From a virus, in IMG/VR virus record IMGVR_UViG_3300029787_000130, positions 1 through 38,352 of that record: a DNA stretch of 38,352 bases. The stretch is one strand, 5' to 3'. A program made the position numbers and the translations under genes. Positions 1 through 38,352 of the stretch are shown piece after piece (position 1 is the first letter of the stretch; each line of letters begins with the position of its first letter). The notes under the pieces were generated by a model. It had not been told where the DNA came from, searched no databases, and saw only the letters and a list, made by a program, of their open reading frames with translations.

Positions 1-1157
1 CACTCGTACTGCAATTCGTCATGAACGAACGCTAGTTGATGAGTGTGTGGATAATTTTTTGTTATTAATTCGTTGGCAATAACCATCCATCGTTTTGCAA
101 TAACTCCTGCCGAGCATTGAAGGAGGTAGTTCAAGGCTTTGTGCGGGCTATCTACTAAGACTCTTCGTCCATCAATAGCTTTAAGCCAACCTGTTTTACC
201 TTTTTCTTTAACTGCTTCTAATAACTCAGCTAATCCATCAATTGCAGCAACGTAAGCTGCTCTTATTTCTTTTCCTTTCTTGGCTGCTTGTGTCTCTGAT
301 AAGGTGCTGTCGTAGGACAGACCTAACTTGAGATTTCCAGCCCCATAAAGAAAGGCATACGAAATCGTCTTCACAAGTCTTCTAGATACAGTTGTTCCTA
401 CTATTTCAGAAACCTTGTCAGCATTAACCTGATGAATATCTCCGTTGAGAAGTATGTCCGCATATCTACCACCGTCATACCTAGCTAAATAATGAGCTAA
501 TATTCTTAACTCAATTCCGGCTAAATCAGCTCCAACCATCACCATCTCGGGAGAGGGTATGAATAACGCTCGAAACTCCAGTCCAGCAGGGACTTGTGCG
601 AGATTCGGATTACGATGGCTTGCTCTAAAAGTATTAGTATTTACTGAGCAATGATGATGAATCCTTTTATTGGCAGTAACAAGCTTGAGCCAAGCGTTCA
701 CGCCTTCGGATATCATTCCAAGCGATTTCTTTATCGTCAAACATTTCGCACATTGAAGCGAGAAGGGAATATTTATCTCCGTCAATGTAGTCTCGTCTAT
801 AATTGGTTTCCCAGTCGTAGTGGTCTTGGTCAGTTTGACATTCAAACGATTCGTAAGAATCCATGCTATGTGATCTCGTGATGTAGGGTTAAATTCTTTT
901 AGTCTTTGGAACTCTGCTCCAGCTCTATATCCTTGTGTAGAGTTATCTCGTTTAGGAGTGAACAACGCTCCTCCAATGAGAGTCCATTCGTTCCGAAGTA
1001 TTTCAGTAAGTTCTTCCATCTCTCTTCGGAGAGATGACTCAAGTTCGAGAGCTTTTTGTTCATTAAATGTCCATCCATGTATTTCTTGTTCGGTTAATAT
1101 TTGTGCGACTCGATGTTCTAATTGACACGAGTCATCAAGGGGCGGAAGTGCTCGCAT
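1..1157 (-). CDS. DNA polymerase, family A, polymerase domain (T7 gp5-like, 3' end outside window)
   Basis: Replicative DNA polymerase of the T7 gp5 type. My translation shows, in order, the region matching T7 'FNPSSRDHI' (here FNPTSRDHI), NPNLAQVP, motif A GADLAGIELR, the O-helix motif B RRLVKTISYAFLYGAG, and motif C VHDE near the window edge, so the catalytic Asp residues are present. The frame is open from an ATG at 1157, shortly after an in-frame TAA, and runs off the window; about 60 residues are missing. The 3'-5' exonuclease half lies upstream in another frame, with a 40-base overlap. I see no Shine-Dalgarno before the ATG at 1157, so this is either a separate reinitiated gene or the second half of a frameshifted gp5. 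Confidence 0.9.
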   Translation of the reverse strand, partial: MRALPPLDDSCQLEHRVAQILTEQEIHGWTFNEQKALELESSLRREMEELTEILRNEWTLIGGALFTPKRDNSTQGYRAGAEFQRLKEFNPTSRDHIAWILTNRLNVKLTKTTTTGKPIIDETTLTEINIPFSLQCAKCLTIKKSLGMISEGVNAWLKLVTANKRIHHHCSVNTNTFRASHRNPNLAQVPAGLEFRALFIPSPEMVMVGADLAGIELRILAHYLARYDGGRYADILLNGDIHQVNADKVSEIVGTTVSRRLVKTISYAFLYGAGNLKLGLSYDSTLSETQAAKKGKEIRAAYVAAIDGLAELLEAVKEKGKTGWLKAIDGRRVLVDSPHKALNYLLQCSAGVIAKRWMVIANELITKNYPHTHQLAFVHDELQYE

Positions 1158-1651
1158 AATTTAGTTGTAACGTGTACGTCTTGTACACAATAATCTTGCA
1201 TTTCTTGTGACCATTCTTTCCAGTCACTGGTTTTTCCAAATTCACCTTTGTATTCGCCTAAGCGATATCCATAACTTTCTAAACTGTGTCGTCCATATAG
1301 CTGTAATGGCATTCTTTGCCACTGTCTTTTCTTATCTACCTCAATCATGTTTGGATGATACAGCCTAGATAAAACAAGAGTATCAAGAACATCCCCGTCA
1401 TACTTAAACCAAGGATAAGTTTTCCGAAGAACAGGTAAATCATAGCCAATAATATTATGACCAATGATGACATCAGCATTGGATAACCAATGCAAACCTT
1501 CCGTGATCGGGTAGCAGTCACCACCTTGATTATTAAATACGAAGGTTTCTTCTTTCGTGGAGTCGTAGATGGCAATGCAATGTATCTCAGATACGTCATG
1601 GTATAGTCCGTTAGTTTCGCAATCAAAGACGAGCATTTGGTTTTCCGACAT
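1118..1651 (-). CDS. DNA polymerase 3'-5' exonuclease domain (N-terminal part of T7 gp5)
   Basis: Proofreading exonuclease half of the T7-like DNA polymerase, 177 aa. Exo I is FDCETNGL (DxE, residues about 9-16), Exo II is HNIIGYDLPVL (about 64-74), and Exo III is YCVQDVHVT (about 153-161), so the metal ligands are all present. T7 gp5 is one protein of 704 aa; here the frame stops right after Exo III (…EHFRPLMTRVN). A -1 shift at the run of four C before 'TTGATGAC' would join EHFRP directly to LDDSCQLEHRVAQ, which aligns with the T7 linker EHRAAWLL. The ATG at 1651 has a good AAGGA 8 nt upstream. It is preceded by the primase-helicase gene after a 65-nt gap. Confidence 0.9.
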   Translation of the reverse strand: MSENQMLVFDCETNGLYHDVSEIHCIAIYDSTKEETFVFNNQGGDCYPITEGLHWLSNADVIIGHNIIGYDLPVLRKTYPWFKYDGDVLDTLVLSRLYHPNMIEVDKKRQWQRMPLQLYGRHSLESYGYRLGEYKGEFGKTSDWKEWSQEMQDYCVQDVHVTTKLCEHFRPLMTRVN

Positions 1652-1716
1652 ATGTTTTGTCCTTAAACTTTGCTTTCTTTTTGGCTTGTTTTGTAGGTGG
1701 TTTAGGTGACTTCAAT

Positions 1717-3279
1717 TCAGAAGTCTGTGTTGGTATTGAAAATTGCGTCCGTAGTTTCATTAAATTTACAGGTGGTTTTATCGTATTTAAGTGATGCAGC
1801 TACGCCTGTCTCGCCTGAGTATCTGTTTTTGAGGACTCTTAAAATAGAGACATCATCTTCAGCTTGTTGATCTCTTTCTAAAGCAAGTACGGTATCTGAT
1901 AACTGACTTATTGCTTGACTACCTCTAAGTTGTCCCAATGAAACACGAGCACCCTCAGTGTGATCTTTATCAGTCTGGGTTCGTCTTAAGTGAGATACTA
2001 GAAATAGTGTGATACCAGTCCTTTCAACTAAACTTCTTAGGTTAGTCATTGTCTGGTCTATCATTCTTCTTTCATCTCCATCTAATCCACTCAGCAATAT
2101 ACTGAGGTGGTCGAGAAATATAACCTTTATGTCCAGCCCGAGAGCCATATATTCGATTCGACTGTAGATAGTATCCGCAGATAAGCTACCAAAATGGTCG
2201 TATAAATAAAGGTTCCAATCATTGATAGTGGAATCATATGCTTCTTTTAATGTGGAGTATTCTTGTTCGCCAAGATGTAGGGCTTTACCCACAGCTACAG
2301 ACATAAGTCCTAATGCTGTTCGCCTGTTAGATTCCTCTAATGCGATGTAGCCAACTTTGACTCCCTCTTCTAATAGTTGAGTAGCCAGTTGACGACAAAA
2401 TGTGCTCTTACCTTGACCTGTTCCTGCGGTTATTGTTGTAAGTTCGCCATAGCGAATGCCATGTGTTTTCTCTTGCAGTCCTTCCCATTTGTATTTGTGA
2501 TCACATGGGGGACTTGGTGTAGTGACTTGTTCTAATAAAGATTTACCATCAACTATCCCATCGGGTTGATACGGTTTAGCATCCCAGATAGCCCGTCTAA
2601 TAGCTTCAGAATCATTCGCTTGTAACGCATCTGACGCATCTTTGTATTGCTCCAAGCGAGCAATCTTGACTTTTCCCGAAGGTAAGACTGTCGCTGCTTC
2701 TTCAGTAGCTTTTCTTCCTGCGGTGTCATTGTCGAAGAATAAAACGATTTCCTCATATCCTTGAAATAAAGGTATTTGTTTTTGTAGGTCTTTTTTAGCT
2801 GACGCTGCGCCATGTGGTAACGAAACCATCGGCCAGTTTTCCATCGCTTCATAGCAGCTAACAGCATCTAGTTCTCCTTCCGTGATAACAATCCTTTTAC
2901 CGCTATTAGGGAAAAGATGCTGACCAAAAAGAGTGTCTGTAGTTTTGCCTTCATATTTAAAGTCCTTGGATTTAGTTTTTAGTTTGAATCCTTTAAGCTG
3001 TCCAGAACTGTCGAAATAAGGGAAGCGTAAGTGTGTCTCGTCTCTGTAGATTTTGTATTTTTCGCAGGTTTTTTCACTGATATTTCGTTTTTGCAGCCTT
3101 TGGGCTGATCCTTTAAAAGTGACATTGCTTTGCATGTGATGAGTGTGTTGGATGTCATTGCCTTCTGTATAGTGTTGGCAACTGAAACAGTAGGTGTGAC
3201 CATCCGTGTATATGCCATTGGCATCGGATGATCCACATTTACTGCATGGTTCGTGTCGTATAAATTCGCTTTCTGTCAT
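1717..3279 (-). CDS. Primase-helicase (T7 gp4-like)
   Basis: Bifunctional fork protein that primes and unwinds DNA for the phage polymerase. The N-terminus has a zinc-binding motif (CSKC…CFSC, about residues 13-35). The TOPRIM domain shows ITEGELDAVSC and LFFDNDTAGRKA. The RecA-like helicase shows Walker A GTGQGKST, Walker B VIFLDHLSIL, and LFLVSHLRR and LRGSQAISQLSD as later helicase motifs. The length is that of T7 gp4A (about 560 aa) less a little. I choose the ATG at 3279 because it overlaps the endonuclease stop as ATGA, a coupling pattern repeated in this operon; a TTG three codons upstream (3288) is also open. Confidence 0.95.
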   Translation of the reverse strand: MTESEFIRHEPCSKCGSSDANGIYTDGHTYCFSCQHYTEGNDIQHTHHMQSNVTFKGSAQRLQKRNISEKTCEKYKIYRDETHLRFPYFDSSGQLKGFKLKTKSKDFKYEGKTTDTLFGQHLFPNSGKRIVITEGELDAVSCYEAMENWPMVSLPHGAASAKKDLQKQIPLFQGYEEIVLFFDNDTAGRKATEEAATVLPSGKVKIARLEQYKDASDALQANDSEAIRRAIWDAKPYQPDGIVDGKSLLEQVTTPSPPCDHKYKWEGLQEKTHGIRYGELTTITAGTGQGKSTFCRQLATQLLEEGVKVGYIALEESNRRTALGLMSVAVGKALHLGEQEYSTLKEAYDSTINDWNLYLYDHFGSLSADTIYSRIEYMALGLDIKVIFLDHLSILLSGLDGDERRMIDQTMTNLRSLVERTGITLFLVSHLRRTQTDKDHTEGARVSLGQLRGSQAISQLSDTVLALERDQQAEDDVSILRVLKNRYSGETGVAASLKYDKTTCKFNETTDAIFNTNTDF

Positions 3280-3626
3280 GTAAGCCAATCAATTGGAATG
3301 GCGTGAAAAGCACACCATCTTATGTTGTACCTCTTGCACCATTGTGCGTAGGTTGTCTTCGATTTTTTGCTAATTTTTTTATAAGGGTCTTGAAAGACCA
3401 TGCGTAGATCTATATCTGGATTTTCTTCAATAACTTGTCGAACTTTCCTTCTATCTTCTGGTCGCCAATATCCCTTTGTTTCTAGCACAACTCCGTTGGG
3501 CAGAATAAAATCAGGTGTGTATAAGTGTTGGATAGTATATGCAAAACTTACGCTTTCATATTCATAATCAACACCTAACTCACATAAAAGATCAGAGACT
3601 TTTTCCTCTAATCCTGATTTGAACAT
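3276..3626 (-). CDS. Endonuclease I, Holliday-junction resolvase (T7 gp3-like)
   Basis: Junction-resolving nuclease that debranches replicating phage DNA and helps break down host DNA. The 116-aa protein aligns along most of T7 gp3 (149 aa): FKSGLEEKVS, YTPDFILPNGVVLETKG, LRMVFQDP and IPIDWL. The T7 catalytic residues Glu20, Asp55, Glu65 and Lys67 have counterparts in GLEEKV, TPDF and ETKG. It lacks the basic C-terminal tail of T7 gp3. The start overlaps the SSB stop and its own stop overlaps the primase-helicase start, so the three are probably translated as a coupled unit. Confidence 0.95.
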   Translation of the reverse strand: MFKSGLEEKVSDLLCELGVDYEYESVSFAYTIQHLYTPDFILPNGVVLETKGYWRPEDRRKVRQVIEENPDIDLRMVFQDPYKKISKKSKTTYAQWCKRYNIRWCAFHAIPIDWLT

Positions 3627-4192
3627 TAGAAGTCATCGTCAACAACAACTTCCATTGAAGGAGTGACGTTAGGGTCATCAGCTTTAAATCCTGCTGTCTT
3701 ACCAAACAGTTCAGCTACACCACCTTCGTCCAAATCTCCTGTATCCACACCAGCACCGGCTTGAATGCTGACGAGTTGTACACCTGATAACTTAAGGCTA
3801 GTACCATAGGTAACGCCATCACGCAGTATGTAAGGTTTTTGATGAAAGCCAAGCTTAACTTTGGACCCTTCATACACAGGTGTATCTATATTTGTTATTG
3901 GTGTTCCTTCTGTATCAACTACAGGAGGTCTTTTATCTTCAGCCCATGAAAACTTAATTATAAATTTACCATCAGCTACTTCTTCCCAAGGCTCAGGTCG
4001 TAGAGTAGAACGCTTAGGATTCTTTAATTTTGATTCTGCCCATTTAAGACAGTCAGTTCTTTCAGTCTCAAGTGCTTCAACTACTTCACTTCCAACTACT
4101 GCCTTTAGTGAGTAACCAAACTTACTTGGTTTTAATATCGCCTGATAACCTTCAAGGGTTACAGGATCTTTTGTTACGTGTATGTTCTTCAT
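3626..4192 (-). CDS. Single-stranded DNA-binding protein (T7 gp2.5-like)
   Basis: 188-aa protein in the gp2.5 position between RNA polymerase and endonuclease I. The body is basic to neutral, with a region 'WAEDKRPPVVDTEGTPI' and 'GTSLKLSGVQLVSI' typical of cyanophage gp2.5 proteins. The C-terminus is acidic and ends in an aromatic residue (VVVDDDF), the hallmark tail through which T7 gp2.5 contacts the polymerase and helicase. The start overlaps the RNA polymerase stop by one base. The family call rests mainly on the tail, the size and the gene order. Confidence 0.88.
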   Translation of the reverse strand: MKNIHVTKDPVTLEGYQAILKPSKFGYSLKAVVGSEVVEALETERTDCLKWAESKLKNPKRSTLRPEPWEEVADGKFIIKFSWAEDKRPPVVDTEGTPITNIDTPVYEGSKVKLGFHQKPYILRDGVTYGTSLKLSGVQLVSIQAGAGVDTGDLDEGGVAELFGKTAGFKADDPNVTPSMEVVVDDDF

Positions 4193-6531
4193 TAACAGAA
4201 AAAATATGGTGAATCAATTACTTGGGATATAAAATCCATATCTCCAATAATCGGCGGTTCAGATTCTGCTCCAATTGCTTGGGCAAATTCTTTTAGGAAG
4301 TCACGCCCTGCGAACAGGTGCATGTATGTATCTCTCACTAGGTGGGATAAATGTGTCATATCTGTTGCTCTACATAAAACGGAATCATGTATCAAACTAA
4401 TTGGTGCATGAAACTGTGTTGCAGATAGATGTAGCAAGCTTGCATCTAATGAATGGATAAGATTAGGTGCAGTAGCATTTCGGTGATGTCTTATATCAAC
4501 TCCTAACTCGCCATCAGCTATCTTGATTTGAGTACGACCAAGCAGTTGTAGTTCGATTACCTTGGTGTTCATCTTCATTAATCGCTGAGTGACTCGAAAG
4601 CCTGATGGTGTTACCCATACGAATTGTTCGGCACCGTTTCTAATTGCATTTGCAACTTCTTTTTCTATCCATCTCATTACTTTCATCGGTCCCGGGACGA
4701 CCTCTTCCATGGCATCCCTTACCGCTTTAACGATTTGAGTTAGCTCTTCGTTTTCAATCTCGATATCTATATCATCAAAAGCATCGCGTATATATTGCCT
4801 GTTACTAAAAGGTTTAGAGTTATAAGGTATTGTCATAACTGTCTTCTTGGTTTTTTTCCTATCCCAGTAGGGACGTAACCTGTCAGGTATTTGATCTATA
4901 CATTGGTCAGCAATTAATTTATAAGCATCTTGAGGTTTCTTACTTGGTATAACGTTTACCATCTGAGCTGTTGACTTGTCTCGAGCCAAAGCAGCGAGCA
5001 CCTGTAATCCTGAGCAGGTTGCGTCAGTGGCTACAGGTAATCGTGTGATAGTACGAGATCCTTGAATAACTACTGCGTAGTATTCCTCGCAAGCTGCAAG
5101 AAATTGCCAAGGTTCGTCAACTGTTTCCCAATCTCCAATGTTATTTATTGGATCTGTGGCTACACGCTTGATGAGTTGTGTGTTATCAAGCGGCCACGCT
5201 AGTCTCTCGTCTAACGTTGCTTTATCAAGACCAAACGTTGTAGCTACTTGAAAAGCTAACCACTTCTTACCATCCTCAGTAATCTTATCTCCTTCAGCGA
5301 AGGTTAAGAGACTCTTACCAAAGTCAGTATCTTGAGGTGTAAGGAAGCTAGGTATAGGATATGCTCTACCCCTGTAATCAAAAGACCAAGGGATATAGTA
5401 GTCCTTACCTTTAAACTCTCGTACACAATTCATTGTCATACGAGTCCGACAGCTAGTCCGCCATTCATTAGCGTTTTTATTCTTAGCAATCGCAGCTCTC
5501 TTCTTCCACTCTTTACGAGCTAACTCGTTTGTATCAATATCAAAAGGTTTAGGGGGTTCGGCGTGATGTAGTACTGGTCTAAATTTTCCTACTGTTATCT
5601 CCCTCTCCTCCAACTCCTCAGCTACTTCTACTATGAAATCATTTAAATGATATTTAACCTTTTGTATAAGGTTCAGGAACTCATAAGTTTTTTCTCCCTG
5701 TATAGATAAGGGTACCCCCCTTCGCACCATTTCATGGCACTTGGCGACATCATTTAAGTAGTAACCACCATCATGTAATTGACTCCAATCTCTTGGTTCA
5801 ATTAACATCGGCCAGCTAATAGGAGAGAATAATTCTGTAAGACGTATAATCTCTTTTTTATGTATTTCAAATGCAGGAGTTGTTTTTAAATATGATTCTT
5901 TTCGGTTACCTCTTTGAATTATATTTTTAGCAAACCAACCCGATGATTCACAAAAGCAATCAAGGAACCATGTCCCTGTTTTAATACGTAACTGTAAATT
6001 CCAAGGTATCCATGTTTCTACATCAGCTTTACCAAACAGTACTTGCATAGACTTACGTTTATATTCAGTACCTTTGGCTTGATGCCAATAGTTTTCTTTT
6101 AATACTTTAAATAATCCCGGGGCTGTTGTTTCGTAAAATCTCATCTGGGCTTCAGCTTCTAACGCTTGACCTACAGCTTGAGCAATCTTAACTAATTTTC
6201 CATTTTCTTTTCTAAAGGAAAACACTTTATCAAATGTTACCTTTGCGGTGATAGCTGCTTGGGCTTCAGTATCTAAAGCACCAAGGTAAGGGAGCAATTC
6301 CATTAAATGACCAGCTCCTCCTACTGCTACCTTTCTTCTTTTCTTTTTCTTTTCATTTATTTGTTCAACTATTAATGGTAGGAGAGTATCTATTGAAGCT
6401 GAACCGAAAACTGTAGCCGAAGCGTAATCCTGTTCAAGTAATTTCTTGGTATTGGATCTGATCTTTTCTAAGCCACCACTTATTTGTTTTCGTTCAAATC
6501 TCTCCTGTCTTTCTAGATCGGCAGGAAGCAT
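4192..6531 (-). CDS. Phage DNA-directed RNA polymerase (T7 gp1-like)
   Basis: Single-subunit RNA polymerase that transcribes the middle and late phage genes from phage promoters. Visible catalytic motifs are DATCSGLQVLAAL (motif A Asp), KKTVMTIPYNSK (motif B, Lys and Tyr of the O/Y-helix), and LIHDSVLC (motif C HDS). The 779-aa length is shorter than T7 (883 aa) and fits cyanopodovirus polymerases. The C-terminus is SPYFFC, where T7 has an aromatic FAFA end. The ATG at 6531 has no clear Shine-Dalgarno. A terminator, an attP and a dyad site lie just upstream, so it probably has its own promoter or is reached by readthrough from the early region. Confidence 0.96.
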   Translation of the reverse strand: MLPADLERQERFERKQISGGLEKIRSNTKKLLEQDYASATVFGSASIDTLLPLIVEQINEKKKKRRKVAVGGAGHLMELLPYLGALDTEAQAAITAKVTFDKVFSFRKENGKLVKIAQAVGQALEAEAQMRFYETTAPGLFKVLKENYWHQAKGTEYKRKSMQVLFGKADVETWIPWNLQLRIKTGTWFLDCFCESSGWFAKNIIQRGNRKESYLKTTPAFEIHKKEIIRLTELFSPISWPMLIEPRDWSQLHDGGYYLNDVAKCHEMVRRGVPLSIQGEKTYEFLNLIQKVKYHLNDFIVEVAEELEEREITVGKFRPVLHHAEPPKPFDIDTNELARKEWKKRAAIAKNKNANEWRTSCRTRMTMNCVREFKGKDYYIPWSFDYRGRAYPIPSFLTPQDTDFGKSLLTFAEGDKITEDGKKWLAFQVATTFGLDKATLDERLAWPLDNTQLIKRVATDPINNIGDWETVDEPWQFLAACEEYYAVVIQGSRTITRLPVATDATCSGLQVLAALARDKSTAQMVNVIPSKKPQDAYKLIADQCIDQIPDRLRPYWDRKKTKKTVMTIPYNSKPFSNRQYIRDAFDDIDIEIENEELTQIVKAVRDAMEEVVPGPMKVMRWIEKEVANAIRNGAEQFVWVTPSGFRVTQRLMKMNTKVIELQLLGRTQIKIADGELGVDIRHHRNATAPNLIHSLDASLLHLSATQFHAPISLIHDSVLCRATDMTHLSHLVRDTYMHLFAGRDFLKEFAQAIGAESEPPIIGDMDFISQVIDSPYFFC
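5696..5721 (-). promoter_or_regulatory. 26-bp repeat copy 1, candidate phage RNA polymerase promoter inside gene 1
   Basis: On the minus strand the core reads CCCTTATCTATACAGGGAGA, preceded by AGGGGGGTA. It matches a second copy at 12473-12498 at 25 of 26 positions. The end resembles the T7 class promoter end CTATAGGGAGA. It lies within the RNA polymerase coding frame (residues VPLSIQGE), so coding constraint alone cannot explain its match to a non-coding site. The promoter role is inferred. Confidence 0.6.
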
Positions 6532-6583
6532 TATGAGTGTGTAAAGGTAGTAATTACGTTGCGCGGGATTTAATTATCCTGCG

Positions 6584-6599
6584 TATACTAAGGTGTATA
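6584..6599. promoter_or_regulatory. 16-bp dyad site, copy a
   Basis: Minus-strand sequence TATACACCTTAGTATA: 5-bp inverted arms around a 6-bp spacer. It sits between the terminator at 6620-6650 and the RNA polymerase start and is identical to the copy at 9952-9967. It could be an operator for a dimeric regulator or a small RNA hairpin in the polymerase leader. Confidence 0.6.
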
Positions 6600-6619
6600 G
6601 GTTTATAAACGACTGCAAT

Positions 6620-6650
6620 AAAAAAGATCTCAGCTATATTAGCCGAGATC
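6620..6650 (-). terminator. Rho-independent terminator after attP, before the RNA polymerase gene
   Basis: Minus-strand hairpin GATCTCGGCT-AATAT-AGCTGAGATC, ten pairs with one G-U, followed by TTTTTATT. It would stop host transcription that comes through the integrase and attP before it reaches the phage RNA polymerase gene. Confidence 0.8.
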
Positions 6651-6680
6651 GTATACAGGTATGTATTTTACTTAACGCTT

Positions 6681-6721
6681 GATTTTAAGTCCGGCGCGTC
6701 TACCAATTCCGCCACACTCCC
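6681..6721 (-). other. attP core: 5' half of a tRNA-Leu(UAA) gene
   Basis: The minus strand reads as a bacterial tRNA-Leu from the 5' end (GGGAGTGTGGCGGAATTGG…) through the D-arm (TAGACGC) and the anticodon loop CTTAAAA, anticodon UAA. Similarity ends two bases into the 3' side of the anticodon stem, and no T-arm follows. About 41 bp therefore match a tRNA gene, with the crossover region near the anticodon loop, as usual for tyrosine recombinases. It lies just downstream of the integrase. P-SSP7 is known to carry a similar tRNA-Leu match of about 42 bp. A functional tRNA is not encoded. Confidence 0.88.
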
Positions 6722-6793
6722 AGTGGATCTCGGCGAAATTATTGTAACAGACACGCTTAACATATATCAAAAACGTTAATAAAAATACTGTTA

Positions 6794-7777
6794 TCAAGAC
6801 CTTGCGGACGCGGCGGATAACGCCACATTTGGATTTGCAAAGTCAATTGAGTTGGCGCGGGCTACTGCCTGATCATCACGAGTATGTAGGTATCTCTCAC
6901 AACTACGAGTTGAAGATGAACCTAAATGCTGCTTGATCTCGATCACATGTTTACCACTTTCTGCTAACAAAGTTCCACATGTATGTCTAAGTCCATGGAA
7001 TTTCCAAGGGCTATCTTCTCCTGTTGGTTTACCAATATAAGTTAGACACTTATGCCATTGACGTGAAAGAGTTTTTTGTCTAGCTTTCATGTTGTTACCA
7101 GACCAATCTTCACGGAATGTATAACCCCATGGTTCTTGACGACTCATACGTTCCGTTAACATTGGAACTAATGCATCGTGAATACCAAGAGATCGTATTG
7201 GTGTCCTTTTATTTTTAGGTTTGTAAATGATCATAGATTGGTGTTGAAGATTAATGCGATCATTAGTTAATTGCAAAATCTTTCCCAATCTAATACCAGT
7301 TAAAGCAGCGAAGAATATGACATCTGCAAGACCATCATTACATAAACGATTTCTTGCAAAATCAATCATGGCATGCACTTCTTCAGTTTTGTAAGCATAG
7401 CGTTCTTGGGCATCTTCATTCTCATCGAACGTCATAAATGTGGGAACTTTCCAGTTCTTATCTAAGAGATCCATGAACATGCAGTACCTAAGAACACCTG
7501 AGATAGCTGACTTGTATCTGTTGAGTGTGCCATTTTTTTTGCCATAAGTGTTTTTCATTTCCAATTGATCTTCAAGTATCATCCTTGCGGTGATCTTATG
7601 TGGATCAAATTTTGGAGAATGACCAAACAATTCGCAAAACTTGTTAGAGTTTCTTATTGCATTTTCTCTACCACCTCGTCCTTCTGCCCATTTAGGGTTA
7701 GTACGGATGGCAAAGTCCCTGCATTCTTTCCATGTGATTTTAGGTTTAGTCATAAAGGGTTTCTTTAAGGTCATCAA
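6794..7777 (-). CDS. int: Tyrosine-family site-specific integrase
   Basis: Phage integrase, 327 aa, expected to recombine the adjacent attP with a host tRNA-Leu gene. An N-terminal SAM-like core-binding domain (about 1-130) is followed by the catalytic domain with Arg in ALTGIRLGKILQL, Lys in IYKPKNKRTP, the H-x-x-R box HGLRHTCGTLLAESG, the later His in KQHLGSSST, and the nucleophile Tyr in CERYLH. All catalytic positions are filled. The ATG at 7777 overlaps the upstream regulator and has AAGG about 9 nt before it; an ATG at 7753 overlapping the regulator stop is an alternative. Its position between a winged-helix regulator and attP makes a compact integration module. Confidence 0.95.
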   Translation of the reverse strand: MMTLKKPFMTKPKITWKECRDFAIRTNPKWAEGRGGRENAIRNSNKFCELFGHSPKFDPHKITARMILEDQLEMKNTYGKKNGTLNRYKSAISGVLRYCMFMDLLDKNWKVPTFMTFDENEDAQERYAYKTEEVHAMIDFARNRLCNDGLADVIFFAALTGIRLGKILQLTNDRINLQHQSMIIYKPKNKRTPIRSLGIHDALVPMLTERMSRQEPWGYTFREDWSGNNMKARQKTLSRQWHKCLTYIGKPTGEDSPWKFHGLRHTCGTLLAESGKHVIEIKQHLGSSSTRSCERYLHTRDDQAVARANSIDFANPNVALSAASARS

Positions 7778-8114
7778 TCAGTGCCTTGCCTTGTTTAGTA
7801 AGGACGAGTTGATACCTTCTCAGATTAGAAGGATCTCTCTCCTTGCTAATCAGGTTAAGCCCCGCTTTTTCTTTGTAACGATGAATCTCTGCTAGGTAAT
7901 CAGTATTCCTGCTACCAGCAGCATTCGAGTAACCCAATGCAGCTTCCATCGCTTGCTTATGACATCCATCATGAGATGCGATGTATAAGAAAGTTAGTTG
8001 TAACTGCAATGGCATTTCAGGATCAAATATCATAAACTTCTTCATACATTTGAAGAGTTTATGCATCTGAGTGTCAGTCAGTTGATCCTTCCATGGGTCT
8101 GTCCCTCTCTCCAT
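7746..8114 (-). CDS. Winged-helix (MarR-like) transcription regulator
   Basis: 122-aa protein. Residues about 20-122 look like a MarR-type winged helix: LQLTFLYIASHDGCHKQAMEAALG as helices up to the recognition helix, then AGLNLISKERDPSNLRRYQLVLTKQGKALIDDL, with the β-wing and the typical 'LT.QG..L' ending. MarR proteins bind short pseudo-palindromes as dimers. It overlaps the integrase start by 32 bases and is itself overlapped by the 58-aa ORF, so all three are probably one transcript. A role in the choice between lysis and integration, or in early gene control, is inferred from position only. The nearby 16-bp dyads are plausible targets. Confidence 0.65.
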   Translation of the reverse strand: MERGTDPWKDQLTDTQMHKLFKCMKKFMIFDPEMPLQLQLTFLYIASHDGCHKQAMEAALGYSNAAGSRNTDYLAEIHRYKEKAGLNLISKERDPSNLRRYQLVLTKQGKALIDDLKETLYD

Positions 8115-8250
8115 CGTTCAAAGGTGGTTGTTGGATTTGTCCTGCCGGACACGTATACTGTAACACGAATCTACCGACATGTATATCAAAGTCGCAAAAC
8201 TTTTCTTTATCCATGCCTAAATAGAAGTCGCCTTTGGAGAAAAGTTTCAT
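8074..8250 (-). CDS. 58-aa hypothetical protein heading the integration module
   Basis: Small ORF starting MKLFSKGDFYLGMDKEKFCDF and ending RPMEGSTD. It overlaps the start of the winged-helix gene by 41 bases in another frame. The N-terminal 37 residues have ordinary protein composition; the C-terminal 20 lie in the overlap and look less constrained. No family recognised. It is the first ORF after a candidate sigma-70 promoter at 8280-8307. Without it, about 210 bases would be empty in an otherwise packed genome. Confidence 0.5.
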   Translation of the reverse strand: MKLFSKGDFYLGMDKEKFCDFDIHVGRFVLQYTCPAGQIQQPPLNDGERDRPMEGSTD

Positions 8251-8279
8251 CTAAAAGTAATTTAAATAAGAAGTAGTAA

Positions 8280-8307
8280 ATAATACTTAGTCAGTAGTAT
8301 ATAACAA
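8280..8307 (-). promoter_or_regulatory. Candidate host sigma-70 promoter for the regulator-integrase module
   Basis: Minus strand: TTGTTA (8307-8302), 16-bp spacer, TATTAT (8285-8280), followed by an AT-rich stretch and the 58-aa ORF at 8250. It would allow transcription of the regulator and integrase separately from the early operon. Confidence 0.4.
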
Positions 8308-8327
8308 GTAAATGTTTCGGTCTGTGT

Positions 8328-8480
8328 CTACTTTATACGTTTTATAATTTGCTTGTCTATGACTGGCGTGTCATCGTTTAATTGTTGTTGCATTATGTTA
8401 AGCAACTCTGACATATGAGGGCTTTGGTATACTTCGCTACTTAATTGTTCGTAACGCTTGTTAAATGTTCTACTGTTCAT
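8328..8480 (-). CDS. 50-aa hypothetical protein
   Basis: ORF with ATG at 8480, overlapping the previous gene's stop by 11 bases. The protein begins MNSRTFNKRYEQLSSEVY and ends VIDKQIIKRIK; it is polar, probably helical and Gln/Asn-rich in the middle (NIMQQQLNDD). No family recognised. It is the last ORF of the chain of small overlapping early genes that starts at 9705. Confidence 0.5.
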   Translation of the reverse strand: MNSRTFNKRYEQLSSEVYQSPHMSELLNIMQQQLNDDTPVIDKQIIKRIK

Positions 8481-8790
8481 TGTTGTTAAAATCGATAGGT
8501 AAATCTTCAGGTTTAAGGTGATACATTCCTTCCATGGTGCATAGGTAGATTTCTTTGTTTTCTTTAATTGATCTACTTATACGTTTCTTTGTGTGATAAG
8601 GCGTGTTATAGAAGTACTCTTCTACTTTTCCTTTCTCGTCCGTGGTTCTGATTATTGAAAATACAGAATCAGGTAGTTCATAACCATAAATTTTCCAGTC
8701 TTCAAACAGGTCATATGGCATGGACATAAAGTTTTTGGATGGGGTGTCCTTGATGGCTCGCCAGTTATTGGGAAAGTATTTTCTTTTCAT
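8470..8790 (-). CDS. Hypothetical early protein, 106 aa
   Basis: Soluble-looking protein beginning MKRKYFPNNWRAIKDTPSK, with a central SVFSIIRTTDEKGKVEEYFY and ending EDLPIDFNNNEQ. No catalytic motif, membrane segment or family recognised. It starts inside the stop of the 54-aa ORF (ATGA overlap) and overlaps the 50-aa ORF downstream. The tight coupling and balanced composition support it as real. By analogy with T7 it sits in the early region, where host take-over proteins are found, but nothing in the sequence shows its role. Confidence 0.75.
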   Translation of the reverse strand: MKRKYFPNNWRAIKDTPSKNFMSMPYDLFEDWKIYGYELPDSVFSIIRTTDEKGKVEEYFYNTPYHTKKRISRSIKENKEIYLCTMEGMYHLKPEDLPIDFNNNEQ

Positions 8791-8951
8791 ATGAATTCAA
8801 TCCTTTTTACGTCTAAGAGGTTGTACTTGTGTGATTTGACAAAATCCAATGCGTCATACGCAGCGTCTTCATCGCAGTCAGCCTTAATAAAGTGATGACT
8901 TCTATATAGGTCGCCATCTTTTAGACGATAAATAACTTGATAAGTGTTCAT
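8787..8951 (-). CDS. 54-aa hypothetical protein
   Basis: ORF from ATG 8951 to TGA 8787, encoding MNTYQVIYRLKDGDLYRSHH… ending DVKRIEFI. The stop overlaps the next ATG (ATGA), which supports translation. The pattern suggests a small β-α protein: YQVIYRLKDGDLYRSHHFIKA, then an acidic helix DEDAAYDALDFVKSH. No family recognised. A CACACTCAT motif lies 13 bases upstream of the start. Confidence 0.6.
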   Translation of the reverse strand: MNTYQVIYRLKDGDLYRSHHFIKADCDEDAAYDALDFVKSHKYNLLDVKRIEFI

Positions 8952-9027
8952 GGCAAGCCCGATGAGTGTGTTGAATTACCTGTCCATTTCTGGGGGTTTA
9001 CTGACTGTCAGGCGGTAGTCTGGGTGC

Positions 9028-9234
9028 TTATAGTTGTCCTTGTCTCCTATCTTTAAGTGGAAATAGCTCTGGCTCAGGTCTAAATGAGCTAACTATTATG
9101 TCCATGCGTAGGGCTTTGTCCTTGATACTCTGCAATTCCTTGAGAATATCTTCAAAAGATGAGGAGTCATCGAGGTTAGGATTAGATGCCCATGCAACTG
9201 AGTAGCATTCAGCTACAAATTCAACTTGGGTCAT
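9028..9234 (-). CDS. Hypothetical early protein, 68 aa
   Basis: Acidic, mostly helical protein (MTQVEFVAECYSVAWASN…, SSSFEDILKELQSIKDKALRMD). It starts within the end of the preceding CxxC ORF (14-base overlap). No family recognised. It is followed by about 75 non-coding bases that hold a CACACTCAT motif. Confidence 0.65.
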   Translation of the reverse strand: MTQVEFVAECYSVAWASNPNLDDSSSFEDILKELQSIKDKALRMDIIVSSFRPEPELFPLKDRRQGQL

Positions 9235-9427
9235 TGTTAACTACTCCTACAACTGGGTTATCAAAGTCCTTAAGTCTTGCTTGAACCAGGTCAGGTCTAC
9301 CGCACCAACTACAGTTATGTGGGTTGATACGTCCTTCACTTGATACAACATGCGTGTAATCCCTTGCGGTTCTACGCTTAAGGATGGTGCCATCTGGGAA
9401 GGTGGCTGTTAGTGTTCTTGGTTTCAT
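9221..9427 (-). CDS. Hypothetical early protein with CxxC pair, 68 aa
   Basis: Begins MKPRTLTATFPDGTILKRRTA, a β-rich, basic N-terminus, followed by HNCSWCGRPD. A single CxxC with nearby His could bind metal, but two more ligands are not evident. Start and stop overlap both neighbours (ATGA at 9427; 14 bases at 9221), so it is part of the coupled early operon. Confidence 0.7.
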   Translation of the reverse strand: MKPRTLTATFPDGTILKRRTARDYTHVVSSEGRINPHNCSWCGRPDLVQARLKDFDNPVVGVVNNDPS

Positions 9428-9705
9428 GCTTCCTCCTTAAGCTTTTCTAATGTTTCTCTCTCTTTTTTATAATTAGCTCTGCTTTTTTCAGTAGATTTAA
9501 GTCTATCTACTGCATCTTTAGTAGATGTAATGTGTCTTGCTTCAATCCTGTATTCCTCTCCACAATCTGGAGTAGCAATCATAGTTACGTGAGCGCAAGC
9601 CCCCTTAATATCGTGGTAGACACCACCAATATTCCATTCGCAATCGTATCCGCTATTCCATAGAACAACCCATACAATTACTTCGCCTTTGTGATCTTTA
9701 GCCAT
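9424..9705 (-). CDS. Hypothetical early protein, 93 aa
   Basis: First gene of the overlapping early block 9705-8328. The N-terminal half (MAKDHKGEVIVWVVLWNSG…) looks like a small β-sheet domain; the C-terminal 35 residues (DRLKSTEKSRANYKKERE…) are highly charged and probably coiled coil. No family recognised. Upstream lie a tRNA-like element and a dyad site, a possible leader for the block. Confidence 0.7.
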   Translation of the reverse strand: MAKDHKGEVIVWVVLWNSGYDCEWNIGGVYHDIKGACAHVTMIATPDCGEEYRIEARHITSTKDAVDRLKSTEKSRANYKKERETLEKLKEEA

Positions 9706-9739
9706 TTGTCAGTAAAGCCCCGCTCTTTGCGTGGGCAAG

Positions 9740-9824
9740 TGGACGTAGACGGAATCGAACCGTCCTTGCTGTTCGGAGTCAGCATTAACCATGCGTCCAT
9801 GAGTTTGTTAGTCCTTGCACGTCC
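9740..9824 (-). other. Degenerate tRNA-like element 1
   Basis: Minus strand contains a perfect T-arm GACGG-TTCGATT-CCGTC (9764-9748) followed by TACGTCC-A, like a tRNA acceptor end. It can pair with GGACGTG at 9824-9818 (7 of 7 with one G-U) or GGACGCA at 9798-9792 (6 of 7). Between them TGCTG…CAGCA could be an anticodon stem, but the loop has eight bases, and no proper D-arm is visible. The 85-nt or 59-nt span is not a normal tRNA. An 8-base word and a 12-base word are each repeated inside it, suggesting a partial duplication. Confidence 0.4.
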
Positions 9825-9851
9825 ATGCGTCCATGCTCAAATACATACATA

Positions 9852-9867
9852 CATACCACTGCGTATA
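9852..9867. promoter_or_regulatory. 16-bp dyad site, copy b (divergent)
   Basis: Minus strand TATACGCAGTGGTATG: ATAC and GTAT half-sites around six bases; the outer pair does not match. It lies just upstream of tRNA-like element 1 and downstream of the CACACTCAT cluster. Confidence 0.4.
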
Positions 9868-9912
9868 GGCACAACATGAGTGTGCGACCATGTGAGTGTG
9901 TAATGAGTGTGG

Positions 9913-9950
9913 AAAAATATAAAATAGTGGCATGATATATACCACTATTT
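9913..9950 (-). terminator. Candidate terminator after the cysteine-rich gene
   Basis: Minus strand AAATAGTGG-11 nt-CCACTATTT, a perfect 9-bp stem, followed by TATATTTTTCC. The stem is AT-rich, so termination may be partial. It lies just past the stop of the 246-aa gene and a dyad site. The inverted repeat could instead be an operator. Confidence 0.45.
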
Positions 9951-9951
9951 A

Positions 9952-9967
9952 TATACTAAGGTGTATA
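9952..9967. promoter_or_regulatory. 16-bp dyad site, copy c
   Basis: TATACACCTTAGTATA on the minus strand, identical to copy a. It begins two bases after the stop codon of the gene at 9970-10710. Confidence 0.6.
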
Positions 9968-9969
9968 GA

Positions 9970-10710
9970 TTACTTATTTAAAATATCATTTACTGTCTTA
10001 ACTTTGTTACCATGAGCAATGAAACCTACAGGGAAGTCGCGCTCTTGCCATGCACAAATACCACAGTTCTCACACTTAGTGGGGACACATGTTTGAGCCG
10101 GACATATCTTGATACGTCTACCCTCTGGCGTCTTTAATTGTTTAACTTGACGGTAATATACTTTGTGATCTTCTAATGAACAATAAGGAATAATTGAATC
10201 ATCAGTAGATGGGATAATAGTTACCGCATTAAGTCCTTGATTAATAACATCATCAGCTTGACTATATGTTTCAGTGCTTGAGTTAATAGTAAACCCATTC
10301 TTAGTTGCATACTTTAAAGCTTCCTTGTTATGTGTGTTTAACTTATGATGTGAGTAAGTATAACCCTTGGCATTACTCGCTTTGTTGGCGTCTACCAATT
10401 GCTTAAGCAATGCAAGGTTAATAAGTTCTTGACCATCTGGCGCAGTGTCATAAAATAAATCCCCTGATACGTTATGACGCCAGAGTTGGCCGGCATTTAA
10501 TTGAGATACAAAGGACGCTAAATCATCCCATGTGCCGCCGCGCTTACCTTCGGTGACTTTGCGCCAGTGCCAGCTTTGCGGGCCGGTCTTAGCGTAACAG
10601 CCGTCCCACATTGGGCATGTGGTAGGGCATGAGCCCGCAGCACTGGTTGTGACTGGGATCTTGCCTACCTTGCCATTACCTGACTTGGCAGTGATATGCA
10701 CTCTGGTCAT
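9970..10710 (-). CDS. Cysteine-rich phage protein of unknown function (DUF7227-like)
   Basis: 246-aa protein. The N-terminal part has GKIPVTTSAAGSCPTTCPM followed by WDGCYAKTGP, then RGGTWDDL and LWRHNVSGDLFYD; the C-terminus has CPAQTCVPTKCENCGICAW. The clustered cysteines at both ends look like metal or Fe-S ligands. The layout recalls phage proteins with CPxxCP…GCYA and LWRHN.xGD motifs (I believe DUF7227), whose function is unknown to me; some resemble radical-SAM-like folds, but I see no CxxxCxxC at the usual place. Its start overlaps the stop of the 55-aa ORF (ATGA). It is followed by a dyad site and a hairpin. Confidence 0.75.
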   Translation of the reverse strand: MTRVHITAKSGNGKVGKIPVTTSAAGSCPTTCPMWDGCYAKTGPQSWHWRKVTEGKRGGTWDDLASFVSQLNAGQLWRHNVSGDLFYDTAPDGQELINLALLKQLVDANKASNAKGYTYSHHKLNTHNKEALKYATKNGFTINSSTETYSQADDVINQGLNAVTIIPSTDDSIIPYCSLEDHKVYYRQVKQLKTPEGRRIKICPAQTCVPTKCENCGICAWQERDFPVGFIAHGNKVKTVNDILNK

Positions 10711-10874
10711 GATGCACCCCGAATCATTTCATGCTTTGCTCTGCAAAGGGACTCAAACATATCCCAACAGTTGTGATCGAACAAAGTTAAGTCTCTTAAC
10801 TCAAGACCAAGATCCTTGAGAACGTGGTCTATAACTGCATCTTTGATGAAGTTGGTTGATGTTGTTATCTCCAT
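10707..10874 (-). CDS. 55-aa hypothetical protein
   Basis: ORF from ATG 10874, four bases after the stop of the KTSC-like gene, to a TGA that overlaps the next start. The protein begins MEITTSTNFIKDAVIDHVLK and continues through LGLELRDLTLFDHNCWDMF. Mostly helical, acidic, no membrane segment, no family recognised. The tight spacing on both sides supports it. Confidence 0.6.
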   Translation of the reverse strand: MEITTSTNFIKDAVIDHVLKDLGLELRDLTLFDHNCWDMFESLCRAKHEMIRGAS

Positions 10875-10878
10875 CAGC

Positions 10879-11202
10879 TCAAGCTACACTCTGTGTAGCA
10901 AGTAGGGCTGGTAACTCATTAGCGTGGTAGCTGTTACCAATTCTTTGGTAAGTCATAGCACCAGTCTGTGGTCTAAATCTATTCTCAGGAATAGCTTTTT
11001 TACTAAGGAACTGAATCCAAAAGCCTAAGCTTTTGTTGTTATCAGATAACAGACTTAACAGTCTGCGTCTTGATACGTTCTTGTAAAGGTACTCTTCACC
11101 AGATTTTTTAAATCTGATAATACAAGTAGCGTTAACTACGTTAACGGCAGCAAACTCAACGGCGTCACTAAACCTACGGTTGACAATGGTGTAACCAAAC
11201 AT
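10879..11202 (-). CDS. KTSC-like small protein
   Basis: 107 aa from an ATG at 11202 that has GGAG 8 nt upstream; the frame is open further upstream but without such a site. The segment IRFKKSGEEYLYKNVSRRRL followed by SLGFWIQFLSKKA resembles the KTSC domain pattern (a strand with Gly-Tyr-Tyr, 'V…L…', then 'S.G.F…K'). The KTSC domain occurs beside lysyl-tRNA synthetases and in phage proteins; its function here is unknown. It is the first clear early gene after the presumed genome terminus. A palindrome and a tRNA-like element form its leader. Confidence 0.65.
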   Translation of the reverse strand: MFGYTIVNRRFSDAVEFAAVNVVNATCIIRFKKSGEEYLYKNVSRRRLLSLLSDNNKSLGFWIQFLSKKAIPENRFRPQTGAMTYQRIGNSYHANELPALLATQSVA

Positions 11203-11229
11203 AATAATTCTCCGAATTAAATTAAAGAT

Positions 11230-11247
11230 TTGGATATAAATATCCAA
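11230..11247. repeat. 18-bp inverted repeat in the leader of the KTSC-like gene
   Basis: TTGGATAT-AA-ATATCCAA, perfect 8-bp arms, 28 bases before the start codon and directly after tRNA-like element 2. It may be an operator; as RNA it has too short a loop unless the inner pairs open. Confidence 0.5.
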
Positions 11248-11248
11248 G

Positions 11249-11320
11249 TGACTGCAACGGATTTGCACCGTTCATGATGTGTTGTTGGTATACACCACAC
11301 ACCATGCACTAGAGACAGTC
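11249..11320 (-). other. Degenerate tRNA-like element 2 (anticodon position CCA)
   Basis: 72-nt minus-strand span with the right spacing for a tRNA. Acceptor GACTGT (11320-11315) pairs with GCAGTC (11255-11250), six pairs with one G-U. The T-arm AACGG-TGCAAAT-CCGTT (11272-11256) has a perfect stem, but G replaces the invariant T55. The anticodon arm GTGTA-TACCAAC-AACAC (11295-11279) has four of five pairs and CCA (Trp) at 34-36, but A instead of U33. No D-stem is visible. It looks like a decayed or repurposed tRNA. Confidence 0.4.
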
Positions 11321-11331
11321 TAGTATCTTAT

Positions 11332-11347
11332 GATACTAAGGTGTATC
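11332..11347. promoter_or_regulatory. 16-bp dyad site, copy d
   Basis: Minus strand GATACACCTTAGTATC. The outer base pair is G-C instead of T-A in copies a and c, so both arms changed together. It lies 11 bases upstream of tRNA-like element 2. Confidence 0.6.
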
Positions 11348-11411
11348 GATTAGCACTTGTATGAACGGCGGTGAGCTATGCTCTGCTCTGTGCCTTTACC
11401 CAAATCCCTTG

Positions 11412-11621
11412 TTACAGGTCGCCGTCACCGCTTTCTCTGCGGACTTGGAACTCTACGTTCCACTTATTAAGGTCGGTCAACTTCTTGTCCTGCTGGTATT
11501 CACTGGACTCAAGAGACTTTACGTCTCTGTGGCTGCTCTGGTTTGTTTTAGTCGAAAATTCTGTTGAGAGTAGTTTGTCGTTTAGTTTATTTATCTCTCT
11601 CACCCTAAAGGGAGAGATCAA
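11412..11621 (-). CDS. Possible early ORF, up to 69 aa
   Basis: Open frame from TTG 11621 (or GTG 11603) to 11412, encoding a polar, charged protein (…INKLNDKLLSTEFSTKTN… ending FQVRRESGDGDL). It follows the best host promoter candidate by about 35 bases, where T7 has its first early genes. No ATG, no convincing ribosome-binding site and no family. Open frames also exist on the plus strand here. Weakly supported. Confidence 0.35.
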   Translation of the reverse strand: MISPFRVREINKLNDKLLSTEFSTKTNQSSHRDVKSLESSEYQQDKKLTDLNKWNVEFQVRRESGDGDL

Positions 11622-11654
11622 TAAAGTAAACGTAAAACAAACTATCTCTATCTC

Positions 11655-11678
11655 ATTATACCACAGTGTATCGGTTAT
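11655..11678 (-). promoter_or_regulatory. Early host promoter with extended -10, overlapping dyad copy e
   Basis: Minus strand TGGTATAATGAG: a consensus TATAAT (11660-11655) directly preceded by TGG, the extended -10 form. No good -35 at 17 bp. The dyad GATACACTGTGGTATA (11672-11657) overlaps the -10, so a protein bound to the dyad would block it. Position fits the T7 arrangement, with host promoters just inside the genome left end ahead of the early genes. Confidence 0.55.
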
Positions 11679-11990
11679 TCATCCCAACCAGTTCAATTAG
11701 TGGCACAGTTCGTACCAAACAGTAGTCATGCCAATCAGTCTCAGTTTGAGTCTAACGATACAGCAACAGATCGCGAGAGAGAGAGAGCCAGATAAACCGC
11801 GCCCGCGTGCGGCTGCGTGCGTTAATTGATCGCCCGCGCCCCCGTTTGAAGGGCTCAACACGTGTTATCTCTGCAAATCCGCTGCTATGACAGGGCTGAC
11901 GAGGGATTATATATCCTGCGACAGTACTTGCACCCCCCTAGGGGGTATTTCCCGCGCACGCTCTTAGCGAATAGACCTGAGAAATTTATG
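11679..11990. other. Gene-free region, presumed virion genome terminus (direct terminal repeat)
   Basis: About 310 bases without a credible gene, between the last late ORF and the early promoter. It contains an AG-rich run (11775-11788), a GC-rich block rich in CGC words (11799-11846), an ACCCCC-CTA-GGGGGT inverted repeat (11932-11946), and a TATAAT at 11911-11906 on the minus strand. In T7-like phages the linear genome starts and ends between terminase and the early genes with a direct repeat of roughly 150-250 bp. In a circularised assembly that repeat would collapse here. The exact ends cannot be read from one copy. Confidence 0.5.
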
Positions 11991-12074
11991 TCATTTTTTA
12001 AAGAGACCCAATCTCCTTAATACATAAATACTCAGTATTGTCCAAAATGCAATCTCTAAGCCAACATTATTCAT
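11991..12074 (-). CDS. 27-aa single-span membrane microprotein
   Basis: ORF with ATG at 12074, overlapping the end of the 87-aa gene by 8 bases, with the purine-rich stretch GGAGAAAGAGG before it. The peptide has a short polar start (MNNVGLE), a hydrophobic stretch of about 13 residues (IAFWTILSIYVL) and a basic end (RRLGLFKK), a typical N-out or N-in single helix. T7 also has a small gene, 19.5, just after terminase; homology is not shown. A role in lysis or host membrane interaction is only a guess. Confidence 0.4.
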   Translation of the reverse strand: MNNVGLEIAFWTILSIYVLRRLGLFKK

Positions 12075-12330
12075 CCTCTTTCTCCGGGAAGTAGCCAATG
12101 GTATATCCATTACCGTCTTCACACTCTTCTACCACAGCTTCATAGACAGTATCAGGATGTTCTACCATGTACTTCTCTATAGCTGTATCTACAGTCTGTT
12201 TAGCTTTTAATTCAATATATCTATTCTCTAAACCAATCAACACACCAAGTATTAAGAAGTTGAGAGGTGGGAAAGGAGTCTTCAGACTCTTATATAACTC
12301 TTGAAAGGTTATTATCTTTAGTTTAGGCAT
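12067..12330 (-). CDS. Hypothetical protein with one membrane segment, 87 aa
   Basis: Begins MPKLKIITFQELYKSLKTP, then a hydrophobic segment FPPLNFLILGVLIGL (about residues 20-34), then a helix (ENRYIELKAKQTVDTAIEKYM) and an acidic C-terminus ending EKEDE. Probably a small membrane-anchored protein. No family recognised. It follows the large terminase after a terminator and the 26-bp repeat, the place where P-SSP7-type phages carry talC. It may be transcribed from the promoter-like repeat at 12473-12498. Confidence 0.65.
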   Translation of the reverse strand: MPKLKIITFQELYKSLKTPFPPLNFLILGVLIGLENRYIELKAKQTVDTAIEKYMVEHPDTVYEAVVEECEDGNGYTIGYFPEKEDE

Positions 12331-12421
12331 ATATAGTGTTATTAATAGAACTCTCTAATCCGAACCCTTTTGGGAAGTGGAGAGTAGTGTTTTAAAGGAA
12401 TATCATTAACGGATATTTATT

Positions 12422-12455
12422 AAAAGGGGACGGTAGTTTTAGTACCTGTCCCCTT
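12422..12455 (-). terminator. Hairpin terminator after the large terminase
   Basis: Minus strand AAGGGGACAGG-11 nt-CCGTCCCCTT with one A mismatch in the stem, followed by TTAATAAAT. Strong GC-rich stem with a modest U tract. Only about 20 bases separate it from the 26-bp promoter-like repeat, so transcripts from that repeat may be attenuated. Confidence 0.6.
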
Positions 12456-12472
12456 ACAAGGGTCCACCCTTC

Positions 12473-12498
12473 CCCTGTATAGATAAGGGGACCCCCCT
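12473..12498 (-). promoter_or_regulatory. 26-bp repeat copy 2, candidate phage promoter at the right genome end
   Basis: Minus strand core CCCCTTATCTATACAGGGGA preceded by AGGGGGGT, overlapping the terminase stop codon; one mismatch to the copy at 5696-5721. T7 has promoter phi-OR near its right end, used in replication, and this site has the same place and direction. CCCCT and AGGGG can also pair as a short hairpin. The promoter function is inferred. Confidence 0.6.
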
Positions 12499-14230
12499 AA
12501 ACCCAGTTAGGGGCTTCTTTATTTGTTGTCTTAGTTCTAGCTTGTTGTCTTTGGTTAACGTCCAGTCCGAGTACTAAATGATTAGCACTACCTTGTGGAT
12601 CATCTAAGAATTGTTCTAGTATGTCGTCCCACTCTTCACGTTTACGTAGGTTGATCTGTTCCTGTGCAGAGATAGACAGTGAATCGGTAAAGTATTTAAC
12701 GCCTTGAGCTAGACAATCTAATCTGTCATCATGCTTAACGGCATACTTCATTCGACACATCCTACTCATTTGGTAGAAGAGCATGTAGAGAAGTCTTTGT
12801 TCTGGAGGATGTTCTTTGTTTGAGTTATAGTCCCAATCAATAACACCCCTATTAACAACAAGGCGGTGTTGGTTAAGAACAGGCTCAAGGCTATCAATGA
12901 TTCTGTCTTCTTTCCTAACATTCGCTCTAACCTCATCAACAAAAATGTTCTGCTTTGTTTGTTGAAGGTGTTTTTTAAAAAGTTCACTTACTATTCCGTC
13001 TCCAAAGTTTGTCTCTACGACTAAGGTAGAAACGTTGTATTTCTTGCAACCTTTTAGTATGTCAAGCAAGGTATTGTCTGAGTACCCATCTCGATAGGCT
13101 CGCACTTCATGAAGATAGAGAAAGCCGTTCTTCTGGGAGATATAACAGGCTGCTGTCTCATCAGATCCTCTTCCAGAGGGGTCAACTGAGCAGATTGTTT
13201 CTTGATACGGGGTCCATTCACCTTGTAGTTGCATAGGTGAGTAGAAATAATCCCCGGGAAGTCCCACTGTTGGCAGATCTTTGATGACATTTCTTGGATC
13301 GGAGCACCATATGACATTATCGGGTGCTTCAGTAGGATTAATACTGGTAACAACCAAGTCAGCCATTTTAAGAGGAAACTTCTCAGCGTCAGACAAGCTT
13401 GTGTCAAGCATGAACTGAAGCATAAAGTTGCTTCGTCCCATAGATGATTCTCTTTGTTGTAGGTCTTCATCATCGAAGCGGTCAGGGTCTGTAGATTCCC
13501 CCGGTTCTGCGCCATGGTCTATGTCTTCTTGTAATTGTGGAGCTATTAGCCCTTCATATGGAGTGATGTTTTTTGGAAATCTTGCCGGCCAAACAAATGG
13601 TCGATAATTCCGCTCTGCCAACTTACGATAAACAGTAAAAGTAGTCTGAGGAGTCCCGAGATACATAATACGGCTATCGTCTTTCGGCGTAAGGATTGAT
13701 TCGGCTTCGGTACAAAGTTGAAGAAGTTTTTCACGCATTAACTCCGTCATACTGTTCCCGGGAACCTCTATATCGTCTAGGATCATTAAATCTGCACGAC
13801 TTCCAGTCATTTGACCAGTTATACCAACTGATTTGACTGAAGGTGCTTGGTGAGGTGAACATAAAACATCAAATGATATACGTGACCATCTAGCATCATC
13901 AGACTTAGGTCTTAAATGCTTTAGCCAAGGTGTTTCGATAATTAGCTTCTGTAAAAAGATGCTCATGTTGTCTGCTCTCTCTTTAGAGGCAGAAATTATC
14001 ATTATTTTCTTTTCGGCGTTATTAAATAGAGTCCATAAAACAAAAGCACCAGTAATCCAGCTCTTGCCAACTCCCCTAAACGCCTGTATTTGTAGTCGCT
14101 TGGGACCACTCTGCAAGTAATCTGCAATTGCATATTGTGCCCTCGTTGGTTGAGGTAGGTCAAGCTGGTCCCACAAAGCTTGCAGAAACAGCTTGAAATC
14201 GCCCTGTAAGGCGGTTAAAGTATCATTCAT
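12497..14230 (-). CDS. terL: Terminase large subunit (T7 gp19-like)
   Basis: DNA-packaging motor with ATPase and nuclease, 577 aa (T7 gp19 is 586). The Walker A region is AFRGVGKSWITGAF, and Walker B is DLMILDDIEVPGN. The RNase H-like nuclease residues appear in CSVDPSGRGSDETAACYIS (Asp), LVVETNFGDGIV (Glu) and HDDRLDCLAQGV (Asp). All key residues are present. The ATG at 14230 follows the 505-aa gene by 17 bases that hold a dyad site. With the small terminase at 16357 it cuts concatemers and fills the prohead. Confidence 0.97.
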   Translation of the reverse strand: MNDTLTALQGDFKLFLQALWDQLDLPQPTRAQYAIADYLQSGPKRLQIQAFRGVGKSWITGAFVLWTLFNNAEKKIMIISASKERADNMSIFLQKLIIETPWLKHLRPKSDDARWSRISFDVLCSPHQAPSVKSVGITGQMTGSRADLMILDDIEVPGNSMTELMREKLLQLCTEAESILTPKDDSRIMYLGTPQTTFTVYRKLAERNYRPFVWPARFPKNITPYEGLIAPQLQEDIDHGAEPGESTDPDRFDDEDLQQRESSMGRSNFMLQFMLDTSLSDAEKFPLKMADLVVTSINPTEAPDNVIWCSDPRNVIKDLPTVGLPGDYFYSPMQLQGEWTPYQETICSVDPSGRGSDETAACYISQKNGFLYLHEVRAYRDGYSDNTLLDILKGCKKYNVSTLVVETNFGDGIVSELFKKHLQQTKQNIFVDEVRANVRKEDRIIDSLEPVLNQHRLVVNRGVIDWDYNSNKEHPPEQRLLYMLFYQMSRMCRMKYAVKHDDRLDCLAQGVKYFTDSLSISAQEQINLRKREEWDDILEQFLDDPQGSANHLVLGLDVNQRQQARTKTTNKEAPNWV

Positions 14231-14245
14231 ATACGAATGTGTATA
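14230..14245. promoter_or_regulatory. 16-bp dyad site, copy f
   Basis: Minus strand TATACACATTCGTATA, perfect 5-bp arms with a changed spacer. It fills the gap between the 505-aa gene stop and the terminase ATG, whose first base overlaps it. Confidence 0.55.
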
Positions 14246-14247
14246 AG

Positions 14248-15765
14248 TTAGCGTTTACCATGTCTGTAGCGTTGTCTAGAGTCCGTATCGATAGGAGATC
14301 TAGGAAATCTGCCAAGGTCTAATCCAAGGTTCATCAAATCAGCTGGAGTGGCAATCATTTCTCCAACACCAGACCAACCAGTGAACAGTGAAGCGTTTGC
14401 TAGACCAAGTTGGATACCGTCTAGCCAATTTTTACTTTCTTCATATTTCTTACCTCGTTCAACAACGTCAGCAGCACTAGCGGCTGTACCTAATACTCCG
14501 GGAGCTAATGCAGCAGCTGTAAATACTGTACGTCTAACAGGTGTAGGAATTAGATTACTTGTACGATTAACGTTCTTTAAAACTTTTAGAATTTGTTGTT
14601 TACCGTTTTTGTATCCGTTCTTTATTCCATTAGAGCCATTAGCAATATTTTTACCAGCTTTAACTACTTTATTGTTAACTATTTCAAAGTCTGACTGTAT
14701 TTTTCCGTATGGAGCTAAATCGTCAATACTTTGAATTTTTGGATTCTTACTACCATCCCCAACAACTGTAGTTTTAGGCGGTATTAATCCTTGTTGTTTA
14801 TAACTTTCTACAACATCTAGTAATTCTTGATCAGCTTTATACTTAGCTTGGTTCTTAGCTATTTCAGCATTAGGATCACTATATCCTGAAGCAGCATCAA
14901 CTACTTGATATCCTTTTAATTGATAATTTCTAGGTAATTGATTAGGATCTAAACCTTGGTTTCTTAAATGCCAATCTGTAAATGATTGCATCCAATTTTC
15001 TGGTATAGCTAATTCTCTGGCTAAACCTTTAGTATCAGTAAAAGGTGTTCCTCCTTTTGATCTATTTGGTGAACTAAGTTCGGAAGCTGCATTAAGACCA
15101 ACATTGGGTCCATCTAATATAGATGGTATAAAATGACCTATATCAAAACTTAAACCAGAATTAGCTTTTATAGCTTTATTTGTATCGCCAATTTCATCCC
15201 AACTGGCTCTCATTTCTTTAGCCCATTTTTTACCTAAACCGGGTTCAATCTTTTCTGCAAAATCAATAACTCTCTGAGATACTTTGTCTTGAAAATATCT
15301 ACGGTGATAAGACAGTTCTCCGTCACCACTAACCTTAATTGGTAGACCTGTCCATCTCATTTTGGAGATCTGTTTAAGCCGTTGAGGCGTTTTTTGTGCA
15401 GGGGTTAGCTTTGAAATAGCTTCATCCTGAACAAGTTTTTCTAATATCTCTTTTTTTCTTTTTTTGAAATAGGCTTTTTTAAATCCTTTATCACCTTTTA
15501 TACTTGGATCACTCTTAATGATTCCATCCATTTCTGCATATAATCTTCTTTGTAAATAACCTCTTAATTCTTCAGCAGTTTTAAACTTTTTAGGTATTAA
15601 ACCTTCTTTCTTATATTCGTCAAATATAAAATCTAAGTGTTTTGGGTTATTTAGGTTTGTAGCTAATAATGGATTATCTTTTTTTAATTTATAACCAGCA
15701 ATAGTATCTTGTTGAAAATCTTCTTGGATTTTCTCATATACCTTTTTCTTTTCTTTACTTGCCAT
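14248..15765 (-). CDS. 505-aa phage protein with possible His-Me finger nuclease motif
   Basis: Unrecognised as a whole. The N-terminal 130 residues are Lys-rich and helical. Around residues 205-240 the segment FDIGHFIPSILDGPNVGLN continues into ELSSPNRSKGG. This has the spacing of HNH/His-Me finger nucleases (G-H-x-x-P…G…N…N-R-x-K), but the middle Asn and metal ligands are not certain. The C-terminal part has two hydrophobic stretches (TVFTAAALAPGVLGTAASA and LANASLFTGWSGVGEMIA). It lies between the HNH gene and the large terminase. A terminator hairpin lies directly before its start, so the AAGGGG of the hairpin may double as the ribosome-binding site. It could be a packaging nuclease or a virion protein. 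Confidence 0.7.
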   Translation of the reverse strand: MASKEKKKVYEKIQEDFQQDTIAGYKLKKDNPLLATNLNNPKHLDFIFDEYKKEGLIPKKFKTAEELRGYLQRRLYAEMDGIIKSDPSIKGDKGFKKAYFKKRKKEILEKLVQDEAISKLTPAQKTPQRLKQISKMRWTGLPIKVSGDGELSYHRRYFQDKVSQRVIDFAEKIEPGLGKKWAKEMRASWDEIGDTNKAIKANSGLSFDIGHFIPSILDGPNVGLNAASELSSPNRSKGGTPFTDTKGLARELAIPENWMQSFTDWHLRNQGLDPNQLPRNYQLKGYQVVDAASGYSDPNAEIAKNQAKYKADQELLDVVESYKQQGLIPPKTTVVGDGSKNPKIQSIDDLAPYGKIQSDFEIVNNKVVKAGKNIANGSNGIKNGYKNGKQQILKVLKNVNRTSNLIPTPVRRTVFTAAALAPGVLGTAASAADVVERGKKYEESKNWLDGIQLGLANASLFTGWSGVGEMIATPADLMNLGLDLGRFPRSPIDTDSRQRYRHGKR

Positions 15766-15766
15766 T

Positions 15767-15786
15767 AAAAAAGCCCCTTACGGGGC
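15767..15786 (-). terminator. Short terminator overlapping the leader of the 505-aa gene
   Basis: Minus strand GCCCC-GTAA-GGGGC followed by TTTTTTA, then ATG two bases later. Compact stem and good U tract. Its downstream arm holds the only Shine-Dalgarno-like stretch for the 505-aa gene, so folding would also hide the ribosome site. Confidence 0.65.
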
Positions 15787-15792
15787 GGTATA

Positions 15793-15808
15793 TGTACATA
15801 GGTGTATA
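15793..15808. promoter_or_regulatory. 16-bp dyad site, copy g (divergent)
   Basis: Minus strand TATACACCTATGTACA. The left half is identical to copies a and c; the right half is GTACA instead of GTATA. It begins two bases after the HNH gene stop and lies before the terminator. Confidence 0.45.
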
Positions 15809-15810
15809 AG

Positions 15811-16143
15811 TTATGCAGCGATGTGGTCGCTTATCGTTTGCTCTCTAATTGGTCGATGTCCAAATCTATCTCTCATCCAAGAGAGCCAGTTTCTACTACC
15901 TTTATCCTGATTGCACTTTCTACAGGCACATACAACATTAGTCGTAAGATTTTGCCCACCTCTGCTACGAGGTTTAACGTGATCGAGTGTAAGTTCTTTA
16001 AATTCATAAGTTTCTCCGCAATAAACACATGTACATTTGAAATGCTCTTTTACAGCTCTTCTCCAGAGCCGTTTAGAATCTGAACTTGTCATGGTTATTA
16101 GGTTTTGTAAGTAATGTTTTGGACTAGGTAGTAGAGGGGTCAT
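15811..16143 (-). CDS. HNH endonuclease
   Basis: Zinc-supported ββα-metal nuclease, about 110 aa. CVYCG (about residues 39-43) and CACRKC (about 74-79) give the four Cys of the structural zinc. LTLDHVKPRSRGGQNLTTNVV supplies the HNH His pair and Asn, and CNQDKG ends the domain. Such genes lie next to terminase in many phages, where they can assist DNA cleavage in packaging or act as homing enzymes. The start ATG overlaps the upstream stop (ATGA) at 16143; a second ATG at 16092 is also possible. A dyad site follows the stop. Confidence 0.88.
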   Translation of the reverse strand: MTPLLPSPKHYLQNLITMTSSDSKRLWRRAVKEHFKCTCVYCGETYEFKELTLDHVKPRSRGGQNLTTNVVCACRKCNQDKGSRNWLSWMRDRFGHRPIREQTISDHIAA

Positions 16144-16376
16144 TTACGTATTTTGAGTCTGCTTTTTCTATTAATCGATGGACTTTGGAGTCTGCCTTTG
16201 GTACTACTGCCCTTATAGTGAGCAGCGTCTTTCCCATCGCCATTTCCATAAGTACCAAGTTTTCGATTAAGTTTGTTTGCATTTGTACGTATCTTTAATC
16301 CCTTTTTTGTTTTGTTATACGCTTTTTGCTGGCTTTTATAATTACCATTAGCGTATTTAGCTCCTTTGCTTTGCAT
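16140..16376 (-). CDS. Small highly basic phage protein, 78 aa
   Basis: Rich in Lys, Arg, Asn and Gly (MQSKGAKYANGNYKSQQKAY…, GKDAAHYKGSSTKGRL, NRKSRLKIRK). It has no hydrophobic segment and is probably nucleic-acid binding or disordered. It overlaps the small terminase by 20 bases and the HNH gene by 4, so the three are coupled. I do not know its family; its place in the packaging cluster suggests a DNA-linked role. Confidence 0.75.
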   Translation of the reverse strand: MQSKGAKYANGNYKSQQKAYNKTKKGLKIRTNANKLNRKLGTYGNGDGKDAAHYKGSSTKGRLQSPSINRKSRLKIRK

Positions 16377-16602
16377 AAAGTCTCCTTTTAACTAACTCTG
16401 GATCTATTTCTGGTAATACATTTGCCAGCTTTTGTAAGGGGTTGCCATCATATGCAACACCTGAAATATCATTTGATTTGAGCCAATCACAGGCTGCTTT
16501 TAAGTCTTGAGTTGTAGCTTCTCCGCTTTTTACTCTTTCTAAAAATTCTTTTGTGACTAACTGGTGGAGTTCGTTAAATTGCTCTTCAGTTGCCTTTTTC
16601 AT
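16357..16602 (-). CDS. terS: Terminase small subunit (T7 gp18-like)
   Basis: 81-aa helical protein, close to T7 gp18 (89 aa). It begins MKKATEEQFNELHQLVTKEFLERV, followed by KSGEATTQDLKAACDWLKSN; the pattern 'TTQDL.AA..WLK.N.I' is typical of podoviral small terminases. It recognises concatemer DNA for the large subunit. A terminator directly upstream separates it from the membrane-protein cassette, so the packaging genes may have reduced expression relative to it or their own start. Confidence 0.85.
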   Translation of the reverse strand: MKKATEEQFNELHQLVTKEFLERVKSGEATTQDLKAACDWLKSNDISGVAYDGNPLQKLANVLPEIDPELVKRRLYAKQRS

Positions 16603-16612
16603 TGATTTATGT

Positions 16613-16647
16613 AAAAAAAGCCCTCTCAGAATCGTCTGTAAAGGGCT
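16613..16647 (-). terminator. Terminator between the membrane cassette and the packaging genes
   Basis: Minus strand AAGCCCTTTACAGA-CGAT-TCTGAGAGGGCT followed by TTTTTTT. Outer AGCCCT/AGGGCT and inner CAGA/TCTG pairs with a small internal loop. Strong U tract. Confidence 0.75.
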
Positions 16648-16683
16648 TGTAAATTTGTCTGGGTATGTTTGTACCCCTAGTTT

Positions 16684-16839
16684 TTAGACTCCTAAACCCT
16701 TTTTAACTATTGCTAGTGCTTTGTCATCTAGGTCGTTATCTGATTGCTCAACTAACTTCTGTAGTAGGTCTATAACGAATGTCTTAAATTTTGGACTTCT
16801 TAAAGCAGAAAGTACGAATGGTTTTGCTAGTGCTAACAT
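16684..16839 (-). CDS. 51-aa conserved-looking small protein
   Basis: ORF MLALAKPFVLSALRSPKFK… continuing VIDLLQKLVEQSDNDLDD and ending VKKGLGV. It starts three bases after the upstream stop (TAAAATG). An amphipathic N-terminal helix followed by a hydrophobic/acidic helix; the pattern resembles short proteins I know from cyanomyoviruses beside the same neighbours. Function unknown; a membrane-active role is possible. Its stop is followed by the terminator at 16613-16647. Confidence 0.7.
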   Translation of the reverse strand: MLALAKPFVLSALRSPKFKTFVIDLLQKLVEQSDNDLDDKALAIVKKGLGV

Positions 16840-16840
16840 T

Positions 16841-17356
16841 TTATTTTGTGGTTGATTTGATTGGTACTACGTCTGAACACAAGTGATATACTCGTGATTT
16901 ATCTAATAACGTAAAACCTGTTTTTTGTAATTGTGCACATTTCAATGCACGGGTAAGCTCGTAGTCGAGTCTCATCTTTTCTTCTTGTCTTGCAGCCATT
17001 TGTCTGCATTGTTCTAAGCCACGCTTATCTAGAGGAACCATAAAGTTAACTTGGAACCCCCAGTTTTCAGCCATTGTGTAGCTGGAAGGATTCATTCCCA
17101 TATCTTCATTTATTTCCCACGGCTTTGTATGATTGCCCATATAAAACGGAGAGAATGTCATGGTAGATCCGTTGCAGCTAATGTTTGGACCATAATGTTG
17201 ACGAGACGGTGCTCCATTATTTTGGAATTGCACCGCCTGATTTGTCACATTTCCCGTTGCAGCAGCTACGGGGTTGCTAACATTATTAGTCTCTGGTTTG
17301 CTGTCTGCATACGCTGGACTTATTGTGAGAAGACTGAGTAAGAAGTAGTAGTGGAA
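16841..17356 (-). CDS. Secreted cysteine-containing protein without a canonical start codon
   Basis: The coding-like part begins near 17356 with FHYYFLLSLLTISPAYA|DSKPE, a signal-peptide core and AxA cleavage site. It continues with TGNVTNQAVQ, YGPNISCNGST and FSPFYMGN, and ends with QCRQMAARQEEKMRLDYELT followed by LCSDVVPIK. This layout matches secreted proteins of cyanomyoviruses as I remember them. No ATG, GTG or TTG occurs in this frame near the signal peptide. The frame stays open back to an ATG at 17728, across the whole neighbouring gene, giving 295 aa with a basic N/R/S-rich front that looks like a shadow. The true start is therefore unresolved. Confidence 0.7.
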   Translation of the reverse strand, partial: FHYYFLLSLLTISPAYADSKPETNNVSNPVAAATGNVTNQAVQFQNNGAPSRQHYGPNISCNGSTMTFSPFYMGNHTKPWEINEDMGMNPSSYTMAENWGFQVNFMVPLDKRGLEQCRQMAARQEEKMRLDYELTRALKCAQLQKTGFTLLDKSRVYHLCSDVVPIKSTTK

Positions 17357-17676
17357 TCTGTATCTATAGTGCGGATTGTGTCGATTGTTTCGATTAGACC
17401 GGCTGCTCTTTCTGTTATCTCTAACTGAAAGTCTGCTCCATCTGTGGTTAAGCTGAAGGTTGTTGCGGTATCTGCAATATCTCCAGAAGGAGTGATATTT
17501 GTTCCAGACCAAGTTTTTACATCGGCTCCATAAACTTCTTGATTTATGGTTTCTGAGATGGTTTGGGTTGTTGTTGTCGTTGAGTTCATACTCCCTTGTG
17601 TAAATTGAGGAGTAATTGTGTTTGCTCTCGCTACTGAGGGTGACAACAGTGCTAAGAGAAGAATCCATTTCTTCAT
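17320..17676 (-). CDS. Secreted small protein with Thr/Ser-rich body, 118 aa
   Basis: Starts MKKWILLLALLSPSVARA, a clear signal peptide with cleavage about residue 18, followed by NTITPQFTQGSMNSTTTTTQ, YGADVKTWSGTNITPSGD and a C-terminus TSYSVFSQ. The body looks like a β-rich exported protein. It overlaps the holin-like gene by 4 bases upstream and the next secreted protein's frame by at least 37 bases downstream. The pair of adjacent exported proteins recalls spanin gene pairs, but there is no lipobox and no coiled coil, so I leave the role open. Confidence 0.75.
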   Translation of the reverse strand: MKKWILLLALLSPSVARANTITPQFTQGSMNSTTTTTQTISETINQEVYGADVKTWSGTNITPSGDIADTATTFSLTTDGADFQLEITERAAGLIETIDTIRTIDTDSTTTSYSVFSQ

Positions 17677-17978
17677 TGTTTTGATTTTGTAGTTGTAGTT
17701 CCGTTACCGTTTCCATTCTTCTTACCATTACCCGTGGACAAACCGAAAGTTGCTAGTGCTCCCGTAAAAATCGAAGCTACGAACGTGATATCGGCTGAAG
17801 TACCTGACTTCTTGACCATAGGCAGCTCAACATAATTAAGAGTAATTATGAATCCACTCCATATGACAACCCCTAAACGAACGGCAGCACCAAGTACTGC
17901 CATTTGTTCTTCATGGTCATCTATATTTTCTTTGAGCTTGGTAAGCATATTTTTTTTATCTTCTGGTTTTGTTTCCAC
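17673..17978 (-). CDS. Two-span membrane protein, holin candidate, 101 aa
   Basis: Charged N-terminus (METKPEDKKNMLTKLKENID), first membrane segment about residues 32-50 (GVVIWSGFIITLNYVEL region), short loop with KKSG, second segment about 63-80 (ITFVASIFTGALATFGL), and a basic Gly/Asn/Lys tail. Size, two helices and a charged C-terminus fit a class II holin. No endolysin is recognised nearby, so the call rests on topology and on position between fibres and terminase, where T7 has its holin 17.5. Overlaps both neighbours. Confidence 0.55.
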   Translation of the reverse strand: METKPEDKKNMLTKLKENIDDHEEQMAVLGAAVRLGVVIWSGFIITLNYVELPMVKKSGTSADITFVASIFTGALATFGLSTGNGKKNGNGNGTTTTKSKQ

Positions 17979-18333
17979 TTATCTTTTTAACTAATGTTTT
18001 TATTAATGGTTTAAGTGCTGTTACTAACCATTTAAAAGCTGCTGTAGCTGTAAGAGTGGCAGCCACAGAAACTACTGCTGTGGTGGATGCAGTAATTAAT
18101 ATTTCGTTTTCAGGTAAAGGTACTTTTTTATCAATAATTGGTATCTTTACTTCTCTTATACCAGTAGGAGCTTCATCTGAAGGTTCTGCTTCTACCCCAT
18201 TTGGTGGTCTTAAATCACTAGGAGGGACCACCATTGGTTTGTAATAAGGGACATCAGCCGTTGGTACGTCTAATGTCATTCTTTTTAAAACTGGAACTTC
18301 AGGTAATTTAAGTGCTGGACCTAAATCACTCAT
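17956..18333 (-). CDS. Membrane-anchored Pro-rich protein, 125 aa
   Basis: N-terminal 75 residues are Pro-rich with repeated Val-Pro patterns (LKLPEVPVLKRM, DVPYYKPMVVPP). A hydrophobic segment ILITASTTAVVSVAATLTATAAF (about residues 79-101) comes next, with a basic tail KTLVKKISGNKTRR. Probably one or two membrane passes with a long extended domain, able to span the periplasm or cell wall. The same order of genes appears, to my knowledge, in cyanomyoviruses. No function known. It overlaps the next ORF by 23 bases. Confidence 0.7.
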   Translation of the reverse strand: MSDLGPALKLPEVPVLKRMTLDVPTADVPYYKPMVVPPSDLRPPNGVEAEPSDEAPTGIREVKIPIIDKKVPLPENEILITASTTAVVSVAATLTATAAFKWLVTALKPLIKTLVKKISGNKTRR

Positions 18334-18580
18334 ACTTTGTTTTGCCTAAAGTAATTGCAGCATCAATCGCTGTAAAGTCCTCAGTTGTCCAAATAGAAGT
18401 TGTATTATCAAGTTTTTTAAATTCTTTAATAGCTTCTAAATGTTCTACTAATCTTTGTATTTTATTTTTTTGTATATCTGTTATTGAAGATAATCCTGAC
18501 AATGAATTAATTTGAGTAACATGTAATGTTGCAGCAGAATACATGTTTGCAATTTTATCTGTTGTAATTCTTTCATCCAT
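18326..18580 (-). CDS. Hypothetical helical protein downstream of the fibre genes, 84 aa
   Basis: Starts MDERITTDKIANMYSAATLH, then ITDIQKNKIQRLVEHLEAIK and ends with FTAIDAAITLGKTKYE. Helical and soluble, no membrane segment. The ATG follows the fibre stop in the overlap TAATGGATG, so it is probably coupled to the fibre, which would suit an assembly chaperone or a fibre-associated protein; this is inference. No family name known to me. Confidence 0.7.
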   Translation of the reverse strand: MDERITTDKIANMYSAATLHVTQINSLSGLSSITDIQKNKIQRLVEHLEAIKEFKKLDNTTSIWTTEDFTAIDAAITLGKTKYE

Positions 18581-20733
18581 TATTTTTTTAGCTCCTCAAT
18601 TTCTTGTTTTAGTTCTTGTATTGCTCTTACAAGTATTGGTACTAGCTTGCCATAGGAAGCTTCTAATCGCTCTGGATTTTCATCCATTACTAAACCTAGA
18701 TAATCAGCATCATTATCTTTTTGTACTTCTTGAAAATCTTGAGCAATAAAACCGGCTTCATAAGATCCATCTTTACTGTTGCCATCACGAGTCTGCCATT
18801 TAAATTTTACTGGTTTTAAACTATCAATAAAATCTAAACCTAATTCAAGTTGATTTACCTCTGTCTTATCTCTTGCATCAGATAAAGAACTAATAGTTTG
18901 AACATTACAACGTAGTGAGGCAATGTTTGAATCACCTAAAGTAATTTCATTATCAACACTTGCTGAACTCGAATCTGCATTATTTCCAATGATAATACAA
19001 TTATCTCCTGTAGATAATGTAGAACCAGCAGTTGTTCCTAAAATTGTGTTTTGTTGCCCAGAAGTTATTGCTTTCCCAGACTCAACACCTATAACAATAT
19101 CGTTTACTCCTGATGTAATATTATCGGCAGTATTATATCCAATTCCAATATTTTTTGCATTAGATGTATGATTACCTCTTTCTAAAGCATTATATCCAAT
19201 TCCAATATTTTTACCCCCTTTACAGTAATACCCAGCAGTAGGACCGATCATTATTTGATCGGATATCGTATAACTACTGCTTACATATCCAGATGCTACT
19301 TGATCCCCTATATAGACTCCTTTTTGAACTTTGTACATGTAGTAAGCTGCTTCTCTACCAACTACAACATTACCCACTGAATTACCTGTACTGCCATTAT
19401 CTGTAGCTTCTTTTAAAGCTCTATATCCTATAGCAACTTGAGATCCGTAGGCAGGATTAAGATTTGCACCAGCTTCCTTACCAATCAACACCATATTATC
19501 TTGATGAGTTAATTCTTTACCAGCATCCTCTCCAATTAATACATTATTAGTTCCACCTGATGTAAGGTCTTCACCAGCATTAGTTCCAGCTAATAAGTTA
19601 CCTTGTGCATCGGGAGAAAAACCAGCACCACCACCGCCAGAAGCAGCAGCCCATGTTAGTCCACCAGTATTACCTGATTGTGCTTGTAGAAAGTATCCGT
19701 TAGTAGGTGAATTACTTACTTTTAAATTTGCTTCATCAACTACGTTATCTGCAATTACAGTTGCACCATCACCTGTAGATGTTACTTCTCCTGAGTGATT
19801 AGGGTGTGAATAATTATTAGCAGAAGCAGCAATACCATCAAGTTTTGTGTGGTCTGCATCAGTAAATACATTTGAATCTGAAGCTGAATCTACAAGAGTC
19901 CTAATTTCAGCAGCAGTTTGATCAGCAGTGGCACTTGCTTCTATAGCATTTAACTTAGTATGGTCTGCATCGGTAAATACGTTGCTATCACTAGCACTTT
20001 CAACTAATGTTCTTATTTCTGCTGCGGTCTGATCTGCCGTTGCTGATGCCTCTATTCCTGATAATTTAGTTTTCTCAGCATCGGTAAAAGCATTAGTATC
20101 AGATTCACCTTCATAAGCACTTTTTATCTCAGCACCTGTTTGATCTGCAGTTGCTGACGCTTCAATTCCATCTAGTTTTGTCTTTAGCGTATTAGTAAAA
20201 TTATTCTGTGTTAACCCACCATCACCAACACTATAAGTTGTGTTTGTATCAGGTGGTGTTCCCCATGATGTATTACCACTTGAATCTGTTTTTAAATATT
20301 TACCATTCTGTATGTCGTTTGGAAGTGTGAAAGTATAACTTGCAGCAGCACTATGAGGTGGTCCTTTAAGAATAACTCCATGTGAGTTGTTCTCACAGTT
20401 AAGCTTTACTTGTCCTGAACCTCTAGTTGCATTACCTTTAGCGACTACTTTTCCTGATCCATTAGGATCTAAATCAATATCACCATTTGAAGTAGAGACT
20501 ATATCTTGACCGTTGACATCTAAGTTACCTCCTAATTGAGGAGTTGTGTCATCTACTACATCTGAACTACCACTTCCACCTGTTCCGTTTGATGCAGCAG
20601 TTATTCTACCCTGAGCATCAACAGTTAAATTTGTATTTGTATAAGAGCCAGCTGTTACAGAAGTATCAGCCAGCTTTGTATTTGTGATGGCATCGTCATT
20701 TATACCACCAGTATTAATTTTAGTTAATGCCAT
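18580..20733 (-). CDS. Tail fibre or spike protein with C-terminal Peptidase S74 chaperone domain
   Basis: 717 aa. The N-terminus (MALTKINTGGINDDAITNTK) is the common short capping region of marine phage fibres. Residues about 180-300 contain three copies of a 37-aa repeat (…ATADQTAAEIRTLVESASDSN…), shared with the next fibre. A middle region has a head-repeat pattern 'IGEDAG…IGKEAG…IGYRAL…IGYNAL', like trimeric autotransporter adhesins. The C-terminal 110 residues form an intramolecular chaperone: SLSDARDKTEV holds the Ser-Asp dyad, followed by FKWQTRDG, EAGFIAQDFQEV and a coiled-coil end. S74 domains trimerise the fibre and then cleave themselves off. Host recognition is the likely role. 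Confidence 0.85.
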   Translation of the reverse strand: MALTKINTGGINDDAITNTKLADTSVTAGSYTNTNLTVDAQGRITAASNGTGGSGSSDVVDDTTPQLGGNLDVNGQDIVSTSNGDIDLDPNGSGKVVAKGNATRGSGQVKLNCENNSHGVILKGPPHSAAASYTFTLPNDIQNGKYLKTDSSGNTSWGTPPDTNTTYSVGDGGLTQNNFTNTLKTKLDGIEASATADQTGAEIKSAYEGESDTNAFTDAEKTKLSGIEASATADQTAAEIRTLVESASDSNVFTDADHTKLNAIEASATADQTAAEIRTLVDSASDSNVFTDADHTKLDGIAASANNYSHPNHSGEVTSTGDGATVIADNVVDEANLKVSNSPTNGYFLQAQSGNTGGLTWAAASGGGGAGFSPDAQGNLLAGTNAGEDLTSGGTNNVLIGEDAGKELTHQDNMVLIGKEAGANLNPAYGSQVAIGYRALKEATDNGSTGNSVGNVVVGREAAYYMYKVQKGVYIGDQVASGYVSSSYTISDQIMIGPTAGYYCKGGKNIGIGYNALERGNHTSNAKNIGIGYNTADNITSGVNDIVIGVESGKAITSGQQNTILGTTAGSTLSTGDNCIIIGNNADSSSASVDNEITLGDSNIASLRCNVQTISSLSDARDKTEVNQLELGLDFIDSLKPVKFKWQTRDGNSKDGSYEAGFIAQDFQEVQKDNDADYLGLVMDENPERLEASYGKLVPILVRAIQELKQEIEELKK
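19820..20195 (-). repeat. Three coding repeats of about 111 bp in fibre 2
   Basis: Translated units share IEASATADQT-(A/G)AEI(R/K)…SDSNVFTDADHTKL. The last two are nearly identical in protein but differ in many third positions. Related units occur in fibre 1. Confidence 0.8.
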
Positions 20734-20735
20734 GA

Positions 20736-23700
20736 TTACCTTACTAAATATTTGTCTAGAACAATGCTGTTATCATTAGGATCAACACCAACATTAGATT
20801 TCATTAAAACCCAATTTGCTCCAATTGGTTGACCTCTGCGAACAACAAGTTTACCTAACAAACCAATAGCATCCCATTCTTTTCTTGCTGATCTTGGTTC
20901 ATAAGTTTTTGTTGGGTCATAACTTTCGTTATAAACTCTTGATGGTCTAGTTATTCTTAAATTTTGATCTATTGCTTCTTGTGGACATCTACCAGCAGCT
21001 TTTTCAGTATCTATATCAGAAACTAAAATTTGAAAATCAGATACAACATTTGGATCATTAATATCTGGTTGAGGATTGTCTACTTCTGTATTATCACCAA
21101 CTGTACTTATCTTATCAAAATTGTTCCATATAAGATATTCTTTGTTCTCTGTCACCCAACTACCGTAAGCATCTTTTTTATGTGCTGCTTGCCAACTACT
21201 CCATGCAGAGTCACCCACAACGGCAGGGTTAGCAGATACAATACCGATAATTTTAGATGTATCGTCACTATCTGTAGCTGGTCTTATCTTTTCACCATCC
21301 ATAACAACAGTTATCCCTCTTCTGTCAGCACTACTTGTGTTACCATCTAACCATTCAAAATATTCAGCATAGTCAGCAGCATTACCAACATCAGCCCCAC
21401 CATCAAATCGACCATTACCCTGCGACTCAAATTTTATAACAACACCACCACCAGTAGATATTAATAAAACTTCTTCTGTATTATCTGAGGTTTTTGCTCT
21501 TAATCTACTATAACGATTAGCTGAATGATTTGCTTGAAAATAAACTTCAGAATTACTATAATTAACAGAAGCAGCAGTTCGTGAATCTGCTTTTACTCTT
21601 CCAGCAAAAATACTATTCATTCCCTCAATCATTCCATTTTGCTTTACGCTAAACTTTCCATCATGGTTACCACCTTCATAAACAGTCGTAGCTGTATCAC
21701 TACCAGATTCAGCGAAATATAAAATACTACTATCATCTTTACCACTTGTGTAATCACAAGCAGTCATTTTCATTACTGCTCTGTGATTTGAAGTATCATC
21801 GGTTCTTCCACTTGAAGCACCTATAGTATGAGGAGCATTTCTATAAATATTTACAGGAGAATTTGCATCAGTTCTTACCCTTCCAGCATATACATTTGCA
21901 TAATGGAAACAATTACCATTTATATCAGTATGAAACTTTGGGACATCACCAAAACGAGTTGCTAACAATTGCCTGTTATCGTCTGTACCTGCAGAGTATG
22001 AACCTATTATTACGTTGTTGGTATTTGTGGTAGCATTTTGAAACTTAACAGGTCTCGAATTACCCATTGTCACTTTTGTGGTGTTGTCTGATGAATTATG
22101 TCTTAACGTAAAGTCATCTGCATCACCTATCCGTATTTCTTTATCATCAACTAAATCTAAATGACCTGTTTGCTGTACATCACCATCAGTATTTATTCCC
22201 CATTTTATTTCCTGAGTACCAGTTATATTATTTAAAAGATTAAATTTATTATTAGTAGCTGTTGATTGCAGTCTCCACTTATCGCCAACATTGTCACCTT
22301 CGTCTGCTATAAGTTCTAAATTGGCGTTGCTAGCTTCATAACCAATTATTGCCACAACTCCTTTAGCATTTGGGTCTGTAATTATAATTCCATTATCATC
22401 TAAAGTAAGAATTGTATTACCAGCCCTTTGAAGTTGTAGTTCGCCAGTTCCAGTATCATTAATAATCGAGTTGCTTCCGTCATGCGAAATGGTAAGGTCT
22501 GAACCAGTACCAAAAACAGCCTTTGCGTTATCAGCAAACTCAAGTGCATTATCTGATTTGTCAAAAACAACGTTGGCTGCTGCACCTGTGAAAGTAACAT
22601 CACCGTCATGAGTCGCACCATCATCAGTAACCGTTCCAGTTGTAACTATATTCTGTGATCCAAAATCAGGAGAAATCTTTGTACCAGCTATTGCTGCACT
22701 ACTAGAAATATCTCCATTAACAATAGAACCATCAACTATTTTAGCTGAAGTAACTGCATCGTCAGCTATCTTAGCTGTACTTACAGAATTATTACTTGGT
22801 ACACCAATATTTAACGCTGATCCGAAAACAACAACGTGATAAGAGCTGCCGCTAGCTGGAGCAGAACTGAAAGTAACAGTAGATCCAGAAAGAGTAAACC
22901 CTTCGGATGGTTGACCTGTTCCAGAGTTAGGCTTTTGAATGACTCCATCTATTGAAATTAATATTTGTTGTGCAGTACTAGGTGCATTAGTAACTGTAAA
23001 AGCAGTTGTTGAACCATCAAATGCTGGACTTAAAGTAGAGATAAAGAAATCATTAGAACCTCCTCCACCTGAACCACCACCATCATCAGCAATAATAAAT
23101 GCACCTGATCCTGTTGAATATTTAAGTATTTTTCCATCGGCTACACCAGCAGTATCAACGTTAGCTAGATCTCCAATATTCTTTGATGAAGTAACATCTG
23201 CATTAGTAGATATACTATTTAATTTTGTATGATCAGCATCAGTAAATACATTACTATCGGTAGCTGCTTCTACAGCTGTGCGTATTTCGGCATTGGTTTG
23301 ATCTGCGGTGGCTGCTGTTTCAATACCAGCTAACTTAGTTTGTTCAGCATCACTAAATTCATTCGTATTAGCATTTGCTTCATAGGCAGTTTTTATTTCT
23401 GCATTAGTTTGATCTGCTGTAGCTGCTGTTTCAATACTGTTTAATTTTGTATGATCTGCATCTGTAAAGACATTACTGTCAGTAGCAGATTCAACAAGAG
23501 TTCTTATTTCTGCTGCTGTCTGATCATCTTTAGCATTAGTTTCTATAGTGTCGAGTTTAGTACCATCTACGGATACATCTCTACCATCTACAGTTCCAGT
23601 TGTAGCTACATTCTGAGAACCAAAATCTGGAGAGATCTTAGTTCCGGCTATTGCTGCTGATGCGTTAACGTCAGCATTGACAATAGTTCCATCAACTATT

Positions 23701-24083
23701 TTAGCTGAGTTAACTATTGAATCTTTTAAATCTGATTGTCTTATTAATTGTGCACTAGCTTCTTGAACTGAGTACAATACTTGAGTTTGGTTATTATTTA
23801 AGTCAGCTGCACGTATTGATGAACCAGCTGCAAATTGAGCTTGAGCTGAGTCTACGTTAGTTGTTCTATAAATATGAATAGCTACTCCACTTCCCGGAGC
23901 ACTATTAAAGACAATATTTGTATTTGAAACAGTGTAGTCATTGTTTGTTTGACCACTTGTGTTTTCAGTTTTTAATACGTTGTCAAGTTCTACCTCAATA
24001 TCCGCATTCGATAAATATGGAAATGTAAAGGCAAAGGTTGTGGTGGAACCATTGCCTGTATAAAAATGTTCAGTTGTCGCCAT
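20736..24083 (-). CDS. Tail fibre (T7 gp17-like N-terminus) with C-terminal Peptidase G2-like domain
   Basis: 1115 aa. Residues 1-150 match the T7 gp17 tail-attachment domain (GNGSTTTFAFTFPYLSN, FNSAPGSGVAIHIYRTT, SIRAADLNNNQTQVLYSVQE), so this fibre binds the tail. Three 37-aa repeats follow (about 180-295). A 35-aa segment AAIAGTKISPDFGSQN occurs near residues 140 and 460. The C-terminal 210 residues contain AADYAEYFEWLDGN and DRRGITVVMDGEKIRPA with KIIGIVSANPAVVGD, the pattern of Peptidase_G2 (autocleaving chaperone) domains. It is much longer than T7 gp17 (553 aa). It ends two bases before fibre 2. Confidence 0.88.
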   Translation of the reverse strand: MATTEHFYTGNGSTTTFAFTFPYLSNADIEVELDNVLKTENTSGQTNNDYTVSNTNIVFNSAPGSGVAIHIYRTTNVDSAQAQFAAGSSIRAADLNNNQTQVLYSVQEASAQLIRQSDLKDSIVNSAKIVDGTIVNADVNASAAIAGTKISPDFGSQNVATTGTVDGRDVSVDGTKLDTIETNAKDDQTAAEIRTLVESATDSNVFTDADHTKLNSIETAATADQTNAEIKTAYEANANTNEFSDAEQTKLAGIETAATADQTNAEIRTAVEAATDSNVFTDADHTKLNSISTNADVTSSKNIGDLANVDTAGVADGKILKYSTGSGAFIIADDGGGSGGGGSNDFFISTLSPAFDGSTTAFTVTNAPSTAQQILISIDGVIQKPNSGTGQPSEGFTLSGSTVTFSSAPASGSSYHVVVFGSALNIGVPSNNSVSTAKIADDAVTSAKIVDGSIVNGDISSSAAIAGTKISPDFGSQNIVTTGTVTDDGATHDGDVTFTGAAANVVFDKSDNALEFADNAKAVFGTGSDLTISHDGSNSIINDTGTGELQLQRAGNTILTLDDNGIIITDPNAKGVVAIIGYEASNANLELIADEGDNVGDKWRLQSTATNNKFNLLNNITGTQEIKWGINTDGDVQQTGHLDLVDDKEIRIGDADDFTLRHNSSDNTTKVTMGNSRPVKFQNATTNTNNVIIGSYSAGTDDNRQLLATRFGDVPKFHTDINGNCFHYANVYAGRVRTDANSPVNIYRNAPHTIGASSGRTDDTSNHRAVMKMTACDYTSGKDDSSILYFAESGSDTATTVYEGGNHDGKFSVKQNGMIEGMNSIFAGRVKADSRTAASVNYSNSEVYFQANHSANRYSRLRAKTSDNTEEVLLISTGGGVVIKFESQGNGRFDGGADVGNAADYAEYFEWLDGNTSSADRRGITVVMDGEKIRPATDSDDTSKIIGIVSANPAVVGDSAWSSWQAAHKKDAYGSWVTENKEYLIWNNFDKISTVGDNTEVDNPQPDINDPNVVSDFQILVSDIDTEKAAGRCPQEAIDQNLRITRPSRVYNESYDPTKTYEPRSARKEWDAIGLLGKLVVRRGQPIGANWVLMKSNVGVDPNDNSIVLDKYLVR
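23198..23545 (-). repeat. Three coding repeats of about 111 bp in fibre 1
   Basis: Units IETNAKDDQTAAEIRTLVES, IETAATADQTNAEIKTAYEA and IETAATADQTNAEIRTAVEA, each ending in (F)TDADHTKLNS or SDAEQTKLAG. Same family as the repeats in fibre 2. Confidence 0.8.
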
Positions 24084-24130
24084 TTGTTTTTACAAACGAT
24101 TTGTTATTTAGTTGTGTTGTGGTGAGTGGA

Positions 24131-27100
24131 TTATCGGGTGGGTATTAATGTCTGTTGTAATGTTTGATCTATATTTCCTTCTTTTACATAATGTTCTTTG
24201 ACACGCTTGTTATATTCACGTTGTCTAATATTGGCTAATGTTTCTTTATCTAGGTTTAATTCTGCCTGTCTTTTAGCATCACTAAATGCTCTATCTAATC
24301 TGTCAAATACTCCTTTAAATTTTTCAGTAGGTAAATCTTCACTAGATAAACCCATCTTTCTAGCAGCTTTGACAATATTTATAAAACCTTTAATACCATT
24401 TAATTCTGGATATTTAGAACCTGTATAAACAAGTTTATTAGCATCCTTCATTATTGTTGCTATTTCTTTTTTATAAGTTCCTAGCTCTCCCATCTTGCTA
24501 AAGATCGCAGATTTTTCTCTTTCTTCTAATTCAGCACCACCAATACTTCTATTAACTTTAGTTAGTAAGTCATACTCAACATCTACTAAAAATTGTTTTT
24601 CAGGACTAATACTTTCAGAAAATTTAATAGGACTATATGTATTAGCAAATCTCATCCATATACTTTCTGGATAACCGACTTTGGTTCCATCAATAGGATC
24701 AAACTTTTCAGGTAGTGCTCCTTGTGGGTCAAACATATCTAGCCAACCGTTTCTATTTCTCCAGCCTTCTAGCATGCCACCTTTCATTTGACGTAAGGCT
24801 GGATTAATAACCCTACCCATTTCATTACGCCATGAACCTAGTGGTCCCATTGCATTGTTTCCAAAACTTGCAGCCCATCTGTTAAATGCAAATCCATTAC
24901 CTTGGAATATGTCATTCATAGGTTCAAGATTTGATAAAACTGATCTAGAAGTAATAGAAGAAGCAAATATATAAACTAATTTCTGTAAGGCATTTTCAAT
25001 ACCTTTTTCACTCATTAAGTCAAAGTTGTCTACAGTGTCAGCCACAGTAAACATCCAGTCACCTAATGGACCTAGGATATCTCCACTAGCCCATGTTTCA
25101 GTCCCGGGAATCTTATAGCTTCTTTTTTTCCAATTTAAAGAATCTCTAACTCTTTGCCTTGCTTTGTTGTAGTGACCATTTCCATGAATCCTATCTCCCA
25201 TTGCTGCATTAACTGCAAGCATTGTAAAGACAGTACCCATAGCAACTTTACCTTTAACTTCATGTCTTATCGTTCTAAACTTTTGTAGGTATGTTTCATC
25301 AAAGACTTGTCCTCTAGATTCAAGTATTTCTTTTATTTCTTCTGGACCAAAATCAGTAATCTTTTTATTACCAAATGTTCCCCACATCTTTTTATAATCA
25401 TTAGAAAGAATACCCATTGGACTATATTTTCCAAAGGTATCAATAATGTTTGCAGATGTTCGTGGAAATAATAAAAACGGTTTAAATACAGGATATCTAT
25501 TGACTAGATCATTTAATCCTTTAACTGTATCGCTATCTAAGTTAAGAGCTATTTCACTATTGAGATAGTTAACTCCAGCATCATCAATCATGCCTTCATC
25601 ATCAAACATATCTTTTCTTATTTTTTCAGATAACTCATCTAAATTCTTTTTAGAAAAATCCTTACCATCTTTAACAAGTTGATTAAATGCTCTTGATTTA
25701 GCTTCAGTACTAGCAACAACTGATCTGGAAAATCCATCCATTGCAGTCATACTATTAGCACCAAATCTAAGCCAAGGGTCATCTCCCATAGCTTGTAAGT
25801 TTTCGTACAGAGTAACTAAAGCTTGTGGTCCGTATTCGCCTTTAGCTTCAGCAGCTTTAGCATACTGTTGTAGTACTTCTAATTCGTCAGCTACTTTATT
25901 AGCAATATCTTCTCTCATTACATAAGAGACTTTACTAGGATCTGTAGCTACCTTTCTATAAACTTTACTCATATGCTTGGTAGCATTAATTAAAGTATCA
26001 TCCATAGAAAAATATGTGTAATGAGCTTTTCTTATCTCTGACCAATCTCCACTTAATCCAGCACCTATAAGAGTCGCCATAGGTCTAGCAGTTAAACCAC
26101 CTAAGTTACCTTGTAAAGCTTTAATAGGTGTGGCAAAGGCAGATAGAGTTGAGTTATAAACATTACTAAACCAAGCTCTGTTTATAATTGGAGCTACGTC
26201 TGGATTACCATCAATAATTGCTTTTTTAAATACACCTAACTTTTCAGATACCATCTTATTAAGTTGGTACATTGAATTTATATCTCCGTCAGTTAACTCA
26301 TTAGCAAGTAATAAAGGACGTAAGAAATCAGGATTAGTTTTAGCTGTATCTCTTAAAGTTTGTGCATAGTTTTTAGCGTTAGGTATTAGATCAAGAAATG
26401 TTTGTTCACGTTCAGAAAGCATTGCTTCGCCAGCAGCTTTCATTACTTTTGGATTCTTAGTATTACTTGCTTTTTTCCAAGTGTTAGTAAATGCAAGAGT
26501 AGAACCAGCATCATATGCATGTAAACCTTTTTCAACTAATAAATATTCCAAACGGTCAGCTATTTGATCTATAGCTCTTTCCATTACCATGTTGTCATCC
26601 ATAAGTCTGACACCTTCAGCAACATCAGATACTTGACCAGCTAGTGACGTAGCTAAATAAGCTCTAGCTTTTTTTGTATCTAAATCTAAAAGATCATCAC
26701 TTAACTTTTTAATAGTTTTAACTACAGCGTTATATCCTTTAGTACCTACTACTTTGTTTACTCCATCTTCTAAAGTTTTTTTAGTCTCATCTAATAGTTT
26801 TTTCATATCCCCGGGAGACATCCTCGGATCAGATATTATTTCTGATAAACGATTACCAGCTTCATCTATTTCATCAAATGTAAGTCTTTTACCAGATGCT
26901 AATTCAGCTGAATATCTTCCACCGTTTTTAATTTCTTCTACTAATGATTTAATTAAAACTTCTTGAGTTCTATTATCTACTTCTAAACCATATTTAAGAG
27001 ATGCTTCAGTTACAACACTACCTAAACGTCCATAAGTTGTATCAACGTTTTTAGATATACGTGCAGCATCAACAGCAGCTCCTAATATACCGTCAGCATC

Positions 27101-28192
27101 TTTTGTTCTTACAGCAGATTCGCTAGGGTCAAACACATCATCAACTCCAAGCATTGGATCTTTAGAGTTTGGATTAGTACGTTTTAGATATGCACCTAAA
27201 TTATCTAGTTCTTTTTCTCTTCTAGCTGCATTACGCATTATGGTATCTTCGATTGGATTCTCTGCAAATTGAACGTCAGAAAATTCATCTTTAGTTAAAC
27301 CATTTAATCTTTTTTGTAGTTGTGAATTTTCAGAAGTAAGTTTAATAGTGTTTTCTAAACTTTTACCACTTCTAGTGATATAAGCTACTCCTTCAACAAC
27401 ACTAGACAATAATCCAAGGATTGCTCCTTCATTGACATTCTTTTGTCTTTTAATGTCAGGACTGTCGCCATCATTAGTTGCCCATGTTTCAGGAATAAAC
27501 TGATATGTTCTCGGCCAGTATTTTTTTAAAGTACCAAATAAATTATCATCTACTTTGTTTTGTTCAGCCACAAAATCAACAGCTGCTCCAGTACCAACAT
27601 CAGCACCAAATTTAGAAAAGTATGCAAATGATTGTCTGTTGCCTAGTTTCTGTAACCATGGAGCTGTTTTACCAGATAGATGTAATTTAGTAGCTCCTTT
27701 TATAAGCATTCCTCTAAGACCTAAACTTGGAATAACAAGTCCAGATATGTTTCTTACAGCATTTGCTACATCGCTTTCATACTTCTTAGGTTTTTCAATG
27801 TTTAATTTATTTCCATAAGGCAGAGCACTTGTACCGAAATTCCATGCATCAGTCATTGTGTCAACGACACCTTGAGCTGGAGCTGAAGTTACGTCATAAA
27901 AGTCTCTAGCAAATTTGGTACTAGCATTAGCACCAAGTAAAGTTCCTTCTGGATTATCTACTGTAAATAAATCTTTTGTTTGTGATGCATCACCTTTGCG
28001 TGCATCTCGTCTTTCTTGAGTGTTAAGAGTACCTTGAGTTTCAGGTTGTTCAACAGCCGTAGCTGCATCCTCAGTTGCTTGTACCTCTTGTTGAGCAGTA
28101 GTTGCTTCTAGAAGTTGATCTTTAATATTAATAAGATCTTCATTTGTAAGCTCTTCACCATTCTCAAGATCCCCTTGGGAATCAATTGGCAT
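24131..28192 (-). CDS. Internal virion protein D, DNA-ejection channel (T7 gp16-like)
   Basis: 1353 aa (T7 gp16 is 1318 aa), in the gp16 position after gp15. In T7 it forms part of the internal core and the channel ejected through the envelope. Here the N-terminal 90 residues are acidic and Gln/Glu-rich (NGEELTNEDLINIKDQLLE…). I do not see the lytic transglycosylase signature that T7 gp16 carries in its first 150 residues. Regions such as NISGLVIPSLGLRGMLIKGA and FGNNAMGPLGSWRNEMGR look like the amphipathic and membrane-active parts of the family. Assignment rests on size, order and general character. Confidence 0.85.
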   Translation of the reverse strand: MPIDSQGDLENGEELTNEDLINIKDQLLEATTAQQEVQATEDAATAVEQPETQGTLNTQERRDARKGDASQTKDLFTVDNPEGTLLGANASTKFARDFYDVTSAPAQGVVDTMTDAWNFGTSALPYGNKLNIEKPKKYESDVANAVRNISGLVIPSLGLRGMLIKGATKLHLSGKTAPWLQKLGNRQSFAYFSKFGADVGTGAAVDFVAEQNKVDDNLFGTLKKYWPRTYQFIPETWATNDGDSPDIKRQKNVNEGAILGLLSSVVEGVAYITRSGKSLENTIKLTSENSQLQKRLNGLTKDEFSDVQFAENPIEDTIMRNAARREKELDNLGAYLKRTNPNSKDPMLGVDDVFDPSESAVRTKDADGILGAAVDAARISKNVDTTYGRLGSVVTEASLKYGLEVDNRTQEVLIKSLVEEIKNGGRYSAELASGKRLTFDEIDEAGNRLSEIISDPRMSPGDMKKLLDETKKTLEDGVNKVVGTKGYNAVVKTIKKLSDDLLDLDTKKARAYLATSLAGQVSDVAEGVRLMDDNMVMERAIDQIADRLEYLLVEKGLHAYDAGSTLAFTNTWKKASNTKNPKVMKAAGEAMLSEREQTFLDLIPNAKNYAQTLRDTAKTNPDFLRPLLLANELTDGDINSMYQLNKMVSEKLGVFKKAIIDGNPDVAPIINRAWFSNVYNSTLSAFATPIKALQGNLGGLTARPMATLIGAGLSGDWSEIRKAHYTYFSMDDTLINATKHMSKVYRKVATDPSKVSYVMREDIANKVADELEVLQQYAKAAEAKGEYGPQALVTLYENLQAMGDDPWLRFGANSMTAMDGFSRSVVASTEAKSRAFNQLVKDGKDFSKKNLDELSEKIRKDMFDDEGMIDDAGVNYLNSEIALNLDSDTVKGLNDLVNRYPVFKPFLLFPRTSANIIDTFGKYSPMGILSNDYKKMWGTFGNKKITDFGPEEIKEILESRGQVFDETYLQKFRTIRHEVKGKVAMGTVFTMLAVNAAMGDRIHGNGHYNKARQRVRDSLNWKKRSYKIPGTETWASGDILGPLGDWMFTVADTVDNFDLMSEKGIENALQKLVYIFASSITSRSVLSNLEPMNDIFQGNGFAFNRWAASFGNNAMGPLGSWRNEMGRVINPALRQMKGGMLEGWRNRNGWLDMFDPQGALPEKFDPIDGTKVGYPESIWMRFANTYSPIKFSESISPEKQFLVDVEYDLLTKVNRSIGGAELEEREKSAIFSKMGELGTYKKEIATIMKDANKLVYTGSKYPELNGIKGFINIVKAARKMGLSSEDLPTEKFKGVFDRLDRAFSDAKRQAELNLDKETLANIRQREYNKRVKEHYVKEGNIDQTLQQTLIPTR

Positions 28193-28210
28193 GATAGTAA
28201 TTAGTAATGT

Positions 28211-30325
28211 TTATTGAAAAGCAGCTCTTTTAGGTATCTCTAATTCTTCATCATCTGTACCTTGTTCAGATATAAACGCACATTGCCTTAGCAATTGATT
28301 AGTAGATAAACCTTCAAAACCCTTTTCTCTTATAAGGCAATTTATAAATGGATCACCTTGACTATATATTTCAGTTATTGATTGCAATTCTTCAGGTATA
28401 TTTTCTTTTGGTATTCCATATACAGCAGCTTGTCTTTCTAGTATTCCTCTAACACCACCAACGGCTTCAGGTTTACCATACAAAGAAGCCATAGCTTTTA
28501 GTTTTGGACTATATCCTTCTCTAGATGCAAGACGTGTTATTTCTTGCATTACTTCAGCTTCACTTAAAAATACATTAGGTGTATCTAAAGCTTGTTGGAT
28601 ATTATTATCAGCCATTTCAAGTTTTACAGCTGTACTGTAAAGATCCATAGTTAACTTAGTCTCTGCATTTTTTCTAGTAGTAGATGGAGCAATTGAGTTC
28701 ATATAATTTTCATATATGCCTTCAGTGTTAGTAACAAACAAACGTCCATCTTGCTCTCCTTGTGCTGGTTCTCCACCACCATTATTAGTCCAATAGGTTT
28801 CAACATTAATAGCAGCATTAACAGCAGCATTAGGATCACCAGCTTCAGTTAATCTAGTAAATTCTTCTTCAAACTTTTCAACTAACTTTCCTCGTACCGC
28901 GTTTACATGTGGCATTAAAGAACCCCGACTGCTTGTCTTCCAAAGTTCACTTTTGCCTTTAACAATTTGCTCTACTGCACTTCTTGAATCTTTATAGTTT
29001 TTATCTTCACGTGCTTTAGCTTGAGCCTGTGCTCTACTTAACCATTTCTTTTGTAGTTCAAAACTAGATCCTTCTACTTCTTCTACAGTTAATTGACCTT
29101 TCATATATTGAGCTTCAAACGCTGCATTATCAGCAATGTAAGAATCGAACGATTGATCTAAACCATCTATAAAAGTTTCTATATCTGTGTTTTCTTTAGC
29201 AAAAGCAAGTCTGTTGTTACCTTGGACTTCTAATAGATTTCTTTTAATGACTTCTACATCTGTACCTTCAGCTAATTGTTCACGTGCATAAGTTAAAGCA
29301 GCTTCGTTTTGTGTGTCATAGAGTTGATCTTTTTTAGTTCTATCAGCAGTTGCTTGTTCTTTTTCATATTTCAATATGTCCTTATGCATCTCCCCCGCTA
29401 TAACAGGAAATCTTTCCTCATACGGTCTACCTCCAGCATCCATCTTCATTAGTTGCTTTACTTGATCAGTACTTACATCAGGAGAAACTTTGGAAACAGC
29501 AAAAGCTCGTTTAACTACATCATGTGATACACCTCCCATTCCATTATCAAATTCATAAGCATAATCTTTCCTATAATTATCTATCGTATAAAGTGTATTT
29601 GACTCATCAAGTGCTTGAAGAAGTTTGTCATTTTTAATTGATTCTTTTTCTGCTTTAGCTTTATTAGCTAAATCTGTTTGACCTTTAGTCGTAATTGATG
29701 TTAAGAAATTATCAATTTTTCTTCCAACAGTATTTTTAACTAAACGTTTGTTTTCAGTTGCTATTAGTGGATCTTCAATAGATTCTCTAAATTGTTTTAT
29801 AACGTTTTGCTGTTTATATGGATCAGTAGATGCTTTATAAACTTCATCCCATCCTTTTGTGTACCATTGATTAGCTACTCCATTCATCATTCCTTGCATT
29901 AAACGCATCTTGTCATTTAATGAAGCAAAAGGAGAATTTTTTAATGTATCTATAGCAACAACATCTTTTTTTTCAATTGCAGTATCAAAAGCGTTGTTAT
30001 ATCCAGCAGCTCCATCAAACAAATATTTAGCAGCATCAGTATATTTTTGATCTTCAATTGGATTATCTAAAGTATATTTTTGTCTTTCTAACTTTTTATA
30101 TCTATTTTCTTTCATCTTGTCAGATGCCTTCTTAACTGTGATTGAAAAGTCTGCTAAAGACTCAATCATTTTCATAGGCATTGCTGCATTTATTTCACGT
30201 GTTCTATCATTTTCTTGTTCGAGTTGTTCACGCCTGTCATAACCTCTATTTATTTGGTCATAAGAATCTTGTAGTTGCGAAGCAAAGTCCGCAGCTTCTG
30301 TAAAATTAAAAAAACTGTTTGTCAT
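28211..30325 (-). CDS. Internal virion protein C (T7 gp15-like)
   Basis: 704 aa (T7 gp15 is 747 aa), strongly helical and charged (MTNSFFNFTEAADFASQLQD…, YDRREQLEQENDRTREINA). It is expected to form the middle of the internal core and the periplasmic tube during DNA ejection. Its ATG overlaps the gp14 stop (ATGA), and gp16 follows after 18 bases, exactly the T7 order. No catalytic motif. Assignment from order, size and composition. Confidence 0.85.
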   Translation of the reverse strand: MTNSFFNFTEAADFASQLQDSYDQINRGYDRREQLEQENDRTREINAAMPMKMIESLADFSITVKKASDKMKENRYKKLERQKYTLDNPIEDQKYTDAAKYLFDGAAGYNNAFDTAIEKKDVVAIDTLKNSPFASLNDKMRLMQGMMNGVANQWYTKGWDEVYKASTDPYKQQNVIKQFRESIEDPLIATENKRLVKNTVGRKIDNFLTSITTKGQTDLANKAKAEKESIKNDKLLQALDESNTLYTIDNYRKDYAYEFDNGMGGVSHDVVKRAFAVSKVSPDVSTDQVKQLMKMDAGGRPYEERFPVIAGEMHKDILKYEKEQATADRTKKDQLYDTQNEAALTYAREQLAEGTDVEVIKRNLLEVQGNNRLAFAKENTDIETFIDGLDQSFDSYIADNAAFEAQYMKGQLTVEEVEGSSFELQKKWLSRAQAQAKAREDKNYKDSRSAVEQIVKGKSELWKTSSRGSLMPHVNAVRGKLVEKFEEEFTRLTEAGDPNAAVNAAINVETYWTNNGGGEPAQGEQDGRLFVTNTEGIYENYMNSIAPSTTRKNAETKLTMDLYSTAVKLEMADNNIQQALDTPNVFLSEAEVMQEITRLASREGYSPKLKAMASLYGKPEAVGGVRGILERQAAVYGIPKENIPEELQSITEIYSQGDPFINCLIREKGFEGLSTNQLLRQCAFISEQGTDDEELEIPKRAAFQ

Positions 30326-30912
30326 GGGGTTGTAAATCCTGAATAGATACCAGCAACTTTCGACCCTATGGATAACGCATCCATAAACATAGCTGCTCCA
30401 ACGTTTTGCATAACTGGTTGAGGTGGTGCAACATCTGGTATAGGTTGAAATGCAACCTTTGCAAATGCTTGATCTTTATATGCTTTAAATTTAGAAACTT
30501 CCATTGATTTGGCTTTGGCAAGTTCTGTATCGTTTAATAAAACTTGTCTAGCTATTTCAGAAGTATCTCTTCCATACTTAGCAAGCTCAATTGTTTTCAT
30601 TCTTCTGATTGATTGACCAGTTTGACCAGAAGCCATAATCTTCCCGTAGTCACTGTTCTCAACCATATCTCTGTATAACTCTTGATACTTTATTTGTGCA
30701 GCATCTCTGGCTTTATTTTGCTCTAACTGTTGATTAGTGGAAGCATAGGCTTGAGCTAATCCAGCATTGTCTACATCTATTTCGTACTGATTTTTTTGAG
30801 CATTATAAATGGATATCGTTTGCATCCAGTTACGCTCTCTACGCTCGTTTTCATAAGCATATCTTCTGCGAGCATTGGCATTAGCTGCTCTCGCACTTGC
30901 CCCTAAACACAC
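30322..30912 (-). CDS. Internal virion protein B (T7 gp14-like)
   Basis: 196 aa, the same length as T7 gp14. It starts MCLGASARAANANARRRYAY (T7: MCWAAAIPIA), with a long Ala/Gln-rich helix and a C-terminal PQPVMQNVGAAMFMDALSIG segment that may enter the outer membrane during ejection. The start codon is GTG at 30912, with GGAG 7 nt upstream, inside the gp13-like gene (32-base overlap). Confidence 0.85.
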   Translation of the reverse strand: MCLGASARAANANARRRYAYENERRERNWMQTISIYNAQKNQYEIDVDNAGLAQAYASTNQQLEQNKARDAAQIKYQELYRDMVENSDYGKIMASGQTGQSIRRMKTIELAKYGRDTSEIARQVLLNDTELAKAKSMEVSKFKAYKDQAFAKVAFQPIPDVAPPQPVMQNVGAAMFMDALSIGSKVAGIYSGFTTP

Positions 30913-31336
30913 GGCAAAACTCCATAAAAGGTAATTGATTAGGTCCGTGTTTTAATTCCCTCAAAAATTTGAACCCTAGGAATCTGAGTAGTTTTATATG
31001 AACTCTGTTTCGTTTATCAACGATGTTCCAGAGCAACTTCTCTTGTCTACTTTCCACATATCTTTTTGCTTCTCTAGCAAAAGTTAGTGGGTATTTATGA
31101 ATAGCTGGTGTACATAGCATCCAGATTCTGCCATCTTCTTGTACGCCGGCTACTCCGGCTAAATCTCCGTTCGGAACTGTGAAATACACGCTGTCACCTA
31201 TCTCGGTGCATGCTGGTATTGCCACAACAGGATCATGTCCATGACCCTCTTCTACTTCTCTACGGTCATCTGGTAAAAGATTAGAAGCCACACCAAGTGC
31301 AGCTTCCATCGTTATTGGGTGAATGTAATTAGACAC
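30881..31336 (-). CDS. Internal virion protein A (T7 gp13-like)
   Basis: 151 aa. It matches the T7 gp13 pattern (138 aa): GDSVYFTVPNGD, GRIWMLCTPAIHKYPLTFAR, KLLWNIVDKRNRVHIKLLRF and a final LPFMEFCRV, resembling a GNAT-like fold. T7 gp13 helps assemble the internal virion proteins. The start is GTG at 31336, overlapping the tail tube B stop by 8 bases. The order gp12-gp13-gp14-gp15-gp16 is preserved. Confidence 0.82.
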   Translation of the reverse strand: MSNYIHPITMEAALGVASNLLPDDRREVEEGHGHDPVVAIPACTEIGDSVYFTVPNGDLAGVAGVQEDGRIWMLCTPAIHKYPLTFAREAKRYVESRQEKLLWNIVDKRNRVHIKLLRFLGFKFLRELKHGPNQLPFMEFCRVFRGKCESS

Positions 31337-34313
31337 GTCTATAAAATCTATTTGTAAAGTCTCCTTCCCATGACAACGAATACAGTGTGGCTGGTGATGG
31401 GTGAGATGATTTAATGTTTAATGTTAAATTCGTATTTCTTTCATAACAAGGTACTGTTTCTATAACTTCATTTACTATCGGTAATCTACTTGCAGAAACC
31501 ACACCAGCTAAAGCTAGTTCAGTTGTTTCTGTATAGTCAGGTTTACCAACTCTATTAATAGTTGTTGAATATACTCCTAGTGGTCCAAAGCTAAATTTAA
31601 CTCTATGAATAATTAAAGAAGATTTAGCATCAGAACGATACTTTGTACCTTCAGCTCTAGTTACATAAAGAGTTGGAATTTGTACATCCATTTCATATAA
31701 GTAACCTATAACAAAATTATTACTTGACCAATCACCATTAATTTCTAAATTATTACCATTAACAGTTATTAAACTATATCTACCTAAATTAACTCCATCA
31801 TTAGTATCATAAGCAACTAATTGAGTAGTGTCATAAAGATAGCCATTAGGTTTAGCTAAAGTTGATTTGTTAGTAATTGAGCTGTAAGTTGCTCCAGATA
31901 CTTGAGACATATGATCCAGATGTACTTTATAAATAACATCGTCATCTGTATCTGTAGTCTCTTGGGTATCAGTTACAAAGAAGCCAGTATCATCTAATTT
32001 TAGAGAGTACTTGACCATTTGATCTTTGTTTCCAGTCCCTCTAGTAACTACATATAAAGCATCATCTAACATACAAAGATATTGAATATCTCCAACAACC
32101 TCCCATGTAAACCATGCTTGTAGCAATCTTCTTTCACCAGATGCAAAATATCTAAACCCATATATAGTTTTAGTACCTTTTTGAGTAAAGAAAATAACTG
32201 AGTTTTCTCTTGACTCAGCAATTATATTTATATCCTTGTTTAATAATTTAGATATAACTTTGCTTTGATCAACAATATCTGGTTCTCCTTGTCTAAGTAC
32301 ATTAGACATCTCAAAAAATCTAGTAAACTTATTTGCATTATCTAGGAATGCAACAGTAGTACCCAACGAAACAGGGTTAGTTTTTTCATTAAAGTTATAA
32401 GCTGATACTGCATTAATCTTGGCGGTTTCTGGACTTAAAATATCACTATCAGTAGTCAACATGAATTGTTGATTTTTAGTGAACAATAATAATCCCGCGT
32501 TAATCTGTATGCCGTCATAAACAATTGCAGGGTAAGTCGAACTACAAGAAAGATCTATAACGTCTTGAGGTGTAAATGTTGTAGCAGTTTTAGACCAGAA
32601 ATTAAAGAAGTCTCCCGGACGTGACATGATGACATTTTCATCACTTAACATAACTAATCTATTTCTAAAGAAAACTAATTGATTAACTGTTTTACCTACA
32701 AATGATGGTCTAGGGTTTGTACCTCCAACAACTGTTGTTCCTACTTCTGCATTAGCCCAAGTTACTTGTGACACAGTAAAAGTACCATTAGCTTCTCTTA
32801 CCATTTGTATAGGCATAGTGCTTTTATCAAACTCAATATTCTCTCCGGGTTTTGCACATTCTTCCCATACTCCATCACCATCTCTGTCATTATTGCCAAA
32901 GAATTTTACATAATAATCATCTTCATCAGCTGCACTATTAGCAACTTTAACAACATAACCATGTCTACATTGATCTGGTAAATCATCTACATTTTTTACT
33001 TCAGATGACATAACTTTTATTAGGTCACTAGAAGCAGCTGTAATGTTGAATGCACCTTGAGCTGTAGGTCTTGTTACATATAAACCATTACCAATTTGTT
33101 TAACTTCATATCCGTTAGCAGAGTCATCTCTAAATTGATAAAGACTATTTACACCATCATAGTTTGTACCCAGTATTCCATTTCTTATATCACCTAAAAT
33201 ACTTGCAGCAGTAACAGTTGTTTCAGTATCAAATGGTGTTGGATTAGGTCTAACTAAACCTAAATTTGATTGTATTTTTGTTTCACTAATTGCTTCAATA
33301 ACAACTTTGTAGTAGGCATCAGCCATCCATACATAAAAGTAATCTCCTTGTTTCCACTGTTCACCACCATATAAAAGATCAAAGGTAGTAGTGTATCTAG
33401 CTTGATATGTAGTTTCTTGGTTTTCTCCAGTACCAGTTGTAAATGGAACGGATTGTCCAGTAGTTCTTATACGGAAATAAAGGTTTTTACCTCTATTAAC
33501 TGAGGTATTACTAGAGTTTCTTACATCAATTGTGTATGTATGATTACCAGATAAGGCTTCATCTGTAAGACTTGCACCATCATCAACATCAAATATTCTA
33601 GTTCCTACGTTTGGTGCATATGCATCTCTACCATCTCCAGAATCCTCATCACATCTAGTATTGTCACTTATTCTGTTTGCTCTACTGCGAAGTATACCGT
33701 TAACATTGCAATAATTATTACTTGACTTAACTAATTGAACACTAATTCTTGTGGCTGTACGTAATGTGGTAGTAGTTAAATCATCATATAAATTAACTGC
33801 ATACTGTCTTGCATAAGCTGTTGCTCTTAAATCAATAAAAACTTCAGGAGGTCTAACAGGCTCAACAGTAGATGACATTGCTACAGTTTTAGTTCTGTTA
33901 GTTATAAAGGTGTAATCGTTAAGGGTAAGTGTTTGAATATCTTCGTCATTGCTGTGAGTTAGATATGTAGCTAATGCACTGGCAACTGAAGGTGTAAAAT
34001 TAACATCAACTGGATTGCCATTAGAACAATCCCACATATTTATATCGCCAGTTCTGCTGACTTGTCCTATATAACTTTCTGTTTCATCACGATAATATGA
34101 AAACCATTTACCGTTTTCTACTGAATTTTTAGCAGCTGTTGAATCATCACTTAATGATTTTACTAACTTACCACCGGGACGTTTTAACAAGCCATGTGTT
34201 ACGTCAGGTATTACATTTGTAGCTATATTAACCTGTCCCGGAATTTTTAATTCGTCTGGTTGTTGCGACAAACCACCAGTTAATGTTGGAATTGTCTGAG
34301 TAACACTTGTCAT
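31329..34313 (-). CDS. Tail tubular protein B, nozzle (T7 gp12-like)
   Basis: 994 aa, longer than T7 gp12 (794 aa). The N-terminus VTQTIPTLTGGLSQQPDELK and PDVTHGLLKRPGGKLVKSL is the classic gp12 start ('GGVSQQ.…KRPG'). Later FFRNRLVMLSDENVIMSRPGDFFNF and LLLFTKNQQFMLTTD are conserved nozzle motifs. It forms the distal tail tube and carries the fibres together with gp11. The start overlaps the gp11 stop by one base. The extra 200 residues are probably insertions in the outer β-domains. Confidence 0.95.
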   Translation of the reverse strand: MTSVTQTIPTLTGGLSQQPDELKIPGQVNIATNVIPDVTHGLLKRPGGKLVKSLSDDSTAAKNSVENGKWFSYYRDETESYIGQVSRTGDINMWDCSNGNPVDVNFTPSVASALATYLTHSNDEDIQTLTLNDYTFITNRTKTVAMSSTVEPVRPPEVFIDLRATAYARQYAVNLYDDLTTTTLRTATRISVQLVKSSNNYCNVNGILRSRANRISDNTRCDEDSGDGRDAYAPNVGTRIFDVDDGASLTDEALSGNHTYTIDVRNSSNTSVNRGKNLYFRIRTTGQSVPFTTGTGENQETTYQARYTTTFDLLYGGEQWKQGDYFYVWMADAYYKVVIEAISETKIQSNLGLVRPNPTPFDTETTVTAASILGDIRNGILGTNYDGVNSLYQFRDDSANGYEVKQIGNGLYVTRPTAQGAFNITAASSDLIKVMSSEVKNVDDLPDQCRHGYVVKVANSAADEDDYYVKFFGNNDRDGDGVWEECAKPGENIEFDKSTMPIQMVREANGTFTVSQVTWANAEVGTTVVGGTNPRPSFVGKTVNQLVFFRNRLVMLSDENVIMSRPGDFFNFWSKTATTFTPQDVIDLSCSSTYPAIVYDGIQINAGLLLFTKNQQFMLTTDSDILSPETAKINAVSAYNFNEKTNPVSLGTTVAFLDNANKFTRFFEMSNVLRQGEPDIVDQSKVISKLLNKDINIIAESRENSVIFFTQKGTKTIYGFRYFASGERRLLQAWFTWEVVGDIQYLCMLDDALYVVTRGTGNKDQMVKYSLKLDDTGFFVTDTQETTDTDDDVIYKVHLDHMSQVSGATYSSITNKSTLAKPNGYLYDTTQLVAYDTNDGVNLGRYSLITVNGNNLEINGDWSSNNFVIGYLYEMDVQIPTLYVTRAEGTKYRSDAKSSLIIHRVKFSFGPLGVYSTTINRVGKPDYTETTELALAGVVSASRLPIVNEVIETVPCYERNTNLTLNIKSSHPSPATLYSLSWEGDFTNRFYRRV

Positions 34314-34930
34314 TATCTTCTATTAAGTACGTTATAAGGTTGATAAGGTCTGTAAGAAGTCTCATGCGGCCAACCCATAAAGCTGTGATCTCCCTGTTGA
34401 CATTCGTATTCGATTACGTTTGCTCTTGCCATATCTTCTTGGACTTTTAATAGTCCAGTTAAATCTCTATTAGATAAGAGCTGTGTTGCTGCTCGTGTAG
34501 CAGCTTTAGAAATTATGTACCTTTGAAATACAGGAGGTACATCTGTAAATTGATATAGCGTAACTACATCTAAATAAAGATCTTCTTCAAATTGATCAGT
34601 ATGATTTACTAGATCATATAGTCTTCCATTTCTTCTTACTAAATCTCTAGACTTATCTACGTGTTTGTTATGTAAGTCGTAACGCAAATAGTTAGTAGGG
34701 ACATCAATAAATTTAGTCGCACTATCTGGTGTTACTAAAATATGTTCTTCAGTATTAAAATGCCATCCTTCATTCTGTATATCTTTATTAGCTTCAACTA
34801 ATAAGTTATAAACAAACGCTGTTTCAGGGTTGTTGTAGTTAAGAGTAGTAAGAGGTGCTTGACCTATGCTACCCAAGATTGAGTTAACTGCGGATAGTTC
34901 GGTATCGGGTTCAATTGTTGTAGTAGCCAT
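34313..34930 (-). CDS. Tail tubular protein A, adaptor (T7 gp11-like)
   Basis: 205 aa (T7 gp11 is 196). DTELSAVNSILGSIGQAPL is the typical gp11 N-terminus; INKDIQ-like ANKDIQNEGWHFNTEE and LPNNYLR-like DVPTNYLRYD follow; RAATQLLSNRDL lies toward the end. It forms the ring between portal and nozzle where the fibres attach. The gene starts five bases after the U tract of the terminator that follows the capsid gene, so it depends on readthrough or on transcripts coming through the terminator. Confidence 0.95.
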   Translation of the reverse strand: MATTTIEPDTELSAVNSILGSIGQAPLTTLNYNNPETAFVYNLLVEANKDIQNEGWHFNTEEHILVTPDSATKFIDVPTNYLRYDLHNKHVDKSRDLVRRNGRLYDLVNHTDQFEEDLYLDVVTLYQFTDVPPVFQRYIISKAATRAATQLLSNRDLTGLLKVQEDMARANVIEYECQQGDHSFMGWPHETSYRPYQPYNVLNRR

Positions 34931-34934
34931 AGAT

Positions 34935-34959
34935 AAAAAAAAAGGGACCCGAAGGTCCC
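34935..34959 (-). terminator. UUCG-tetraloop terminator after the major capsid gene (T-phi-like)
   Basis: Minus strand GGGACC-TTCG-GGTCCC followed by nine T. The stable UUCG loop and long U tract make this the strongest terminator in the window. T7 has its main late terminator at the same place, between genes 10 and 11. Confidence 0.92.
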
Positions 34960-34975
34960 GTATAAATGTATAAAT

Positions 34976-36106
34976 TTAGAATGCAGAAGGAGCAGATGTT
35001 CCAACGTACAATTCAACAGCAGCAGCTGGGTTTAGGTAATCAGCACCCATTGCCATGCGACCTAAGATCACATCACCTTGGTAGATTACAGAAACGTCTC
35101 CGTTTGTTACTTGTACTTGTGGTCCAATTGCTTCGACAACACCAGCAGCTTCTTTTTGGAAAATCAAACCACATGACTTAGCGCCTAACTCAGTGTTAGT
35201 ACCATAGTCGTTGTTGATTCCAGTAGAAGCACCAGAAGCGTTCTCAGGTGTAGGTCCAATAAATGAACCAAGATTTCCGGGAGAAACCTGACCTGTTGTT
35301 CCGCCATAAGCAACACCATACTTGCCAAGGAAAGGAATATTCATTGACTTGTAGATCATGATTCCAGCTATTTCAATAACGCCAGAACCACCTTGTAAAG
35401 CAGTACCTTGAACGTCTCTGTTAACTAGACCATTAGAACCAACAGCTTGTATTAGTTCATAGTATTGTCTTGGGTTAAGAACAGCACATCTTCCTTGAGA
35501 ACTAACTCCTTTCTCATCCATAGCAGCGGCTGCATCATAGAATGCTGCTACTAGGTTTGAGGAGCTATAAGCATCAGAGTCATTAGTTGTTGAACCAACT
35601 CTGATTTGTGTTCCGCCGGGTTCTACAAAACTTGTTGCAGAAACTGGAGATGCAGATCTAGCTCCACGTGTGATAGCACGGAAGATTAGTCTGTCATATT
35701 TTTCAGCGAGAGCATATCCAATCTTCTTAGATATTTCTCCACGCAATTCGTAGTGAGCAAGTGTCTCGTCTAGGTCATAAACGAATGCAGAGCTGATTAG
35801 TAGATCATCCATGTTGATGGTCTTTTCAGCTACTGGAGGAGCCTTGTCACTGTTGCCTAAGATAGGAGTTCCGGGAGTATGGAAATCCGAAGTCATGCGA
35901 CCTGTGTAGATGAACTGCAATGATTTGCCGTTCTTAAGTGTTCTCTTAGTTACAAGATCTCTAGCAATTGTTTCATGCTGGAAGCCTTTGAACATTTCTC
36001 CAGAGAACAGCTTTAAATACAGGGCGTACTTATCGGTAGCACCATCGTAACCAGTACCTGTCGATAGATTAGCTCTACCTAAAGCAACTTGATTAGCATT
36101 AGCCAT
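34976..36106 (-). CDS. Major capsid protein (T7 gp10-like)
   Basis: 376 aa HK97-fold capsid protein, close to T7 gp10A (345 aa). Family segments: LYLKLFSGEMFKGFQHETI (T7 'FLKVFSGEVLTAF'), KSLQFIYTGRMTSDFHTPG, NMDDLLISSAFVYDLDE, AEKYDRLIFRAITRGAR and RCAVLNPRQYYELIQ. It builds the icosahedral shell on the scaffold encoded at the right edge. The gene is preceded by a structured leader and followed by a strong terminator, an arrangement suited to high expression. No gp10B frameshift extension is evident after the stop. Confidence 0.97.
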   Translation of the reverse strand: MANANQVALGRANLSTGTGYDGATDKYALYLKLFSGEMFKGFQHETIARDLVTKRTLKNGKSLQFIYTGRMTSDFHTPGTPILGNSDKAPPVAEKTINMDDLLISSAFVYDLDETLAHYELRGEISKKIGYALAEKYDRLIFRAITRGARSASPVSATSFVEPGGTQIRVGSTTNDSDAYSSSNLVAAFYDAAAAMDEKGVSSQGRCAVLNPRQYYELIQAVGSNGLVNRDVQGTALQGGSGVIEIAGIMIYKSMNIPFLGKYGVAYGGTTGQVSPGNLGSFIGPTPENASGASTGINNDYGTNTELGAKSCGLIFQKEAAGVVEAIGPQVQVTNGDVSVIYQGDVILGRMAMGADYLNPAAAVELYVGTSAPSAF

Positions 36107-36140
36107 TTTAAGTTAAAAATTAAATGTATATTTGATCGTC

Positions 36141-36280
36141 TTCACATGTGAAAAAGTGTGAGTCTCAGTTAGACTCGTTGATATTGTGGTCTGTCCCACC
36201 GTCTAGACAGCTGATAGGTATCCTCCTTGGAGGGCTAAGAGCCAAAGTGAAAGGGAGTCCGACTCTGAGGTGCTCCCTTT
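36141..36280 (-). promoter_or_regulatory. Structured leader upstream of the capsid gene
   Basis: No gene in 36107-36288. Four inverted repeats: AAAGGGAG/CTCCCTTT (36250-36280), CCTCC-TT-GGAGG (36222-36233), GAGTCT-CAGTT-AGACTC (36160-36176) and TTCACATGTGAA (36141-36152). On the minus strand AAGGAGG lies in the middle but no start codon follows. T7 has its strongest late promoter and RNase III sites before gene 10; a similar processing or stability role is inferred. I do not see a copy of the 26-bp repeat here. Confidence 0.5.
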
Positions 36281-36288
36281 CTTTGTTG

Positions 36289-36342
36289 TTACTTCACAAA
36301 TTTTGTGTAAGCAACGCCACGATAAACGTAGGTAACTTGCAT
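36289..36342 (-). CDS. 17-aa micro-ORF with YRG motif
   Basis: MQVTYVYRGVAYTKFVK, with GGAG 6 nt before the ATG at 36342; an in-frame ATG at 36354 would add four residues. The MQ(V/L)TY.YRGV.Y pattern is the signature of DUF4278, short proteins of cyanobacteria and their phages, so this is either a minimal member or a remnant. It lies between the small membrane ORF and the capsid leader hairpins. Function unknown; it may also act as a leader peptide. Confidence 0.5.
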   Translation of the reverse strand: MQVTYVYRGVAYTKFVK

Positions 36343-36418
36343 AGCTATCTCCATTTACCAAAGCCCCGTTCCATGCTTTGGTTTCATGCGTCCTAAACAG
36401 GATGAACGGAAGTCGTGG

Positions 36419-36619
36419 TTAGTATGAAGACTCGCCTACTGGCTCATCTTTTCTTTTATATTCTTCTTGTCTATATTCCTCTAGTAATTTATCTACTTGT
36501 TTCTGTAGTTCTAGAATTTCTGGGTCTTTTGTTTTCATACTATTCCAATGGCGGATAACGCCAGAGCATATAAATAAGTTAGTGATTAAGGTTAGGTATA
36601 AACAAAAATTTTTAGCCAA
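36419..36619 (-). CDS. Small protein with N-terminal hydrophobic segment, 66 aa
   Basis: Opens with TTG at 36619, overlapping the psbA stop by 8 bases: [21 protein letters not shown] is a membrane segment, and [20 protein letters not shown] is a short coiled coil. An ATG at 36538 would give only the 39-aa coiled-coil part. I prefer the TTG start because the whole upstream part reads as a plausible membrane helix and coupling to psbA is tight, but both are possible. No family known. Confidence 0.55.
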
Positions 36620-37691
36620 TTTGTGGAGCTGTTAATGCAACTTTTGTTGATTGAGTTGAAGCCAAATCAAGTGGGAAGTTGTGAGCGTTACGTTCGTGCA
36701 TTACTTCCATACCTAAGTTCTGTCTGTTTACAACGTCAGCCCAAGTAGGAATAACTTTTCCATTAGTATCAACTATTGATTGGTTAAAGTTAAAACCATT
36801 AAGGTTAAACGCCATAGTACATACGCCCATAGATGTCAGCCATATGCCAACAACCGGCCAAGTAGCAAGAAAGAAATGAAGAGAACGAGAGTTATTGAAA
36901 GACGCATATTGGAAAATTAGTCTACCGAAATAGCCGTGAGCTGCAACGATGTTATATGTCTCCTCGTCTTGACCAAATTTATAACCATAGTTCTGTGACA
37001 TATCTTCTGTTGTCTCTTTAATGATTGAAGAAGTAACAAGACTTCCATGCATAGCAGAGAAAAGAGATCCACCGAATACCCCAGCAACACCGAGCATGTG
37101 GAACGGATGCATAAGGATATTGTGTTCTGCTTGAAATACGAACATGAAGTTAAAAGTACCAGAAATACCAAGAGGCATACCATCACTAAAACTCCCTTGT
37201 CCGAAAGGGTAAACGAGAAAAACCGCTAGAGCTGCTGACAATGGAGCTGTATAAGCTACAAAGATCCAAGGTCTCATACCTAGTCGGTAAGATAGTTCCC
37301 ATTGTCTCCCTGCATACGCAGCCACTCCAATGAGAAAGTGGAATACTATCAACTGATATGGTCCACCATTGTATAACCACTCGTCTAGCGTGGCAGCTTC
37401 CCAGATAGGATAGAAATGTAGTCCGATTGCATTTGAGGAGGGGACGACAGCTCCTGATATTATGTTGTTTCCGTAGATTAAGGAACCTGAAACTGGTTCA
37501 CGTATGCCATCGATATCCACTGGAGGAGCAGCGATAAAGGCGAGTATAAAACATGTGGTGGCAGCTAGTAAGCAAGGTATCATTAGCACACCAAACCAAC
37601 CAACATATATGCGGTTGTCTGTACTTGTTACCCAGTCACAAAACTTTTCCCAATTGGTTGTAGTGTCTCTTGTTACTGAGATTGCAGCCAT
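36612..37691 (-). CDS. psbA: Photosystem II D1 protein
   Basis: Full-length D1, 359 aa, colinear with cyanobacterial D1 without gaps to Ala344. Phages express it to replace damaged host D1 and keep photosynthesis running during infection. Tyr161 (YZ), Asp170, Glu189, His190, His198, His215, Ser264, His272, and the manganese-cluster ligands His332, Glu333, His337, Asp342 and Ala344 are all present. Position 130 is Gln. The 15-residue C-terminal extension ([15 protein letters not shown]) is removed by the host CtpA protease. It lies among late genes between hli and the capsid gene, the usual place in cyanopodoviruses. No intron. The protein is expected in the host thylakoid membrane. Confidence 0.99.
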
Positions 37692-37695
37692 GTGA

Positions 37696-37833
37696 TTAAT
37701 TTAAATGAATGTTTGAACATTCCTCGTCCACTTTGGAGAGGAAAAATTCGATGAGGTCCATCTTATTCTTAAGAGGTAGATTCTCATCGAGTATCACTTT
37801 GTATCTTGCTTCGAGAAAATCAAAGCAACTCAT
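37696..37833 (-). CDS. 45-aa hypothetical protein between hli and psbA
   Basis: I choose the ATG at 37833 ([20 protein letters not shown]…, ending [12 protein letters not shown]), 7 bases after the hli stop. The frame is open further upstream, but that part lies inside hli and reads as a shadow. A small helical, acidic protein with no family known to me. psbA follows after 4 bases, so hli, this gene and psbA form one tight unit. Confidence 0.65.
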
Positions 37834-37840
37834 CTTCCAT

Positions 37841-38047
37841 TTAGAAGATGCCGGGTATGATCTGACCTGTGGTGACATAAGCACCGACAGCAGCAACAAA
37901 GCCAAGCATTGCTGCCCAGCCGTTAAAGCGTTCCGCTTCATGTGTCATAAAAGGATTTGTGTTGTGGTGTGACATAGGAATAATTCGTACTGGTGGTTCG
38001 TAAGGGTATTCGTTTTCGAGTAGTGTGTCTAAGTCTTTAGTTTTCAT
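37841..38047 (-). CDS. hli: High-light-inducible protein (Hlip)
   Basis: 68 aa. The C-terminal half is the one-helix chlorophyll-binding domain: EAERFNGWAAMLGFVAAVGAYVTTGQIIPG fragments show the ExxNGxxAMxGF signature with Glu and Asn as pigment ligands. The N-terminal 35 residues are polar (KTKDLDTLLENEYPYEPP). Phage Hlips are thought to protect photosystem II together with D1 during infection. The start overlaps the scaffold stop by one base (TAATG). Confidence 0.96.
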   Translation of the reverse strand: MKTKDLDTLLENEYPYEPPVRIIPMSHHNTNPFMTHEAERFNGWAAMLGFVAAVGAYVTTGQIIPGIF

Positions 38048-38352
38048 TAGAAGTCAACATCTGAACGTTCTAGTTTTGCTATTACATCTTGTCTGTATGC
38101 TGGATCGTTATCATATCTAGGATCGCTCATTGCTTTAACTAATTGTGCTTGACTTTTATAGACATCACCTCTAGTTTCAGCAGCTTTTCCTGTTAACATT
38201 CTTCCTTCGTATCCGTTTGCATTATCATATTTAGACTTAATAGCTGTGACTGCTAATTGAATAGCATCAGCATTGCCTGTACCAACTAAGTTGTCAAAGG
38301 CATTGATTTCATTTTCAGCTAAATTATTTGAAGCCCATGTGACTAAGGAGTT
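38047..38352 (-). CDS. Capsid assembly scaffold protein (T7 gp9-like), C-terminal part
   Basis: The last 101 residues of a gene that continues beyond the right edge. AFDNLVGTGNADAIQLAVTA and NGYEGRMLTGKAAE, followed by YKSQAQLVKAMSDPRY, DNDPAYRQDVIAKLE and a final DVDF, match the conserved C-terminus of T7-like scaffolds ('MLTGK', 'MxDPRYxxDxAYRxDVxxKLExSD'). The scaffold guides capsid protein into proheads and then leaves. Its place just before hli-psbA-capsid agrees with cyanopodovirus order. Confidence 0.9.
   Translation of the reverse strand, partial: NSLVTWASNNLAENEINAFDNLVGTGNADAIQLAVTAIKSKYDNANGYEGRMLTGKAAETRGDVYKSQAQLVKAMSDPRYDNDPAYRQDVIAKLERSDVDF

Follow-up and report, generated by a model that had tools for sequence, protein, structure and literature searches.

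Intergenic regions of a marine cyanobacterial T7-like phage, a cyanopodovirus resembling P-SSP7 and P-SSP2, carry a family of near-identical, strictly oriented 16-bp sites which, judged from comparison of sequences, are probably operators for the MarR-type winged-helix regulator that the phage itself encodes. The stretch analysed (the window) is a complete virus record of 38,352 bp with its main genes on the minus strand, and its RNA polymerase is 72% identical to that of P-SSP7. We infer binding of the regulator to the sites from the motif, its orientation and distribution, its covariation with the recognition helix and its spacing from a -10 element. The genes concerned are the following.

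4192-6531, minus strand: T7-like single-subunit RNA polymerase (RNAP), the presumed controlled gene
6794-7777, minus strand: tyrosine integrase, in the same module as the MarR-type regulator
7746-8114, minus strand: MarR-type regulator of 122 aa (PHROG 9665, transcriptional regulator), the presumed binder
12497-14230, minus strand: terminase

A first-pass annotation of the window had proposed seven dyads of the form TATAC-N6-GTATA. Allowing at most one mismatch, this pattern has 11 matches in the window against 2.0 expected, and none of 100 shuffles reached 11. The annotation had suggested a motif scan of the genome and its relatives; a held-out matrix, trained on 64 sites from other phage groups without the window and its near kin, recovered six of the seven, and the sites recur in relatives. 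Scanned over both strands, the matrix gave as its top six 6584, 14230, 9952, 15793, 11332 and 11657, and every one lies on the minus strand. Of these, the first four each outscore the best of 40 random windows. Single scores of 11332 and 11657 lie within chance by the same comparison, yet the same places recur in relatives, both sites being found in P-SSP2, L095, L044 and L018. Unsupervised motif discovery returned the same six sites as the top intergenic repeat of the window, with a log-likelihood excess of 87 (three shuffled controls gave 43-49), and an equivalent motif is the top intergenic repeat in P-SSP7 and P-SSP2 too.

Six of the proposed sites thus form one real motif, while the family as first drawn needs two amendments: the member at 9852 (TATACGCAGTGGTATG, minus strand) fits the motif poorly, falls outside the top 16 of the held-out matrix and was excluded, and a site upstream of the MarR gene, at 8170-8185, had been overlooked. 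The description of the sites as intergenic or touching start and stop codons was correct. The sites and their neighbouring signals are:

6584-6599, minus strand: operator-like site TATACACCTTAGTATA upstream of the RNAP gene, held-out score 22.1, conserved before RNAP in relatives
6626-6650, minus strand: terminator-like hairpin between the integrase gene and the RNAP-upstream site
8157-8162, minus strand: -10-like hexamer TACAGT, lying 7 nt downstream of the MarR-upstream site
8170-8185, minus strand: site TATACATGTCGGTAGA in the MarR gene promoter region, with an orthologous site in relatives
9922-9950, minus strand: terminator-like hairpin immediately past the site at 9952-9967
9952-9967, minus strand: site TATACACCTTAGTATA (held-out matrix), 2 nt past the stop codon of a 246-aa gene, terminator directly after
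11332-11347, minus strand: site GATACACCTTAGTATC, early region at the left end, held-out score 12.9, at chance level alone
11657-11672, minus strand: site GATACACTGTGGTATA in the left-end region, held-out score 12.6, overlapping the extended -10-like sequence TGGTATAAT
14230-14245, minus strand: site TATACACATTCGTATA (held-out matrix), lying between the stop of a 505-aa gene and the start codon of terminase, the latter overlapped by it
15773-15786, minus strand: terminator-like hairpin immediately past the site at 15793-15808
15793-15808, minus strand: site TATACACCTATGTACA (held-out matrix), 2 nt past the stop codon of an HNH gene, followed by a terminator and the 505-aa gene

Next, the motif was refined on 139 related contigs, giving the consensus TAAYY-T[AG]T[AC]C-AC-NTWN-G-N-A-Y-A. 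Its orientation is nearly absolute, with 202 sense and 3 antisense matches. Positions T3, C5, A6, C7, G12 and A14 are near-invariant, G12 and A14 being conserved at 97-98% of sites (G12 at 97%).

The first-pass annotation had further argued from compensating changes for selection on the symmetry as such. A real dyad is present, though an asymmetric and strictly oriented one, and compensation proved not to be robust. At 11332 both arms do change together in the window; the orthologues, on the other hand, read TATAC..GTATC (L095, L044) and TATAC..GTACT (L018). Among 64-75 non-redundant sites, complementarity at pairs 2:15 and 4:13 is seen in only 36-59%, with about 40-64% broken, and its excess over shuffles in this set is no larger than that of non-cognate pairs. 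Beyond clade structure, compensatory arm changes left no robust signal. Better evidence for dyad symmetry comes from the conservation profile, which is mirrored: positions 1, 3 and 5 are strong, and likewise 16, 14 and 12. At RNAP-upstream sites, T at position 19 mirrors A at -2 in 19 of 19 cases. Perfect dyads occur in other phages (TGTCC-N6-GGACA, TATCC-N6-GGATA, TATTC-N6-GAATA), and in the site of pelagiphage HTVC119P, TTTACACCAGTGTATA, both halves read T(T/A)TACAC. These observations appear to be matched best by a two-fold site whose halves differ in strength, one strong and the other weak.

Weak and often broken stems also bear on the suggestion that the sites are RNA processing hairpins or, more generally, act as RNA, through a small hairpin serving processing, termination control or antitermination. 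Sense-only orientation would agree with this, as would the frequent location 2 nt past a stop codon, adjoining terminator hairpins, and the versions at 6584 and 14230 do fold weakly (-2.2 and -2.3 kcal/mol; z -2.9 and -3.8). The stem is absent elsewhere (0 kcal/mol at the P-SSP2 RNAP site, -0.2 at 15793), the breaks in pairs 2:15 and 4:13 would disrupt it in a large share of sites, and the fixed 7-nt spacing to the -10 element before MarR suggests a role as DNA. With a stem so weak and so frequently broken, we regard an RNA hairpin as improbable.

That spacing is a pronounced feature of MarR-upstream sites. In 14 of 16 non-redundant phages TAnnnT stands exactly 7 nt past the dyad, which none of 300 shuffles equalled, and the window has the layout TATACATGTCGGTAGA-N7-TACAGT at 8185-8157. 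The site thus appears to overlap the promoter of the regulator's own gene. RNAP-upstream sites, in contrast, show no fixed -10 spacing (P 0.61); here the order in the window is terminator (6650-6626), dyad (6599-6584) and RNAP start (6531).

Presence of the motif goes together with presence of the regulator. Five genomes carrying MarR (the window, P-SSP7, P-SSP2, S-CBP1 and S-TIP37) have 3-6 intergenic T.T.C-N6-G.A.A dyads each in which one or more variable pairs are complementary; ten genomes devoid of it have 0-1, and de novo search of the latter, against a null of only three shuffles, found no equivalent motif. Among 42 non-redundant contigs with MarR, integrase and RNAP, 27 have a strong dyad at most 130 bp before RNAP, as compared with 6.3% of shuffles.

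Comparison of the sites with the regulators revealed a closer connection. Position 4 of the RNAP site is A in all 19 genomes whose MarR recognition helix reads SNAAGSR and C in all 15 genomes with S[ST]ASGSR (A in 0/15). MarR and RNAP trees are discordant: the RNAP tree shows three changes of MarR type, a single clade being rejected (p-AU 4.6e-34), and the motif switches along with MarR type at all three changes. In L063 and L067 the RNAP specificity segment is nearly identical, while MarR helix and motif base differ. Specificity of the site before RNAP thus appears to track the MarR recognition helix and not RNAP. The terminase site is an exception to the helix rule, A being retained in three of four phages of the other MarR type. 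Since there are only three independent switches, a sign test alone cannot reach significance, and because the MarR gene and most sites lie in physical linkage, recombination that transfers them jointly could pass for co-evolution. Of the three roles offered in the first-pass annotation, that of MarR operators is nevertheless best supported, by distribution, by recognition-helix covariation and by fixed spacing at the MarR promoter.

The same comparison weighs against the sites being promoters of the T7-like phage RNAP, perhaps of a second class. A T7/T3-like promoter was the reading favoured initially, on account of sense-only orientation and a CAC-N4-G core: CAC-NTWN-G resembles the T7/T3 core CACTATAG/CACTAAAG and always lies on the transcribed strand, the sites are intergenic, and position 12 is G in 97% of them. 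The KP34 polymerase, moreover, recognises two unrelated promoter sequences (PMC6834552). Direct-repeat search, on the other hand, detected a separate two-copy element in cyanopodoviruses with and without MarR, one copy lying within the RNAP gene, some 800 nt in, and the other close to the right end. The Syn5 version of the element is identical to the published Syn5 RNAP promoter ATTGGGCACCCGTAA (PMC3950665). This Syn5-type element was found in ten tested cyanopodoviruses, with counterparts in P-SSP7, the window, S-TIP37, S-RIP2, S-SBP1, S-CBP4, 9515-10a, P-SSP10 and P60, and many copies end in TATACAGGG. In the window it occupies:

5696-5721 and 12473-12498: copies of the Syn5-type promoter element

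Besides, a terminator comes immediately after several of the dyads. The papers searched gave no transcript data for this phage group. Since the same genomes hold the Syn5-type element and the motif follows MarR helix type instead of the RNAP tree or specificity segment, the promoter reading was dropped; there is little likelihood that the dyads are a second promoter class.

Might another factor bind the sites, such as the integrase (at arm-type sites) or a host protein, DnaA or some other regulator? In nearly all contigs examined, MarR and integrase are inherited together. The sequence TTATACACA at 14230 fits a DnaA box. This is only a resemblance: the first and last positions of the box (motif positions 0 and 8) are unconserved, while G12 and A14, superfluous for DnaA, are among the best conserved. 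The majority of sites are distant from the integrase and attachment region, and their arms vary between phage groups with MarR helix type. Binding by such a factor is very unlikely.

What is known of the regulator agrees with its proposed role as the binder of these sites. The window protein is 90% identical to its P-SSP2 counterpart and 48-50% identical to P-SSP7 pMarR. Pfam gave no match for it, and among 26 relatives 10 matched MarR_2 at E <= 1. Its AlphaFold model (pLDDT 89.6) has the order H-H-H-H-E-E-H with a winged helix, and among the PDB matches listed with a named family the best are MarR proteins; the 122-aa protein is thus predicted to have the MarR winged-helix fold. The residues defining MarR type belong to its recognition helix (64-74). 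R69 of the window corresponds, by SRN context in an alignment made by eye, to R67 of P-SSP7 pMarR, a recognition-helix arginine needed for DNA binding (PMC9692554). The latter protein dimerises and binds both DNA and host RNAP alpha, its published DNA binding being low in specificity (PMC9692554).

We propose that the MarR-integrase-RNAP module of integrase-carrying T7-like cyanophages includes these sites as operators. A MarR dimer would read two T(A/G)T(A/C)C half-sites, the upstream one extended (TATACAC, preceded by AAYY) and the downstream one weaker (GTATA, often degenerate). At the promoter of MarR and integrase genes the site would overlie the -35/spacer region at a distance of 7 nt from the -10 element, and bound MarR would therefore regulate its own host-RNAP promoter. 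The site at the RNAP gene lies between terminator and start codon, so that bound MarR would govern phage polymerase expression and, by way of it, middle and late genes as well. Further sites, located in the early region at the left end and ahead of the genes for the 505-aa protein and terminase, may be operators too. As to the sign of regulation, we lean towards repression; since P-SSP7 pMarR binds host RNAP alpha (PMC9692554), activation by that route is possible too.

A simple dimer operator, needing no orientation, fails to explain the strict orientation and terminator adjacency of the sites. A terminator-like hairpin lies within 75 nt downstream of 31% of 64 non-redundant sites, as against 10% in controls, and promoter control makes little sense for sites placed between stop codon and terminator. 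It is conceivable, although unlikely, that sites at these boundaries are loading sites for MarR bound to host RNAP alpha, controlling read-through or restart at the borders of gene blocks. The MarR-family protein would then be a phage-wide transcription switch.

Many T7-like cyanophages carry integrase and MarR, and the choice between integration and lysis is at issue in them. With an operator consensus at the MarR promoter and before RNAP, set apart from the phage polymerase's own promoters, this question becomes directly testable by binding and transcription. If the sites are MarR operators, TATACACCTTAGTATA and TATCCACTAAAGGACA sites should be discriminated at position 4, SNAAGSR MarR preferring A and S[ST]ASGSR MarR preferring C.

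Bacterial MarR-family repressors (OhrR, MepR, SlyA, MarR) bind inverted-repeat operators of about 16 bp over promoter elements. The phage sites differ from these in strict orientation, unequal half-sites and placement at stop codons and terminators. The Syn5 promoter ATTGGGCACCCGTAA is likewise a directional regulatory element of the same virus group; unlike the dyads, it is present in two copies, one within RNAP and one towards the right end (PMC3950665). P-SSP7 pMarR (PSSP7_011) is a homologous regulator, and the paper describing it deals with the host rne region, its text holding no phage operator consensus (PMC9692554). A MarR-based control module of comparable arrangement was put forward for temperate T7-like phages by Boeckman et al. 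2022, whom PMC10134795 cites. LUZ100 transcribes its MarR and integrase genes together, and its MarR has been suggested to act on the pre-RNAP promoter (PMC10134795); two TATCCAC copies lie in LUZ100 between int and RNAP, separate from the mapped phage promoters (ATTACCACACAGG...). As in the window, MarR of that module stands by integrase and upstream of RNAP, with binding sites proposed near the pre-RNAP promoter. Set against the module as that source presents it, the window adds an oriented motif with a defined consensus, which recurs at six to seven positions, among them the MarR promoter, the left end and the stretch ahead of terminase.

The putative operator overlapping the terminase start codon (site 14230-14245) has A at position 4 of the motif, and this base is kept in phages of either MarR type. 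Since it is present whatever the MarR type, the terminase site may carry an extra constraint. If any transcript starts at 14230-14245, the terminase mRNA would be nearly leaderless. A motif-like stretch also lies inside a gene:
L001 8221 and orthologues: motif-like stretch AACCTGTCCACATTGGTACG, inside the RNA polymerase (RNAP) coding sequence of C-type phages.
This stretch has C in all 14 of 14 C-type phages, which probably reflects codon conservation.

Two sites at the left end, 11332 and 11657, overlap other sequence features:
11325-11345: local inverted repeat TAGTATC-N4-GATACTA, overlapping site 11332.
Within 11652-11672, minus strand: extended -10-like sequence TGGTATAAT, overlapped by site 11657.
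The 3' arm of site 11332 belongs also to the inverted repeat, which is present in P-SSP2 and the related contig L095 too, and the GATAC..GTATC variant of this site may be due to the arm being common to both. TGGTATAAT is kept in P-SSP2 and L044, and its region is a possible early host promoter.

Further features accompany the sites before the MarR and RNAP genes:
8138-8151, minus strand: TGTCC-GGCA-GGACA, an inverted repeat with perfectly matching arms, shortly downstream of the MarR -10 hexamer.
About 6690-6725: stretch with tRNA-like sequence, in the gap separating the integrase and RNAP genes.
Variants of the perfect repeat, with a spacer of 4 or 6 bases, occur in three related phages (L006, L008, L015); it may serve as a second operator or form an RNA hairpin. 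The tRNA-like segment, in which ARAGORN detected no complete tRNA, resembles P-SSP7's known tRNA-Leu attachment site. Several phage groups (L081, L287, L295 and others) have another conserved block, which reads ATCTAGCGAGG or ATCTACCGA, 14 nt past the RNAP-upstream dyad and ahead of the RNAP start.

The probable true promoters of the phage polymerase form a repeat pair:
Minus strand, 5696-5721 and 12473-12498: AGGGGGGT(A/C)CCCTTATCTATACAGGG, an element present in two copies.
One copy is located about 810 nt into the RNAP gene, the other directly after the terminase stop codon. Similar pairs were found in eight other cyanopodoviruses, and the two published RNAP promoters of Syn5 occupy the same positions as the two copies.
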